Assembly (NCBI RefSeq): GCF_027271155.1
Contig: NZ_CP114542.1
Location: 2,775,001-2,839,000, forward strand
Direction of reading: 5' to 3'
DNA from: Brevundimonas subvibrioides
GTDB lineage: Bacteria > Pseudomonadota > Alphaproteobacteria > Caulobacterales > Caulobacteraceae
DNA: 64,000 nt
The position numbers and the translations under genes were made by a program. Of the stretch, positions 1-64,000 are shown piece by piece (position 1 is the stretch's first letter; every line of letters begins with the position of its first letter). The notes below the pieces were generated by a model, which saw only the letters and a program-made list of their open reading frames with translations, had not been told where the DNA came from and ran no database searches.

Positions 1-85
1 CGATCGGGGCGAACGCAATCGTCCCGGCCGCGCCGAGCGCTACCGTGGTTCGTCCGATTGCGGTCCTGCTGCGGGCTCCGGCCAT
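1..85 (-). CDS. N-terminal fragment of an exported or membrane protein (partial)
   Basis: An ATG on the minus strand opens a frame that runs off the left edge of the window. The 28 visible residues start with a basic stretch (MAGARSRTAIGRTT) followed by an Ala/Gly-rich hydrophobic run (VALGAAGTIAFAP). That pattern resembles a Sec signal peptide. There is no clear Shine-Dalgarno sequence upstream and too little protein to name a family. The start and the gene itself are tentative. Confidence 0.3.
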   Translation of the reverse strand, partial: MAGARSRTAIGRTTVALGAAGTIAFAPI

Positions 86-196
86 ACGCGCGCACACTCG
101 CGCGAGCGCCCTTTCGACGCGGTTAACGGGGTGTGACTGATCGCGTGTTGATGCGTTGCGACATATGGCCGACCTGATGTGGGTCAGGAGTCCAGA

Positions 197-613
197 ATGT
201 CCCCCTTAACCGCCCCCGAATATCCAACCCTGTCCACGCTCTCCACGGGCCTGCGCTGTCGCTGTCCGCGCTGTGGCAAGGGGCCGCTGCTGCAGGGATA
301 CCTGACCATCCGACCCGCCTGTCCGGCCTGTGGTCTGGACTATAGCTTTGCCGAGCCCGCCGACGGCCCGGCCTTCTTTGCCATGTCCGCGATCGGCGTC
401 ATCGGCATGGTGGCATTCATGGCGTTCGAGTTCACCGTCCACCCGCCGATCTGGGTGCATTTCGCCTTTACCTTTCCCCTGATTGCCGCGGCCTGCCTGC
501 TGGTGCTGCGGCCTTTCAAGGGCTGGCTGGTGTCAGAGCAGTACGTCCACAAGGCCGCGCCGCCCGAGTGGGAAAGCATCGGTGGCCACGGCGAGGGGTC
601 GAAGTGGAAATGA
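197..613 (+). CDS. DUF983 family zinc-ribbon membrane protein
   Basis: This is a 138-residue protein of the DUF983 family, small bacterial inner-membrane proteins of unknown function. The N-terminal half has paired CxxC motifs (CPRCGKGPL and CPACGLDY) that look like a zinc ribbon. Two hydrophobic segments follow, roughly residues 60-80 and 85-105, as expected for the family. The ATG at 197 is preferred over a GTG at 179 because AGGAG (186-190) sits at good spacing before it. It lies upstream of a tRNA gene on the opposite strand, and nothing nearby suggests a specific role. Confidence 0.8.
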   Translation: MSPLTAPEYPTLSTLSTGLRCRCPRCGKGPLLQGYLTIRPACPACGLDYSFAEPADGPAFFAMSAIGVIGMVAFMAFEFTVHPPIWVHFAFTFPLIAAACLLVLRPFKGWLVSEQYVHKAAPPEWESIGGHGEGSKWK

Positions 614-618
614 AGGTG

Positions 619-695
619 TGGCGGCCCCGGAGGGACTCCAACCCCCGACCTCGGCTTTAGGAAAGCCTTGCTCTATGCAGCTGAGCTACGGAGCC
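619..695 (-). tRNA. tRNA-Arg (anticodon CCT)
   Basis: Read on the minus strand this 77-nt segment folds as a tRNA. The acceptor stem is GGCTCCG/CGGGGCC, the D stem GCTC/GAGC, the anticodon loop TTCCTAA gives CCT, and the T stem is GGGGG/CCCTC. A discriminator G and an encoded CCA end it at 619. The outermost anticodon-stem pair (position 27/43) is an A-G mismatch. CCU reads AGG, a rare arginine codon in high-GC genomes. The only nearby 3' flank is the end of the DUF983 gene. Confidence 0.93.
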
Positions 696-917
696 GTTGG
701 CCGCGTCCTAGCGGGTCGCGCCGCAAGGGGAAAGATGGGCCCGGGATTTCGACGCCAGCGGACGGCCGTTTGCCCCTGTTGACCGAATCTTTTTTGTGGT
801 TAATAGGCATTAAGATACAATATCTTGGGGTGAACAAACCCCGAATCGAACGTGGTCGCCGATTCGGTCCTGATTCGTTTCCGCCCTGTTCCGCACTCGC
901 CTTGCTGGGCGTTAAGC
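696..917. other. Intergenic region with AT-rich stem-loops
   Basis: No convincing gene lies between the tRNA and the ubiquitin-like gene. A markedly AT-rich patch (about 785-845) holds two adjacent small stem-loops: AAGATA-caa-TATCTT (812-826) and GGGGT-gaacaa-ACCCC (827-842). They lie downstream of the ubiquitin-like gene on the minus strand and could end its transcript. Neither is followed by a clean U-tract in that orientation, so terminator function is only a guess. Confidence 0.35.
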
Positions 918-1217
918 TCAACGTCGGAGGATGAGAATGAGAGTGCTGTTCGCCTGAACGTTGTAGTCGGCAAGGGTGCGATTATCCTCCAACTCCCGAC
1001 CGGCGAAAATGATTCTCTGCCGGTCGCCGGGCACGCCTTTCTGATCCTGGACCTTGGTCTTGACGTTCTCGATAGTGTCACTGGGTTCGACCTGCAGAAC
1101 AATGACGCTGCGATCAGGCATCCTCAGAAACACCTCCATGGCGAATGCAGGGGACACGAAGGCCGTCATCACAGATATTGAGATGGCCAGGGCCCAGGCT
1201 TTCAGGGGTCGCATCAT
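918..1217 (-). CDS. Exported ubiquitin-like protein lacking the C-terminal Gly-Gly
   Basis: This 99-residue protein has a Sec-type signal peptide (residues 1-26: basic start MMRPLK, hydrophobic core, AFA cleavage motif) followed by a 73-residue ubiquitin fold. By hand alignment to human ubiquitin, 43 of 73 positions are identical, including [11 protein letters not shown] (17-27), IFAG (44-47), LED, RTL and DYN. Ile44 is kept, while Leu8 is Pro and Val70 is Ile. Lys48 and Lys63 are replaced (Arg, Ala); Lys27 and Lys29 remain. It ends after Arg73, so the Gly75-Gly76 used for conjugation is absent. The start at 1217 has GGAGA at 7-8 nt, and a promoter-like sequence lies just upstream. No E1, E2, E3 or deubiquitinase-like gene is visible nearby. 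Export follows from the signal peptide; function is unknown. A eukaryotic origin by transfer is plausible but inferred. Confidence 0.9.
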
Positions 1218-1243
1218 GAACAATCTCCATGTGTCAAAGCGGC

Positions 1244-1274
1244 AGGATAGTGTGGGGCCTGTTCGCCCTGTCAA
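1244..1274 (-). promoter_or_regulatory. Candidate sigma70-type promoter of the ubiquitin-like gene
   Basis: On the minus strand a perfect -35 hexamer TTGACA (1274-1269) and a -10-like TATCCT (1249-1244) are separated by 19 nt. Transcription would start near 1237, giving a leader of about 20 nt that contains the GGAGA ribosome site before the ATG at 1217. The spacer is slightly long, so strength cannot be judged by eye. Confidence 0.5.
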
Positions 1275-1389
1275 TCATGCCCGGGGCCGCCGCAAAAGTA
1301 TGCCGCCCGGGACCCGGTTGGAGCTCCCGCTGCATGGCCGAGCAGAATCTTCGAATTGACGCTCACTACGGCTGTTGAAAGAGCATCCA

Positions 1390-1830
1390 ATGACCCTCGA
1401 CGCCCTGTTCAACATCGCAAATCTGGTTGCCCTGGCCGGATGGATCATCCTCGCGTTCGCTCCGTTGCGACGAGGTGCGATCGTCGCGGCGGCACGCTGC
1501 ATCGTGGTCGCCCTGGCCGTCGCCTACACCATTCTTCTGGTCCAGGCGGTCGCGGGCGGCGGGCTGGGTGGCGATCTGACCACCCTGTCGGGCCTGACCG
1601 AAGGGTTCAGCCAGCCGCGCGCCGTGCTGGTCGGCTGGGTCCACTATCTGGCCTTCGATCTGTGGGTGGGATCCTGGGCGATCGAGGACGCGGGCAAGCG
1701 GGGCGTGCCGCACTGGGCCATGCTGCCGGTCCTGTTCCTGACGCTGATGGCGGGGCCGATCGGCCTGCTGACCTATCTGGTCGTCCGCGCTCGTCCTGGA
1801 CGTCAACAGCCGCCCGCGTTGACGACTTAG
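1390..1830 (+). CDS. ABA4-like (DUF4281) membrane protein
   Basis: This is a 146-residue polytopic membrane protein of the ABA4-like family, related to the plant protein ABA4 needed for neoxanthin formation; bacterial members are uncharacterised. Four hydrophobic segments are visible, at roughly residues 7-27, 33-53, 80-100 and 112-132. The conserved HYLAFDLWVGSW stretch (around residue 87) is typical of the family. The ATG at 1390 fits the family N-terminus (MTLDALFNIAN) better than an in-frame TTG at 1375. The host also encodes carotenoid genes about 39 kb away, but no functional link is shown. Confidence 0.75.
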   Translation: MTLDALFNIANLVALAGWIILAFAPLRRGAIVAAARCIVVALAVAYTILLVQAVAGGGLGGDLTTLSGLTEGFSQPRAVLVGWVHYLAFDLWVGSWAIEDAGKRGVPHWAMLPVLFLTLMAGPIGLLTYLVVRARPGRQQPPALTT

Positions 1831-1869
1831 TTTTGATATGAAACGGTCTCTCGTCCACGAGAGACTGCC

Positions 1870-2604
1870 ATGCCCCTGAAGCCATCCTGTCTGATCGTCG
1901 GTGCCGGAGACGGCGTAGGCTCCGCCATCGCCCGCGCCTTTGCCCGCGAGGGTCTGGCCGTGTGCATCACCCGGCGGCCGCGCAACCTGGCTCAGCTGGA
2001 AGCCGTCGCCGCCTCCATCCGCGCCGGGGGCGGCGAGGCCCATGCCTTCGGCGTCGATGCTCGCGTCGAAGCCGAAATGATCGCCCTGATCGACAGGATC
2101 GAGGCCGAGATCGGCCCGCTGCAGGTCGTGGTGTTCAACATCGGCGCGAACGTGCGCTTTCCCGTGATCGACACGACGGCCCAGGTCTATTCCAAGGTGT
2201 GGGAGATGGCGGCCCTGTCCGGCTTTTTCACAGGACGGGAGGCAGCGCGCGTCATGGCCCCGCGCGGCAAGGGGACGATCCTGTTCACCGGGGCGACCGC
2301 CTCGACGCGCGGCGGTGCGGGATTCTCGGCCTTTGCCGGGGCCAAGGCGGCGCTGCGCCAGCTGGCCCAGAGCCTGGCGCGCGAGATGGGACCGCAAGGC
2401 ATCCACGTGGCCCATGTCGTGGTCGATGGGATGATCGATGGCGTCTTCGCCCGCTCCATCGCGCCGGACATCCAGACCCTGCTGGACGAGGACGCGATCC
2501 TGAAACCCGACGAGATCGCAAGGAATTACGTCTGGCTGCACAATCAGCAACGCAGCGCCTGGACGTTCGAGCTGGACCTGCGCCCCTGGAAGGAAACCTG
2601 GTGA
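1870..2604 (+). CDS. SDR family oxidoreductase with Phe in place of the catalytic Tyr
   Basis: This 244-residue classical short-chain dehydrogenase/reductase has a Rossmann nucleotide motif GAGDGVG (residues 11-17) and an NIGAN version of the NAG motif (90-94). Ser145 lies at the usual catalytic serine region. The YxxxK motif reads FAGAK (155-159): the lysine is present but the tyrosine is phenylalanine. The same substitution occurs, as I recall, in a subgroup of proteobacterial SDRs of unknown substrate. The stop codon overlaps the GTG start of the next gene, suggesting co-translation with the DsbA-like enzyme. Confidence 0.85.
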   Translation: MPLKPSCLIVGAGDGVGSAIARAFAREGLAVCITRRPRNLAQLEAVAASIRAGGGEAHAFGVDARVEAEMIALIDRIEAEIGPLQVVVFNIGANVRFPVIDTTAQVYSKVWEMAALSGFFTGREAARVMAPRGKGTILFTGATASTRGGAGFSAFAGAKAALRQLAQSLAREMGPQGIHVAHVVVDGMIDGVFARSIAPDIQTLLDEDAILKPDEIARNYVWLHNQQRSAWTFELDLRPWKETW

Positions 2605-3206
2605 CCAAAACCGTCGACTTCATCTTCGATTTCGCCAGCCCCAACGGCTATTTCGCGCTCAAGGCCCTGAGGGGTGTCACGGAACGGACGGGAGCCCGGA
2701 TCAATCTGATCCCGTGCCTGCTGGGTGGATTGTTCAAGGCCACCGGCAACCAGGCACCGATGGTCGCGTTCGGCGGCATCAAGGGCAAGATGGACTATGA
2801 GATGCTGGAGATCCGCCGTTTCATCGCCCGGCACGCGCTGACTGCGTTCCGCATGAACCCGCACTTTCCGATCAACAGCCTGCTGGCCATGCGCGGCCTG
2901 TGCGCGCTCGAAGGCAGCCCGGATTTCGAACCCTACGTCGAGGCGGTCTCGGCTGGCTTCTGGGAGCAACGCCTGGCGATGGGCGACCCGGCCATCCTGG
3001 CCACCGTCCTGACCGGGGCAGGCCTTGATGCCGAGGCGATCCTGACGGCAGCACAGACCGATGCGGTCAAGGCGAGGCTGGCGGACAACACCGCCGCCGC
3101 TGTCGAACGCGGAGCCTTCGGCGTTCCCACCTTCTTCGTCGGCGACGAGATGTTCTTCGGCAAGGAACGGCTGGGGCAGGTGGAGGAGTTGCTGACGCAA
3201 GTGTGA
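2601..3206 (+). CDS. 2-hydroxychromene-2-carboxylate isomerase-like protein (DsbA/kappa-GST fold)
   Basis: This 201-residue protein belongs to the HCCA isomerase/kappa glutathione transferase branch of the thioredoxin superfamily. These enzymes isomerise aromatic degradation intermediates or conjugate glutathione. The N-terminus DFIFDFASPNGYFA carries the family's SPN/Y region in place of a CxxC, and GAFGVPTFFVGDEMFFGKERL near the C-terminus includes the cis-proline loop and the closing strand. Translation starts at GTG 2601, overlapping the SDR stop by 4 nt, with AAGGAAA upstream. The substrate is unknown. Confidence 0.85.
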   Translation: MTKTVDFIFDFASPNGYFALKALRGVTERTGARINLIPCLLGGLFKATGNQAPMVAFGGIKGKMDYEMLEIRRFIARHALTAFRMNPHFPINSLLAMRGLCALEGSPDFEPYVEAVSAGFWEQRLAMGDPAILATVLTGAGLDAEAILTAAQTDAVKARLADNTAAAVERGAFGVPTFFVGDEMFFGKERLGQVEELLTQV

Positions 3207-3263
3207 CGACGAGACGCCGTTTCGCTTGAGGAACCCGAAGCGAATCGCCACCTTGTTGAAATC

Positions 3264-5759
3264 ATGAGCGATCGCTCGACAGGCCTGCCGCCCTCCCGCG
3301 TCGTCGCGGTTCTGGGCCCCACCAATACCGGGAAGACCCATCTGGCGGTCGAGCGGATGCTGGGTCATGCCTCGGGCATGATCGGCCTGCCGCTGCGGCT
3401 GCTGGCGCGCGAGATCTACGAGCGGATCGTCAGGCAGCGCGGTGCCAATGCCGTCGCCCTGATCACCGGCGAGGAAAAGATCATCCCGCCCCGGCCCCAC
3501 TATTGGGTCTGCACGGTCGAGGCCATGCCGCTGGAGCGCGAGGTCGAGTTCCTGGCCATCGACGAGATCCAGCTGGCCGCCGATCCGGAGCGCGGCCACG
3601 TCTTCACCTCGCGTCTTCTGCATGCCCGCGGCCGGTTCGAGACCATGTTCCTGGGGGCCGCGACCATGGCCCCCCTGATGCGGCGGCTGATCCCCGATCT
3701 GGAGATTGTCACCCGCGAGCGGCTGTCCAACCTGACCTGGGCCGGATCGAAAAAATTGACCCGCCTGCCCCGCCGCAGCGCCATCGTCGCCTTCTCGACC
3801 GAGCAGGTCTATGCCATCGCCGAACTGATCCGGCGCCAGCGCGGAGGCGCGGCCGTGGTCATGGGCAGCTTGAGCCCCCGTACCCGCAACGCCCAGGTGT
3901 CCCTGTTCCAGTCCGGCGAGGTTGATTTCCTGGTCGCCACCGATGCCATCGGCATGGGGCTGAACATGGACGTGGATCATGTCGCCTTCGCCGGAATGCG
4001 AAAGTTCGACGGACGGCGGACCCGCTGGCTGCACGCCCACGAAATCGCCCAGATCGCCGGCCGCGCCGGGCGCCATATCCGCGACGGGACATTCGGCGTC
4101 ACCGGCGAGGCCGAGGAGTTGGACGAGGACCTGGTCGAGCAGGTCGTCGAACACCGCTTCGACCCCGTCCAGGCCATCGAGTGGCGGAACGCCCGGCTGG
4201 ATTTCGACACCCTGCCCGACCTGCTGCGATCTCTGGTCCAGACGCCGGGCGTCCCCGGGCTGAAGCTGACCGGACAGGCGCTGGACGAAACCCTGCTGCG
4301 GCGCGCCATGCAGGACGACGCGGTCAAGCGCATCGGACGCTCGCGCGGGACCATCATGCGTCTTTGGGAAGCGTGCCAGCTGCCGGACTTCCAGAAGACG
4401 ACGATCGAGGAACATGCCCGCCTGTCACGCGACGTCTTCCACGCCCTGACCGGCAAGCGCGGCCGGCTGAGCGAGGACTGGTTCGCACCGCGCTTCGCCG
4501 AGGTCGATCGGGACGACGGGCAGATCGACCAGCTGTCGGCGCGGCTCGCAGGGGTGCGGACGCTGAGCTACATCGCCAACCGGCCGGACTGGCTGGACGG
4601 CATGAAGGGCTGGCGCGAGCGGACGCGGGCTCTGGAGGACCGGCTGTCGGACGTGCTGCACGAACGACTCACGGCCCGGTTTGTGGATCGCAAGACCACC
4701 GCCCTGATGCGGTCCCTGCACGACCGGCAGGACACGATGGCCGAGGTGGCCGACGACGGCATCGTCACCGTCGACGGCGAGGCGGTCGGGCATCTGGAGG
4801 GCGTCCGGTTCGCGGTGGCGGCCGGAGGCTCGGCCCTTGCCGACCGGACGCTCAGGACCGCCGCCCTGCGCGCCGTGGGCCCGGAGATCGCGCGCCGCCT
4901 CGGCAAGCTGGCGGGCGACGGCGACGACGCCTTTGCCGTTACGCCAGAGGGCGACGTCCTGTGGGCGAGCGCCCTGGCGGCGAAGATCGTCAATACCGAA
5001 CCGTTCAGCCCGCGCGTCCGCCTGATCGGCGACCTCGGACCCCAGGCCGCCCGGGACCGGGCCCAGCGACGCATCGAGGCCTGGCTGGCGTCCGAGGCCG
5101 GGCGTGCGCTGCGTGACCTGCGCCGGCTGAAGATCGCGATCGAGAGCGGAGCGCTGAAAGGGCTGCCGCGCGGCATCGCCTTCCGCCTGCTGGAGGCTGG
5201 CGGCGTCATTGACCGGCGCGAGGTCGAACGCGATCTGGCAGCGCTCAGCCAGGTCGAGCGGCGCACAATCAGGACCTTCGCCATTCGGGTCGGGACGCAT
5301 TCGGTATGGTTGCCCGGGGTGCTGAAGCCCCGCGCCCGCACCCTGGCCCAGGCGTTCGCCGCCGCCGAGCCGTTCCGGGCCAAGCCGGAAGGCCTGATCC
5401 TGTTACCGAGCCCCGCCCCGTCCGCCCGTGCGCTGGCGGCCTTCGGCGTGCGCGCCGCCGGGCGCTGGGCCGTACCGGTCGAGGACCTTGAGCGGGCTGC
5501 CGATCTGAGGCGCGAAGGCAAGGGCCGGCTGTCGGATGAGGCGCTGACGACGCTGGGCTGGAGCAGCGAGGCGGCCAGGGCGATCTGGGCCGCGCTGAAG
5601 GTCGTGCGGGCCCAGATGCCGGATCGGGACGGCAAGGTACCGGCGGTCGTGAAGGATTCACCCTTCGCCAGACTGGCCGAACTGTCCCAGGCCCCAGCCC
5701 CGGCCCCGGCGCGACGCGCGCGCAAGCGACCGCGCAAGGCTGTGGCGACATCTGCCTGA
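3264..5759 (+). CDS. SUV3-like DExH-box RNA helicase
   Basis: This 831-residue superfamily-2 helicase is related to mitochondrial SUV3; alphaproteobacteria commonly carry one. Walker A is GPTNTGKTH (residues 18-26), the DExH box reads DEIQ (100-103), and motif VI is QIAGRAGRH (around 265). The C-terminal half is long and less conserved, ending in an Ala/Pro/Lys/Arg-rich tail (APAPAPARRARKRPRK) that could bind RNA. The order helicase, MFS, S4 protein, ferredoxin, CarD resembles the Caulobacter region. The MFS start overlaps its stop, so they are probably co-transcribed. Confidence 0.9.
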   Translation: MSDRSTGLPPSRVVAVLGPTNTGKTHLAVERMLGHASGMIGLPLRLLAREIYERIVRQRGANAVALITGEEKIIPPRPHYWVCTVEAMPLEREVEFLAIDEIQLAADPERGHVFTSRLLHARGRFETMFLGAATMAPLMRRLIPDLEIVTRERLSNLTWAGSKKLTRLPRRSAIVAFSTEQVYAIAELIRRQRGGAAVVMGSLSPRTRNAQVSLFQSGEVDFLVATDAIGMGLNMDVDHVAFAGMRKFDGRRTRWLHAHEIAQIAGRAGRHIRDGTFGVTGEAEELDEDLVEQVVEHRFDPVQAIEWRNARLDFDTLPDLLRSLVQTPGVPGLKLTGQALDETLLRRAMQDDAVKRIGRSRGTIMRLWEACQLPDFQKTTIEEHARLSRDVFHALTGKRGRLSEDWFAPRFAEVDRDDGQIDQLSARLAGVRTLSYIANRPDWLDGMKGWRERTRALEDRLSDVLHERLTARFVDRKTTALMRSLHDRQDTMAEVADDGIVTVDGEAVGHLEGVRFAVAAGGSALADRTLRTAALRAVGPEIARRLGKLAGDGDDAFAVTPEGDVLWASALAAKIVNTEPFSPRVRLIGDLGPQAARDRAQRRIEAWLASEAGRALRDLRRLKIAIESGALKGLPRGIAFRLLEAGGVIDRREVERDLAALSQVERRTIRTFAIRVGTHSVWLPGVLKPRARTLAQAFAAAEPFRAKPEGLILLPSPAPSARALAAFGVRAAGRWAVPVEDLERAADLRREGKGRLSDEALTTLGWSSEAARAIWAALKVVRAQMPDRDGKVPAVVKDSPFARLAELSQAPAPAPARRARKRPRKAVATSA

Positions 5760-7102
5760 TGGAGTCCGCCGCCGGAATGCGCCCGTTTCATCATTTGCTG
5801 GTCAACAATCTGGTGGCCAACGTCACCAATTTCACCGTCTGGTTTGCCCTGACCTTCTGGGTCTATCTGGAGACCCGGTCGGTGTTCGCCACGGGCATGA
5901 TCGCGGGACTGTATCTGGCGCTGACGGCGGGGCTGGCCTTCTGGCTCGGCAGCCTGGTCGATCACCATCGCAAGAAGCGGGTCATGCTGGGGTCCAGCGT
6001 CGCTTCGGCCGGGTTCTATGCCGCGGCCCTGACTCTGCTGGCCCTGACACCGGATGCCGCGCTTCGGTCGGTGTCGGGGCTGTTCCTGTGGGTCTTCATC
6101 GGCCTGATCATGCTGGGCGTCATCGCCGGCAATATCCGCACCATCGCCCTGCCGACGCTGGTGACCGTGCTGGTGGACGAGGATCGGCGCGACCGGGCCA
6201 ACGGGCTGGTCGGTATGGTCACGGGGATCGGGTTCCTGACGACCTCGGTGATCTCGGGGTTTCTGGTGGCGTGGGGCGGCATGGTCGCGACCCTGGCAAT
6301 CGCCCTGGTCCTGACCGCGCTGATCTTCCTGCATCTGGTCCTGGTGCCTGTGCCGGAGCCAGCCCCGTCGTCCGAAGCCGGTGAGAGGACCGCGCCGCGC
6401 CGCGTCGATCTGAGGGGGACGATCCGGATCGTGGGAGCGGTGCCGGGCCTGTTCGCCCTGATCCTGTTCGCCACTTTCAACAACTTCCTGGGTGGGGTCT
6501 TCATGGCGCTGATGGACGCCTACGGCCTGTCGATGATGCCGGTCCGGCAGTGGGGCCTTTTGTGGGGCGGCGTCTCGATCGCCTTCATTCTGTCGGGGAT
6601 CCTGATCTCGCGCGTGGGTCTGGGAAGCCGTCCGCTGCGAACCCTGATGATCGTCAATCTGGTGGCCTGGGCGACGGCGGCGATCTTCACGATCCAGCCC
6701 TCCATTCCGCTGCTGGCGACGGGGTGTTTCATCTGGATGTTCCTCGGCCCCTATGCGGAGGCGGCGGAACAAACGACCCTGCAGAAGGTCGTGCCGTTCG
6801 AGCGTCAGGGCCGGGTGTTCGGCTTCGCCCAGTCGGTGGAACAGGCCGCCTCCCCCCTGACCGCCTTCCTGATCGGCCCCCTGACCCAGTTCCTGGTCAT
6901 CCCCTTTATGACCGACGGCGCGGGAGCGGAGGCGATCGGGGACTGGTTCGGGCGCGGCCCGGCCCGGGGCATGGCCCTGGTCTTTACGGTGGCAGGGGTG
7001 CTGGGGCTGATCGCCACGATCGTGGCCTTCAACTCGCGGTTCTATCGCCGACTGTCGGCCGCCTATGCGACGCCGGCACCGGAGACGGGCACCCCCGCAT
7101 GA
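5759..7102 (+). CDS. MFS transporter
   Basis: This 447-residue protein has about twelve hydrophobic segments and belongs to the major facilitator superfamily. The loop after the second helix carries a basic MFS signature-like element (GSLVDHHRKKR, around residues 63-73). A hydrophilic central loop near residue 210 separates the two halves. The substrate cannot be read from sequence. The ATG at 5759 overlaps the helicase stop in TGATG; an alternative Met lies six codons later. Its own stop overlaps the start of the S4 gene in ATGA. Confidence 0.85.
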   Translation: MESAAGMRPFHHLLVNNLVANVTNFTVWFALTFWVYLETRSVFATGMIAGLYLALTAGLAFWLGSLVDHHRKKRVMLGSSVASAGFYAAALTLLALTPDAALRSVSGLFLWVFIGLIMLGVIAGNIRTIALPTLVTVLVDEDRRDRANGLVGMVTGIGFLTTSVISGFLVAWGGMVATLAIALVLTALIFLHLVLVPVPEPAPSSEAGERTAPRRVDLRGTIRIVGAVPGLFALILFATFNNFLGGVFMALMDAYGLSMMPVRQWGLLWGGVSIAFILSGILISRVGLGSRPLRTLMIVNLVAWATAAIFTIQPSIPLLATGCFIWMFLGPYAEAAEQTTLQKVVPFERQGRVFGFAQSVEQAASPLTAFLIGPLTQFLVIPFMTDGAGAEAIGDWFGRGPARGMALVFTVAGVLGLIATIVAFNSRFYRRLSAAYATPAPETGTPA

Positions 7103-7389
7103 CCCCGGTCGAGTCCGTCCGCATCGATGTCTGGCTGTGGCGGGCGCGGTTCGCGAAAACGCGGTCGCTGGCCGCCGCCCTGGTCGAGCGCGGCGCGGTG
7201 CGTCTGACGCATCAGGGGCGGCAGACGCGGCTGGACAAGCCCAGCCGCGTCGTCCACCCGGGCGACGAGATCGTCTTCGCCCGCGAGGGCCGGATCACGG
7301 TCGTGCGGGTCGAGGCCTTGGGCGAGCGGCGCGGCCCTCCGGCGGAGGCCCGCGCCCTCTATGTCCCGATCGGGGATGACCCCGAATAG
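7099..7389 (+). CDS. S4-domain RNA-binding protein (HslR/Hsp15-like)
   Basis: This 96-residue protein is almost entirely an S4 RNA-binding domain. The hallmark VRIDVWLWRARFAKTRS (about residues 7-23) and VVHPGDEI are typical of the Hsp15/HslR family. In E. coli Hsp15 binds free 50S subunits carrying stalled nascent chains, and a similar ribosome-rescue role is possible here. Its ATG overlaps the MFS stop (ATGA), making it the last gene of a helicase-MFS-S4 run. It converges with the YceI gene, only 2 nt away. Confidence 0.88.
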   Translation: MTPVESVRIDVWLWRARFAKTRSLAAALVERGAVRLTHQGRQTRLDKPSRVVHPGDEIVFAREGRITVVRVEALGERRGPPAEARALYVPIGDDPE

Positions 7390-7391
7390 GC

Positions 7392-8024
7392 CTATTCGAC
7401 GATGTTGAACTCGCCTTCGATGTGCAGCTTTACCTCGTCGGACACGGCCGGCAGGGCGTAGTTGATGCCGAACTCCGAACGCTTGATCGTGGCCTCGCCG
7501 TCGAAGCCGGCCTTGTAGGCACCCATGGCGGTGCCGGCCTGATTGAACTGAACCTCAATGGTCACCGGCCGGGTGACACCGCGCATGGTCAGGTCGCCGA
7601 CCACCGTGGCCTCATTGGCGTCATCCGCGTCCACCGTCACCGAACGCGACACGAAGGTGGCGGTCGGGTGGTTGGCGGCGTCGAAGAAGTCGGCGGTCTG
7701 CAGGTGAGCCTTCAGCCGGTCGTCGTTCGGCGCGACGTCGGTCAGGGGGATGGTGGCGGTCAGGGTGCTGGCCGACGGATTGGCCGGATCGATGGTCAGG
7801 TCCGCCTTCACGTTCACGAACTGACCGTAGTAGGTCGAGAAGCCGAGGTGGTTGACCGACCAGGTGATCTTGCCGTGGCCGGAATCGAGCGCATAGGCCC
7901 CGGCGCGGACTTCGGCGGGGTTCTGGGTCAGGGCGGACTGGGCGACAACGGCCCCGCCCCCGAGCAGTCCGAGGGCGAGAGCCCCGGCGACGGTGGATCG
8001 AACGAGCAGGCGACGGTTCAGCAT
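7392..8024 (-). CDS. YceI family periplasmic protein
   Basis: This 210-residue YceI-like protein has a lipocalin-like barrel that binds polyisoprenoid or lipid ligands in the periplasm. An N-terminal signal peptide is clear (basic MLNRRLLVRS, a hydrophobic Ala/Gly/Leu core, VVAQSA end). The mature part begins YALDSGHGKITWSVNHLG, a standard YceI opening, and contains GDLTMRGVTRPVTIEV. The start at 8024 has AGGAG at 8 nt. An in-frame upstream ATG at 8102 is disfavoured because it would bury the signal peptide. Confidence 0.9.
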   Translation of the reverse strand: MLNRRLLVRSTVAGALALGLLGGGAVVAQSALTQNPAEVRAGAYALDSGHGKITWSVNHLGFSTYYGQFVNVKADLTIDPANPSASTLTATIPLTDVAPNDDRLKAHLQTADFFDAANHPTATFVSRSVTVDADDANEATVVGDLTMRGVTRPVTIEVQFNQAGTAMGAYKAGFDGEATIKRSEFGINYALPAVSDEVKLHIEGEFNIVE

Positions 8025-8218
8025 GGAGCAAACTCCTGGATGGGAAACAGCGCTAACTGCAATCAGCACTGCTGCAAATAGGCGGGCTGACCGGAAGGGC
8101 AAGGTTTATGCGTCCATCCGGGCCCGCCGGGCGTGTTGACAGGGGCGAGGCGCGCCTGCATGTCCGGAACGCCCGAGAGGGTGTTTCGCCCAACCTTCCA
8201 GAACACCGATTTTCGCCC

Positions 8219-8560
8219 ATGACCTACATCGTCACCGACGCCTGCGTGAAATGTAAGTTCATGGACTGCGTCGAGGTCTGTCCCGTCGACTGCTTCTATG
8301 AAGGCGAGAATTTTCTGGCCATCGCGCCCGACGAATGCATCGACTGCGGCGTCTGCGAACCCGAATGCCCGGTCGATGCCATCAAGCCGGACACCGAGGA
8401 CGAGCCGGACGGCAAGTGGCTGCAGATCAACGCCCAATATGCACGGGTCTGGCCCAACATCACGGTCAAGGGCACGCCGCCGGCCGATCGCGAGCAGTTC
8501 GAGCGCGAGACGGGCAAGTTCGAGAAATACTTTAGCGCCGAGCCCGGCAAGGGCTCCTGA
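8219..8560 (+). CDS. fdxA: 7Fe ferredoxin FdxA
   Basis: This 113-residue [3Fe-4S][4Fe-4S] ferredoxin has cysteines at 9, 12, 17, 21, 25 and then 40, 43, 46, 50. The pattern is that of Azotobacter ferredoxin I, where C9-C17-C21 plus a distal Cys hold the 3Fe cluster and CxxCxxC plus a Cys hold the 4Fe cluster. It is a soluble electron carrier whose partners are not identifiable here. It lies directly upstream of carD, a conserved pairing in alphaproteobacteria. Confidence 0.93.
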
Positions 8561-8868
8561 GCGCGTCGGACGCAATGCGGTCATGATGTGCGGTGCCCGG
8601 AGCATCTCGCGCGTGACGTTTTGAAATTGCCTCGTTTTGTGATATGTTCCTTCGCATTGGGTCGGGCGGATCGCGTTTTTCACGCGCCGCCCGCGTTTGC
8701 GACAGAACCCCGTCCATGACGGCGGGGTCGGCCAGAGGTTCGGTGATCCGTTTCCACGACTGACGAATGACGCTCTTTCCCACTGGCGACCCCCATCGCC
8801 GGTCGGTGAAGCCGTTTCCGCCGTCGCGTGTTCGTCTCGCCAACCCCTGCGTCCGGGAAAGGAATGAC
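8561..8868 (+). promoter_or_regulatory. Leader region of carD with a candidate promoter
   Basis: This 308-nt gap between fdxA and carD holds no convincing gene. An AT-rich stretch contains TTGAAA (8621-8626), a 16-nt spacer and TATGTT (8643-8648), a reasonable sigma70-type promoter. That would leave a leader of over 200 nt before the carD ATG. No terminator-like hairpin was found after fdxA, so read-through is possible. Confidence 0.45.
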
Positions 8869-9429
8869 ATGACCACCAAGAGCGTTCTGGAATTCAAGGT
8901 TGGCGACGCGGTCGTCTATCCGGCGCACGGCGTCGGCAAGGTCGCGGCCGTCGAGGTCCAGGAAGTCGCCGGCATGTCGCTGGAGGTCTATGTCGTGACC
9001 TTCGACCACGAGAAGATGACCCTGCGTGTCCCGACCCGGAAGGCCAAGACGGCCGGCCTGCGGTCGCTGGCGTCGGAAGACGTGGTGACCAAGGCCCTGA
9101 CGACGCTGAAGGGCCGCGCCCGCATCAAGCGCACGATGTGGAGCCGCCGCGCGCAGGAATACGAAGCCAAGATCAACTCCGGCGACCTGGTCTGCATCGC
9201 CGAGGTCGTTCGCGACCTTCACCGGGCCGATTCGCAGCCGGAACAGTCGTATTCGGAGCGTCAGCTCTATGAATCGGCGCTGGACCGGATGGCCCGCGAG
9301 GTCGCCGCCGCCAACCGCATCGACAAGGACGCCGCCGTCCAGCTGCTGTCCAAGTCGCTGAGCGCCAAGAAGGCCAATGCCCCCGTCGCCGAAGTGGTCG
9401 ACGAGGACGCGGAAGCCGAAGCGGCCTGA
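8869..9429 (+). CDS. carD: CarD/CdnL family transcription regulator
   Basis: This 186-residue protein has the N-terminal RNA polymerase interaction domain of CarD/CdnL proteins (FKVGDAVVYPAHGVGKV, Tudor-like, as in TRCF). A helical C-terminal part contains RIKRTMWSRRAQEYEAKI and LYESALDRMA. Family members bind the RNAP beta subunit and stabilise open complexes at rRNA and other promoters; in Caulobacter CdnL supports growth and biosynthesis. The ATG at 8869 follows AAAGGA. An intrinsic terminator closes the gene. Confidence 0.92.
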   Translation: MTTKSVLEFKVGDAVVYPAHGVGKVAAVEVQEVAGMSLEVYVVTFDHEKMTLRVPTRKAKTAGLRSLASEDVVTKALTTLKGRARIKRTMWSRRAQEYEAKINSGDLVCIAEVVRDLHRADSQPEQSYSERQLYESALDRMAREVAAANRIDKDAAVQLLSKSLSAKKANAPVAEVVDEDAEAEAA

Positions 9430-9455
9430 TCCTCCAGGCCATGCGGACAAGACCA

Positions 9456-9481
9456 GGCCCGGCGGAAACGCCGGGCCTTTT
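9456..9481 (+). terminator. Intrinsic terminator after carD
   Basis: A perfect 9-bp GC stem (GGCCCGGCG / CGCCGGGCC) with a GAAA tetraloop is followed by TTTT. It lies 27 nt after the carD stop codon and just before the end of the convergent cckA gene. Confidence 0.88.
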
Positions 9482-9487
9482 CCTTGG

Positions 9488-11548
9488 CTAGCCCCTCAGC
9501 TCCTGCTTGACCCGTTCCGCCAGGGTCTTGATGTCCAGCGGCTTGGGCAGGAAGGACACCCCGACCTCGTCCTGCAGCAGGTCCGAGAAGTCGCTTTCGG
9601 CATAGCCCGAGATGAACATCACCGGCGCGTCGCCCAGGTATTGGCGCGCCTTCTTGAGCAGGGACGGCCCGTCCAGGCCCGGCATGATGACGTCGCTGAT
9701 CAGCATGTCGATCTGGCCGGCCCATTCCTCGGCCAGGATCAGGGCCTCCTCGCCGTCGGCGGCCTCGATGACCTCATAGCCACGTTGACGCAACAGCTTG
9801 GCGGCGATGCCGCGCACGGCCGCCTCGTCCTCGACGAACAGGATGCGGCCGTTGCCGGACAGGTCGCGCGGCGCGGCCTTCATCTTGATTTCGAGGGGGG
9901 CGACCTCGGTCAGCTCCTGTTCAGTCGCGGCCGGCAGGAAGATTCGGAAGGCTGCCCCGGCCCCGTCGAGGTTCGTGACGCCGATATGGCCGCCGGCCTG
10001 CTGGACGATGCCGTAGACGGTCGCCAGGCCCATGCCGGTGCCCTCATTGACCGCCTTGGTGGTGAAGAAGGGCTCGAAGATCTTGTCCAGCAGCTCGGGC
10101 GGCACGCCGGGACCGGTGTCGGACACCTCGATCAGGGCGCTGTGGCCCGCCGGAGCCTCGCGCCAGCCCAGGGTCCGCGCCTGCTCCTGCGACAGGCGCA
10201 GGGTGCGGATGGTGACCACCCCGGCCCCGGGCTCGACCACGCCGCGCATGGCGTCGCGGGCATTGACGGCCAGGTTCATCACCGCGGTCTCCAGCTGGGA
10301 CTTGTCGGCCAGGACGATCGGCAGATCGCGGCCATAGTCGGTCTCCAGCCGCACATCCTCGCGCAGCAGGCGGCGCAGCAGGACCGCGAACTCTCCGACC
10401 AGCTCGCCCAGATCCAGCCGTTCGCGCCGCACCGTCGATTTGCGCGAGAAGGCCAGCAGCTTCCTCACCAGGTCGGCGGCTCGGATGCCGGTCTGACGGA
10501 TCTGGTTCAGGCCGTCGTAGGACGGATCGCCGACCGGGTGCCGTTCCAGCAACTCGGAAAGCTGCAGCTGGATCGCGGTCAGCAAATTGTTGAAGTCGTG
10601 GGCCACGCCGCCGGCCAGCTGGCCCACGGCCTGCATCTTCTGGGCCTGCGAGAGCTGCAGCTCCATCGACTTCTGGGCCGAGACATCGAACAGCCAGACG
10701 CGGCGCTTGTCGCCTTCGGGCGCGACATACAGGTGCAGCATCCGGTCGGGGTGGGCGCGCGCCACCAGCTCGATCGGGCCGGTCGATCCCGCCGCCATCC
10801 GTTCGCGCGCTTCCGCAACCCCGGTCGGATCGAACAGATGGCCGAAGGCGGCATCGCGCGCCGCGGCCGGGCCGGTCAGAACGGCCAGGGCGGGGTTCGC
10901 ATCCTCGGTATGGCCGACGAACAGGTCGTCGCCGCCGATGATCGCCGATCCGAACGGAGCTCCGGCCGCCATGGCCCGCCCCTCCCCCGCCTGGGCCACA
11001 TAGGCATTGCCCGCCACCGTCGGCGGCGGCGTCGTCAGCGTCGCTTCGGGGGCCTCACGAACCAGAAACCGACCCTCCCCGGCCTGGCCGATCAGGACCT
11101 CAATCTCGCGCGCGCCGATGGTGACGATAGCGCGCCCCTGATGGCCCGAGCGCGCCTGGGCAAAGGCCATGTAGAGGGCCTGGGCCGACTGGGCTTTCGG
11201 CAGGGCCACCGTCGCGCCGTTCTGCGACACCCAGGCCCCGTTGAAGGCCAGAATCTGGCCGGTGGCCGTGACCAGGGCTGCCGGCTCCGCCATCGCATCC
11301 AGCATCTCGACCGCGACGTCACCGTCGGGTCGCGCCGGCTTGCGGGTCTCGGTCCGTCCGAAGGCGAAAAGGCCCAGCAGGGCGACGCCCGCGACGGCAA
11401 TCATGAGCAATATGTACGGCGTGGCGATCGGCCCGGTGCGAAACATCGGCCAGGCCAGGGCCGCGACGGCGACCGTGAATCCCACCACCATCAGGACCAA
11501 GGCAATGTCGACCGGCGGGCTGGAACGGGTCGGTCCGGTTGTCGTCAT
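9488..11548 (-). CDS. cckA: Cell-cycle hybrid histidine kinase CckA
   Basis: This 686-residue bifunctional kinase/phosphatase is close in length to Caulobacter CckA (691). It has two N-terminal transmembrane helices (about residues 14-34 and 43-63) and PAS-like regions (80-290). The histidine kinase core carries His317 in GGVAHDFNNLL, with ATPase boxes NLAVNARDAM, DTGPG and GTGMGLATV. The C-terminal receiver domain carries Asp619 in MLISDVIMPG. In Caulobacter CckA sends phosphate through ChpT to CtrA and CpdR at the cell poles. The start at 11548 is chosen because the TM region follows at once and GGGAG precedes it; the longer open frame upstream is not coding-like. Confidence 0.93.
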   Translation of the reverse strand: MTTTGPTRSSPPVDIALVLMVVGFTVAVAALAWPMFRTGPIATPYILLMIAVAGVALLGLFAFGRTETRKPARPDGDVAVEMLDAMAEPAALVTATGQILAFNGAWVSQNGATVALPKAQSAQALYMAFAQARSGHQGRAIVTIGAREIEVLIGQAGEGRFLVREAPEATLTTPPPTVAGNAYVAQAGEGRAMAAGAPFGSAIIGGDDLFVGHTEDANPALAVLTGPAAARDAAFGHLFDPTGVAEARERMAAGSTGPIELVARAHPDRMLHLYVAPEGDKRRVWLFDVSAQKSMELQLSQAQKMQAVGQLAGGVAHDFNNLLTAIQLQLSELLERHPVGDPSYDGLNQIRQTGIRAADLVRKLLAFSRKSTVRRERLDLGELVGEFAVLLRRLLREDVRLETDYGRDLPIVLADKSQLETAVMNLAVNARDAMRGVVEPGAGVVTIRTLRLSQEQARTLGWREAPAGHSALIEVSDTGPGVPPELLDKIFEPFFTTKAVNEGTGMGLATVYGIVQQAGGHIGVTNLDGAGAAFRIFLPAATEQELTEVAPLEIKMKAAPRDLSGNGRILFVEDEAAVRGIAAKLLRQRGYEVIEAADGEEALILAEEWAGQIDMLISDVIMPGLDGPSLLKKARQYLGDAPVMFISGYAESDFSDLLQDEVGVSFLPKPLDIKTLAERVKQELRG

Positions 11549-11656
11549 GGGGTCGCTCCCGCGAATCGCAGGGCATAAGCATACGCGCGATCCATCGGCC
11601 TGGCGAAATCGCCCGCCGCGCCATCGGCCACAGTCCGCAGGCGCCGGGCCTGCGCT

Positions 11657-12877
11657 ATGGCTCGGGTCATGTCCGACCCACTTGATCGCTTTCCTCCCAC
11701 GCGCGCCGCCGGCCTTCGGCGACTGGCCGACTTCATGCCGCATGCCGGAGAGGCCTATGGCATGGGGCGCAACACCGATGCCGGGCCGGAGGGACGGCAA
11801 GCGGTATCGGGCCTGTCGCCCTGGCTGCGGCACCGGCTGGTGACCGAACACGAGGTCATCGCCAGCGTGCTGGAGCACCACGATCCGCGCTCGGCCCGGC
11901 GGTTTATCCAGGAGGTGCTGTGGCGGACCTACTGGAAGGGCTGGCTGCAGATGAACCGGGAGGTCTGGACCCGTTTCCTGATCGAACGGGATGCCCCGCT
12001 TTCGTCAGACCTGAGCCGTGCGGTCGCCGGGGCCGAGGCGGGGGCGACAGGCATAGAGGGGTTTGACGACTGGGCGCGAGAGCTCGTTCGGACCGGCTAT
12101 CTGCACAATCACGCGCGCATGTGGTTCGCCTCGATGTGGATCTTCACCCTGGGCCTGCCCTGGGCCCTGGGAGCAGACTTTTTCCTGCGACATCTGCTGG
12201 ACGGGGATCCGGCCTCGAACACCCTGTCGTGGCGATGGGTGGCCGGCCTGCAGACCGTGGGCAAGACCTATCTGGCGACGCCGGAGAATATCGAGCGGTT
12301 CACCGATGGCCGGTTCCGCCCGCAGGGTCTGGCGACCCGCGCCCTGCCGCTGAACGAGGCCCCGCTGCCGGTGACACGGCCGCTCGCACCATTGACACCT
12401 TCGCCGCCGCCGGGCCGAAGTCTGCTGCTGGTGACGGGAGAGGACCTCAGTCCCGAGAGCGCCCTGCCGGCCGGGTGGCGACCCGAGGCCGTGGTGATCG
12501 CGGCCTGTGGCGATCCACAGTCATCCTGGGCCGAGGCGAAAGGACGGTTCGCGGCCGCTGCGATGGAGGACACAGCGACCCGCTGCGCAGCCTACTTCGA
12601 CCGCCCCTGTGTCGTCGCCCTGTCACAGGTAGGCGATGCCGTGTTGAAGATGGCCCGGGACACGGAGACCGATCAGGTGGTCGTTCTGGAAGCACCCGTG
12701 GGTCCGGTCGCGGATGCCCTCGTTGAGCTCGAGACAGCCCTGACGGGACAGGGCATCGCTCTGACGCGGCTCCGCCGGCCCTGGGACGACCGGCTCTGGC
12801 CGCTGGCGACAAAAGGGTTCTTCAAGTTCAGCGAGCGCGCCCCCGCCGCCCTGATCGCCGAAGGCCTGCGGATCTGA
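11657..12877 (+). CDS. Photolyase/cryptochrome-like FAD-binding protein with unusual domain order
   Basis: This 406-residue protein begins directly with the helical FAD-binding domain of the photolyase/cryptochrome family (about residues 13-225). Recognisable stretches are LSPWLRHRLVTEHEV, LHNHARMWFASMW and LLDGDPASNTLSWRW. It lacks the N-terminal alpha/beta antenna domain of ordinary photolyases. After a Pro-rich linker (residues 245-255) there is instead a C-terminal alpha/beta-like domain (about 256-406). The permutation idea is inference. It is divergent from cckA. The start may be the ATG at 11657 or at 11669; neither has a strong ribosome site. DNA repair, light sensing or another flavin role are all possible. 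Confidence 0.78.
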   Translation: MARVMSDPLDRFPPTRAAGLRRLADFMPHAGEAYGMGRNTDAGPEGRQAVSGLSPWLRHRLVTEHEVIASVLEHHDPRSARRFIQEVLWRTYWKGWLQMNREVWTRFLIERDAPLSSDLSRAVAGAEAGATGIEGFDDWARELVRTGYLHNHARMWFASMWIFTLGLPWALGADFFLRHLLDGDPASNTLSWRWVAGLQTVGKTYLATPENIERFTDGRFRPQGLATRALPLNEAPLPVTRPLAPLTPSPPPGRSLLLVTGEDLSPESALPAGWRPEAVVIAACGDPQSSWAEAKGRFAAAAMEDTATRCAAYFDRPCVVALSQVGDAVLKMARDTETDQVVVLEAPVGPVADALVELETALTGQGIALTRLRRPWDDRLWPLATKGFFKFSERAPAALIAEGLRI

Positions 12878-12893
12878 CCGGCAATCGGGAGCG

Positions 12894-13982
12894 TCAGCCC
12901 GCCGCCCGGCGCATCCCGGGCTGGCGCTTCTTCATCACGAAGCCGATGACCTTGGCCGCAGCTTCGAAATGCTCGCGCGGGATCGTCTCGTCGATGTCCA
13001 CGGCAGCGTAGAGGGCGCGGGCCAGCGGTACGTTCTCCACGATCGGCACGTCGTGCTCGCGCGCGATCTCGCGAATGCGCAGGGCGACTGCGTCCACACC
13101 CTTGGCCACGCAGACGGGGGCGGCATCGCCGGCCTCGTAGCGCAGGGCGACGGAATAGTGGGTCGGGTTGGTCACGATCACCGTGGCCTTGGGCACGTTC
13201 TGCATCATCCGCTGGCGGCTTCGCTGCATGCGGATCTGCTTCAGCTTGGCCTTGATGTGCGGGTCGCCCTCGGACTGTTTGAACTCCTCCTTCAGCTCTT
13301 CCTTGGACATCCGCATCCGCTTGGCGAAGCGCATTTTCTGCCAGACGAAATCGCCCCCGGCGGTCAGGCCGAGGAAGGCCAGGGCCGCGCTCATCAGCGC
13401 GATCATCATGTCGCGCGCCATGGGCAGGATGGTCAGGGGAGACATGGCCGCCATGGTCTCGAACTGGCGGGCGTGGGGCTTCAACACCATCCAGCAGATC
13501 ACGCCGACGGCGATCAGCTTCAACAGCGTCTGGGCGAACTGCATCAGGCCGTCGGGGCCGAAGATGCGCTTGAACCCGGCCATGGGGCTGACCTTGTCCC
13601 ATTTCGGCTTCATCTTTTCTGCCGACATGACCAGGCCCGACTGGGCGACGTTGCCGCCGACCCCACCCAGGATCGCCGCCAGCATCACGGCCCCCATGAA
13701 GGGCGCGACCACCCACAGGACACGGGCACCGATCTCGACGCCGCCGCCCGCCTCCAGCCCGCCCAGCATGGAGTGGGGCGCGGCAATGAAGGGCAGGAAG
13801 CCTTGCGCCATATTGGTCGCGAAGTAGCCGCCACCCATGACGATGACGGCGGTCACGCCCAGCAGGCTGAGGGCCGGGGCGACGTCGGCGGATTTCGCGA
13901 CGTCGCCCTTTTTTCGCGCTTCCTCGAGTTTCTGAGGTGACGCCTCTTCTGTTTTGGACTCTGGATCGGCGTCGTCAGCCAA
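12894..13982 (-). CDS. flhB: Flagellar type III export switch protein FlhB
   Basis: This 362-residue inner-membrane component of the flagellar export gate has four hydrophobic segments between about residues 35 and 210. A cytoplasmic domain with the self-cleaving NPTH motif (272-275) follows. Cleavage at Asn-Pro switches export from rod/hook to filament substrates. The N-terminus (ESKTEEASPQKLEEARKKGD) is typical. Its ATG overlaps the fliR stop by 8 nt, so it is the last gene of a fliQ-fliR-flhB run. Confidence 0.96.
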   Translation of the reverse strand: MADDADPESKTEEASPQKLEEARKKGDVAKSADVAPALSLLGVTAVIVMGGGYFATNMAQGFLPFIAAPHSMLGGLEAGGGVEIGARVLWVVAPFMGAVMLAAILGGVGGNVAQSGLVMSAEKMKPKWDKVSPMAGFKRIFGPDGLMQFAQTLLKLIAVGVICWMVLKPHARQFETMAAMSPLTILPMARDMMIALMSAALAFLGLTAGGDFVWQKMRFAKRMRMSKEELKEEFKQSEGDPHIKAKLKQIRMQRSRQRMMQNVPKATVIVTNPTHYSVALRYEAGDAAPVCVAKGVDAVALRIREIAREHDVPIVENVPLARALYAAVDIDETIPREHFEAAAKVIGFVMKKRQPGMRRAAG

Positions 13983-14748
13983 CGCCGCCTCCCGAGACGA
14001 ACAGATTGGCCAGGGCGCGGTAGCGGTCGATGAAGACCGTGCCCATGATCCCCAGCGACAGGGCGAAGATCGACAGCCCCAGGATCACGCTGAGCGGGGC
14101 GGCAGCGAAGAAGACCTGGAACTGCGGCATCACCCGCGCGACCAGCCCGGATGCCAGGTTGAAGATCAGGGCAAAGACGATGACGGGCGCGGCCAGTTGT
14201 ATCCCCAGCATGAAACTGTCGCCGATGGTGCGAATGGCCAGTTCCGTGAAGTCGCCCATGACCAGCGGGCGGGCGGGCGCGATCAGCTCATAGGACCCGA
14301 CCAGCCCGGCGATGAACAGGTGGTGGGTGTTGGTGGCGAAGACCAGGACCGTGCCCAGGATCATCAGGAAGGCGGAAATGGTCGCTCCCGGCGCGGCCTG
14401 TAGCGGGTTAGCGGTCTGGGCGAAGCTGAGCGTCGTTTGCAGGGAGACAATCTCGCCCGCGGTGGCCAAGGCGCCGGTGAACGCCCGCAGGATGGTGCCG
14501 ATCATCAGGCCGGTGACGACCTCGCGAATGATCCAGCCGACCATGCCGCCGAGCGTCTCGGGCAGGGCCGGGAGCGCGTTGCCGACCACCGGCCACAGGG
14601 CCAGCGACACCACAAGCGCCAGCGACAGACGGATGCGTGGCGGCACATAGCTTTCGCCGATGCCCGGCAGGCTGAGCAGGATCGCCCCGATGCGGGCGAA
14701 GATCAGCCCGCCGGCCCAGACCTGATCGGCGGTGGCATAGGGGTCCAC
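13975..14748 (-). CDS. fliR: Flagellar export protein FliR
   Basis: This 257-residue polytopic protein forms, with FliP and FliQ, the export gate helical assembly in the basal body. About six hydrophobic segments are present, with family residues such as ARIGAILLSLPGIGE at the N-terminus. It lies 7 nt downstream of fliQ and overlaps flhB. fliP is not adjacent to fliQ here, consistent with a separate locus as in other Caulobacterales. Confidence 0.95.
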   Translation of the reverse strand: MDPYATADQVWAGGLIFARIGAILLSLPGIGESYVPPRIRLSLALVVSLALWPVVGNALPALPETLGGMVGWIIREVVTGLMIGTILRAFTGALATAGEIVSLQTTLSFAQTANPLQAAPGATISAFLMILGTVLVFATNTHHLFIAGLVGSYELIAPARPLVMGDFTELAIRTIGDSFMLGIQLAAPVIVFALIFNLASGLVARVMPQFQVFFAAAPLSVILGLSIFALSLGIMGTVFIDRYRALANLFVSGGGVG

Positions 14749-14755
14749 GCGGGTC

Positions 14756-15025
14756 CTACATCCCGGCGATGCGCGCCGCGATCGTGCGCATGAAGGCCCC
14801 GAGCAACCCGCCCATCAGAGGCAGGAACATCAGCAGGGACACGAAGATGGCGATGATCTTGGGCGCATAGACCAGGGTCTGTTCCTGGATCTGGGTCAGG
14901 GCCTGAAACAGGCCGATGCCGACGCCGACGATCAAGCCCACGATCAGGACCGGCGCGCACAGCTGCACCGTCAGCCAGATGGCATCGCGGCCCACATCCA
15001 GAACTTCTGCGCCGCTCATCGTCAT
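14756..15025 (-). CDS. fliQ: Flagellar export protein FliQ
   Basis: This 89-residue protein has two transmembrane helices (about residues 15-40 and 52-76), matching FliQ. The QALTQIQEQTL loop between them is the family signature. Start is at ATG 15025, with a second ATG two codons later at 15019. It is the first gene of the fliQ-fliR-flhB block, diverging from an acyltransferase gene. Confidence 0.95.
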   Translation of the reverse strand: MTMSGAEVLDVGRDAIWLTVQLCAPVLIVGLIVGVGIGLFQALTQIQEQTLVYAPKIIAIFVSLLMFLPLMGGLLGAFMRTIAARIAGM

Positions 15026-15093
15026 GACCCCAAAGCCTACCGGGCAGAAAATGCCGGGAGCGTGGTTAATACGGCGTTAGCGACGGGACCCGC

Positions 15094-15110
15094 TGGCCCG
15101 CTCCTTGCGG
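15094..15110 (+). promoter_or_regulatory. Candidate sigma54 promoter upstream of the acyltransferase
   Basis: TGGCCCGctccTTGCGG matches the sigma54 consensus TGGCACG-N4-TTGCA: the -24 GG (15095-15096) and the -12 GC (15107-15108) have the required 10-nt spacing. Transcription would begin near 15120, just before the AAAGGAGAGG ribosome site and the ATG at 15137. It is the only such site noticed in this divergent region. Confidence 0.5.
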
Positions 15111-15136
15111 AATTCCCCGCAAAGGAGAGGCGTCCG

Positions 15137-16288
15137 ATGGTCTGGAGCGCGATTTCGACCCGAAACGAGACACCCGCCATTTCAAGGGGGGGGTGGCTCG
15201 ACGCCCTGCGCTTCATCGTGGCGTCGATGATTATCCTGCATCACTTCCAGGCGGCGGGACCTGTGCCCCTGGCAGAGGGTCTGCATCCGGTGTTCGAGCG
15301 GGGCGGATTCCTGCTGACCAACTTCTTTCTGATCGACAGCGGCTATGTGCTGATGCGGGTCTATGGCCCGGCCGTCGGGCGGGGCGCGATGTCGCCAGCC
15401 GACTTCTTCCTCAAACGCCTTCTGCGGGTCTATCCGGCCCATCTGATCATGGGGCTGTCGCTGGTCGCGCTGGTGCTCCTCAGCGCGGTCGCCGGCGTCG
15501 CGCCGCGCAATCCCGAGTGGTTCGCCTGGGACCAGCTGCCCGCGCAACTGACGCTGACTCAGGCGTTCGGGATTCATGGTGGACTGGGCTGGAACGCGCC
15601 CAGCTGGTCGGTCTCGGCCTTGCTCGGCTGCTATGTCCTGTTTCCCTACATCCTGATCGGCCTGAAGCGGCTGGGGCCCTGGTCGGCGCTGCTGGCGGTG
15701 GTGGGACTTTACCTGATCGCCAATGCCGCGACGCAGGCCTGGCTTGGTTTCCCGGTCTATCAGATGCCGATGAAGTTCGGCTTCTTCCGCGCCCTGCCGC
15801 TGTTCATCCTGGGCATGGGACTGGCCGTCTTTACTGACCGGGTCTGGATCGCGCCGCGCCTCGCCCGGATCGTTGGCATCTCGGCCGCGGTCGGGCTGGC
15901 TGTCGTTCAGGCTTTCGACAAGAACGCGCTCATCAGCCTCACCTTCATCTCGCTGATCATCCTGGCAGCAGGGGCGATCCCGGTGCTGAAGCCCTCGAAG
16001 CTGATCGAGCGGGCCAGCGTGGTGTCCTTCTCGATGTTCATCACCAACGACGTGGTGCGCATCGCCTGGTTCGGCGTGGCCAATCTCCTGATTGCCAGAT
16101 ACGCCCTGTCGGTGCCGGTCCAGTGGAGCCTGTGGGGTGGCGGTGTGCTGGCGGCCTTCGTCTTCGCCTTCGCCTTCCACTCGGCGATCGACCAGCCGGT
16201 CCAGCGTGCGATCAAGACCTGGATGTCGCGTCGTCGTCAGGGCTGGCGTCCGGTCGAAGTGGGCGCGGTTGTGTCGCAGCAAGGCTGA
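15137..16288 (+). CDS. Acyltransferase family 3 membrane protein
   Basis: This 383-residue integral membrane O-acyltransferase (OafA/NolL-type, acyltransferase 3) starts with WLDALRFIVASMIILHHFQ, containing the Arg and His of the family's R-x-H region. About ten transmembrane segments are visible. Such enzymes acetylate or acylate surface sugars, peptidoglycan or small molecules. ATG 15137 is preferred because AAAGGAGAGG precedes it. A sigma54-like promoter and divergence from flagellar export genes suggest co-expression with flagellar assembly, which is inference. Confidence 0.85.
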   Translation: MVWSAISTRNETPAISRGGWLDALRFIVASMIILHHFQAAGPVPLAEGLHPVFERGGFLLTNFFLIDSGYVLMRVYGPAVGRGAMSPADFFLKRLLRVYPAHLIMGLSLVALVLLSAVAGVAPRNPEWFAWDQLPAQLTLTQAFGIHGGLGWNAPSWSVSALLGCYVLFPYILIGLKRLGPWSALLAVVGLYLIANAATQAWLGFPVYQMPMKFGFFRALPLFILGMGLAVFTDRVWIAPRLARIVGISAAVGLAVVQAFDKNALISLTFISLIILAAGAIPVLKPSKLIERASVVSFSMFITNDVVRIAWFGVANLLIARYALSVPVQWSLWGGGVLAAFVFAFAFHSAIDQPVQRAIKTWMSRRRQGWRPVEVGAVVSQQG

Positions 16289-16347
16289 CTCGAGCCGTCA
16301 GATTTGGCAGCCTTGCGGGGATCGGTCATCTGCCGCAGTGACAGGCC

Positions 16348-17490
16348 ATGTCTTCAGGCCTGCTCCGCGACGTCTTTATCACCGGAACCGGGGTTTTCCT
16401 GCCCGGTGATCCCGTTGGTGTGGACACGATGGAGGATTTCATCGGCCGCATCGGCGGGCGCAGCTCGGCCGTGGGTCGCCGGGCGCTGCGGTGGAACGGG
16501 GTCGAGACGCGCCACTATGCCCTGACGCCCGACGGCCGGCCGCTGCACTCCAACGCCTCGATGACGGCGGCGGCGACGAAGGCCGCGCTGGAGAACGCGG
16601 GCCTGTCGATCGGCCAGCTGGGTCACCTCGCCACGGCCACCACCCAGGGCGACTATATCGTCCCCGGCCACGCCAGCGCGGTGCATGCGGAACTCGGTGC
16701 CGGACCGATCGAGATCGCCAGCTACCAGTCCGTCTGCGCCTCCGCCCTGATGGCGGCCAAGGGGGCATGGCTGCAGGTCCTGGCCGGAGAGGCCGAGGTC
16801 GCGGCCTCGGCGGCGGGGGAATTCAGCTCTCGCTGGTTCCGGCCGGAATTCTATGAGGGCACGTCGCTGGTCGATGCCAAGGGTCGGGCGCGGGTCGAGG
16901 CGGACTTCCTGCGGTTCACCCTGTCGGACGGCGCGGGGGCGGTGGTCATGGAGCCGAGGCCCCGACCGGACGGCCTGTCGCTGAAGGTCGAGTGGATCGA
17001 CCTTACCTCGCTGGCCGGACGATTCGACCCCTGTATGTGGGCCGGCTCGACCTTTGCGGACCGGGCGGACATGACGAGCGCCTGGAGCCACGCCGGGCCG
17101 GTCGCGGCGCATGCGGCGGGGTCGGTGGCCCTCGTGCAGGATTTCGAGCTGCTGAAGATCGTCATCCGGGCCTGGATCGGGGTCTGGCTGGAAAAGGTCG
17201 ATTCCGGCCGGATCGTCCCGGACGCCGTGGATCACCTGCTGTGCCACTACTCGGCGCGGTCGCTGCGGGACGAGATCGTGTCGGTGCTGAAGAGCACCGC
17301 CGCCATGATACCGGAGGAAAAGTGGTTTTCGAACCTGCCGAGCGTCGGCAACATCGGCGCGGCCTCGATCTGGGTCATGCTGGATGAGTTCATGAGGTCG
17401 GGACGGGCAAGGACCGGCGAGAAGGTCCTGTTGATCGTGCCGGAGAGCGGGCGGGCCATGGTCGGGTTCATGATGTGCGAGGTGGTGTGA
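16348..17490 (+). CDS. Beta-ketoacyl-ACP synthase III (FabH)-like thiolase-fold enzyme
   Basis: This 380-residue thiolase-superfamily protein resembles KAS III. The catalytic triad is readable: Cys130 in YQSVCASALM, His300 in LLCHYSARS and Asn335 in GNIGAAS. KAS III enzymes condense an acyl-CoA or acyl starter with malonyl-ACP; divergent members make ketones, ester precursors or other lipid products. It is longer than FabH (about 325) and not beside fatty-acid genes. Its stop overlaps the next start (TGATG), so it heads a tight three-gene operon with a diiron-like protein and an unknown protein. Confidence 0.85.
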   Translation: MSSGLLRDVFITGTGVFLPGDPVGVDTMEDFIGRIGGRSSAVGRRALRWNGVETRHYALTPDGRPLHSNASMTAAATKAALENAGLSIGQLGHLATATTQGDYIVPGHASAVHAELGAGPIEIASYQSVCASALMAAKGAWLQVLAGEAEVAASAAGEFSSRWFRPEFYEGTSLVDAKGRARVEADFLRFTLSDGAGAVVMEPRPRPDGLSLKVEWIDLTSLAGRFDPCMWAGSTFADRADMTSAWSHAGPVAAHAAGSVALVQDFELLKIVIRAWIGVWLEKVDSGRIVPDAVDHLLCHYSARSLRDEIVSVLKSTAAMIPEEKWFSNLPSVGNIGAASIWVMLDEFMRSGRARTGEKVLLIVPESGRAMVGFMMCEVV

Positions 17491-18173
17491 TGGCGGACGG
17501 AACACGCGTGGACGACCAGGTCGCGGACACCCTGCGCAAGCTGGCTGTGGTCTTTGCCGACTTCGAACAGCGGCTGGAGGCGACGCCGCTGATCAGGAAG
17601 CTGACGCGCGGCCGGTTCGAGCTGGCCGACTATCAGCTGTTCCTGATCAATCTGCGCCAGCAGGTGAAGGACGGCGCATTGTGGATGAGCCGTGCAGCGT
17701 CGAACATCGGCGAAACGCATCTGGAGCTGCGCTCGACCCTGATGCGCCATGCGGTGACCGAGCATCGCGACTTTCGCCTGCTGGAGGCCGACTTCGTCTG
17801 TTCCGGAGGTGAGGTCGAGGTGATCCGCTCGGCCCCCAAGAACGTGGGTTCCGAGGCCATCTCGGCCTGGATGTTCCACGAGGCGTCCAGGCCCGATCCG
17901 TTCGGCCTGCTGGGAGCCATGTTCATCATCGAAGGGCTGGGCTCGATCAAGGCCGCGCCCTGGGGCCGACTGGTCAAGGAGCGGCTGGCGCTGCCGGACG
18001 AGGCGGTGCGGTTCCTGCTGTACCACGGCGAGAATGACGCGGAGCATATGCGCGAGTTCGAGGAGATGCTGCGGATGGTCCTGCCTGACGCCGCCGTGGC
18101 CGAGCGGATCGTCATGACGGCCCGGGTCACCGCCCGCCTGTATGCCCTGCAGATCGAGGAGATTGCCGCGTGA
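17490..18173 (+). CDS. Haem-oxygenase-like diiron (HDO) family protein
   Basis: This 227-residue all-helical protein belongs to the iron-containing redox enzyme/TenA-PqqC-CADD fold. Candidate metal ligands are the HAVTEH segment (87-92), Glu148 in FIIEGLG, and His179-x3-Asp183-x2-His186 in YHGENDAEH. The last trio has the same spacing as His174, Asp178 and His181 of Chlamydia CADD, as I recall them. HDO proteins include UndA (fatty acid to 1-alkene), SznF-type N-oxygenases and CADD. Paired with a KAS III-like enzyme, a fatty-acyl substrate is plausible. Its start and stop overlap both neighbours. Confidence 0.8.
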   Translation: MADGTRVDDQVADTLRKLAVVFADFEQRLEATPLIRKLTRGRFELADYQLFLINLRQQVKDGALWMSRAASNIGETHLELRSTLMRHAVTEHRDFRLLEADFVCSGGEVEVIRSAPKNVGSEAISAWMFHEASRPDPFGLLGAMFIIEGLGSIKAAPWGRLVKERLALPDEAVRFLLYHGENDAEHMREFEEMLRMVLPDAAVAERIVMTARVTARLYALQIEEIAA

Positions 18174-19129
18174 GCCTGTCTGACGGCGGAGACGCGGCCG
18201 GCTGGAAGGCCGATCCGTTCGACGCGCGCCGCTATGACGCGAACGATCCCGACCCGTGGCTGGCACTGTATCTCGATCACTCCCTGCCGATCGATCCGCA
18301 GGCCAAGCGGGCGCTGCTGCTGGGGGCGCGGTCGTGGTCGCGGCGATGGCTGTTCCCGGTCAGTCGCCCGGTGGTCTTCCTGTTCTTTTGCGTCGTGAAG
18401 GTTCTGCGGGCCATCTCGCCGCGCTATCCCAATCTGAACGGCCTGCTGCACAGGTCCATCCACTGGGGGCTGCGGATCTTCGGATCGCCGGAGTGCAACA
18501 CCCTGATCCTGCGCCACTTCCATGTCGGGACCGAGCTGCTGGCCTTCCTGAAGGCCAATTCCGGGGTCGATCCGGCGCTGGTGAAGACGGTGCCGCTAAA
18601 GCCTCTGACGCTGAAGGATCTGGAGGACAATGTCTTCCTCCAGCACGACCTGAACATCTTCAACTTCATCATCGAGCTGAACATGGCGCTGCGGGCCGCG
18701 GGCAAGGAGATCACCCCGCCCGAGCGGGTCGACTTCTCCATGTTGTCAGACATCGAGCCGGCGTTCGAAACCTTCCCGACCGGACCGCTGAACCGGATCG
18801 ACATCCAGACGGCAGTGGAGTTCTACACGCCCCTATATGCCCTGATGCTGCCCCGCGCCGACTTCATGCGGGCCAGCCATTCGCTGCAGCTGGACGAGAT
18901 CGTCGGTATCTATATCGGGCGGATCCTGGGCACCGACTACCACATGCATTTCGTCAAGAACGGGCATCCTCTGGTGACGCTGTCGACGCTGCAGGCCGGG
19001 TTCCGGCTGATGATGCACGGGCTGGACTGCGAGGCCATGCACGGCTGGCTGCGGGTGCTGAAAGCCCGTCAGGAGGCGGGGCTGCCGCTGGATCCGCGCG
19101 ATCCCACGGGTGGGCCGGAGCTGGCCTGA
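18170..19129 (+). CDS. Uncharacterised protein, third gene of the KAS III-HDO operon
   Basis: I do not recognise this 319-residue family. One hydrophobic segment (about residues 60-78, FPVSRPVVFLFFCVVKVL) suggests membrane association. Histidine- and acid-rich stretches (LILRHFHVGTELLAF, VFLQHDLNIFNF, HMHFVKNGHP) could bind metal or an acyl substrate. Start is GTG 18170, overlapping the HDO stop (GTGA), so translation is probably coupled. The 3' end overlaps the convergent TyrA-like gene by 61 nt. A role with the two upstream enzymes is inferred from gene order only. Confidence 0.75.
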   Translation: MSLSDGGDAAGWKADPFDARRYDANDPDPWLALYLDHSLPIDPQAKRALLLGARSWSRRWLFPVSRPVVFLFFCVVKVLRAISPRYPNLNGLLHRSIHWGLRIFGSPECNTLILRHFHVGTELLAFLKANSGVDPALVKTVPLKPLTLKDLEDNVFLQHDLNIFNFIIELNMALRAAGKEITPPERVDFSMLSDIEPAFETFPTGPLNRIDIQTAVEFYTPLYALMLPRADFMRASHSLQLDEIVGIYIGRILGTDYHMHFVKNGHPLVTLSTLQAGFRLMMHGLDCEAMHGWLRVLKARQEAGLPLDPRDPTGGPELA

Positions 19130-19884
19130 GGCGTGGTTCCGTCGTCGAGGTCGGCCCGGGCCCGCGCCGCAAGATCGAAGAAGCGGTTACGAACCCCGGC
19201 CGCATAGGGGTTCTCGCGTTCGATCGCACGAAACACGGCGGGCGAATCGTAGCGGACCATTTCGACGGCCTGCATGATCCGCTCGAAGCTGGTGGTGGTC
19301 ATCCGCGTCGGCAGGGGCTCCATCGACAGCAGGACGCGCGAGATCAGATGCGTCAGGCCCTGGACGACGGCCGCCTCGCGGTCGTGATCCTCGGGCGAGA
19401 CGATGAAAACCTTCAGCTTCAGGGCCTGGCGGCAGAAGGCGGCGACGCGGCGGGCGATGCGGTCGCCGCGCACCGGGCAGACGGCGATGCGAAGCCCCGC
19501 GATGCCGTCCCGCGCGCTCTGCGGCCCGAACAGGGGGTGGGTCCCCACGGCCTGGACGCGGGCGGGCAGGTGCTCGGCCATCAGGCGGGCCGGGCCGACC
19601 TTGACCGAGCCCACATCGACGACCAGCGCGCCGTCCTGCAGGTCGGGCCCGATGGCCGACAGGGTCTCTGCCAAGGCCTCGACCGGGACGGCGAGGATCA
19701 CCACCGGACAGGCGGCGGCCGTGGCCAGGTCGGTCAGGCGAGCCCGGTCGCCCGCCTCCTCCGTGGCCGCCGGGTCATGGGCCAGGACCTCGAACCAGGG
19801 CGACAGGTGCCGGGCGGTCAGGCGGCCGAAGGCGCCATAGCCGATCAGGCCCAGCCGGGGGCGCGCTCCGGCCGGGCCGGTCAC
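19069..19884 (-). CDS. tyrA: Prephenate/arogenate dehydrogenase family protein
   Basis: This 271-residue NAD(P)-dependent dehydrogenase of the TyrA type acts in tyrosine synthesis. The Rossmann motif is LGLIGYGAFGR (residues 11-21). GTHPLFGPQS (around 115-124) is the substrate-binding His region shared by prephenate and arogenate dehydrogenases. VSPEDHDREAAVVQGLTH is also typical. The start overlaps the dihydroorotase stop (ATGA), so it follows pyrC in one transcript. Whether it prefers prephenate or arogenate cannot be told. Confidence 0.82.
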   Translation of the reverse strand: MTGPAGARPRLGLIGYGAFGRLTARHLSPWFEVLAHDPAATEEAGDRARLTDLATAAACPVVILAVPVEALAETLSAIGPDLQDGALVVDVGSVKVGPARLMAEHLPARVQAVGTHPLFGPQSARDGIAGLRIAVCPVRGDRIARRVAAFCRQALKLKVFIVSPEDHDREAAVVQGLTHLISRVLLSMEPLPTRMTTTSFERIMQAVEMVRYDSPAVFRAIERENPYAAGVRNRFFDLAARARADLDDGTTPQASSGPPVGSRGSSGSPAS

Positions 19885-21215
19885 GCGGTCAGGGCTTCCT
19901 GGAAATTGACCGGGCGGCCGTGGGCCGTGCCGATCAGTTCGCCGTCGGACATGACGACCCGTCCGCGCACGATGGTGGCCATGGGCCAGCCGGTCGCCTC
20001 GAAGCCGTCGAAGGGGGTCCAGCCGCAGCGGCTGGCCATGTCCTCATGCCGGATGATCCGTTTCGCCTTGAGATCGACCAGGGTCAGGTCGGCGTCATAG
20101 CCTTCGGCCAGGCGGCCCTTGTTCGCGGTCTGGAACACCCGCTGGGCCCCGGCCGAGGTCAGGTCGACGAACCGCTCCAGCGTCATCTTCCCGTTGGCGA
20201 CATGGGTCAGCATGACCGGCACCAGGGTCTGGACGCCCGGCATGCCGGACGGCGAGGCCGGATAGGGCCGGGCCTTTTCCTCTTTCGTATGCGGGGCATG
20301 GTCGGAGCCGAGCACGTCCACCACGCCCTGATCGATCCCGCGCCACAGGCCGGCGATGTGGGGGGCGTTGCGGATCGGCGGGTTCATCTGGGCATAGCCC
20401 TTCAGCCGCTCATAGGCCTCGTCGCCGTCCAGCGTCAGGTGCTGGGGCGTGGTCTCAACGGTGGCGACGTCCTTGTGATGCGCCAGGAATTCGATTTCCT
20501 CGGCCGTCGAGACGTGCAGGACATGGATGCGCTTGCCCGTCTCCTTCGCCAGCCGGACGAGGCGGCGGGTGCTCATGATCGCGCTTTCGGCGTCGCGCAC
20601 ATCGGTGTGGCTGGTCCAGTCGCCGGGGCGCGCCAGGGGTCGGCGCTCGGCCAGCCGGTATTCGTCCTCGGAATGGAAGGTGGCGCGGCGCGACACGGCG
20701 TTCAGCACCTTTCGCACCCCGTCATCGTCGGCGATCAGCAAATCGCCGGTCGAGGCGCCCATAAAGACCTTGATGCCGCAGCAGCCGGGCAACCGTTCCA
20801 GTTCGCCCAGATGCACGGCGTTGGCGTGGGTGCCGCCGATATAGAAGGCGTGGTCGGTCCACATCCGGTCCCGCGCGCGGGCCAGCTTGTCCTCAAGCGT
20901 GGCGGGGTCCGTCGTGTTGGGTTCGGTGTTCGGCATCTCGAAGACGGCGACGACGCCGCCGAGGGCCGCGGCGCGGGAGCCGGTCTCCAGGTCTTCCTTC
21001 CATTCCAGGCCGGGTTCGCGAAAATGGACCTGGGTGTCGATGACGCCCGGCAGGACCGTCAGACCCGAGGCGTCGATCACCTGGCCCGCCGAGGCCTGCG
21101 ACAGGTCGCCGACGAAGGCGATGCGACCGTCGCGCACGCCCACGTCGGCAGGGCCGCGTCCGGCGTGATTCACCACCTCGCCGCCACGGACGATCAGGTC
21201 ATAGGTCTGGGTCAT
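19881..21215 (-). CDS. pyrC: Dihydroorotase (class I)
   Basis: This 444-residue amidohydrolase performs the third step of pyrimidine synthesis, cyclising carbamoyl aspartate. Metal-site regions are DTQVHFREPG (60-69), KVFMG (with the carboxylated Lys), HVLHVSTAEE and GSDHAPHTKEEK. The first motif has Gln62 where DxHxH enzymes have His, so one metal ligand may differ; I recall similar sequences in other alphaproteobacteria. ATG 21215 is chosen since the family N-terminus starts there. It is upstream of and overlaps the TyrA-like gene. Confidence 0.87.
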   Translation of the reverse strand: MTQTYDLIVRGGEVVNHAGRGPADVGVRDGRIAFVGDLSQASAGQVIDASGLTVLPGVIDTQVHFREPGLEWKEDLETGSRAAALGGVVAVFEMPNTEPNTTDPATLEDKLARARDRMWTDHAFYIGGTHANAVHLGELERLPGCCGIKVFMGASTGDLLIADDDGVRKVLNAVSRRATFHSEDEYRLAERRPLARPGDWTSHTDVRDAESAIMSTRRLVRLAKETGKRIHVLHVSTAEEIEFLAHHKDVATVETTPQHLTLDGDEAYERLKGYAQMNPPIRNAPHIAGLWRGIDQGVVDVLGSDHAPHTKEEKARPYPASPSGMPGVQTLVPVMLTHVANGKMTLERFVDLTSAGAQRVFQTANKGRLAEGYDADLTLVDLKAKRIIRHEDMASRCGWTPFDGFEATGWPMATIVRGRVVMSDGELIGTAHGRPVNFQEALTA

Positions 21216-21368
21216 CGAAGGGTCCGGGTCTGGAAAGGCGGGATCTGAATAGTCTGATTTCGATCGAACGAAAAAAACTAAGTGCACATAGTGCAGACCG
21301 TGCAGCTTGGGCAGCGGGGCTGGAATTGGAAGTCGGGGCCGGTCCGGGAGCCCGTTCGGTCGATTGCC

Positions 21369-22331
21369 TCAGCCCGCCGCCGCATCCCTTGCCAGCAGGC
21401 CCCGCGCCGCCCGCAACACGCGGTCGGCGGGCAGGCCCAGCATGTGGTGGATGTGCTGGTTGAGGCGGGGGTCGATGGCCCTGAACTCCTCCAGCGAACG
21501 TTCGCCGCGCAGGGAGACCCCGTTCCACGGCCCGACACGGGCATCGTCGGACGGGCCGAAGACGCCCACCGAGGGCACGCCGGCCGCGACCGCCAGCTGG
21601 GTCCAGAGGGAGTCCGCCCCGACATAGAGGCTGGCGCGCGACAGGGCGGCGGCGGTCTGGAGCCAGGTCAATTTGCCCTGGAGTTCGATCACCCGGGTCC
21701 GGGGCACCGCCAGGCGGATGGTGTGGGCCAGGTCGCGATCGGCCTCCTCGCCCACGATCATCAGCCGGCCACCGGCGAGGGGGCCGTCCTCGGCCAGAAG
21801 CGGTCCGGCGACCTTGGCATAGCGTTCGGCGGGCCAGCGGGTGCCGATCCAGTCGGTGCCCGGTCCGACCGCCAGGATCGGGGCCGGATCGGGGCCGATC
21901 AGGGCATCGGCGGCGGCGCGGGTGTCCTCGCTGAAGAACAGCCGGGGGGCGGGCACCTGGTCGAGCTGCAGCACCCGGGCGGCGGCCTCCACGGCATGCA
22001 GGCCGGGATGATCGGGGCCACGCACGGCGCGTTTCAGACGACGCAGGCGTTCGGAAAACTTCGTGCCCCGCATGTCGACGATCAGGCCCCAGCGCGTGTC
22101 GCGGACCTGGTTCCACAGACCCAGCCAGTCCCAGCGGGTCGTCCGGTCCAGCACGATCAGACGTTTCAGGCGCGGCGTGTCGGCGAAAAGGGGGGCAGAG
22201 GCCGCAGACCCGACGATCGTGAAATCCGCGTCCGGCAGGCTGTCGACCAGCCAGGCGAGGACGCCCGATGACAGGACGGCGGTCTGGGCGTCGGCCTCGG
22301 CGATGTAGAGAATAGGGAAACGCGCACTCAT
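21369..22331 (-). CDS. Glycosyltransferase family 9 (heptosyltransferase-like)
   Basis: This 320-residue GT-B protein of family GT9 transfers heptose or related sugars to the lipopolysaccharide core from the cytoplasmic face. The C-terminal domain shows the signature SLYVGADSLWTQLAVAAGVPSVGVFGPSD, with shorter recognisable pieces GPGTDW and LQGKLTWLQ. The acceptor and donor are not predictable. It stands alone, divergent from ygfZ. Confidence 0.85.
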   Translation of the reverse strand: MSARFPILYIAEADAQTAVLSSGVLAWLVDSLPDADFTIVGSAASAPLFADTPRLKRLIVLDRTTRWDWLGLWNQVRDTRWGLIVDMRGTKFSERLRRLKRAVRGPDHPGLHAVEAAARVLQLDQVPAPRLFFSEDTRAAADALIGPDPAPILAVGPGTDWIGTRWPAERYAKVAGPLLAEDGPLAGGRLMIVGEEADRDLAHTIRLAVPRTRVIELQGKLTWLQTAAALSRASLYVGADSLWTQLAVAAGVPSVGVFGPSDDARVGPWNGVSLRGERSLEEFRAIDPRLNQHIHHMLGLPADRVLRAARGLLARDAAAG

Positions 22332-22402
22332 GGGTGGACCGTATACGGATTCTCTTGCGGCGGGGGTGGGGCGACGGCGCGACTGGCCCTATCTCTCATG
22401 CC

Positions 22403-23191
22403 ATGACCGATCGCATCGCCCGACTGAACAGCCGCGCCCTGATCCGGGTAAGCGGAGCAGACGCGAAACCGTTCCTGCACAATCTGCTGACCCAGGATGT
22501 CGAAACCCTGACAGACGGCGAGGTCCGGTTCGGGGCCATGCTGTCGCCGCCGGGGCGGCTGCTGTTCGACCTGTTCCTGTGGGGCGAGGCGGGCGGCGTG
22601 GTGCTGGACGTCGCTGCGGACCGGCGCGACACGCTGATCCAGCGGCTATCGATGTACAAGCTCAGGGCCCAGGTCGAGATCGCGGCCGACGATCGGCCGG
22701 TGGTCGCCAGTTGGCCGGGCGTGGCGGCGGGCTTCGTCGCAGATCCCCGCACGGTGGCGATGGGCGGCCGGACGATCGGGGATCACCCGACCGATGCATC
22801 GGAGGCCGATTATGACGCGCATCGCCTGTCGGCCGGCGTACCCGATCCGGCCGCGGATGCGGGGTCGGACCGCACCTATCCGATCGAGGCCAATTTCGAC
22901 CTGCTGAACGGCATCGACTTCGGCAAGGGCTGTTTCGTCGGCCAGGAAACCACCTCGCGCATGAAGCGGCGGGGCGAGATCAAAAAGCGGATGCTGGCCC
23001 TGACCTTCGACGGGCCGCCGCCGGTGCCGGGTGCCGAGGTGCTGAACGGTGAACTGCGCGCGGGCGAGCTCCTGACCGGCCAGGACGGCAGGGCCATGGC
23101 GCTGGTGCGGCTGGACCGGCTGGAGGGCGCGCTGACGGTCAACGGGCGGGCGGTCGCGGTGCAGTGGCCGGGGTGGATGGCGCCAGACTAA
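22403..23191 (+). CDS. ygfZ: YgfZ/GcvT folate-binding iron-sulfur cluster repair protein
   Basis: This 262-residue tetrahydrofolate-binding protein of the YgfZ/IBA57 family helps assemble or repair Fe-S enzymes such as MiaB. The diagnostic motif GKGCFVGQE with the conserved Cys is present (about residues 174-182). The N-terminal half (RVSGADAKPFLHNLLTQDV) matches the GcvT-like fold. The ATG at 22403 fits the family start; an upstream in-frame ATG at 22334 adds a non-conserved extension. Confidence 0.9.
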   Translation: MTDRIARLNSRALIRVSGADAKPFLHNLLTQDVETLTDGEVRFGAMLSPPGRLLFDLFLWGEAGGVVLDVAADRRDTLIQRLSMYKLRAQVEIAADDRPVVASWPGVAAGFVADPRTVAMGGRTIGDHPTDASEADYDAHRLSAGVPDPAADAGSDRTYPIEANFDLLNGIDFGKGCFVGQETTSRMKRRGEIKKRMLALTFDGPPPVPGAEVLNGELRAGELLTGQDGRAMALVRLDRLEGALTVNGRAVAVQWPGWMAPD

Positions 23192-23344
23192 AGGTGCTCT
23201 GTTGCGCCAAGGTGCGAGAAACAGCGACCTTGTCGTCCTGCTGCGGACGACAGAAGCAGACCTATTGACGGACCGCTATGGGTGGGAAGCGGACGTCGGA
23301 TACTGGCTAAATCAACTTCAGTGCGACGAGGGTCGCCGGGCATC

Positions 23345-23752
23345 TCAGGTTGATCTATCGGGCTTCCGCATTTCCGCCCGCCAGCTAAATACAAACACGG
23401 TGAATGTGGCATACATCCACCCTGAAAACGGGATTAGATTAGCCGCAACTAAGGCCCACCGAATGTAAGGTGGCCCAAACCACAACGATTGCCCTGACCA
23501 CTTCTCAATCAGCCAAGAAATTGCCAAAACGACACCAAGGGCGATCGCCCAAGGAAGGCCAGCGGTCGGAGGTGTAGTTGTCAGCCGTCTTACATCGGTC
23601 TTGGCACCGGCCTCGCAAAGCCATCGATGGTATCGTTTTGCGAGCGTGATTAGCATCGTCGTTCTCAGTTCGGCGTCACTGATACCATGCCGCGATATGT
23701 CCGCAACGGGTCGAGAGCAGTCACTCGCTTGCCGCTCAAAAACGACATCCAC
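23345..23752 (-). CDS. Hypothetical membrane protein (orphan)
   Basis: This frame of up to 135 residues has two strong hydrophobic segments (GLPWAIALGVVLAISWLI and WALVAANLIPFSGWMYATF) near the C-terminus and a basic, soluble N-terminal part. I recognise no family. The listed start is GTG 23752, overlapping the upstream gene by 17 nt. An ATG at 23656 would give 103 residues and avoid an overlap with a degenerate repeat copy. Codon and base composition are clearly less GC-rich than neighbours, which suggests recent acquisition. Confidence 0.5.
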   Translation of the reverse strand: MDVVFERQASDCSRPVADISRHGISDAELRTTMLITLAKRYHRWLCEAGAKTDVRRLTTTPPTAGLPWAIALGVVLAISWLIEKWSGQSLWFGPPYIRWALVAANLIPFSGWMYATFTVFVFSWRAEMRKPDRST

Positions 23753-24035
23753 TCAGGTCAGAAATTGGTCGCTTAGATGGGCGTGCCCAAGCGCGGCGGG
23801 TGTGCCCAGCACGCTTGATGCGGTACTCCCTGGCCAACCTCACATGAGCCATTCGAACGGCAACAAGGATCATGAGGATACCGGTCACCGGCATTGCCCA
23901 AGCTTTCCATCCAGTGCCGTAACCTAACAGACCTGCGATTGTGTAGAGGCCGCCGAGGGTCACAAGCGCGAGACAGCCAGTCAATGTCAGGCCATCTCGA
24001 ACCCCTGCCCTGACCAAAATGGGAAAGCGCTTCAT
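23736..24035 (-). CDS. Hypothetical two-helix membrane protein (orphan)
   Basis: This 99-residue protein has two transmembrane helices (about residues 15-37 and 44-62) and a basic C-terminal tail rich in Arg/Lys. No family is recognised. It is followed by, and slightly overlaps, another small membrane protein gene, so the two may be co-expressed. It lies in a lower-GC islet between ygfZ and tag. A palindromic repeat sits just upstream of its ATG. Confidence 0.5.
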   Translation of the reverse strand: MKRFPILVRAGVRDGLTLTGCLALVTLGGLYTIAGLLGYGTGWKAWAMPVTGILMILVAVRMAHVRLAREYRIKRAGHTRRAWARPSKRPISDLSGCRF

Positions 24036-24060
24036 TCCGGAATGCTACACGATCTCGACC

Positions 24061-24088
24061 ATGTCCGCTTTGGGTCGAGAGCGGACAT
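24061..24088. repeat. Palindromic intergenic repeat (GTCCGCT...AGCGGAC)
   Basis: A perfect 9-bp inverted repeat ATGTCCGCT / AGCGGACAT surrounds a 10-nt loop containing GGGTCGA. I recall near-identical elements dispersed in sphingomonad and related alphaproteobacterial genomes. A degenerate copy of the same motif, ATGTCCGC then GGGTCGAGAGC, lies at 23697-23722. Confidence 0.7.
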
Positions 24089-24116
24089 CGGCTTCGCGTA
24101 TCGCTATCCTGAGCGC

Positions 24117-24704
24117 ATGCTCGACTCACAATCACGCTGCGCCTGGTGCGGGACCGACCCGCTTTACGTGGCCTATCACGACACCGAATGGGGCGTGCCC
24201 GAGTATGACGCGCGGGCGCTGTGGGAGAAGCTGGTGCTGGACGGGTTCCAGGCGGGCCTGAGCTGGATCACCATTCTGAAGAAGCGCGAGGCGTTCCGGG
24301 CGGCGTTCGACGGGTTCGATCCCGACCGGGTCGCGGCCTATGGCGAGAACGACCGGGCGCGGCTGATGGCCGACGCCGGCATCGTGCGGTCCGGAGCCAA
24401 GATCGATGCGACGATCCGGGGGGCGAGGGTCTTCGTCGAGATGCGGGACCGGGGCGAGGACTTCGCAGACTGGCTGTGGTCGTTCGTGGACGGGCGGCCG
24501 GTGCAGACCACGCCGTCGACCATGGCCGGGGTCCCGACCCAGACGGACCAGTCCGTGGCGATGTCAAAGGCCTTGAAAGCCAGGGGCTTCAAGTTCTGTG
24601 GCCCCGTGATCGTCTATGCCTTCATGCAGGCCACCGGCATGGTGAACGACCACGTCGCCGGATGCTTCCGGTGCGAGGAAGTTCGGGCGATGGCCGGGTC
24701 GTGA
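24117..24704 (+). CDS. tag: DNA-3-methyladenine glycosylase I (Tag)
   Basis: This 195-residue base-excision repair enzyme removes 3-methyladenine from DNA. The zinc ligands of E. coli Tag align well: Cys8 and His21 ([20 protein letters not shown]) and the C-terminal His/Cys in NDHVAGCFR. The catalytic region [18 protein letters not shown] is conserved. Start ATG 24117 gives the family N-terminus; a longer frame upstream crosses the palindromic repeat. Confidence 0.95.
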
Positions 24705-24728
24705 CCGCTCTGCGTCTTCTTCTCCTCC

Positions 24729-24848
24729 GTGCACCCCGGCGAAGGCCGGGGTCCAGATCACGGTCGCGGGCGGCAGGGATCAGGCACCGGGTCCTCAGAT
24801 CGGCAGACCGTGTTTGCCATCTGGACCCCGGCCTTCGCCGGGGTGCAC
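24729..24848. repeat. Long inverted repeat of the CCCCGGCCTTCGCCGGGG type
   Basis: Two perfectly complementary 30-nt arms (24729-24758 and 24819-24848), each containing the hairpin ACCCCGGC-GAAG-GCCGGGGT, are separated by 60 nt. Each arm can fold alone, or the pair can form one long stem. The right arm ends 10 nt before the rnhB ATG. The element looks like a dispersed REP-like repeat and may also terminate or buffer tag transcription. Confidence 0.8.
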
Positions 24849-24858
24849 GGTGAGGGGG

Positions 24859-25479
24859 ATGGCGAAGTCATTCCCGACCCTTGCGCTGGAGACCCTGCTG
24901 GCGGCCCGCGTCGGCGGGCCGGTCTGCGGGGTGGACGAGGCCGGGCGCGGGCCTTGGGCGGGGCCGGTCTCGGCGGCGGCGGTGATCCTGAACGCCGACG
25001 ACCTGCCCGCCGGCATCGACGACTCCAAGGCCCTGACGGCCGCGCGGCGCGAGGCGCTGGAGGTCGAGATCAAGGCCCGGGCCGTGGCCTGGGGCGTCGG
25101 CTTCGCCTCGGTCGAGGAGATCGACGCCCTGAACATCCTGCACGCCACGGGCCTGGCCATGTGCCGGGCGATCGAGGCGCTACAGGTCACGCCGGTGGCG
25201 GCGCTGGTCGACGGGAACTACCGGTTCCGGCTGCCCTGCGACGTGGAGACGGTGGTGGGCGGCGACGGGCTGTCGCTGTCGATCGCGGCGGCCTCCATCC
25301 TGGCCAAGACCGCGCGGGACCGGGTGATGGTCGAGATGGACGGACTGTACCCCGGCTACGGCTTTGCCGGGCACAAGGGCTATAATGCGCCGGTGCATTC
25401 GCAGGCCCTGCAGGCGATGGGACCTTCGCCGATCCACCGCCGGACCTGGGCCCCGATCCGGGCGCTGCTGGAGGCGTAG
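24859..25479 (+). CDS. rnhB: Ribonuclease HII
   Basis: This 206-residue RNase HII cleaves RNA in RNA-DNA hybrids and removes misincorporated ribonucleotides. The active-site start [14 protein letters not shown] (Asp-Glu pair), the DSKAL segment and the later Asp in VDGNYRF are all visible, as is [14 protein letters not shown] 24859 follows GAGGGGG. The downstream gene is convergent, 4 nt away. Confidence 0.94.
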
Positions 25480-25483
25480 GGCC

Positions 25484-25831
25484 TCAGACCGACAGGATGC
25501 CGCCGACCAGGGCGCCCAGCAGGGCCGCGACGACGGCTCCGACGGCAAAGGTGAGCCAGCCCGCAGGACCGTGGGCGGCCGGCGTCGGCTGGGGCCGGGC
25601 GGAATACAGCCGCATCGGCAGGATGGCTTCGGCACGGACGAGGAAGTCGTTGGCGGGACGACCGTCGAAGCGGGTGGCGGTGGGCGGGCGCCAGGCGGCG
25701 GTCTGCCAGGCCTCCGTCGCCGTCCGGGCGGACGGCGGTGGGGCGGGGGTGGGGAGCGGACCCGGGAAGACGCCGGGAAGGGCGTCGCGCACCGGCGTCG
25801 CGTCCTCGCTCGGGCCTTCGGGAGTGGTCAC
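25484..25831 (-). CDS. Proline-rich protein with a C-terminal membrane anchor
   Basis: This 115-residue hypothetical protein has a soluble N-terminal part rich in Pro, Ala and Thr. It ends in one hydrophobic helix (about residues 92-114, LTFAVGAVVAALLGALVGG) that reaches the C-terminus, a tail-anchor layout. The segment RPANDFLVRAEAILPMRLYSARP is likely the conserved core. No family is recognised. It stands between rnhB and an adenine methylase gene, transcribed with the latter. Confidence 0.6.
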   Translation of the reverse strand: MTTPEGPSEDATPVRDALPGVFPGPLPTPAPPPSARTATEAWQTAAWRPPTATRFDGRPANDFLVRAEAILPMRLYSARPQPTPAAHGPAGWLTFAVGAVVAALLGALVGGILSV

Positions 25832-25885
25832 GCTCGCGCCTCGACGGGTCAGGGACCGCCATAGAGACTCGCAGGCTTCGGCCGG

Positions 25886-26920
25886 TCAAGCCGCGAGCGC
25901 GGAGGCGCCGTCGGAGACGACGAACAGATATTCGACATTGCGCAGCCGCCCCACGGCCCCGACCTTCTCGCCCCTGGGGTTATGGATGCCGATGCGGGCC
26001 CCGACATAGCGCGGACGGGGGATCTCGATCACCTGCACCGGCCCGCGCACCGACAGCATGGCGACCAGCTGCTCGCGGCTCAGATAGCCTTCGTCGTTGA
26101 AGGAGACGATCAGATGGGGCGCGCGGATCGCCTCGATCACGGCCTGCAAGGCCGGGCCGATGCCTGGGCGGGAGTTGAAGGCCGACTTGCGTGTGCGCAC
26201 GTCGATCCGCTTGTTGGCGATGCCATAGGTTTCAGGCCGGTCCCACAGCACCAGGCTTTCCCAGACATGGTAGTTCCCCAGGTAGGAATGCTGGTTGTAC
26301 GGCGGGTCCAGATAGACGAGGTCGCCGTCGAAGGCCCGGGCGATGTCCAGCGCGTCGCCCTGCGTCGCGCGGCAGGGTCCGGCGGCGACGGCGGGCTGTA
26401 GCGCGGGCATGCGCAGCTCCAGCGGTTTGAGCGCCCGCGCCGCCCAGGACTTCATATAGGCCATCTGCAGGCCGGCCGTGGAATCGACCCGGTCGGCGGC
26501 CTCCATCAGGCTGACCAGGGCGATGGCCTTCAGTTCCGGCTCCAGGCCCATGGCCTCGATCCGGTCGCGCATGGCGTCGATGCGGGCGCCGTTCCCGGGC
26601 GTGAAATAGCGGGCGTCCTCGCAGAAGGTCCTGGTGAACCAGCCGGGCGCTGGCGGGGTCGCGGCCAGGTCGGCGAGGACGGCGGCGGCCCGGTCGTGCC
26701 AGCGGTCGCGGTCGGCCTGGACATAGGCGGTGGCGAGCGTCGCGGCATAGGCGTTGTGGTCGTTGGACCAGACCTGGAACCCCTGCCCCTTCAGTGCGTG
26801 GCCGACGCGTGCGGTGCCGGAAAACAGGTCGCAGACCTGACCGCCGTCCGGCAGCAGGCCCCGGATCGACGCCGTGATCGGGTCGAGGAGGGCGCGCTTG
26901 GAGCCGAGGTATTTGATCAT
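25886..26920 (-). CDS. DNA adenine methylase (D12 class)
   Basis: This 344-residue N6-adenine DNA methyltransferase of the D12 (Dam/MboIIA-like) class has N-terminal YLGSKRALLDPI and FSGTARVGHAL, which form the S-adenosylmethionine site. DPPYNQHSY (around residue 224) is the catalytic DPPY motif. No restriction endonuclease lies next to it, so it may be an orphan or regulatory enzyme; it is distinct from CcrM-type GANTC enzymes. ATG 26920 is taken since MIKYLGSKR is the family start. A repeat element begins 10 nt upstream. Confidence 0.88.
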   Translation of the reverse strand: MIKYLGSKRALLDPITASIRGLLPDGGQVCDLFSGTARVGHALKGQGFQVWSNDHNAYAATLATAYVQADRDRWHDRAAAVLADLAATPPAPGWFTRTFCEDARYFTPGNGARIDAMRDRIEAMGLEPELKAIALVSLMEAADRVDSTAGLQMAYMKSWAARALKPLELRMPALQPAVAAGPCRATQGDALDIARAFDGDLVYLDPPYNQHSYLGNYHVWESLVLWDRPETYGIANKRIDVRTRKSAFNSRPGIGPALQAVIEAIRAPHLIVSFNDEGYLSREQLVAMLSVRGPVQVIEIPRPRYVGARIGIHNPRGEKVGAVGRLRNVEYLFVVSDGASALAA

Positions 26921-26930
26921 GGACAGACGC

Positions 26931-27100
26931 CCCTCTCCCGGCAGGAGAGGGCGATCGCGCACGGCATCGTCGCCGTCGTTCTGGCGCGGTCGGGTGAGGG
27001 TTTACGGTGGCTGATCGTCGACATCGGTCCCCTCACCCTTTCGCGCAAGAACGATCACCAGGGTGATCGTGCGCTCAAGCCCTCTCCCTCCGGGAGAGGG
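26931..27100. repeat. Inverted pair of a roughly 70-nt palindromic repeat
   Basis: Two related copies face each other: 26931-27000 and, reverse-complemented, 27030-27100, with a 29-nt spacer. Each has a terminal hairpin CCCTCTCC...GGAGAGGG, a GCGC..AGAACGA block and a CCCTCACCC end. They differ internally, so they are diverged copies rather than a recent duplication. The pair fills the whole gap between the pyruvate kinase and methylase genes. Confidence 0.78.
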
Positions 27101-27101
27101 T

Positions 27102-28541
27102 TCAGGACTGCCGTTTCGCCTTCTTCGTCGGAGCATGCGCCAGTCGCAGCAGATTCGCAGCCCCCGGGGCGCCGAAGGGGGTGCCGGCGAGGATCAGGAC
27201 GCGCTGGCCCGGCTGGGCGAGGCCGTATTGCATGGCCGAGTTGACCGCGTCGTCGGTGACGTCTTCCAGCGAGGTCGGCTCCTTGCCGAGACGCGGTTCC
27301 AGCCCCCAGACGAGGGCCAGACGACGCGCGGTCTCGGGTCGGGGCGTCAGGGCCAGCATCGGCTGGAGGGGCCGCTCGCGCGACATGCGACGCGCGGTGC
27401 CGCCCAGGGTCGTGAAGATGACGATGCAGGCGGTGGACTGGGCCTCGCCGGCCTTGCGTGCCGCCGCGACCAGGGCATCAGCGTCGATATCGTCCATGCC
27501 GGCGTGTTCGGCGTCCATGAGACTGGGCCACAGGGGGTCGCTTTCGACCCGCTCCATGATCCGGTTCATGATGCCGACGGCCTCCAGCGGATAGTCGCCC
27601 GACGCCGTTTCCGCTGACAGCATCAGGGCGTCCGCCCCCTCATAGACGGCATTGGCGACGTCTGAGGCTTCGGCGCGGGTAGGTGCGGGCGAGGCCGTCA
27701 TGGACTCCAGCATCTGGGTCGCCACGATCACCGGCACGCCGCGCTGGCGGGCGGCGCGGATGATCCGCTTCTGGGCGACCGGCACCTCTTCCGGATCCAT
27801 CTCCACGCCCAGGTCGCCGCGCGCGACCATGACGCCGTCGCAGTAGTCGAGGATGGCGTCGAGGTCGGCCAGGGCCTGGGGTTTCTCGATCTTGGCCAGA
27901 CAAGCGGCGCGGCCCTTCACGATCGCCTTCAGCTCGGCCATGTCCTCCGGTTTCTGGACGAAGCTCAGCGCGACCCAGTCGACGCCGAGCCGCAGGGCGA
28001 AGGCCAGGTCCTCGCGGTCCTTGGGCGTCAGGGCCGAGACGGGCACGACGGCCTCGGGCACGGCGACACCCTTTCGGTCGCTGAGTTTCGATCCGCTCTC
28101 GACGGTCACATCGGCCCATTCGTCGGTGCGCGCCCCGACCCGCAGCCGGACCCGGCCGTCGTCGAGCAGCAGCAGCATGCCGGTGCGCAGGGCCCGGAAG
28201 ATTTCCGGATGGGGCATCTCCACGCGCGTCGCATCGCCCGGCGTCGGGTCGAGGTCGAACCGCATCCTGTGGCCGGGCTTCACGTCGATCTCGACGTTGG
28301 CAAAGCGGCCCAGGCGCAGCTTGGGGCCCTGCAGGTCGGCCAGGACGCCCAGCGGTCGCTGCAGGGCGATCTCGGCCCCGCGCACAGCCTTCAGCGCGGC
28401 GGCGTGATCGTCGTGCGAGCCGTGGCTGAAGTTCAGGCGAAAAACATCGACGCCGGCCTCGGCCAGCGACCTGACCATGCCGGGGGCGCGGCTGGCCGGA
28501 CCCAGTGTCGCGACGATACGGGCGCGTCTTGCTCTGATCAT
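27102..28541 (-). CDS. pyk: Pyruvate kinase
   Basis: This 479-residue glycolytic enzyme converts phosphoenolpyruvate and ADP to pyruvate and ATP. The barrel signature CLAKIEKPQALADLDAI and MVARGDLGVEM hold the catalytic Lys and metal-binding Glu/Asp. RLNFSHGSHDDH and the C-terminal allosteric-type domain are also present. ATG 28541 is preferred because AGGTGGG lies just before it and the family N-terminus (RARRARIVATLGPAS) follows. It ends against the repeat pair. Confidence 0.95.
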   Translation of the reverse strand: MIRARRARIVATLGPASRAPGMVRSLAEAGVDVFRLNFSHGSHDDHAAALKAVRGAEIALQRPLGVLADLQGPKLRLGRFANVEIDVKPGHRMRFDLDPTPGDATRVEMPHPEIFRALRTGMLLLLDDGRVRLRVGARTDEWADVTVESGSKLSDRKGVAVPEAVVPVSALTPKDREDLAFALRLGVDWVALSFVQKPEDMAELKAIVKGRAACLAKIEKPQALADLDAILDYCDGVMVARGDLGVEMDPEEVPVAQKRIIRAARQRGVPVIVATQMLESMTASPAPTRAEASDVANAVYEGADALMLSAETASGDYPLEAVGIMNRIMERVESDPLWPSLMDAEHAGMDDIDADALVAAARKAGEAQSTACIVIFTTLGGTARRMSRERPLQPMLALTPRPETARRLALVWGLEPRLGKEPTSLEDVTDDAVNSAMQYGLAQPGQRVLILAGTPFGAPGAANLLRLAHAPTKKAKRQS

Positions 28542-28655
28542 ATGTCCCACCTGGACCGACGCATTGGTCGGCATCGTTTCCCGAAGGCCTTGTGCCACGA
28601 AACGACGGCCTGCGGCAGAACGGTCGAGCCCCGGGAAACAGGAAGTGAGTCGTTG

Positions 28656-30326
28656 TTACCGAACCGGCTCGACCGCCGGACAGGCCGGGGCACCATAGAC
28701 GCCGAGATCGAGGCAGAGCCCGTCCACCGTGTCGGCCGGCGTCAGCCCCATCAGATTGGCCAGGCTGGGGGCGATGTCGACCGTCCGGATCTGCCAGAAC
28801 CGTTCCTGTGCCGGACCGCCCGGGCGCCAGAAGATGATCGGCACGCGGCGGTCATAGTCCCAGACCGAGCCATGGCTGGCGACCGCACCACCGGCCCGGG
28901 TCTGGCCGGTCAGATAGGGTCCGTAGGCGATCATGATGTCCGCGCCCTTGTCGGCCACGGCGCTGAGGCGCAGCCGCTGCCGCACCGACAGGGCCTCCGG
29001 TTCGACGTCACGGGCGGGCAGGGGATCGGCCAGCAGGTCGTCGATGGCGACGGCATAGGCGACGGTCGGCTCCTGGGCCAGCAGGGCCACGGACGCGGCG
29101 ACGATCTGTCCGCGCAAGGGTTGCGGCAGCCGGACGTGATCGGCTCCGGCCACGATCAGACCGGTCGAGCCGTTCTGAAGCGGCGCATACATCAGGCCGA
29201 ATTCCGCCTGCAGGCCGGCGTTGATGCGGTCCATCATCTGCGGGTCGTTGCGGCCGGCGGGCGCGCCGCGCGCGGCCATGCGTTCCGGGGAATCCGAGCC
29301 ACCGTGATCCGCCGTCAGGACGATGATGGCCCCGCCCGGAACGTCGGCGACCTTGTCCAGGAAGGCCCCCAGGGCGTCGTCCATCCGCAGCAGCTGTTCG
29401 CACATCTCCGGCCCCTGGGTGCCATAGGCGTGACCGATCTTGTCGGTGCCCGACAGACTGACGCCCAGCATGTCGGTGGCGCCCCGCCGGCCCAGTTGCT
29501 GGCGCTCCAGCAGGTCGGTCGCGGCCGCCAGCGTCGTCTCGTCCAGAGCGGGCGAGTCCTCCAGAGTGTAGTGTTCCGGCGGCAGGTCGGCGTGCAGCAC
29601 CTCGCCGTACAGGCTGCTTTCACCCGCCAGCGTGCGGCAGAAATCGTGCTGATAGGTCCAGCTTCCGACCGGATCGGCGGTGTAACGCGCACGGTAGGCG
29701 GCGTTGAAGGCGGCGACGGGCGCGAGCCGGTCCCCGGCCGTCTGCCCCGGCTCGACATAGGTGGTCAGGCCGAAGCCTTCCTGGATCCAGTAGGCTCCGT
29801 CGGGATGGTGACCGGCCAGGTTGATGGCCCCGCGATCCTTGCCCGATACGGCATAGACGCGGCTCTGCGGGCTGATGGACTTCAGCCAGTCGGGCAATAT
29901 GGTGATGCGGATGTTGTCGGGGCCGACGCGGCCATTCTCGCCCGGTCCGCCGTCGGCCAGCGTATTCTGCGGCGCGGCAAGGCAATAGACCTGAAGGCCG
30001 CTGACCGGGTCGATCCATTCATTGGACGGGATCCCCACGGTGGTCGGCCAGGCTCCGCTGAGGACGGTCGCGTGCCCGGGGCAGGTCTTGGTGATGCCCT
30101 GGGCCTGGTAGCCATTGGCATAGACCAGACCCTGATCGGCCAGGGTACGCAGTCCGCCCGTGAACCGGCTGCGGTACTGGTTGAACAGATTGGCGCTGAA
30201 CTGGTCGATGACGATGGTCACGACGAGAGCGGGGGAACGCCCGTTCCCGGCCTCGCTCTGGGCCGTGGCGACGGCGGGAGCCAGAAGGCCGAAGAGAAGG
30301 CAGGCGCTGGCGATCGGTCGGGTCAT
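28656..30326 (-). CDS. Secreted alkaline phosphatase superfamily protein (PafA-like)
   Basis: This 556-residue alkaline phosphatase/nucleotide pyrophosphatase superfamily protein has an N-terminal signal peptide ending VATAQS. The probable nucleophile is the Thr in KTCPGHATVLSG. Metal-site stretches IVIDQF, GTDKIGHAYG, LTADHGG and a late SHGSVWDYD are visible. Such enzymes release phosphate from phosphomonoesters in the periplasm. The next upstream gene on the same strand also looks like a secreted phosphatase, so the two may serve phosphate acquisition. Confidence 0.85.
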   Translation of the reverse strand: MTRPIASACLLFGLLAPAVATAQSEAGNGRSPALVVTIVIDQFSANLFNQYRSRFTGGLRTLADQGLVYANGYQAQGITKTCPGHATVLSGAWPTTVGIPSNEWIDPVSGLQVYCLAAPQNTLADGGPGENGRVGPDNIRITILPDWLKSISPQSRVYAVSGKDRGAINLAGHHPDGAYWIQEGFGLTTYVEPGQTAGDRLAPVAAFNAAYRARYTADPVGSWTYQHDFCRTLAGESSLYGEVLHADLPPEHYTLEDSPALDETTLAAATDLLERQQLGRRGATDMLGVSLSGTDKIGHAYGTQGPEMCEQLLRMDDALGAFLDKVADVPGGAIIVLTADHGGSDSPERMAARGAPAGRNDPQMMDRINAGLQAEFGLMYAPLQNGSTGLIVAGADHVRLPQPLRGQIVAASVALLAQEPTVAYAVAIDDLLADPLPARDVEPEALSVRQRLRLSAVADKGADIMIAYGPYLTGQTRAGGAVASHGSVWDYDRRVPIIFWRPGGPAQERFWQIRTVDIAPSLANLMGLTPADTVDGLCLDLGVYGAPACPAVEPVR

Positions 30327-30407
30327 GGCACACCGTAGAGTTTGAAGGTCGGCCCTAGACCCGGGACGCAACAGATGGAAGACGGCCGGCGCACCGGACA
30401 GTCCGCG

Positions 30408-31817
30408 TCAGGCGACCACGGCCTCCCACGGGCCTGTGATGGCCAGGGTGATGCCGGGAAACTGGAGGTTCACGAACAGCGTCCCGCCGTCGGGCGAGAA
30501 CACGGCACCGGCAAACTCCGAATTGCCGCGGAACGCGTTCCTGGCGATCGTGTAGAGGCGACCGTCGGGGGTGACGCCCTTCAGGTGATTGCGGATCGTG
30601 GCCGAATAATTGTCCTCGCACACGATCAGATGGCCCCAGGGGGCGACGACGAGGTTGTCGCCCATGTTCAGGGTGCGTTCGTCGGCACTTTCGACGAACA
30701 GCTGGATCCGGCCGGCATTATCCGCCGCACCGGTTTCGCCCTCCAGAGCCGATGGCTGGTAGCGCAGGATCTGCCCGCGCTGCAGCGGCCCGCCCGAGGT
30801 GGCGGTCAGATACAGTTCGTCCCTGGCCCAGAAGACGCCTTCGCCGCGCGCGACGAGGGCCGCGCCCCTGGCATGGCCACGTTGACGAAGATCGCCCTTC
30901 GGGCTGTCGACGTCCTCCATGTCGATCCACACCACCTCGCGCCAGTCACCGGGCGACCAGAGCCGGGCGTGATGATTGGTGGTGTCGGCACCCAGCATGT
31001 CCTTCAGGGCCATGGCCTGGAGCCGGCCGCCCTCGACCAGCTTGCCCGGAATGTTCGGGATGAAGCGGTAGAACAGGCCGTCGACCCGGTCCTCGGTCAG
31101 ATAGACGACGCCGGTGCGCGGATCGATGCAGACGGCTTCGTGGTCGAACCGGCCCATGGCCTTGAGCGGCACGGGGTCGACGAGGCCGGTCTCGGTCGCC
31201 GGCACCTCGAAGACATAGCCGTGGGCCTTGGTCACATCGGCGTCGGCCGGCGTCTCCTCGGTCTCCTCGCAGGTCAGCCAGGACCCCCAGGGCGTCTGAC
31301 CGCCGCAGCAATTGGTGCTGGTCCCGGCCAGCGACAGATGTTGTCGCACCGTCTGGCCGGTGGCCATGTCGTAGATCAGGGTCGTGGTCCCGCCGGGCAG
31401 GGGCCGACCGTCCTTGTAGGTGTCATAGGCGCGGGCGGCATCGAGGCGACCGATCGCGGCCTGGTCGGGACCACCCGGACCCCAGTTGCGGTGACTGGCA
31501 GTCGAACCGGTCAGCTCGTGATTGCGGACGAGGGCCACACGCGTGCCCTCCAGGGCGAAACAGCCCATGCCGTCGAACTGTCCGGGCACCACCAGGCCGT
31601 CGTCCATGACGTCGCCCCCCTGGGAGATGACGCGATAGGAAAAGCCCTCCGGCAGGTCCAGCATGCCGTTCGGATCGACCTTCAGGGGACCGTAGCCGGC
31701 CACCTCGTTGATGTAGGTCTCCGTCCCTCCGGACCGGGCGGCCACATTGCGAGCCAGGCCGCCGAAGGCGGTGGCAGCCGCGGCGGCGGACAGCAGGGTG
31801 CGGCGATCGAGACGCAT
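30408..31817 (-). CDS. PhoX-like (DUF839) protein with a Tat signal
   Basis: This 469-residue DUF839/PhoX-family protein consists of beta-propeller phosphatases using Ca and Fe. The N-terminus has a twin-arginine motif (DRRTLLS) and a hydrophobic Ala/Thr stretch, so it is probably exported folded. Recognisable parts are LVRNHELTG, TSTNCCGGQTPWGSWLTCEE and FDHEAVCIDPRTGVVYLTEDR. ATG 31817 puts the Tat motif at the start. It lies just beyond pufM, separated by a strong hairpin, and marks the edge of the photosynthesis cluster. Confidence 0.85.
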   Translation of the reverse strand: MRLDRRTLLSAAAAATAFGGLARNVAARSGGTETYINEVAGYGPLKVDPNGMLDLPEGFSYRVISQGGDVMDDGLVVPGQFDGMGCFALEGTRVALVRNHELTGSTASHRNWGPGGPDQAAIGRLDAARAYDTYKDGRPLPGGTTTLIYDMATGQTVRQHLSLAGTSTNCCGGQTPWGSWLTCEETEETPADADVTKAHGYVFEVPATETGLVDPVPLKAMGRFDHEAVCIDPRTGVVYLTEDRVDGLFYRFIPNIPGKLVEGGRLQAMALKDMLGADTTNHHARLWSPGDWREVVWIDMEDVDSPKGDLRQRGHARGAALVARGEGVFWARDELYLTATSGGPLQRGQILRYQPSALEGETGAADNAGRIQLFVESADERTLNMGDNLVVAPWGHLIVCEDNYSATIRNHLKGVTPDGRLYTIARNAFRGNSEFAGAVFSPDGGTLFVNLQFPGITLAITGPWEAVVA

Positions 31818-31905
31818 GGGACGAGGCTCCGGACGGGGTTTCTCGATAACTCCCGGGGCAAACCGCGTCATCATGGTTCTGTGACCGCCGTGCGACAAAC
31901 GATCC

Positions 31906-31932
31906 GGGGCGCCGGTCGGAAACCGGCGCCCC
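31906..31932 (-). terminator. Strong hairpin between pufM and the PhoX-like gene
   Basis: An 11-bp perfect stem (GGGGCGCCGGT / ACCGGCGCCCC) with a 5-nt loop lies about 40 nt after the pufM stop in the direction of puf transcription. No run of T follows, so it may stabilise the puf mRNA 3' end or act with Rho rather than as a classical terminator. Confidence 0.55.
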
Positions 31933-31973
31933 GTTCATCATCGTGTCTCCAGCCGACCGAGGTCGGCCGCGGA

Positions 31974-32894
31974 TCAGCGCGCGTAGTTGTGCGCGATGGC
32001 CCAGTCGTACCAGCTGGGAACAACGGTGCCCGTCAGCAGGATGCCGATGCCGCCCGTCAGGGTGGTCAGGACGGCGAACCACCAAGCCCAGCGGTGGATG
32101 GATTCCATCGTGGCGTTGAAGCCCATGGTCCAGCGCCAGAACAGCGCGCCGCGTTCGGCACCCGTGCCGCGGTCGGTGATCTGTTCGACCTCGCGCTCGG
32201 ACCCGTAGCGGCTGGTGGCCAGGATGGTCGCACCGTGCATGGCGAACAGCAGGGTGGAGCCATACAGGAACACGATCGAGAGGCAGTGGAACGGGTTGTA
32301 GAACAGGTTGCCGTAGGTGATCGAGAACGCCCCGGTCCAGTCGAGATGGGGAAAAATGCCGAACGGCACGGCTTCCGACCAGCTGCCCATCATGATCGGG
32401 CGGATGAAACCCAGGACCAGATACAGCCAGATCGCCGAGGCGAAGGCCCAGGTGGTGTGGGTGCCGAGGCCCAGCGCCTTGGCCCGCAGGTAGGAGCGGA
32501 TGCACCAGCTGATCACCGAGACGGTGAGGAAGAAGCCGGCGATCAGCCACCAGCCGCCCTGGTTGAGCGGCGGCAGGATGTTCAACCCCTGCTCGGGCGG
32601 CGGCGGATAAAGCCCCAGCCAGGGCAGTTGCCGGACGAATTCGGCCGGGTTCCAGCCGACGCTGGCGAACATGTTGAGACCGATGATCTCGAACGCCAGG
32701 AAGCCGGTCAGCAGGGAGATGACCCCGGTCCAGCCCAGGTGCATCGGGCCGATCTGGGCATTGCCGATCCTTCCGATCAGGTGGACGAAGAAGGGCTGGC
32801 CGACGCGCCAGTCGTCCCCATCGTTGCCCGGCACGCCCGCTTCGGGGTGACCGTGGACCTGAACCTGGGTGAAGATGTTCTGATAGGCGGACAT
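31974..32894 (-). CDS. pufM: Photosynthetic reaction centre M subunit
   Basis: This 306-residue type II reaction-centre subunit binds the special pair, bacteriopheophytin and quinone with PufL. Five transmembrane helices are visible. Diagnostic stretches are [50 protein letters not shown] and the metal/quinone-side His in [11 protein letters not shown]. It is last in pufBALM; no pufC (tetrahaem cytochrome) follows, since the next gene is a phosphatase-like protein. Confidence 0.98.
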
Positions 32895-32909
32895 TGGTTC
32901 CCCCCTCCC

Positions 32910-33734
32910 CTATTGCCAGATCGGCAGGTTGCGCCAGCCGTCCCACCACTCGGGCCAGCCCGCCGACCAGACCGGTCCGCTGATGATGATGCAGACCGCG
33001 CTCCAGAACCCGGCCGAAAGCGCCAGGAACAGACCGACGCGGTGGATGCCCAGGGTGCCGACCGAATAGCCGATGAAGTCGCGGAAGAAGGTGTCCTCGT
33101 GCTCGGGCTGGCGCACCGGCTTGCCCGGGCCAGGGTTGGTCGCGGCCAGAACCAGCGAGCCGTGCAGCGCCAGCGCCATCGTCGTCGTGAAGAAGAAGCT
33201 CACGGCGATCATGTGGGCAGGATTGTAGTGGAAATTCAGATACTGGTAGCCGGTGTTCGACACCCAATCCAGATGGCTGAAGATGCCGTAGGGGAAGCCG
33301 GTGCTCCACGATCCCAGGAGCCAGGGACGGATCACGTTCAGCGTCACATAGGCCAGGATGGCCACGCCGAAGGCAGCCGGAACATGCAGGCCGATGCCCA
33401 GCTTGCGGCAGATTTCGACCTCTCGAAGCGCCCAGGAACAGAAGGCTCCGACGGCGCAAATGGTGACCAGCTGCCAGATTCCGCCCTCGCGGAGGGGGGC
33501 CAGCGACAGGCCATATTTGATATCGGGTGGATTGATGGTGATCAGCCACGGGTTCCAGGTGTCGCCCAGCGACGCCCCGTAGAAGATCAGCGCGGTGCCC
33601 AGAGCGGCGAAGAAGGCCGTCGTGACTCCGAAGAAGCCGACGTAGAATGGCCCGACCCAGAAATCGAACATGTCGCCGCCGATCAGGGTACCGCCCCTGA
33701 TTCTATATTTTCGTTCAAAACTCAGTAAGGCCAT
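32910..33734 (-). CDS. pufL: Photosynthetic reaction centre L subunit
   Basis: This 274-residue subunit is PufM's partner in the reaction-centre core. The N-terminus [20 protein letters not shown] is typical, as are [19 protein letters not shown] and [25 protein letters not shown], containing the His ligands to bacteriochlorophyll. It sits 15 nt before pufM and 117 nt after pufA. The intercistronic region can fold, as in Rhodobacter where it protects the puf mRNA. Confidence 0.98.
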
Positions 33735-33741
33735 GACCGTC

Positions 33742-33803
33742 TCCGTCCGTCTTCTCGCCCCGCGAGATGGACATCTGTTGCGATAGCGGTCGCGTCGGAC
33801 GGA
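33742..33803 (-). other. pufA-pufL intercistronic stem-loop
   Basis: An 8-bp inverted repeat (TCCGTCCG / CGGACGGA, 33742-33749 and 33796-33803) encloses a smaller TCTCG/CGAGA hairpin. In Rhodobacter a hairpin at this place sets higher pufBA than pufLM levels by blocking decay; the position and potential fold here are consistent with that role. Confidence 0.45.
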
Positions 33804-33851
33804 ACCGGATCGCTCCGTTTCCGCCCGCGCGCCGCATCAGCGGATTGCCCG

Positions 33852-34022
33852 TCAGGGTGCGGCGGCAGAAGCCGCAGCGGGTGTGGCCTGAGCGCCGTCA
33901 ATCCAGTTGTACCGAGGCGAGCTGAGCAGGATGAAGTGGATCAGCAGAGCCAGGGTGAACAGGAAAACGGCGAGCGCGACCAGCGCCCGACGGGGATCGA
34001 AAAGGAGCCAAATTCTCCACAT
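33852..34022 (-). CDS. pufA: Light-harvesting LH1 alpha polypeptide
   Basis: This 56-residue LH1 alpha chain begins [20 protein letters not shown], the standard alpha opening. The transmembrane helix carries the bacteriochlorophyll-ligating His29 ([12 protein letters not shown]) followed by the YNW segment. A short Ala-rich tail follows. GGAGG lies 9 nt before the ATG at 34022. It is below the usual length cut-off for gene callers but beyond doubt from sequence and position. Confidence 0.96.
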
Positions 34023-34104
34023 AACTGTAGTCCTCCATAGCCAGCGAGTGGCTTTGTTGGCGACGGCAAGGAATTAATCCCTGCCGACTGGGTTGGGTGG
34101 AGAC

Positions 34105-34272
34105 CTAGGCTGCGAACCAGGGCCGCCAGTACCAGACCAGAACATGCGCCACGATCGCGATGACCGTGAAAGCAATGAAGCTGGTCATGAAGAGGCCGTG
34201 GAATTCCTTGGCCGCTTCTGGCGTGAGTCCGGTGAGGGACCCAACTGGTCTTTCATCAGGTAGATGAGACAT
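34105..34272 (-). CDS. pufB: Light-harvesting LH1 beta polypeptide
   Basis: This 55-residue LH1 beta chain has the polar N-terminal part GLTPEAAKEFHGLFMTSF, which holds the first conserved His. The transmembrane helix holds the ligand His43 (IVAHVLVWYWRPWF), a signature beta ending. A strong AGGAGGAG ribosome site precedes the ATG at 34272. It is the first puf gene, 114 nt after bchZ; no pufQ is present in that gap. Confidence 0.96.
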   Translation of the reverse strand: MSHLPDERPVGSLTGLTPEAAKEFHGLFMTSFIAFTVIAIVAHVLVWYWRPWFAA

Positions 34273-34303
34273 CTCTCCTCCTTTCGTTGGAGCGGGTCTT
34301 CGT

Positions 34304-34357
34304 CCACGAGGAGATCTCGTGGTCGTTTCCGAAATCCGGACAAGCCGGACGTCGGAA
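34304..34357 (-). other. Stem-loops in the bchZ-pufB leader
   Basis: Two hairpins lie between bchZ and pufB: a 7-bp stem CCACGAG/CTCGTGG (34304-34322) close to the pufB ribosome site, and a two-tier stem (34327-34357) built from TTCCGA/TCGGAA and TCCGG/CCGGA. They could mark an RNA processing site that separates puf from bch messages. No PpsR box was found here. Confidence 0.4.
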
Positions 34358-34386
34358 CTTTGGGTCCGGGCGGATCGGGCGGCGCA

Positions 34387-35862
34387 TCAGGCGGCCCTCC
34401 CGTCCAGGACAATGGCGTTGGCGACATGGAGGCGGTCCAGCGTGACCCGGTCCTCTCCGGCCTGACGGGCGGCGCGTTCGGCCGTGTCCCTCAGGCGCTT
34501 GGCCGCGGAAATTCTGACGATGATCGGATGGGAGGCGACGAGCTTCTCGAGTTCGTCGGCGGCCGCCTCTTCCCAGTGCAGTTCGGCATGCGGACGGGCC
34601 AGGGTCGGCTCGACCTTGTCCATCTGGGACGCCAGGGGAAGGATGTTGAACAGGGCGTCGAACAGGGCGTTGCAGACCTCCTGGACCAGGTAGGTGCAGC
34701 CGCCGTAGCCCATGAAGGGCGTGCCGGTATGCCGGCGGATCGCAGCGCCCGGGAAGGAGGCGGGCACCCAGACGCCGGACGGGCCGAACCCGCCGCCGCC
34801 CTGAGAGGCCTCGGCCAGATAAATGCGTTCGTTGATGCTGCCGAACAGGACCAGAGGCTTGGTCTCGCGGACCAGGCGGCTGATCTCGGCATTGTCGGTC
34901 TTGGTCCCGGCGCAGCGGGCGATGGCGAACTGGCAGGGCAGGCCGAGATCGTCCTCGAGGAATTTGCGGACGCCGCGCGTGTATGTCTCGTTGGCGACGA
35001 TGGCGAAGCTGGCGGTGGCGAAGAAGTCCTGGGTGACCGAGCGCCACAGGTCCCACAGCGGCTTGATCGTCGTGTGCTTCTCGCGCTCGATGAAGGGCTC
35101 GGGATCGACACCGGTCATCTGGCCGAGCTGGCGCAGGAACAGGGTCGTGGACTCGAGGCCGATCGGGGCCTGGAGATAAGGTTTCTCGAGTGCCTCGCAC
35201 AGCCCCCGTCCGAACTCGCGATACAGGCAGACGTTGACCTCCGCGTCGGCCAGATTGCGTACGTCGGCGAGGTGGCTGCCCAGCGGGAATGTCATGTTAA
35301 CCTGACATCCGATGCCCTCGATGAGACGGCGGATCTCGGCGAGGTCGGACGGCATGTTGAACACGCCGTACATCGGACCGATCAGGTTCACGCGCGGCCG
35401 GTCGCCCTCGGCGAGCGGGCGCGGGCGCGGCATCTTCTTGGGTCCGAACTGGGTCCACAGCCAGGTCAGGGCGCGGTCGGCCGACTGCCACTGATCCTCG
35501 TCGATCGTGCGCGGCAGGAAGCGCTGGATGTTGGTGCCCTCGGGCGTCACGCCGCCGCCGATCATCTCGGCGATCGAGCCGGTGACGACGACGGAGGGCA
35601 GATCCTTGTCGAGGGTCTGCCAGGCCCGCTTCATCGCGCCTTCGGTGCCGTGGCGGCCCAGCTCGTCCTCGCCCAGACCGGTGACGACGATGGGCAGTTC
35701 GTGCGGCGGCAGGCCGTCGGTGTAGTGCAGGACGGAGGTGACCGGCAGGTTCTCGCAGCCGACCGGGCCGTCGATGATGACCTGCAGACCCTTGATGGCG
35801 GTGAAGGCGTAGACCGCGCCCCAGTAGCCCCCCGCCCGGTCGTGATCGAGGATCAGCGTCAT
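34387..35862 (-). CDS. bchZ: Chlorophyllide a reductase subunit Z
   Basis: This 491-residue catalytic-component subunit belongs to chlorophyllide reductase (COR), which with BchY reduces ring B to make bacteriochlorophyllide. The N-terminal segment [20 protein letters not shown] and [12 protein letters not shown] supply the cluster Cys. The [11 protein letters not shown] and [20 protein letters not shown] regions are conserved. It resembles nitrogenase MoFe subunits. Its ATG overlaps the bchY stop. Confidence 0.97.
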
Positions 35863-37382
35863 GTGCCGACGTGCTCCTCGGCCTTGGCGGCGGCCGCCTG
35901 AAGCTTGGCGTAGCGGGCCTTGAACTCGGGGCGGGCCACCGGGGTCTCGGACCAGATGCCGGCGGTGTCGCCCTTGCCGACGCCCTCGAAGAAGGAGGTC
36001 ATCCTGTCGAACCGGGCCTTGTTGCCGATCGCGGCATTGATGACCTGGGCCAGCGACCCGGCGCCTGCCGGGCCCATGAGCGGCCGCGCCGAGATCAGGT
36101 TGGTGAAGTACAGCGCCGGGATCGACAGCGACTTGGCGTGCTGGACCACCGGCGTCGTGCCGATGGCGAGGTCGGGCCGGATCGCATCGACCGCCGACAG
36201 ATCCTGTTCCAGCGAGGCGCGGTAGTTGACGGTGACGCCCCGGGATTCCAGCCAGTCGCGGTCGGGGTCAGACCATTTCGTCTGCGGGCAGGCGGTGCCA
36301 ACGTATTCGACCTCGGCACCACTCTCGATCAACAGGCGCGCGACCAGAAGCTCGGAGCCCTCATAACCCGAGACCGTGATCCGTCCCTTGATCGGCGAAC
36401 CGGCCAGGGCACCCCCGATGGCACCCAGCATGGCGTTCTTGATGCCGTCGATCTGGCCCTGGGGCACGTCGCAGGCCTCGCCGATGGCCTGGAGCCAGGC
36501 GGCAGTGCCGTCGCGACCGACCGGCGCCGAGCCGACGACCTTCCGACCTGCCGCTTCGAACTCGCGGACGCTGGCGGTGTAGAAGGGGTGAATGGCGGCG
36601 ACGACGGCGCAGTCCAGGGCAGCATAGAGTTCGCGCCATTCCCGGGTCGGGACCACGGGTCCGGCGGCCAGACCCATCGGCTCCAGCATCCGGCCGATGA
36701 TCATGGGGTCGGCGGGGAACATCTCGCCCAGCAGGGTGACGGTCGGCTTGTCGGTTCGTTCGCGCGGCGCGGCGACAGGACCGGCCTCGGCCTCCTTGCG
36801 CGCATAGTTGAGCATGGCACCGGCCAGGACGTCCTTGGCCTCGGCGTGGGTCGGGATGCCGAAGCCCGGCACGTCGATGCCGACGATGCGGACGCCATTG
36901 ATCTCTTTCGGCAGCAACTGCAGCGGGACGCCCGACGCCGTCGGGACGCACAGATTGGTCACGACGATGGAATCGTAGAGTTCCGGGTCCGCCATCTGGA
37001 ACACCGCGTCGCGGATATCCTCGAACAGCTTGCCGGTGACCAGGCTCTCGGAGTTGAACGGCACATAGCCGACCGAGCGGCGGGCACCGTAAAAATGGCT
37101 GGTGAAGGTCAGGCCGTAGACGCAGCAGGCGGAGCCGGAGAGGATCGTCGCGGTCCGCCGCATGCGCAGGCCGACGCGAAGGCTTCCGAAGGCCGGGCAC
37201 ATGGATTGCGGCTGGTCGTGGGGGCCGACCGGATAGTCTTTGGCATAGCGGGCCAGGACTTCGGACTTGCCCGCCCTGGACGCAGCCGCCGTCAGCTCGG
37301 CCTTGCCGCCATGGCAGCCGCCATCGCGCGAGACGGGCTCTGCGGCGTGGTCGTTGGCGATGGGGGCGGGACCGTCGGCCAT
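35859..37382 (-). CDS. bchY: Chlorophyllide a reductase subunit Y
   Basis: This 507-residue NifD/NifK-like subunit is BchZ's partner in COR. Cys residues for the Fe-S cluster are seen in [23 protein letters not shown] and [15 protein letters not shown] 37382 is chosen 5 nt after the bchX stop; the open frame further upstream overlaps bchX and is not coding. A Gly/Ala-rich N-terminal stretch with GGCHGGK precedes the conserved core. Confidence 0.97.
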
Positions 37383-37387
37383 GGCGA

Positions 37388-38380
37388 TCAGACGGCCTCG
37401 TCGTAGATGACTTCGAGCGAGGCCCGCGGCACGAAATCGACGCCGCGCATGTCGCTCTGGGTCGCAGGGATCAGGCTGACCGCGCCGCCCGTCTGTTCGG
37501 GGCTGAACAGACCCAGCAGGCCGTCCTGCGTCAGCGGTTTGGGATGCTGCGGCAGCGACCCGGCGACCGCCTGGGCCAGGCCGGCGAACAGGCTGCCCCA
37601 TTCGCTGTCGGGGGTGCCGATGATCTGATAGTTCGCGGACTTCCGGCGGATGTCCTCGTTGGCAGGGATCGAGGCCAGGACCGGGATGCCCACGGCGTCG
37701 GCGAAAGCGGCGGCTTCACCGGTGCCGTCGTCCTTGTTGATGATCATGCCGGCCACGCCGACATTGCCGCCGAGGCGACGGAAGTATTCCACCGCCGAAC
37801 AGACGTTGTTGGCGACATAGAGCGACTGCAGGTCGTTGGACCCGACGACGATGACCTTCTGGCACATGTCGCGGGCGATCGGCAGGCCGAAGCCGCCGCA
37901 GACCACGTCGCCGAGGAAGTCGAGCAGGACGTAGTCGAAGCCCCAGTCGTGGAAGCCCAGCTTCTCCAGCAGTTCGAAGCCGTGGATGATGCCGCGTCCG
38001 CCGCAGCCGCGACCGACTTCCGGCCCGCCCAGCTCCATGGCGAAGACCCCGTCGCGCTGGAAGCAGACATCCTCGATCCTGACCTCTTCCCCGGTCAGCT
38101 TCTTGGCGGCCGAGGTCTGGATGATGGTCGGGCAGGACTTGCCACCGAACAGCAGGGAGGTGGTGTCGGACTTGGGATCGCAGCCGATCAGCAGCACCCG
38201 CTTGCCCTGCTGGGCCATCATGTAGCTGAGGTTCGACAGGGCGAAGGACTTGCCCGAACCGCCCTTGCCGTAGATGGCGATGATCTGGGTTTCCTTGGTG
38301 ACCTCGCCCGTGTGGACGGGATCCGGCTCCTGCTTCGCCTCTTCGCGGAGCGCCTTGTGGGAAATCAGGGTGATGGTCAT
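37388..38380 (-). CDS. bchX: Chlorophyllide a reductase iron protein
   Basis: This 330-residue NifH-like ATPase delivers electrons to BchYZ. The P-loop is YGKGGSGKSFALS (about residue 38). The bridging [4Fe-4S] Cys lie in GRGCGGRGI and [11 protein letters not shown]. Start ATG 38380 follows GGAGGAA; the codon two positions upstream is TTG and less likely. It overlaps the bchC stop by ATGA. Confidence 0.97.
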   Translation of the reverse strand: MTITLISHKALREEAKQEPDPVHTGEVTKETQIIAIYGKGGSGKSFALSNLSYMMAQQGKRVLLIGCDPKSDTTSLLFGGKSCPTIIQTSAAKKLTGEEVRIEDVCFQRDGVFAMELGGPEVGRGCGGRGIIHGFELLEKLGFHDWGFDYVLLDFLGDVVCGGFGLPIARDMCQKVIVVGSNDLQSLYVANNVCSAVEYFRRLGGNVGVAGMIINKDDGTGEAAAFADAVGIPVLASIPANEDIRRKSANYQIIGTPDSEWGSLFAGLAQAVAGSLPQHPKPLTQDGLLGLFSPEQTGGAVSLIPATQSDMRGVDFVPRASLEVIYDEAV

Positions 38381-39300
38381 GCGCAATTCCTCCAGTCGAG
38401 GATCATCTTCAGGCAGTCGGGTTCGCCGAACGCGACGGGATAGGCATCGTTCGCTTCGGTGGCCGCCATGCGGTGGGTAATCAGGCCATCCAGGCTGAGC
38501 GCGCCCGAAGTGATGAGGTCGGTGACGCCTGTGACGTCTTCCGGCCTGAACTCGGCAGCGATGCGGAACCGGGCTTCCTTCATGAAGGCCATGGGGAAGG
38601 CAAAGGACAGCCGCGCTTCATAGAAACCGGCCAGCACGATCTCGCCGCTGCGCGCCAGCCGCGCGACCAGGTAGTCCATCAGGTCCTCGGCCCCCGAGGC
38701 GTCGTAGATGCTGCGATAATCGCGGCGGTCATCAGCGTCGGGATGGATGGCCACGCCGTTGCGTCGAGACACATTTGTTTCCCAGACCGTCGGCCTGGCG
38801 TGGCCCATGGCCTCGGAGATGCGGAGCAGCAGACGGCCCAGGGTGCCGTAGCCGACGATGAGGTCGGGGGCCGTGCCGCCGACGATGGCGTGATAGGCGG
38901 TGGCCGCCAGAGACAGCAGGACGCCCCGGTCACCGAGGCCGTCGGGCAGGGTAACCGTGCGCGCCTGGGGCGTGATGAGCGTTTTGGCCGCGCCGCCAAA
39001 CAGGCCGCGCGCGTCGATGAAATGGGACGATCCGGGGACGAAGACGCGCTGTCCAATGCGGGCCCGCGCGTTTTCTCCGGCATCGACGATCTGGCCGACA
39101 GACTCGTATCCGGGGACCAGAGGGTAACCGAGGCCGGGAAAATGGGGCATGCGCCCGTCCCACAGAAGGCGTTCGGTTCCGGTCGAGATTCCGCTCCAGT
39201 CCACATCGACGACGACGTCGTCGGGACCGGCAGGCTTCAGGTCGAGGCGGCGGAGCGCCAGCTGACGGGGCTCCTCCAGTACGACGGCCAAGGTGTTCAT
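38377..39300 (-). CDS. bchC: Bacteriochlorophyllide a dehydrogenase
   Basis: This 307-residue zinc-type alcohol dehydrogenase-like protein oxidises the 3-hydroxyethyl group to acetyl in bacteriochlorophyll a synthesis. Typical features are WSGISTGTERLLWDG, PLVPGYESVG and VGYGTLGRLLLR (nucleotide fold). It heads bchCXYZ-pufBALM. AAGGCG precedes the ATG, and two TGT-N12-ACA boxes lie 46-89 nt upstream. Confidence 0.96.
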   Translation of the reverse strand: MNTLAVVLEEPRQLALRRLDLKPAGPDDVVVDVDWSGISTGTERLLWDGRMPHFPGLGYPLVPGYESVGQIVDAGENARARIGQRVFVPGSSHFIDARGLFGGAAKTLITPQARTVTLPDGLGDRGVLLSLAATAYHAIVGGTAPDLIVGYGTLGRLLLRISEAMGHARPTVWETNVSRRNGVAIHPDADDRRDYRSIYDASGAEDLMDYLVARLARSGEIVLAGFYEARLSFAFPMAFMKEARFRIAAEFRPEDVTGVTDLITSGALSLDGLITHRMAATEANDAYPVAFGEPDCLKMILDWRNCA

Positions 39301-39345
39301 CGGATCGCCTTCGGGATGCGCACCCCCATAGGCACCCTTCCCGAG

Positions 39346-39389
39346 TGTCAGCTTAGATTGACAGTTTATGTTGTCAAATCCTGATTACA
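39346..39389. promoter_or_regulatory. Tandem PpsR/CrtJ boxes upstream of bchC
   Basis: Two exact TGT-N12-ACA motifs stand in tandem: TGTCAGCTTAGATTGACA (39346-39363) and TGTCAAATCCTGATTACA (39372-39389), with starts 26 nt apart. PpsR/CrtJ binds pairs of such sites cooperatively and represses under oxygen or light. They lie between crtF and bchC and so could control bchCXYZ-puf separately from crtF. Confidence 0.82.
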
Positions 39390-39399
39390 CTTTTGAGCG

Positions 39400-40500
39400 T
39401 CAGGCGCGGGCGACAATCAGCCCTGCGATCATGGGCATGGCCGTGGAAACCCGACGGGCCGTCGAGAATCCGGCCTTGCGGCACATGCCGATCACTTCAC
39501 GTACGGGACGGGGGCGGCCCGATCCCATGGCCAGCAGATACATGCCGAAATAGGCGTCCCCGACCCGCTCGGCCCCCGGCTCGGCGGCAAAGGGCTCGCC
39601 GATCAGCAGGGTCGCACCGGGGTCCAGCGCCTTGCGGACGGCACGCAGGATGTCGAGTGCGGGTCCATCGTCATGATCGTGCAGAATGCGGATCAGGCTG
39701 ATGACATCGGCTCCCCGCGGCAGGGGATCGTCAAAGAAACTGCCGCCGGTGGCCTCCAGCGCGAGGCCGTCGGCGGCGAAGGCGGCGCGGGCGCGGGCGG
39801 CGACAGGCGGCAGGTCGAACAGCGACAGGGACAGTCGGGGCGCGCGGGCGGCGACGGCGCGCAGGAAGGTCCCATGCCCGCCTCCGACATCCATCAGGCG
39901 GCGGTGACGCGAGACGTCGTATGCGTCCAGCACCTGGGCCGAGACCATGGCCTGGGACGCCGACATCAGCTGCGAATAGGCAGCGGCCGCCTCGGGGTCC
40001 GGCGTTTCGCCGTCCGCATAGGGCCAGTAGCCGGCAAGCGCCCCCCCGCCACCGCCCCGCCGTAGCAGGGCCAGGGGATCGGCAAGATCGGCATAGAGAA
40101 GGGCGTGATGTTCGATCATGGCCGCGACGCCGGGGGCACCCAGCAGAGCTGCGCCTTCCACGCCGAGCGCATAGCGATCGGGACCCGCTGGCTCGGCCAG
40201 CTTCAGGGCCACGGCGGCGCGGACCAGCCGGCGCGTGGCGGCCTTGTCCAGCGCGACGAGCGCCGACAGATCGCCGACCGACGCGGGGCCTTTCGCCAGT
40301 CGCTCAAGCAGGCCGGAGCGGACGCAGGCCTGGGCGATCTGCGAATAGATGAAGCCCGCCGACAGATCGAACAGGGCCTGGGCGCGCCGGCGCGCCACGG
40401 GCCGGGTCAGCGGAAACCGCGACGCCCAGCGCTGGAATCCGGGATCGCCGATCAGGCCGTTTCGCCATGCACGCCAGCGGTCGCGGAAGGTCTCGGTCAT
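39400..40500 (-). CDS. crtF: Carotenoid hydroxyl O-methyltransferase CrtF
   Basis: This 366-residue SAM-dependent methyltransferase methylates 1-hydroxy carotenoids in the spheroidene/spirilloxanthin pathway. SAM motif DVGGGHGTFLRAVA and the later LIRILHDHDD catalytic region match the plant-type O-methyltransferase fold of CrtF. ATG 40500 is chosen; the upstream open frame runs through a repeat. The GGAGGA before the ATG is the end of that repeat. Its stop is 99 nt before the bchC start. Confidence 0.92.
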   Translation of the reverse strand: MTETFRDRWRAWRNGLIGDPGFQRWASRFPLTRPVARRRAQALFDLSAGFIYSQIAQACVRSGLLERLAKGPASVGDLSALVALDKAATRRLVRAAVALKLAEPAGPDRYALGVEGAALLGAPGVAAMIEHHALLYADLADPLALLRRGGGGGALAGYWPYADGETPDPEAAAAYSQLMSASQAMVSAQVLDAYDVSRHRRLMDVGGGHGTFLRAVAARAPRLSLSLFDLPPVAARARAAFAADGLALEATGGSFFDDPLPRGADVISLIRILHDHDDGPALDILRAVRKALDPGATLLIGEPFAAEPGAERVGDAYFGMYLLAMGSGRPRPVREVIGMCRKAGFSTARRVSTAMPMIAGLIVARA

Positions 40501-40510
40501 TGATGCATCA

Positions 40511-40670
40511 ATCCTCCCCCATCGGAGGAGGGGGACTGCGAAGCGGTGGAGGGGGCCAACCGCGCACGCCGGAGTCTGGTTCGGGCCCCTCCGCCATGTC
40601 GCGAGGCCGCGACATGCCTTGAGGATCACATCGTATACGATGTGACCGCAAGCCCCCGCCGGAGGAGGAT
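40511..40670. repeat. Composite palindromic repeat between crtF and crtD
   Basis: A roughly 160-nt element is bounded by related inverted ends (ATCCTCCCCC near 40511 and GGAGGAGGAT ending at 40670) with internal GGAGGGGGCC / GGCCCCTCC arms. It also contains a 9-bp hairpin CATGTCGCG/CGCGACATG (40595-40616) and a perfect 20-bp palindrome TCACATCGTATACGATGTGA (40626-40645). The ends look like a dispersed alphaproteobacterial repeat; the palindrome could be an operator. Confidence 0.65.
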
Positions 40671-40678
40671 TTCGCTTG

Positions 40679-40721
40679 TGTCAATCAAAGTGGACACCTT
40701 TAGTGTCGGGTCAACAGGACA
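40679..40721. promoter_or_regulatory. Tandem PpsR/CrtJ boxes upstream of crtD
   Basis: Two exact TGT-N12-ACA motifs lie at 40679-40696 (TGTCAATCAAAGTGGACA) and 40704-40721 (TGTCGGGTCAACAGGACA), starts 25 nt apart. The second ends 5 nt before the crtD ATG and overlaps its AGGA ribosome site, so binding would block initiation directly. Confidence 0.82.
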
Positions 40722-40726
40722 CGGGA

Positions 40727-42229
40727 ATGCCGGGCGAGCGGGTCGTCATCATCGGGGCGGGAATCGGAGGCTTGAGCGCCGCCGTCGATCTGTGCGCGCG
40801 CGGCATGGACGTGACCGTGGTCGAGCGATGCGCCACGGCCGGTGGCAAGCTGTCGGAAATCCACACCGACGGCGTCGGTATCGATTCGGGACCGACGGTC
40901 TTCACCATGCGCTGGGTGTTCGACGCCCTGTTCGCGGCGGCGGGCGCTTCGCTGGACGATCACCTGAGCGTGCGCCGGTCCGGGACCCTGGCGCGGCACA
41001 GCTGGCCCGACGGCTCGACCTTCGACCTGTTCGCGGACCTGGAGCGCTCCGTGGAGGCCGTGGGCCATCTGGCGGGCGCGGCGGAGGCGAAGCGGTTCCG
41101 GGCCTTCTCGAAGCGGGCGGCCCTGATCTATCGCGTGCTGGAAGACCCCTTCATCAGAAAGGCCAAGCCCAGCATCCTGGGTCTGACGCTGGATATCGGC
41201 CTGCACCGGCCGGCCGATCAGTGGAGCATCATGCCGTATCGCTCCATGTGGTCGGAGCTCGGCAGCTATTTCAGGGACCCGCGCCTGCGACAGCTGTTCG
41301 GCCGCTATGCGACCTATTGCGGAGCGTCGCCGTTCAAGTCGCCCGCCACCCTGATGCTGATCGCCCATGTGGAACAGCAGGGCGTCTGGCTGGTGGACGG
41401 CGGAATGCAGCGGATCCCGGAGGCTCTGGCCGGGCTTGTCGGAAAACTGGGCGGGACGATCCGGTATGGAGAGACCTGCGCGCGGATCGTGCGTGACGGC
41501 GATCGGGCGGCGGCGATCGAGCTGGCGTCCGGCGAACGGATCGCGGCCGATGCCGTCATCGTCAATGCCGATCCGGCGGCGGTGGCGGCGGGCTGTTTCG
41601 GCGCCGATGTCTCCCTGGCCGTAAACCCGACGCCGCCGCGGACCCGGTCGCTGTCGGCCATGACCTTTTCCTTCACGGCCGAGGACGTGGCGGCGCCCCT
41701 CGTGCGACACAACCTGTTCTTCTCGCCCGACTATGTCGCCGAGTTCGACGCGCTCCATTCCGGGCGGATGCCCGAGATCCCGACCGTCTATGTCTGTGCC
41801 CAGGACCGGGCCGACGGCGACGGACCACCCCGGACGAACGGCCCCGAACGCCTGTTCGCCATCGTCAACGCGCCGCCCGACGGCGACGTCCACACCTATT
41901 CTTCCGAGGAAATCGAGACATGTCGCTCGCGCACCTTCCGCTCGATGGAGCGCTGCGGGGTCAGGCTGGACCCCCGCCCCGGGACGATGGCGGTCATGAC
42001 GCCCGACGCCTTCGAGAAGCGCTTTCCGGCGACGGGTGGCGCGCTCTACGGGAGGGCGGGGCACGGCTGGGACGGAGCCTTTCGACGGCCCGGAGCCCGT
42101 ACGCGGATGCCGGGACTCTATCTCTGCGGCGGTGCGACGCACCCTGGGGCCGGCGTGCCGATGGCGGCCCTGTCGGGACGCTCTGCGGCCTCGGCCGTCA
42201 TGGCGGACCGCGTTTCGACGCCGGCGTAA
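40727..42229 (+). CDS. crtD: Hydroxyneurosporene desaturase (CrtD)
   Basis: This 500-residue FAD-dependent carotenoid desaturase adds the 3,4 double bond to hydroxylated or methoxylated carotenoids. The N-terminus has the Rossmann motif VIIGAGIGGLSAAVDLCARG. The C-terminus YLCGGATHPGAGVPMAALSGRSAA is the family's dinucleotide-binding end. ATG 40727 directly follows the second PpsR box. The crtC frame is open across its last 300 nt, so crtD and crtC may overlap. Confidence 0.93.
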   Translation: MPGERVVIIGAGIGGLSAAVDLCARGMDVTVVERCATAGGKLSEIHTDGVGIDSGPTVFTMRWVFDALFAAAGASLDDHLSVRRSGTLARHSWPDGSTFDLFADLERSVEAVGHLAGAAEAKRFRAFSKRAALIYRVLEDPFIRKAKPSILGLTLDIGLHRPADQWSIMPYRSMWSELGSYFRDPRLRQLFGRYATYCGASPFKSPATLMLIAHVEQQGVWLVDGGMQRIPEALAGLVGKLGGTIRYGETCARIVRDGDRAAAIELASGERIAADAVIVNADPAAVAAGCFGADVSLAVNPTPPRTRSLSAMTFSFTAEDVAAPLVRHNLFFSPDYVAEFDALHSGRMPEIPTVYVCAQDRADGDGPPRTNGPERLFAIVNAPPDGDVHTYSSEEIETCRSRTFRSMERCGVRLDPRPGTMAVMTPDAFEKRFPATGGALYGRAGHGWDGAFRRPGARTRMPGLYLCGGATHPGAGVPMAALSGRSAASAVMADRVSTPA

Positions 42230-42264
42230 ATCCGGGCGGCTATGCCTGGTGGTACGTCGATGCG

Positions 42265-43167
42265 ATGAGCGCCGACGGGCGCCATGGCCTGACCATCATC
42301 GCCTTTGTCGGCAGCGTGTTCTCGCCCTGGTATGCCTGGTCGGGGCGCGGTCGGCCTGAAAATCACTGCGCCCTGAATGTCGCCTTCTATGGCCCGGACT
42401 GCCAGCGCTGGACGATGACGGAGCGGCCCGCCGGCCAGGTGGAGCGCGAGGCGCGCCACATCCGGATCGGCCCCAGCAGCCTGTCGTGGGATGGCGACGA
42501 TCTGGTCATCCGCATCGACGAACTCACCGCCCCCGTGCCGCCGATGCCGATGATCCCCAGGCCCCTGCGCGGCACGGTGCGGGTCACGCCCCATGCGATC
42601 AACGGCACGGCCTTTCCGCTTGATGCAGCGGGCAAGCACGTCTGGCGGCCCATCGCACCGCGCGCCCACGTCGCGGTGACGATGGACGAGCCGGGTCTGA
42701 CCTGGACCGGCGAAGGCTACCTGGACACCAATGGCGGGACCGAACCGCTGGAGGATGCGTTCGAGGTCTGGGACTGGTCGCGCGCCCACCTGAAGACCGA
42801 CAGCGCGGTGCTGTACGACCTGAAGCGCAAGGACGGATCGGCCCTGTCGCTGGCGCTGAAGTTCGACCGGCACGGCGTGCCCGAGACGGTCGAGCCACCG
42901 CCACACGCGGCCCTGCCGCCGACCGTCTGGCGAATGCCGCGCCACACCCGCGCCGATGCCGACCAGCCGGTATCGGTGGAGCGGACCTGGGAGGACACGC
43001 CCTTCTATTCACGCTCGACGATCCGCACCCATCTGCTGGGCGAAGCCTGCGAGGGCGTGCACGAAAGTCTGTCGCTGGGGCGGCTCAGGTCACCCCTGGT
43101 CCGGGCCATGCTGCCCTTCCGCATGCCGCGCTCGCTCCGCCGCCCGGGCCCGGTCTCTGGCCTGTGA
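42265..43167 (+). CDS. crtC: Carotenoid 1,2-hydratase (CrtC), start uncertain
   Basis: CrtC adds water across the 1,2 double bond of neurosporene or lycopene derivatives in the spheroidene/spirilloxanthin pathway. The listed ATG gives 300 residues beginning MSADGRHGLTIIAFVGSVFSPWYAW. Immediately upstream in the same frame, before any ATG, GTG or TTG, the sequence encodes FDAGVNPGGYAWWYVDA, which looks like the conserved CrtC N-terminus. The true start may therefore lie inside crtD at a non-standard codon, or the protein may be shortened here. Its 3' end overlaps a small convergent gene by 78 nt. Confidence 0.85.
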   Translation: MSADGRHGLTIIAFVGSVFSPWYAWSGRGRPENHCALNVAFYGPDCQRWTMTERPAGQVEREARHIRIGPSSLSWDGDDLVIRIDELTAPVPPMPMIPRPLRGTVRVTPHAINGTAFPLDAAGKHVWRPIAPRAHVAVTMDEPGLTWTGEGYLDTNGGTEPLEDAFEVWDWSRAHLKTDSAVLYDLKRKDGSALSLALKFDRHGVPETVEPPPHAALPPTVWRMPRHTRADADQPVSVERTWEDTPFYSRSTIRTHLLGEACEGVHESLSLGRLRSPLVRAMLPFRMPRSLRRPGPVSGL

Positions 43168-43260
43168 CCGGCGGAGCGACGTCAGCTCCCAGATCGCCCA
43201 GGCCAGCACCACCCCGTGGCCGAGCACCAGCTCGATGAAGAAGAAGCGTTCGCCGCTCAT
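43090..43260 (-). CDS. Small membrane protein downstream of bchO
   Basis: This 56-residue frame starts at an ATG that overlaps the bchO stop (ATGA), as expected for a co-translated gene. It has a hydrophobic N-terminal helix (FFFIELVLGHGVVLAWAIWEL, shown only in part as IELVLGHGVVLAWAIW) and a charged Arg/Ala-rich C-terminal helix. It is too short for standard length filters. The layout suggests a single-pass membrane peptide accompanying the Mg-chelatase operon. The function is unknown and no family is recognised. Confidence 0.6.
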   Translation of the reverse strand: MSGERFFFIELVLGHGVVLAWAIWELTSLRRSQARDRARAAERARHAEGQHGPDQG

Positions 43261-44153
43261 GCCGTCTCTCCCGACACCAGGCCATGGGCCGTGGCGACAT
43301 CGTCGATGATCGCGGCCACCTGGTCGGGCCGTTCCTCATGCGCCAGATGGCCAAGGCCGGGCAGGGTCACGAGGGTGGCCCCCGGCAGGGATGCGCGGAC
43401 CTCACCGGCCACCGAGGGCGGCACCGCCTGATCGCGCGAGCCGACGACCAGGGTCAGGTCAGCGCGGAGCTGTGGCAGGGCGCGCAGCATGTCGGAGATG
43501 TCCCAGCTTCCCATCATGCCAAGAGTCCCGGCGACATGGCCGGGCTTTCGCAACAGGCGGGCGTAGAGGTCGATGCCCCGGTCGTCGATCACCGAGCCCG
43601 TGCCCCGGATCAGGCGGGCGACGCGGTTCCGGTCCCGCGCGGCCGAGGCGAACAGATGCACCGCCAGCGGGTTGACGAACAGGCCCATGGCCAGGCCCCT
43701 GAACAGGGGGGCGACGGCCCCGGCGAAGGGTTGCAGCGCGCCGTTGATCGCGATGACCGGTGCCTCTCCGAACCGGCCGTCGAGCGACATCCTAAGAGCA
43801 ATGGCCGCCCCGGCCGAATGGGCGACGACGATCGACGGCCGAACGTCCAGGGCTTCGATCAGGGCGGTCGTGCGCCGGGCCATGGCCCACAGGGACAGAC
43901 CGTGGTCGGGCGGCATGGCCGTGAACCCCTGGCCGGGCAGATCCGGAGCGACCACGGTGAAGCGGTCGGTGAGCAGCGGCGTCAGATCCCGCCAGCTGTG
44001 GGTCGCGGCCCCGGCTCCGTGCAGCAGAAAGACCACCGGCCCCTGACCGGAGACCTGCACATGCCAGCGCAGGTCGCCGACGGTCACGAACCGGCTGGCC
44101 GCGCGATTGGGCCAGTCGCGGCCCTCGACATCCCAGTTCGGACGCTCGCTCAC
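43257..44153 (-). CDS. bchO: BchO, alpha/beta hydrolase of the Mg-chelatase operon
   Basis: This 298-residue alpha/beta hydrolase is found beside bchI and bchD in purple bacteria, with an undefined role in early bacteriochlorophyll synthesis. The nucleophile elbow is AHSAGAA (Ser in GHSxG-like context), and the final His lies in LGHLAHEE. The N-terminal RPNWDVEGRDWPNRAASRFV is a BchO signature. It is 76 nt downstream of bchD. Confidence 0.94.
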   Translation of the reverse strand: MSERPNWDVEGRDWPNRAASRFVTVGDLRWHVQVSGQGPVVFLLHGAGAATHSWRDLTPLLTDRFTVVAPDLPGQGFTAMPPDHGLSLWAMARRTTALIEALDVRPSIVVAHSAGAAIALRMSLDGRFGEAPVIAINGALQPFAGAVAPLFRGLAMGLFVNPLAVHLFASAARDRNRVARLIRGTGSVIDDRGIDLYARLLRKPGHVAGTLGMMGSWDISDMLRALPQLRADLTLVVGSRDQAVPPSVAGEVRASLPGATLVTLPGLGHLAHEERPDQVAAIIDDVATAHGLVSGETA

Positions 44154-44229
44154 ATCGTCACCTTACGGAGACGTCGCCCGACGGCGCCATCGCCGAGGTC
44201 CGCCCGCCCGAGGGTCGCTGAGGCCACGG

Positions 44230-46026
44230 TCAGTCCTCCAGAGACCGGACGACATCGCGGACCCGCCCGGCCTCGACATAGGGCAGGGCCGCGAAGGTCG
44301 CGCCCATCGCTTCGGCCAGTCTGGCCCCTTCGCCGCGCGGGCGGGCGGAAATGTCGATCAGCGCAGCCCGCAGACCGGCGGAGCGGATGCGGCGACAGGC
44401 GTTCAGAGCGTCCTGTTCGGCGCGGGTCCGGAAGGCCCCGCCATCGAGCGCAATATTGCCGCGCCCGTCGGTCATGAAGACCAGCAGCGGGGTGCGGCCC
44501 TTGGCCCTTTCGGCCACACCCAGCATGGCCGCCGTTTCCAGCCCGGCCGCCAGCGGCGTCGCCCCGCCTCCGGCCAGTTCAGCCAGCTGCCTGCGGGCGC
44601 GGGCCAGCGACCGGGTCGGTGGCAGCAGCAGGTCTGCCCCCTCTCCCCGGAAAGCGATCAGGGCCACCTGCGTCCGTCGCACATAGGCCTCGGCCAGCAG
44701 TAGCTCGACCGCGCCCTTGGTCTCGGCCAGTCTCTGCAGGGCAGCCGAGCCCGAGGCATCGACCACGAAGATCACCGTCGATTCCGAGCGCTGCTCGAAG
44801 CGGCGGATGCGGAAGTCGTCGCGGCGCACCCGGAGCGACCCGGCCGATCCGGTCTGCTTGCCGCGCAGCCGCTGCCAGGGCGCTGCGGCCTTCAGCGTTT
44901 CCACCAGATCCAGACCGGCCGATCCATCCGGCTGGCCGGGACGGGTGCCGATGCGACGACCCCGCCTGGCGGCAGGAAGACGCGCGCCCGAAGCGCCGGA
45001 TCTGGCCGGCGCAGCGCGGGATACGGCACCGGTGGCCAGCCACAGATCCTCCAGGCTTTCGGGCAAGGCCGCGCGGGCCGCCTCCAGCACGATGTCGTCC
45101 AGAGCGCCCTGCCCCCGATCGGTGTCGTCCGGACCATCGTCCTCGCCCCCCGTCTCCGGGTCTTGCGGCGTGTCGGCATCGTCGGCTTCGGGTTGAGCCT
45201 CGGCCGTATCGGGTTCGGCCTCGGGCGGTGCAGGAATGCGGGTGGCGCGCGGGCTCAGGACCAGCCGGGCGGCGTTCGACAGGTCGTCCCGCTCGATGAC
45301 ATCGCGGCCCTCCAGCGCGGCGAGGGCCGCGGCGGTGCGCAAGGCCAGGCGAGGTGCCCGCAGCGACCAGACGCCCAGAGCCTCGGCGGCCGAGCAGATC
45401 GCATGGATGGCGTCTTCGCCGGGAGGGGCGACCTCGGCCAGGGCGGCGCGGGCCTCGGCAATGTCATCGGGGGTGGCACTGATCGGCAGGGCGTCGCGGT
45501 GGCCGACGGAGTCCAGTGCGATGCGGAAGGCCAGCCGCTCCATCAGGGCCTCGGGCGGGAGTTCGTCCTCGAGGCCCTCGTCCAGGGCCACCAGCACAAA
45601 ACGGGTCGGCAGTCGCTCGGCCACCCCGTCGCGCTCGACACGGACGCCCCCGTCCTCGATCGCTGCGGCCAGCCGCGCGGCCGTGGCGGTCGCCATCCGC
45701 TCGGCCATGGGGGCGATGACCACCCCGCCATCCGCCTCGGCCAGCACGCCGCGCTGGAGCACGCGCTGGCCCGCTCCGAGCGCCGCCGCCAGGTCGAGCC
45801 CGCCCAGCAGACGGTCATCGCCGATTCCCGGCGGCATCCGCCGCCAGGGCGTGTCGACGGTGTGAAGGGCGCGAAATCCGCTGAGCCAGGCGTCCCGCGT
45901 CGGCCCCGGGCCGGCCCTGATCGCCACGCCCCCGAGACCGGGGTCCACCGCCAGCAGCGCAGCGGCCAGCATGGCGTCGGCCCACAGATCCTGGGCCGCC
46001 CCGGCCTGGGCGTCGGCCCCGGTCAT
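44230..46026 (-). CDS. bchD: Magnesium chelatase subunit D
   Basis: This 598-residue AAA-like subunit forms the motor of Mg chelatase with BchI. The N-terminal AAA domain lacks a good Walker A, as usual for BchD. An acidic/proline linker follows (about residues 285-330, rich in Asp, Glu, Pro). The C-terminal integrin I-like domain carries the MIDAS motif DASGS. ATG 46026 overlaps the bchI stop; the open frame beyond is antisense-type noise across bchI. Confidence 0.96.
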   Translation of the reverse strand: MTGADAQAGAAQDLWADAMLAAALLAVDPGLGGVAIRAGPGPTRDAWLSGFRALHTVDTPWRRMPPGIGDDRLLGGLDLAAALGAGQRVLQRGVLAEADGGVVIAPMAERMATATAARLAAAIEDGGVRVERDGVAERLPTRFVLVALDEGLEDELPPEALMERLAFRIALDSVGHRDALPISATPDDIAEARAALAEVAPPGEDAIHAICSAAEALGVWSLRAPRLALRTAAALAALEGRDVIERDDLSNAARLVLSPRATRIPAPPEAEPDTAEAQPEADDADTPQDPETGGEDDGPDDTDRGQGALDDIVLEAARAALPESLEDLWLATGAVSRAAPARSGASGARLPAARRGRRIGTRPGQPDGSAGLDLVETLKAAAPWQRLRGKQTGSAGSLRVRRDDFRIRRFEQRSESTVIFVVDASGSAALQRLAETKGAVELLLAEAYVRRTQVALIAFRGEGADLLLPPTRSLARARRQLAELAGGGATPLAAGLETAAMLGVAERAKGRTPLLVFMTDGRGNIALDGGAFRTRAEQDALNACRRIRSAGLRAALIDISARPRGEGARLAEAMGATFAALPYVEAGRVRDVVRSLED

Positions 46027-47033
46027 GCCGCCAGCAGCTCGTCCATGGCGCGCTCGATCCGCACGGTGGAGGCCTGCTCGTCCAGCGGTCCGCGCCGCAA
46101 CCGGTGACGCAGGGCCATCGGCGCGATCTGGCGCAGATCGGCTTCGGTGACGGCATCCCGCCCATCCAGCGCAGCCCTGGCCCGGGAGGCGCGCAGCAGG
46201 GTCAGTTCCCCTCGCAGACCGTCGGCCCCAACGGCCATGCACAGGCGCGAGCCCATCTCCAGAACCGCATCGGGCACCACGATGGCATCCAGCCGGTTCT
46301 GGGCGGCAGCGACCTTCCTGCGGATGGTGGCGTCCTTGCTCTTCCAGGCTTTGGAGAAACCTTCGGGATCGCGGTCGAAGGCGTCGCGGCGCTTCACGAC
46401 CTCCACGCGCTCGGCCAGGGTGTCGGGCGTACGCACCTCGACCGACAGGCCGAACCGGTCCAGCAACTGGGGCCGCAGCTCGCCCTCCTCCGGGTTGCCG
46501 GAACCGACCAGAACGAACCGGGCCGGATGGCGGACGCTGAGGCCCTCGCGCTCGACCACATTCTCGCCCGACTGGGCGACGTCGAGCAGCAGGTCGACCA
46601 GATGGTCTTCCAGCAGGTTGATCTCGTCGATGTAGAGGAAACCGCGGTTGGCCCGGGCCAGCAGTCCGGGTTCGAACGCCTTCTCCCCCAGTGTCAGGGC
46701 GCGTTCCAGGTCCAGCGCGCCGACCACCCGGTCCTCCGTGGCACCCAGCGGCATGTCCACGACCGGCGAAGGCGTGGTTCCGACCCCGGCATGTTTGCAC
46801 ACGCCGTCGCAGGCCGGGCTGGGCCGGTCCGGCTCGCAGTTGAAGCGACAGCCGGCGATGACCGGAAGGGCAGGCAACAGCGCGGCCAAACCGCGCACCG
46901 CCGTCGTTTTTCCTGATCCCCGGTCGCCGAACACCATGACCCCGCCCAGGGTCCTGTCCACGGCCGCCAGCAGGAGGGCCTGTTTCATGTCCGACTGGCC
47001 GACGATGGCCGAGAAGGGGAAGACGACGCGCAT
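46023..47033 (-). CDS. bchI: Magnesium chelatase ATPase subunit I
   Basis: This 336-residue AAA+ ATPase drives Mg insertion into protoporphyrin IX by BchH. Walker A is GDRGSGKTT, Walker B FLYIDEINLL, sensor VGSGNPEEGELRPQLLDRFG. Family Cys residues CDGVCKH are present. The ATG lies 3 nt from a PpsR box and has no Shine-Dalgarno sequence, so the message may be leaderless or start very close. Confidence 0.97.
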   Translation of the reverse strand: MRVVFPFSAIVGQSDMKQALLLAAVDRTLGGVMVFGDRGSGKTTAVRGLAALLPALPVIAGCRFNCEPDRPSPACDGVCKHAGVGTTPSPVVDMPLGATEDRVVGALDLERALTLGEKAFEPGLLARANRGFLYIDEINLLEDHLVDLLLDVAQSGENVVEREGLSVRHPARFVLVGSGNPEEGELRPQLLDRFGLSVEVRTPDTLAERVEVVKRRDAFDRDPEGFSKAWKSKDATIRRKVAAAQNRLDAIVVPDAVLEMGSRLCMAVGADGLRGELTLLRASRARAALDGRDAVTEADLRQIAPMALRHRLRRGPLDEQASTVRIERAMDELLAA

Positions 47034-47036
47034 CAG

Positions 47037-47054
47037 TGTCCAATCCGTTTGACA
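47037..47054. promoter_or_regulatory. PpsR/CrtJ box abutting the bchI start codon
   Basis: TGTCCAATCCGTTTGACA matches TGT-N12-ACA exactly and ends 3 nt before the bchI ATG (minus strand). It also lies 58 nt upstream of the divergent DUF3422 gene and could affect both. Confidence 0.75.
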
Positions 47055-47112
47055 GTTACGGTTTCATGCATGACCGTTCGGGTCAACGCGTCGCGGTAGG
47101 GCGAGGGATGCG

Positions 47113-48414
47113 ATGGGGGACGAAATGGCCAGTGCGTCCGGGTCCGCCAGAAGCTGGCGCTATCATCCGCAGCGCGACGCCCTGCTGGCCGAAGCCCATG
47201 CCCGGCCCTTCACCCCTCTGGTCGGACCGGCCCTCGTCACCCGGATCGCCACCCTGGCCGGTCAGGACGGAGAGGCGCGCGACCGCGAGCACATGACCGC
47301 CCTCTGCCGCCGCCTGGGTCAGTCCGAGCCCGGCCCCGGCGCCCGATGGTGCGCGCTGGATGCCGGCATGTGGCGGCTGCGCTGGGAGCGCCATACGGAG
47401 CTGTCGACCTGGACGTTTTTCCGCACGCCGACGGGGACGACGCCGTTCGCGGAGACGGCGATGGACCTCGCGCCCGAGGACTGGCTGGCGCAGATACCAG
47501 GCGACGTTCTGGTCGCGACGCGGCTGGAGGTCTGGCCCGCTGTCGACGAGAAGGCCACCGCCGCCCTGTTCGGCGTAGAGGCCGTCGGCGCCAGCCTGGC
47601 GGATGGCGCGGCGATCGCCCTGACCGATTTCCGGCCCGACGCCGGGGGCATGACCCGGTTCCTGATGCTGGCCCACGCGGGCGACGCGGCCCTGACCGGG
47701 CGGCTGGTGCAGGGGCTGCTGGAAATCGAGACCTATCGTCTGATGGCCCTGCTGGCCTTTCCGGTGGCCGGTCAGGCCAGCGGCGAACTGGCCGCGATCG
47801 AGCGCCGGGCGGCCGAACTGGCGCATCGACTGTCAGAGGATTCGGACCCGGAAGCCGACCGGCAGTTGCTGGATCAGTTGTCGGGCCTGGCCGGAGAGAC
47901 CGAGGCCCTGATCGGGCGCACCGGCTTCCGGTTCGGCGCGGCGGCCGCCTATCACGGCATCGTCCGGGAACGGATCGAGATGCTGCGGGAGCATCATATC
48001 GAGGGCCTGTTGACGCTGGGCGAATTCATGCAGCGGCGGCTGGACCCGGCCATGCGGACCTGCGACGCGGTGGCCGAGCGCCAGCGCGCCACGATCGACC
48101 GGATCGCCCGCATGGCGCAGATGCTGAACACCCGCGTCGAGGTAGCGGCCGAGGCGACCAGCGCGGCCCTTCTGGCCTCCATGGACCGGCGGGCGGGAAC
48201 CTCCCTGAAGCTGCAGCAGGCGGTCGAGGGATTCTCGACCGTGGCCATCGCCTACTATGCCATCGGCCTGCTGGGCTTTCCGCTGAAGGCGGTCGAGCAT
48301 GTCTGGTCCCGGTTCGATGCAACGGTGGCCCAGGGCATCATCGCACCCATACTGGCGCTGGGCGTCTGGATCGGCCTGACGGCCTGGCGGCACAGGCTGG
48401 AGAAGGAGCATTGA
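47113..48414 (+). CDS. DUF3422 family membrane-anchored protein
   Basis: This 433-residue DUF3422 protein is a proteobacterial family of unknown function. The N-terminal part (HPQRDALLAEAHARPF) is the family signature. A long helical middle region (about 230-360) is followed by one or two C-terminal transmembrane helices (about 370-390 and 405-425). It sits inside the photosynthesis cluster, divergent from bchI and upstream of the cytochrome c gene. A role in photosynthesis is not established. Confidence 0.82.
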   Translation: MGDEMASASGSARSWRYHPQRDALLAEAHARPFTPLVGPALVTRIATLAGQDGEARDREHMTALCRRLGQSEPGPGARWCALDAGMWRLRWERHTELSTWTFFRTPTGTTPFAETAMDLAPEDWLAQIPGDVLVATRLEVWPAVDEKATAALFGVEAVGASLADGAAIALTDFRPDAGGMTRFLMLAHAGDAALTGRLVQGLLEIETYRLMALLAFPVAGQASGELAAIERRAAELAHRLSEDSDPEADRQLLDQLSGLAGETEALIGRTGFRFGAAAAYHGIVRERIEMLREHHIEGLLTLGEFMQRRLDPAMRTCDAVAERQRATIDRIARMAQMLNTRVEVAAEATSAALLASMDRRAGTSLKLQQAVEGFSTVAIAYYAIGLLGFPLKAVEHVWSRFDATVAQGIIAPILALGVWIGLTAWRHRLEKEH

Positions 48415-48466
48415 CCCTGCGGCGGTTCGGCGGTGCGATTCCGGAACGGGACCGTATGCGCCGCAG

Positions 48467-48494
48467 TTGACACCGGGTGGCGCGGGTCTAATCT
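48467..48494 (+). promoter_or_regulatory. Candidate promoter of the cytochrome c gene
   Basis: A perfect TTGACA (48467-48472) and TAATCT (48489-48494) with a 16-nt spacer lie 30 nt before the cytochrome ATG. No TGT-N12-ACA box was found here, so its control may differ from the bch genes. Confidence 0.55.
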
Positions 48495-48524
48495 CGCGCC
48501 AAATAAACCCAGGGAGCTGTATCT

Positions 48525-49052
48525 ATGCGTCGTTTTGGTATCGTGAGCATGGTGGCCGCAAGTGCCTTGCTTGGACTGACTGCCTGCTCGGGCGGCGGTG
48601 AAGACAAGGCCGCCGCGCCCGCCGAACAGGCCGCCGCGCCCGCGACCGCTCCGGTCGAGGCTCCGGCCCCTGCGCCCGCCACGACGCCCGCAGCCGCGAC
48701 GGCCCCTGCCGCCGCGCCCGGCGCGACCCTGCAGTTCGCCAGCTTCACCGGCGACGCCGCCGCGGGTCAGCGCACCTTCGCCCAATGCCGCACCTGCCAC
48801 GCGATCGAAGCCGGCGTGAACCGCGTCGGTCCGTCGCTGCATGGCGTCGTCGGCCGTCACTCGGGCAGCATCGAGGGCTACAACTACTCCGTCGCCAACA
48901 AGAACAGCGGCAAGGTGTGGGATGAGCAGACCCTGTTCGAGTATCTGGAAAACCCGCGCGCCTACATTCCGGGCACGAAGATGAGCTTCGTCGGCCTGAA
49001 GAACCCGCAGGACCGCGCCAACGTCATCGCCTATCTGAAGACGCAGGCCTGA
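48525..49052 (+). CDS. Lipid-anchored cytochrome c (cyt c2/cy-like)
   Basis: This 175-residue protein has a lipoprotein signal ending in the lipobox LTAC (Cys21), then a flexible Ala/Pro-rich linker (about 28-66), then a class I cytochrome c domain. Haem attachment is CRTCH (88-92), and the likely axial Met is Met153 in PGTKMSF. The design resembles membrane-tethered cytochrome cy, which shuttles electrons from cytochrome bc1 to the reaction centre or oxidase. Since no pufC is present, it is a candidate reaction-centre donor, by inference from position. Confidence 0.88.
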
Positions 49053-49077
49053 TCGTTTCGATTGGTTGAAGACCAGA

Positions 49078-49107
49078 GGCCCCGGCGGAAACGCCGGGGC
49101 CTTTTTT
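49078..49107 (+). terminator. Intrinsic terminator after the cytochrome gene
   Basis: A 10-bp GC stem (GGCCCCGGCG / CGCCGGGGCC) with a GAAA loop is followed by six T. It lies 26 nt after the stop codon and between convergent genes. Confidence 0.92.
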
Positions 49108-49116
49108 GTTGTGCGG

Positions 49117-49368
49117 TCAGCGGGACAGGCGGCGACGCAGGTCCAGCAGGTGCAGCGGGAAGGACGCCGCCAGCGCCAGCGCGATCCACCCCCAGTCCGC
49201 CCCGACCAGGGCCGCGCGCGCGGCCAGCAGGATGCAGACGCCGGGTCCGAACACGAGCAGCATTCCGTAAGGCGTCATGCGTCTGGTCGCCAGCAGCACG
49301 GCGGCCTCGATCGCCATGATGGCGAGGATCAGATCGACGGCATGAGCGCTGGCAAAGAAGTCGCTCAT
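49117..49368 (-). CDS. Small membrane protein downstream of bchP
   Basis: This 83-residue protein has three hydrophobic stretches (about residues 11-29, 33-52 and 58-73) and a basic C-terminus (LDLRRRLSR). It lies 19 nt after bchP on the same strand, so it is probably the last gene of the bchG-bch2-bchP transcript. No named family is recognised. Its position suggests a role in pigment assembly, which is inference. Confidence 0.7.
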   Translation of the reverse strand: MSDFFASAHAVDLILAIMAIEAAVLLATRRMTPYGMLLVFGPGVCILLAARAALVGADWGWIALALAASFPLHLLDLRRRLSR

Positions 49369-49387
49369 CGGCCGGGCGCGACGCCGA

Positions 49388-50605
49388 TCATGCCGGACGC
49401 AGGCCCAGCAGGTGACCCATGTCCTTGAAGAAGATGCGGGCGTGGGCGGCGGGTTTCGCCTTGACCAGCTCCTTGTTCATATAGGCTTGCCAGGTCAGTT
49501 CCTGGATATCGGGATCGTCGCACAGGCTGACGAAGCGCTCGCGCCGCTTGTCGGAGCGGTACCAGAAATGCTGCATGACGCCGAGCACCAGGAAGACCTT
49601 GCCGTGGGCCTTCATGAATCGCTTGCGGGCGCTCCCGAGGGCTGACGCCTTGCCGGTGGCCAGGGTCGCCTCGACGGCTTCCGCCGCCAGCCTGCCGCCC
49701 TCCATGGCGTAGTAGATGCCTTCGCCGGATGCCGGCGCGACGACGCCTGCCGCATCGCCGGCGAGCACGACATCCCTGCCGTTGTCCCAGCGTTTCATCG
49801 GCTTCAGCGGGATCGGCGCGCCCTCGGTACGCACGGTCTCGCAGTCGGTCAGGCCGGCGACCTTGCGCAGCGCGGTGACGGCCGTCCGCAGGGAGAAGCC
49901 CTTCTGCATCGAGCCCACGCCGATCGAGGCGGTGTCGCCGTGCGGGAAGATCCAGGCGTAGAAGTCCGGCGACAGCTTGCCCTGATACCAGACGTCGCAA
50001 CGGCTGGCCTCGAAGTCGGCGGTGCCGGCGGCGGGGGCCTTGATGATCTCGTGATAGGCGAAGACGTAGCGTTGCCGGTCCGCCCCCTTCACGGCCTGGG
50101 CCGCGACGTTGGAGCGGGCGCCGTCGGCTCCGATGATGGTGCGGGCGCGGACCGTGATGGCCGGATCGTCCTTGGCGGCACCCGCCGGACGGTACAGGAC
50201 GAGGGCCGATCCGTCGGCCTCGCGCTCGATGCGGTCGAAGGTGCCGGTGCGGCGCTGGGCCCCGGCGCTCTCGGCCCGGGCGCGCAGCCATTCGTCGAAC
50301 GCCTCGCGGTTGACCATGCCGACGTAGCCGCCCTCGATCGGCATGTGCACGCGCCGGTCGGAGGGGGCGATCATCCGGGCCTCGTTGGCCCTGGCGCAGA
50401 TCAGGCTGTCGGGGATGTCGAAGTCCCTGATCAGCCGGGGCGGGATGGCCCCGCCGCAGGGCTTGATGCGCCCCTGGCGATCCAGCAGCAGGACCGTGCG
50501 ACCCTGTGAGGCCAGGTGGCGGGCGGCGGTCGATCCGGACGGTCCGCCGCCGACGACGACGCAATCGAAGGTCTCGGCGACGATACCGGGTTCAGGCCTG
50601 GACAT
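49388..50605 (-). CDS. bchP: Geranylgeranyl bacteriochlorophyll reductase
   Basis: This 405-residue FAD-dependent reductase converts the geranylgeranyl tail of bacteriochlorophyll to phytyl. The FAD motif VVVGGGPSGSTAARHLA is at the N-terminus. KPCGGAIPPRLI is the family substrate motif, and GDAAGVVAPASGEGIYYAMEGG is the second FAD contact. ATG 50605 overlaps the end of the upstream transporter gene by 14 nt. Confidence 0.96.
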   Translation of the reverse strand: MSRPEPGIVAETFDCVVVGGGPSGSTAARHLASQGRTVLLLDRQGRIKPCGGAIPPRLIRDFDIPDSLICARANEARMIAPSDRRVHMPIEGGYVGMVNREAFDEWLRARAESAGAQRRTGTFDRIEREADGSALVLYRPAGAAKDDPAITVRARTIIGADGARSNVAAQAVKGADRQRYVFAYHEIIKAPAAGTADFEASRCDVWYQGKLSPDFYAWIFPHGDTASIGVGSMQKGFSLRTAVTALRKVAGLTDCETVRTEGAPIPLKPMKRWDNGRDVVLAGDAAGVVAPASGEGIYYAMEGGRLAAEAVEATLATGKASALGSARKRFMKAHGKVFLVLGVMQHFWYRSDKRRERFVSLCDDPDIQELTWQAYMNKELVKAKPAAHARIFFKDMGHLLGLRPA

Positions 50606-51914
50606 GACGCGCTCCGATGGATGGGGTTTGAGGGGCTGCGGCCGGTGCGCCGATACGGGCGGCAATCACGGCCGAGACGATGAACAGGCTGGCCTCGACC
50701 GCGAAGACGAGGCCAAAGGCGGAGGCGTCCTGTGCGAACAGGCGACGGCCGATGTCGACAGCAACGGCGCCGAAGAAGCCGCCCGCGCCGAAGCCGACGG
50801 CCTGGGCCGCGCCCCAGACACCCATCCGAATGCCTTCGCGCCGACCCTTGCCCTCACCGGCCAGCGCCATCATCGAACCGATGGCGGCGACGGCGAAGAC
50901 ACCGTTGAACACGCCGAGGGCAAAGACGGTCGGCGCGATCGGCCAGCCCGGGCCGACCCGCGCGGCGATCGCCAAAGCTGCCAGGGCCAGGGCGGAGCCG
51001 CCGCAGCCGGCCAGGGTCCAGCCCCGCATCCAGCCCTGCCCTCGCCCGCCGACGAAGCCGCCCGCTGCCCCGACCAGGATCATGCCCAGAAGCACGCCGC
51101 CGTGCTGCATGCCCGACATCTGGGTCGACTGGCCCGGCGTCATGCCGAACACCAGTCCGGCGAAAGGCTCAAGAATCAGGTCCTGGGCGCTGTAGGCGAT
51201 CATGGAGATCAGCACGAAGATCGTGAAGCGCCGGGCCTGACCGTCGGCCAGGGTCTCCTTCAGGGCGACCATGAAGTCGACCTTTGGCTCGGACGGTTCG
51301 GCAACCACCGCCGGCGTCTTCTCGACCCCGGCCACGGCGGCGAGCGTCAACAGAAAGGCGCCCAGCGAGACGACGCCCGATATCATCGCCAGGCGCTGCA
51401 TGGAGAACGGATCCAGCATGCCACCCGCGATGCCCGCGGTGGCGGCAATGCCCATGACCATCATGATCCAGGTGATGGCGGCGGCGGCGGGCCGACGCGT
51501 CGGCGCGACACGGGTGGCGAGCAGAGCCAGCAGCGAGGTGCCCGCTGCACCGACGCCCGCCCCGATCAGGCTGAAGGCGAGAATGGCCAGCAGGATGCCC
51601 GGGACCGGCGAGGCGCTCATCAGGGCCGTGGCGTTGGCGGCCAGCAGCCCGCCCATGGCCAGGACGCCCATACCGCCGACGATCCAGGGCGTGCGGCGGG
51701 CTCCGCCGTCCGACCCGTGGCCCCAGCGCGGGCGCGACAGCTGCACCGCATAATGCCAGGCGACCAGAGCGGCAGGCAGGACGGCGGGCAGGGCCAGCTC
51801 GACCATCATGATGCGGTTCAGGGTCGAGGTGGTCAGGACGACGATCGAGCCCAGTGCGGTCTGGACCAGACCCAGCCGGACTATCCCGAGCCAACCCAGA
51901 GGCCTGTCGTTCAT
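50592..51914 (-). CDS. bch2: BCD-family MFS transporter (PucC/LhaA-like)
   Basis: This 440-residue protein of the bacteriochlorophyll delivery family has about twelve transmembrane segments. It begins LGWLGIVRLGLVQTALGSIVVL and contains LNRIMMVELALPA, typical of PucC/LhaA/Bch2. These proteins help assemble light-harvesting complexes, probably by handling pigment. The start overlaps the bchG stop. It is bchG-linked and so most like Bch2, but a separate lhaA would be expected beyond the window after bchM. Confidence 0.92.
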   Translation of the reverse strand: MNDRPLGWLGIVRLGLVQTALGSIVVLTTSTLNRIMMVELALPAVLPAALVAWHYAVQLSRPRWGHGSDGGARRTPWIVGGMGVLAMGGLLAANATALMSASPVPGILLAILAFSLIGAGVGAAGTSLLALLATRVAPTRRPAAAAITWIMMVMGIAATAGIAGGMLDPFSMQRLAMISGVVSLGAFLLTLAAVAGVEKTPAVVAEPSEPKVDFMVALKETLADGQARRFTIFVLISMIAYSAQDLILEPFAGLVFGMTPGQSTQMSGMQHGGVLLGMILVGAAGGFVGGRGQGWMRGWTLAGCGGSALALAALAIAARVGPGWPIAPTVFALGVFNGVFAVAAIGSMMALAGEGKGRREGIRMGVWGAAQAVGFGAGGFFGAVAVDIGRRLFAQDASAFGLVFAVEASLFIVSAVIAARIGAPAAAPQTPSIGARHVQA

Positions 51915-52825
51915 GCGCCCGCTCCGATGATGCCGCGCACGGCAAAGGCCGAGACCAGCATGCCGATGACGTAGAGGGTGGTGCCCGTGGCGTTGTACCA
52001 GGGGGTGAATTTCTTCGGGTCGCCAAGCAGCCGCGCCATCAGGACGAACTGGATCGCCAGCAGGACGCCGACGGCCAGGCCATGCCACGGGCGGTCCCAG
52101 GCGACCAGCAGCAGGGTCACGACGATGACCTGGGGCGCGGCCATGACGGCGCAGGCGATGCGGGCGGCGGACTCGACGCCCAGCTCTGCGGGCAGGGATT
52201 TCAGACCCAGCAGCCGGTCACCCTCGACCGCCTTGAAGTCGTTCAGGACCATGATGCCATAGGCCCCGAAGCTGTAGAGGGCGGCCAGGATGAGGACCGG
52301 AGCATGCGGCAGGGCCCCTGCCATGACGGCCGCGCCCGTGAACCAGGTCAGACCTTCATAGGACAGGGCCACCGCGAACGGCCCGGCCACGCCGTCCCGC
52401 TTCAGCCGCAGGGGCGGGGCGCTGTAGGCCCAGGCCAGGGCCAGACCCAGAAGGGTGGCGCCCAGCACCCAGGGTCCGGTCAGGGCCGCGACGACCACCG
52501 ACAGGACCGTCCAGATGATGGCGATGTAAAGGCCCCAGCGCCCGGGAATGCGGCCCGACGGGATCGGGCGGTTCGGCTCGTTGATCGCATCGACATGGCG
52601 GTCGAACCAGTCGTTGACGGCCTGGCTGGTGGCGCAGACCAGGGGTCCGGTCAGGGCGATACCGGCGATCAGGAACAGCCAGCGCCCCTGGAACGGCATG
52701 CCCGAGGAGACGACGCCGCACATGAAGGCCCACATCGGCGGGAACCAGGTGACAGGCTTGAACAGCTCCAGCACGGCGGCCGGAGAGGGCACGGAAATCG
52801 AGGGCGCGTCGAGCGTGCTGGCCAT
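51911..52825 (-). CDS. bchG: Bacteriochlorophyll synthase
   Basis: This 304-residue UbiA-type prenyltransferase attaches geranylgeranyl diphosphate to bacteriochlorophyllide a in the membrane. The catalytic Asp-rich motif is NDWFDRHVDAINEPNRPIPSG. The second motif NDFKAVEGDRLLGLKSLP is also present, with about eight membrane helices. ATG 52825 is chosen; an in-frame ATG five codons earlier is possible. A PpsR box lies 30 nt upstream. Confidence 0.97.
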   Translation of the reverse strand: MASTLDAPSISVPSPAAVLELFKPVTWFPPMWAFMCGVVSSGMPFQGRWLFLIAGIALTGPLVCATSQAVNDWFDRHVDAINEPNRPIPSGRIPGRWGLYIAIIWTVLSVVVAALTGPWVLGATLLGLALAWAYSAPPLRLKRDGVAGPFAVALSYEGLTWFTGAAVMAGALPHAPVLILAALYSFGAYGIMVLNDFKAVEGDRLLGLKSLPAELGVESAARIACAVMAAPQVIVVTLLLVAWDRPWHGLAVGVLLAIQFVLMARLLGDPKKFTPWYNATGTTLYVIGMLVSAFAVRGIIGAGA

Positions 52826-52854
52826 TTCGCACCGTCGCACTGGACAGCCGAAAG

Positions 52855-52872
52855 TGTCAACTTGGATTGACA
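52855..52872. promoter_or_regulatory. PpsR/CrtJ box upstream of bchG
   Basis: TGTCAACTTGGATTGACA is an exact TGT-N12-ACA match with palindromic TGTCA/TGACA ends. It lies 30 nt upstream of bchG in the 176-nt gap after ppsR. Only one exact box was seen here. Confidence 0.78.
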
Positions 52873-53001
52873 GTTTCGGGTGGTGCTGGAGTCAGGAAAA
52901 GTGACTCCTGCTTCTCCAGCGCATCGACCGCACCGGCAGTCTGGATCAGAGGTGCGACAGGATCGGTCGCCCGGACGGCCGGGCGCGCCGATGATCGCGG
53001 A

Positions 53002-54426
53002 TCAGTCGTCCAGATCGCCCAGGCCGTAGCGACGAAGCTTGGAATACAGGCTCTGGCGGCTGAGGCCCAGGACATCGGCGGCCGAGGCGCGGTTGTCCGA
53101 GGTCAGGGTCAGCGCCGCCTCGATGCAAAGCTTTTCGATCAGGTCGGTCGAATCGCGCACGATGTCCTTCATCGGCACGCGGCCGATCAGGTGGGTCAGC
53201 TGCTCGACCGACTGCGACACCGCCCCGCCGATGGCGGGCGCGACGGGGGCCTCGGCCATGCGACGCGCCACGTTGCGGATGCTGAAGCCATAGGTCGGCT
53301 GGGTGTCGTCAGGCACCACCACGGCGGTGACCTCCACGTCCTCCTGATCGCCGAACTGGCTGCGGATGACAGTGGCGAAGTTGCGCAGGGCACCGTGGTC
53401 GCGCAACTGGGCCAGCATGATCTTCAGGTCGATCTGCGGGCGGCCCAGGAACCGGTCCAGCGGGAGGTTCGTAGCCTCCTCGCGGCTGGCCAGATGGGTC
53501 AGGTCCAGGAAGGCCGGGTTGGCCGTCAGGATGCGCAGGTCGGTGTCGGTGACGACGAAGGCGTCGGAGATGCGCGACAGCACGGCCGTCAGGGTCGCAT
53601 TGGGATCGATTCCCTGGGCGATGGCATCGGGCGTCAGCCGCACCAGCAGCGACGAGGTCCGGTCGTGACGGAACATCGAAGCGGACAACAGGCAGGTCTC
53701 GCCATTGGCCAGCTTGACCTTGATCGCCTCACTGCCTGTGCTGCTTGTTGCGCCATCCAGCAGATCGGTGGCGGCGCTCACGCTCGCGGGGTCGAGCAGG
53801 GTGGCGAACCCCTGACCGACGACGCTGCCCTCTTCGCGGCCGGCGATCCGCGCCACGGCGGGATTGGCCTCCCTGACCTTGCGGGTCGGCGCATCGAGGA
53901 TCAGCACGGCCTCGGCCGCGCTCTGGAACAGGAGCCGGTATCGGGCTTCGGCCTGACGCAGCCTCAGGTAGTCCCGCTCGACCGATTGCTGCACCTGAAT
54001 CAGCCGCTGTTGCAACATGGCCGAGCCCTGCAAATCGCGCCCAAGCACGATCACGCGGCCTTCGGAACCTGCGCTGAAGGCGAAATAACGAATCGGCACT
54101 TCGCCGTCATCCGCAGGATGATTGACCTCGCGCCAGCGGGCGGGCTTGCCCGAAGCGACGTCGGCCAGCATCTCGGAAATCTTGTGGCGGCTCTCGTCGG
54201 TGACCGTGTCGATCCATGACCGGTTCATCCAGTCACCGATGCCATTTCGGGCCAGGTCGTTGGAAGATACGGATAAATCCCGGACGATCCCATCGCTGTC
54301 CAGCAACAGGGCGACATCGCTGGCGGCAGCCACCACCCCGGCGGTCGCCTCCGCCGTCAGTCCCTCAAGCGCCGTCTTCGGCTGCCGAAACGGTATGGTG
54401 ACCGACGGGGACGAAAGCATGGTCAT
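53002..54426 (-). CDS. ppsR: Photosynthesis repressor PpsR/CrtJ
   Basis: This 474-residue regulator has PAS-type domains (N-terminal, about 145-260 and 265-385) linked by a coiled-coil-like segment (AMLQQRLIQVQQSVERDYL). A C-terminal Fis-type helix-turn-helix follows (SAADVLGLSRQSLYSKLRRYGL). The Cys in LIEKLCIEAAL matches the redox-sensitive Cys in the DNA-binding region of Rhodobacter CrtJ/PpsR. It should repress bch, crt and puf genes under high oxygen. ATG 54426 is listed; a second ATG lies two codons in. It follows aerR by 31 nt. Confidence 0.96.
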   Translation of the reverse strand: MTMLSSPSVTIPFRQPKTALEGLTAEATAGVVAAASDVALLLDSDGIVRDLSVSSNDLARNGIGDWMNRSWIDTVTDESRHKISEMLADVASGKPARWREVNHPADDGEVPIRYFAFSAGSEGRVIVLGRDLQGSAMLQQRLIQVQQSVERDYLRLRQAEARYRLLFQSAAEAVLILDAPTRKVREANPAVARIAGREEGSVVGQGFATLLDPASVSAATDLLDGATSSTGSEAIKVKLANGETCLLSASMFRHDRTSSLLVRLTPDAIAQGIDPNATLTAVLSRISDAFVVTDTDLRILTANPAFLDLTHLASREEATNLPLDRFLGRPQIDLKIMLAQLRDHGALRNFATVIRSQFGDQEDVEVTAVVVPDDTQPTYGFSIRNVARRMAEAPVAPAIGGAVSQSVEQLTHLIGRVPMKDIVRDSTDLIEKLCIEAALTLTSDNRASAADVLGLSRQSLYSKLRRYGLGDLDD

Positions 54427-54457
54427 CCAGCGCCATTACGGGTCGGGTGGCGCTTGT

Positions 54458-55339
54458 TCAAGCGGCGGAGTGCTGCGGGGCGAATAGCCGCGCTGCTGCC
54501 AGAACGGCCTCTCGGGCATCGCCAGCGGTCTGATCGGCCCCGACCATTGCAACCCGGTCGGGATTTCCGGCGAAGGCGCGCCCCCCCACCATGACCCGGA
54601 CCGACGCATTCCTGGACACGGCGCGAAGGCGCGAGATCAGGGGGGTCAGGGGCTCCAGCCAGCGTTCATTGGCCATGGAGAAGCCGATCAGGTCGAAGCG
54701 TTCCGTCTGGACGATGTCTTCCAGATCCAGTGCCGTCGCGTCGGGCATGCAGATGGTCCGCCAGCCGGCCTGACGGAAATACTCGACCACCATGATGAGG
54801 CCCAGCGAATGCTGGTCGCCCGGCGTCAGGGCGAACAGGGCCGTACGGCCGTCGCCGCCGCCGCCCTCGACGTGGACGCGATCGGCATATTCATAGACGA
54901 GCTGCTGCAGGCGACACAGACCCACGGTCACGTCGGCGAACGTGCAGATATCCTGTTCCCACCACTCGCCCAGCAATTTGGCGGCCGGCGACAACAGTTC
55001 GAAATAGATGCCTTCGACCGATACGCCGCGCCGGACCAGCATTTCGACCTGATCGACCAGCGCAGACAGGTCCAGCGTCATCGTCTGGTGCGCAAAGCTT
55101 TCAAGCTCGGCCGACACCACAACGCCCAGATTCATCGGAATGACTTCGCTGCGACCGTTCTGGTGCGCGGCCAGAAGACGGGGAATGATCTCGCCCTCGA
55201 TCAGCTGGGCCAGGTCGATCGGCGACGGGACGCCCGACAGGCCGGACTCGGATCGACGGAACCGGACGACGTTGTCGCCATCACCCGACGATGTGGGAGA
55301 TCGATCGCGTGCGCCCCCGGCGCGATTAACGTAGGCCAT
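54458..55339 (-). CDS. ppaA: Cobalamin-binding antirepressor AerR/PpaA
   Basis: This 293-residue B12-binding light/redox regulator counters PpsR. The helical middle domain carries the W-box LLGEWWEQD (Trp126, Trp127). The cobalamin-binding half has the His motif GDQHSLG (His177) and MVGGRAFAG near the end. In Rhodobacter AerR binds light-exposed B12 and blocks CrtJ. It is upstream of ppsR in one transcript and divergent from bchF. Confidence 0.95.
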   Translation of the reverse strand: MAYVNRAGGARDRSPTSSGDGDNVVRFRRSESGLSGVPSPIDLAQLIEGEIIPRLLAAHQNGRSEVIPMNLGVVVSAELESFAHQTMTLDLSALVDQVEMLVRRGVSVEGIYFELLSPAAKLLGEWWEQDICTFADVTVGLCRLQQLVYEYADRVHVEGGGGDGRTALFALTPGDQHSLGLIMVVEYFRQAGWRTICMPDATALDLEDIVQTERFDLIGFSMANERWLEPLTPLISRLRAVSRNASVRVMVGGRAFAGNPDRVAMVGADQTAGDAREAVLAAARLFAPQHSAA

Positions 55340-55861
55340 CGACCCTCCTCCCCGGAGCGTGATCTCTTACGTCAGGCGAGATCCCCATCCACCCGGCGAA
55401 GTGTTTCCTCATCCAACCGGCGACCTTTTGGGAGAAGGTTGTCGGGCCGTCTCGCGCTTTGGTCCGGATCCGTCGCCCGAGAGGCGATCTCGAAGGATCT
55501 TCGGCAATCCACGCACGCACGTCACTTCCACTTACAGGCGACATTGGGTCCATCATTCCGGCAGCGAGTCAACCCCGGAGGTCGGTCCGGAAGTGTCAAT
55601 CTGGATTTACGTCCAATCTATTTGACACATGCGTGGCGACCGACCTAGGTTTCGATATCGCCTCTATCGGGGGGCGACCGGAGTCGGTCGATGTCATCGA
55701 GCGCGATCCATCATTCAGGCGGCCACAGCGATGCTTCCCAAGGGGGTGTTCGGGGTCTGCTCAGCCGGCGGTTCAGCGGTCTGATCGATCGCCTGGCCCC
55801 ATGTCCTTGGACGGCTCATACAGGCCAGCACAGCGTCAGCGACGTGGGTGCGGGCATCAGC
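55340..55861. promoter_or_regulatory. aerR-bchF divergent control region with imperfect PpsR boxes
   Basis: This 522-nt gap holds no convincing gene. Two overlapping near-matches to TGT-N12-ACA lie at 55594-55611 (TGTCAATCTGGATTTACG) and 55610-55627 (CGTCCAATCTATTTGACA). Each has one good half-site and one altered half-site, sharing CG at the junction. They probably tune bchFNBHLM and aerR-ppsR differently from the exact boxes elsewhere. A frame open from 55691 continues into bchF but lacks bchF-like residues, so it is left as leader. Confidence 0.6.
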
Positions 55862-59229
<3,368 letters not shown>

Positions 59230-59255
<26 letters not shown>

Positions 59256-62200
59256 TCGCGCACAGACGGGCCAGACCGCGCCACAGGTGCGAGTCGTCAT
59301 CGTCACCCTCGATAACCACCTGGCCGGCGCCATCGCCCAGGCCGAACAGGAATTGCGCAAGACCGCGCCCGGCCTGACCGTCGCCCTGCACGCCGCCTCC
59401 GAATGGGGCAGCGACCCGCACGCGCTCGACGCCTGCCTGAAGGATATCGCCACCGGCGACATCGTCATCGCCTCCATGCTGTTCGTCGACGACCACGTCC
59501 AGATGGTCCTGCCGGCGCTGAAGGCACGCAACGAAGCCTGCGACGCCATGGTCTGCATGATGTCGGCGGCCGAGGTCGTGAAACTGACCAGGATGGGCCC
59601 GTACCGCATGGACGGCTCGACCAAGGGTCCGCTGGCGATGCTGAAGAAGCTGCGCGGAAACACCAAGGCGACCGGCGGCGTCCCGGGCGAGAAGCAGATG
59701 GCCATGCTGCGCCGCCTGCCCAAGATCCTGGCCTTCGTGCCCGGCACGGCCCAGGACGTCCGCGCCTATTTCCTGACCCTGCAATACTGGTTCGCCGGCT
59801 CGACCGAAAACATGGTGTCGATGGTCCGCTATCTGGTGGACCGTTACGCCGACGGCGAGCGCCGGTTCCTGCGCGGCAACATGAAGGCGGCGGCACCGGT
59901 CGAATATCCCGAGATCGGCGTCTATCACCCGCGCATGGGCGGCACCGCCGCGGCCCGGATGTCGGAAACGCCCGCCACCCTGCCCGCGGTCGAGGGCGGC
60001 AACGGCACGGTCGGCCTGATCGTCCTGCGCTCCTATGTGCTGGCCGGTGACGCGGCGCATTACGACGGCGTGATCGAGGCCTTCGAGGCGCGGGGCATGA
60101 AGGTCATTCCGGCCTTCGCCAACGGCCTGGATGCACGCCCGGCCATGGACAAGCTGTTCATGAAGGACGGCCGCCCGACGGTTGACGCCCTGATCAACCT
60201 GACCGGTTTCTCGCTGGTCGGCGGACCCGCCTACAACGACTCCTCGGCCGCCGCCGTGACGCTCGGCAGGTTCGACGTGCCCTATGTCTCGGCGCATCCG
60301 CTGGAGTTCCAGTCCTTCCAGCAGTGGAGCGCGGGCGACCAGGGCCTGCTGCCGCTGGAGGCCACGATGATGGTCTCCATCCCCGAACTGGACGGCGGCA
60401 TCGCGCCGATGATGTTCGGCGGACGCACCGATGGATCGGATACGCCCTGCACGGGCTGCACCCGTCGCTGCACCTTCCCCGGCATGGATGCCAAGGCCAT
60501 GGTCGCCTGCCCCGAGCGCGCCGGGACCCTGGCCGATCGCGTCGGCAAGATGATCCGCCTGCGCCGTTCGGAACGGGCCGGGCGAAAGATCGCCGCGGTC
60601 CTGTTCAACTTCCCGCCCAATGCCGGGGCCGCCGGAACGGCCGCCCAGATGTCGGTCTGGGCCAGCCTGCACAAGACCCTGATCCGCCTGGCGGCCGAGG
60701 GCTATACCGTCGAGGTGCCCGAGACGATCGATGCGCTGCGCGAGGCGCTGCTGGAGGGCAACGCCGCCCGTTACGGCACCGACGGCAACGTCCACGCCCG
60801 CATTCCGGCCAATGAGCATGTGGCGCGCGAGCGCTGGCTGTCCGACATCGAGGCCGTCTGGGGCCCCGCGCCCGGCAAGTCGCTGGCCAACGGGTCGTCG
60901 ATCTTCGTGCTGGGGGCCCAATTCGGCAACGTCTTCGTCGGCCTGCAGCCGCCCTTCGGCATCGAGGGCGATCCGATGCGGCTGATGTTCGAGGGCGGGT
61001 TCGCGCCGACCCACGCCTTCAGCGCCTTCTATCGCTGGATCCGCGAGGACTTCGGGGCGCACGCCGTGCTGCATTTCGGCACCCACGGCGCGCTGGAGTT
61101 CATGCCCGGCAAGCAGACCGGCCTGTCGGAGGCCTGCTGGCCCGACCGTCTGATCGGCGACCTGCCGAACCTGTACCTCTATGCCGCCAACAATCCGTCC
61201 GAGGGCATGATCGCCAAGCGCCGCTCGAACGCGACCCTGATCAGCTACATCACGCCGCCGATCAACGATGCGGGCCTCTACAAGGGTCTGCTGGACCTCA
61301 AGGCCCTGGTCGATCGCTGGCGCGCCACCGAGATCGAGGCCTCGGCCGAACGCGCCGCCCTGAACCCGATGATCTTCGAGGCGGCCGAACTGCTGCACAT
61401 CGACCTGATCGACGGATCGGACGACGCCCGCGTCAACGCCCTGATCGCAACGCTGCAGGAGCTGGAACAGACGCTGATCCCCAACGGCCTGCACGTCCTC
61501 GGCGAGGCCTTCAGCCGCGACGAACGCATCGACCTGCTGATGGCCGTGGCCGAGGCCCGCGAGGGACCCAGGCCCGGCCGCGAGGCGGTCCAGGCCCTGG
61601 TCGACGGGGCCGATGCCCGCACGGCCCTGGGCATCAGCGGCCTGAACTCCGACACCGCCGGGGTCGAGCTGTTCCGCCATCTGCAGGCGACCAACGTCGC
61701 CCTGTCGTCCAATCCGGAGATGGAGGCGCTGATCGCGGCGCTGGACGGCGGATACGTCATGCCGTCGCCGGGCGGCGATCTGCTTCGCACGCCCGAGATG
61801 CTGCCCACGGGGCGCAACATCCACGGCTTCGACCCCTTCCGGATCCCTTCGGCCTACGCCGTCGCCGACGGCATGCGCCAGGCGGACCGGCTGCTGGCCA
61901 AACACCGCGAAGAGACCGGTGCGCTGCCGGAATCCATGGCCATCGTTCTGTGGGGGACCGACAATCTGAAGTCCGAAGGCGGTCCGATCGCCCAGGCCAT
62001 GGCCCTGATGGGCGCGCGCCCCCGCTTCGACGGATACGGCCGTCTGTGCGGCGCGGAGCTGGTGTCGCTGGAAGAGCTGGTCCGTCCGCGCATCGATGTG
62101 GTGGCCACGGTTTCCGGCATCTTCCGCGACCTGCTGCCGCTGCAGACCAGAATGCTGGCCGACGCCGCCTGGCTGGCCGCCACGGCCGACGAGCCGGTCG

Positions 62201-63003
62201 AGATGAACTTCGTGCGCAAACGCGCCCTGGAGCATCAGCTGAAGCTGGGCTGCGACATGGAAACGGCCTCGCTTCGCGTCTTCTCCAATGCCGAGGGTGC
62301 CTACGGAGCCTCGGTCAACTCCCTGATCGACTCGGGGGCCTGGACCGATGAGGGCGAGCTCGCCGACGCCTTCGAGAGCCGCAAGGGTTTCGCCTATGGC
62401 CGCAACGGCCGGCCGATGAAGCAGCCGGCCTTGCTGACCAGCGCCCTGGCCGGCATCGACCTGGCCTATCAGAACCTCGACTCGGTCGATCTGGGCGTCA
62501 CGACCATCGACCATTACGTCGACACCCTGGGCGGCGTGGCCAAGTCGGCCGAGCGCGCCAGAGGCAAGGCCGCGCCCGTCTATATCGGCGACCAGACGCA
62601 GGGCGAGGGCAAGGTTCGCACCCTGGCCGAACAGGTCACGCTTGAAAGCCGCACCCGCGTGCTGAACCCGCGCTGGTTCGAGGGCCAGCTGAAGCATGGC
62701 TCCGAAGGCGTCCGTGCCATCGAGGCCCAGGTCACCAATACGCTGGGCTGGTCCGCCACGACCGGTGACGTCCAGCCCTGGGTCTACAAGGAAATCTCCG
62801 AAACCTTCGTGCTGGATCCCGAGATGCGGGACCGCATGGCCAAATTGAATCCGAAAGCCTCCGCGCGGATGGCCAACCGCCTGCTGGAAGCGTCCGACCG
62901 CAACTACTGGGCTCCGGATGCCGCCATGCTGCAGGCGCTGCGCGATGCCGCCGACGAACTCGAAGACCGCCTCGAGGGGCTCAGCCCCGCTGTTGCGGCT
63001 TAA
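59230..63003 (+). CDS. bchH: Magnesium chelatase subunit H
   Basis: This 1257-residue porphyrin-binding catalytic subunit of Mg chelatase shows family features such as [27 protein letters not shown] (with the conserved HxxxE region), [16 protein letters not shown] and [19 protein letters not shown] 59230 ([12 protein letters not shown]) overlaps bchB and gives a normal length. It is followed by bchL after 9 nt, the usual bchFNBHLM order. Confidence 0.97.

Positions 63004-64000
<997 letters not shown>

Follow-up and report, generated by a model that had tools for sequence, protein, structure and literature searches.

An exported ubiquitin without Gly-Gly, predicted from a Brevundimonas genome, and its scattered bacterial relatives

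The closest described system is BfUbb, the secreted ubiquitin of Bacteroides fragilis, which inhibits some strains of its own species; its synthetic mature peptide is potent, whereas bovine ubiquitin is inactive, and the data suggest that an immunity protein is not needed (PMC5705921). The same report describes B. fragilis as one of few bacteria with a ubiquitin gene and mentions effectors of plant-parasitic nematodes that are secreted ubiquitins with a signal peptide in front (PMC5705921). In vitro, ubiquitination was inhibited by recombinant BfUbb, which formed a reducible covalent complex with human E1 (PMC3352274). In the literature examined, most subscription journals aside, no exported ubiquitin of bacteria other than BfUbb had a known activity, and we found no account of a phage-borne bacterial ubiquitin or of one fused to an exosortase tail, a sortase anchor, or an autotransporter barrel. 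In 2024, a target of BfUbb in the periplasm was reportedly identified.

Here we describe a ubiquitin encoded in a stretch of 64,000 nucleotides of Brevundimonas subvibrioides DNA (hereafter, the window) and compare the protein, its relatives, and its genomic site with these systems.

A ubiquitin with a predicted signal peptide and no Gly-Gly

The gene is read from position 1217 to 918 of the window on the minus strand, with GGAG ahead of its ATG start codon, and encodes a product of 99 residues:

918..1217, minus strand: ubiquitin gene, 99 codons plus stop codon TGA at 920-918 (translation, PF00240; single copy in the genome)
1140..1217, minus strand: predicted Sec signal peptide, 26 codons, ending SPAFA (sequence and hydropathy)
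921..1139, minus strand: mature ubiquitin domain of 73 residues, ending LILILRR (sequence, model, and structural alignment)

The genome is complete and consists of one contig of 2,973,988 bases. An earlier sequence-only reading of the locus had counted 43 of 73 residues identical to human ubiquitin, and we obtained the same number (59%). Its description of the protein as a true ubiquitin is borne out by a PF00240 score of 81.2 bits (Pfam cut-off, 25.4) and by comparison with NEDD8, which gives just 27 and 24 identical residues of 73; NEDD8 also forms a separate clade in our tree (100/100), and we reject assignment to it or to another modifier. Likewise, the distinction from ThiS and MoaD holds at the sequence level, with no ThiS/MoaD model among 10 Pfam families matched at E up to 1. 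The signal peptide that the same reading had placed ahead of the fold is predicted from sequence and hydropathy, and ubiquitin Met1 follows it directly, without a linker; from these features we infer that the protein is exported and the signal cleaved. With AlphaFold2 and a 30-row alignment, the domain was modelled at a pLDDT of ~95 (single-sequence prediction was poor, at 68.5), and the model superimposes on 1UBQ at 0.5 Å over 73 residues, showing the ubiquitin beta-grasp fold. By their titles, all 50 structural matches shown are ubiquitins, ubiquitin variants, or ubiquitin-holding complexes; they include BfUbb (8hm2) and one entry, 5gok_B, with an odd rmsd of 10.8.

The protein lacks Gly75-Gly76, the tip that ubiquitin needs for attachment, and five of the seven chain lysines are substituted (K6, K11, K33, K48, and K63, with K48R and K63A among the changes). 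The lysines left are K27, K29, and a new K34, and the mature protein contains no cysteine. Judging by the sequence, the absence of Gly-Gly, the lost lysines, and the lack of cysteine mean that the window protein cannot be activated or conjugated, cannot bear K48 or K63 chains, and cannot enter a reducible covalent E1 complex of the kind formed by BfUbb in vitro. Neither the Gly-Gly loss nor the loss of lysines figured in the sequence-only reading. With ubiquitin positions assigned to residue classes, changes affect three of the four residues of the I44 patch (L8P, H68I, and V70I) and five of 16 core positions, the latter all conservative (I3V, V5L, I30V, L43I, and I61V).

The gene has a GC content of 0.56 and a GC3 of 0.71; the GC content of the whole window is 0.679, and the GC3 of the nearby dehydrogenase gene is 0.857. 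No sigma-70-type promoter was found in a scan of 700-1900, a type of scan that yields weak evidence, and the PADLOC-DB models of known anti-phage defense (2023 library) gave 0 families for the window protein, the protein of locus L015, and the neighboring ABA4-like protein.

Exported ubiquitins in other bacteria

Ubiquitin is patchily distributed within the genus, the class, and other classes of bacteria. A search for homologs in other genomes of the genus, which the sequence-only reading had proposed as a check, gave PF00240 matches in six of 131 genomes. Matches were also found in 5 of 385 sampled genomes of the class, in 1 of 398 of the phylum (the window's own genome), and in 5 of 391 of the class of a Pseudoflavonifractor record (L002), which we take to be Clostridia; these four samples include the window's genome or the genome on which they are centered. 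The same four profile searches found no PF00240 match in 14 control genomes. Among 72,556 plasmid records, a match is present in two, one from Ruminococcus albus (Clostridia) and the other from Pseudoalteromonas shioyasakiensis (Gammaproteobacteria); GenBank phage records gave none. A protein search with the window protein scored 310 proteins, the best 120 of which, as listed, mix eukaryotes and bacteria and include a 'ubiquitin family protein [Sphingomonas canadensis]'. Two further protein searches returned mostly eukaryotic polyubiquitin, with no closer bacterial relative among the 120 matches listed. Thus, the view that B. fragilis provides the sole close parallel has to be given up, exported ubiquitins being present also in Alphaproteobacteria, Gammaproteobacteria, and Clostridia. 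In one genome (G896), a tandem pair of differing signal-ubiquitin genes was observed (L067:1243-2381, minus strand).

For comparison, 39 bacterial sequences were chosen by eye from the 120 listed proteins and the loci, so that the fractions given here are unweighted for relatedness and are no population estimates. The signal peptide joins ubiquitin residue 1 directly in 36 of the 39 (P0115 judged by eye), the exceptions being P0118, L064, and L073. The C-terminal ends vary. Four congeners (G001, G023, G465, and G479) have an IPTL-CTERM tail (TIGR04174, above cut-off) after ubiquitin; the window protein, which stops at residue 73, has no TIGR04174 match. In L009 and L013, ubiquitin is followed by an autotransporter barrel (PF03797), and L010 resembles them with no Pfam barrel match. 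Other proteins carry SLH domains (L068) or marginally scoring sortase motifs (NPXTG in P0078, 23.7 bits against a cut-off of 23.5; LPXTG in P0112, 16.8 against 15.9); the sortase-like motif of P0085 scores under its cut-off, and none is matched in P0055. On the Pseudoalteromonas plasmid, the ubiquitin domain is the N-terminal part of a large Ig/cadherin protein (L073:3971-8234, plus strand). From their domains, we infer that the tailed ubiquitins are anchored at the cell surface. The free forms end either in RGG (P0050, P0070, P0072, P0081, P0092, and P0118, with P0058 one residue longer) or in worn tips, as in the window protein, P0068 (RPRGD), P0115 (RRG), and L018 (RPRG). In L009 (genome G323) and L013 (G227), where ubiquitin is the N-terminal autotransporter passenger, the genes both lie ~215 bp from tRNA-Arg(CCG).

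Across 38 bacterial domains (P0115 was omitted because of its four-residue insertion), identity to human ubiquitin is 0.90 in the core, 0.75 in the other surface, and 0.70 in the I44 patch; the recognition patch is thus kept no better than the remaining surface. With the core well kept and the I44 patch changed, this sequence pattern favors selection for the fold with new contact surfaces over mimicry of eukaryotic contacts.

The phylogenetic tree, built on few columns (73 for 54 domain rows), includes the 39 bacterial sequences and named eukaryotic ones, two of the latter being NEDD8, and excludes BfUbb; of 51 inner branches, it leaves 32 open, and the bootstrap had not settled. The window protein is joined (99/94) with P0115, likewise short and preceded by a signal peptide, which has a four-residue insertion. 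L002, L010, L011, and L070 form another group (100/95), perhaps representing a separate acquisition from a parabasalid protist: among single-domain PDB entries, L011 is best matched by 5xy3_m (132.8 bits; next, 119.9), which we take to be Trichomonas ubiquitin, from the Trichomonas ribosome. This suggests at least two captures of ubiquitin by bacteria. The four proteins of this group have a distinct ubiquitin (HITLEVEPTDRIEDVK-like). An AU test with the 39 bacterial and 10 named eukaryotic rows (NEDD8 accounting for two) did not reject a single bacterial clade (p=0.108), and AU tests also did not reject the grouping of the six of the genus (p=0.069), the four IPTL forms (p=0.314), or the window protein with L018 (p=0.172). 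As for the proposed acquisition from a eukaryote, the natural reading is that the gene derives ultimately from eukaryotes. Direct transfer into this bacterium is not borne out, given that the sister of the window protein is P0115 and that congeners and phages carry relatives; relay between bacteria appears at least as likely as direct capture.

Genomic site, phage carriage, and the exosortase link

The ubiquitin gene lies in a segment that is missing at this site in four relatives. The surrounding features are:

619..695, minus strand: tRNA-Arg (CCT), 222 bp from the ubiquitin gene end (ARAGORN)
794..894, no strand: conserved intergenic block common to congeners, left flank of the empty site
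917..1808, no strand: segment with the ubiquitin and ABA4-like genes, missing here in four relatives; edges approximate
1390..1830, plus strand: gene for ABA4-like membrane protein (PF14108), divergent from the ubiquitin gene, within the segment
1870..2604, plus strand: short-chain dehydrogenase gene, right flank of the empty site
2601..3206, plus strand: DsbA-like protein gene; in G034, a ubiquitin gene follows the DsbA-like gene instead

In G022, G012, and G014, the intergenic block extends to ~894 and is followed by ~65 bases and then by a match from window position 1809 or 1830 on, covering the dehydrogenase gene and the last codons of the ABA4-like gene, which are possibly part of the older flank. 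The segment is absent here from G034 as well, with a gap of 50 bases (flank spacing over the four relatives is about 50-66 bp). This count covers relatives that show both flanks together, namely, three of 36 compared plus G034, the rest being uninformative. Gain of the segment by insertion is the simpler reading, with loss in the other relatives as the alternative. At its left edge, the segment begins within a few bases of the ubiquitin stop codon. The ABA4-like protein, whose gene is divergent from the ubiquitin gene and likewise missing here in the four relatives, is a possible partner; ABA4-like genes occur in three of 22 congeners searched, at 27-37% identity and in other places. G034 has a tail-less ubiquitin gene of its own (~30% identity), located ~2 kb from the tRNA between DsbA-like and helicase-like genes, in flanking DNA that is 75-87% identical to the window, with two neighboring proteins at 90-91%.

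Proximity to tRNA genes recurs. Among 10 ubiquitin loci from the class and genus searches (L019-L027 plus the window), five have a tRNA gene no more than ~225 bp away (window, 222 bp; L020, 154; L021, 133; L024, 213; L027, 220; gene starts are approximate). The neighbor of both L024 and L027 is the same tRNA-Arg(CCG), and the two probably represent one event; at L023 and L026 the tRNAs are 1.7-2.0 kb off, and no tRNA was found near the ubiquitin genes of L022 and L025. In L019 (G023), a tyrosine integrase gene beside a 46-bp piece matching the tRNA-Val of L020 adjoins the ubiquitin gene (L019:1544-3083) and likely marks an island boundary. At the window, integration into the tRNA itself is unsupported, with no direct repeat involving the tRNA in 550-2000.

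A scan of IMG/VR with the single sequence gave no ubiquitin match, and an alignment-based scan gave six ubiquitin loci. Three of these are phage contigs with a signal-ubiquitin-IPTL gene:

L074:2379-2768, plus strand
L075:2042-2431, plus strand
L076:1857-2246, plus strand

The three genes encode an identical protein of 129 residues, 81% identical to that of G465; L074 and L076, the two tested, score above the TIGR04174 cut-off. On each contig, the gene lies upstream of genes for the terminase small subunit, terminase large subunit, and portal (PHROGs). L076 matches L074 at 93% over the stretch from ubiquitin to the packaging genes. Around the ubiquitin gene, L075 shares 99.5% identity over 2.7 kb, yet has a different terminase set, so that the gene is found beside packaging modules of two kinds. 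Proteins with 88-89% identity to the L074 terminase occur in G460 and G511, members of the same genus outside the six ubiquitin genomes, and the phages with the tailed ubiquitin, by such sequence similarity, probably infect this genus. The prophages of G460 and G511 align on both sides of the ubiquitin gene and not across the gene or much of its 1-1.5 kb surroundings; the tailed form is therefore optional cargo of these phages. Ubiquitin was seen in these phages with the IPTL tail, whereas the window form is tail-less. A further locus, L078, encodes a ubiquitin without an evident signal peptide on a 132-kb viral contig.

The exosortase XrtH (TIGR04177) was found above cut-off in 14 of the 131 genomes of the genus, plus one broken copy below cut-off; the window's genome has no TIGR04177 match. 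A stretch similar to XrtH with three stops is present in a congener without a ubiquitin match (G482:C1:2650339-2650626). Five of the six ubiquitin genomes have XrtH (hypergeometric P = 3.8e-5, uncorrected for kinship), including all four with a tailed ubiquitin (P = 8.5e-5, also uncorrected for kinship; 1e-3 once G023 and G479, which have similar loci, count as one) and G034, whose ubiquitin is tail-less. Since 9 of the 14 XrtH genomes have no ubiquitin match and G034 has XrtH without the tail, the link between XrtH and ubiquitin is firm solely for the tailed form. The presence of the enzyme in G034 also means that enzyme loss does not explain tail loss there.

Possible functions and comparison with known systems

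The BfUbb-like build, combined with the surface pattern, leads us to prefer, at about even chances, the reading of the window protein as a horizontally spread extracellular ubiquitin that acts non-covalently, most likely as a secreted antagonism factor resembling BfUbb. Sec would export the protein and signal peptidase would trim it at or near Met1, releasing a stable monomer of 73 residues, with MEVFL as its expected N terminus and a mass of ~8.41 kDa, into the periplasm and probably the medium. Because Gly-Gly is missing, action would proceed through the folded surface alone. The partner would lie outside the cytoplasm and would most likely be a protein from related bacteria that compete with the producer. 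The tail-less form would correspond, as a diffusible version, to the IPTL-CTERM form, which congeners probably attach to their surface. Against an antagonistic role stand the absence of the terminal cysteine of BfUbb and the anchored relatives (IPTL, autotransporter, SLH, and sortase-like), which would not diffuse, so that a pure secreted-toxin reading misses part of the group.

The sequence-only reading had raised interaction with eukaryotic hosts or predators, and such interaction of the window protein is possible. An exported or displayed ubiquitin, a eukaryotic protein, might act as a decoy or ligand for the ubiquitin receptors or enzymes of amoebae, grazers, or animal cells, in line with the group of L002, L010, L011, and L070 with its 5xy3_m match and with the E1 binding and inhibition of ubiquitination recorded for recombinant BfUbb (PMC3352274). 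We nonetheless consider this role doubtful for the window protein, which has an altered I44 patch, no Gly-Gly, and no cysteine for E1 capture, and the bacterial domains as a set keep the patch no better than the rest of the surface. It is also unlikely that the protein is a former surface ubiquitin that lost its anchor upon insertion of the segment and now drifts without a job. The stop codon within a few bases of the segment's left edge, the absence of the segment at this site in relatives, and the lack of both IPTL tail and XrtH in a genome whose four congeners have them would fit such decay, but frame, signal peptide, and ribosome site are intact, all five core changes are conservative, the fold is predicted with confidence, and the other worn-tip short forms (P0115, P0068, and L018) suggest a repeated end state. 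A sulfur-carrier or conjugating system (ThiS, MoaD, or Bil-like) exported by chance shares with the window protein only the beta-grasp fold; with the required Gly-Gly absent and no ThiS/MoaD profile among the 10 Pfam families matched at E up to 1, we reject it. Contamination, which the sequence-only reading had named beside assembly error as a ground for dismissal, is rejected in view of the complete one-contig genome and the congeneric relatives, and taken together these two readings are highly improbable.

Beyond the antagonism reading of the window protein, the whole set may reflect repeated capture of ubiquitin from eukaryotes and its conversion into an extracellular display module, a proposal that we regard as evenly balanced. 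The Sec signal would be placed at Met1 and the Gly-Gly tip would be replaced by the anchor of each lineage (exosortase IPTL tail, sortase motif, autotransporter barrel, SLH domains, or Ig-like stalk) or left free, with the gene traveling as phage cargo in this genus and the window protein as a free diffusible form. If so, lysogens would wear a phage-encoded ubiquitin, either to compete with bacteria or phages or as a shield against grazers. BfUbb was already known as a toxin, and its authors counted few others (PMC5705921); it now falls within a scattered set of exported, mostly conjugation-dead ubiquitins from several bacterial classes, to which this genus adds a matching surface-sorting enzyme and phage carriage. 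The natural free and tailed variants offer test material for the role of ubiquitin outside cells, and the genus, with six ubiquitin genomes among 131 and empty sites, is a clear genetic system. Ubiquitin, the emblem of eukaryotic protein control, thus appears to have a second life outside bacterial cells.

With BfUbb, the window protein shares the direct junction of signal peptide and Met1, the absence of the terminal Gly-Gly, presence of the gene in only some members of the group, and the structure (8hm2 against the window model: 0.8 Å, 49% identity). It differs in ending RR without cysteine, where BfUbb has a terminal Cys, in phylum and genetic site, and in being known from sequence, whereas the activity of BfUbb is known. 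Being 59% identical to human ubiquitin and 49% to BfUbb, it has no special kinship with the latter that would imply a shared function. Eukaryotic ubiquitin has the same fold, but the window protein is predicted to be exported, lacks Gly75-Gly76, has five lysines replaced, and has an altered I44 patch; the nematode effectors are eukaryotic and bear a short C-terminal extension. The anchored fusions (L009, L013, L068, L073, P0078, and P0112) also have ubiquitin as the mature N terminus of an exported protein and are longer, apparently anchored, and from other taxa. The IPTL-CTERM ubiquitins (G001, G023, G465, G479, and L074-L076) have the same signal-ubiquitin build in the same genus (the phage host by inference) and differ by the sorting tail, accompanied by XrtH in the four genomes, the window protein and its genome having neither.
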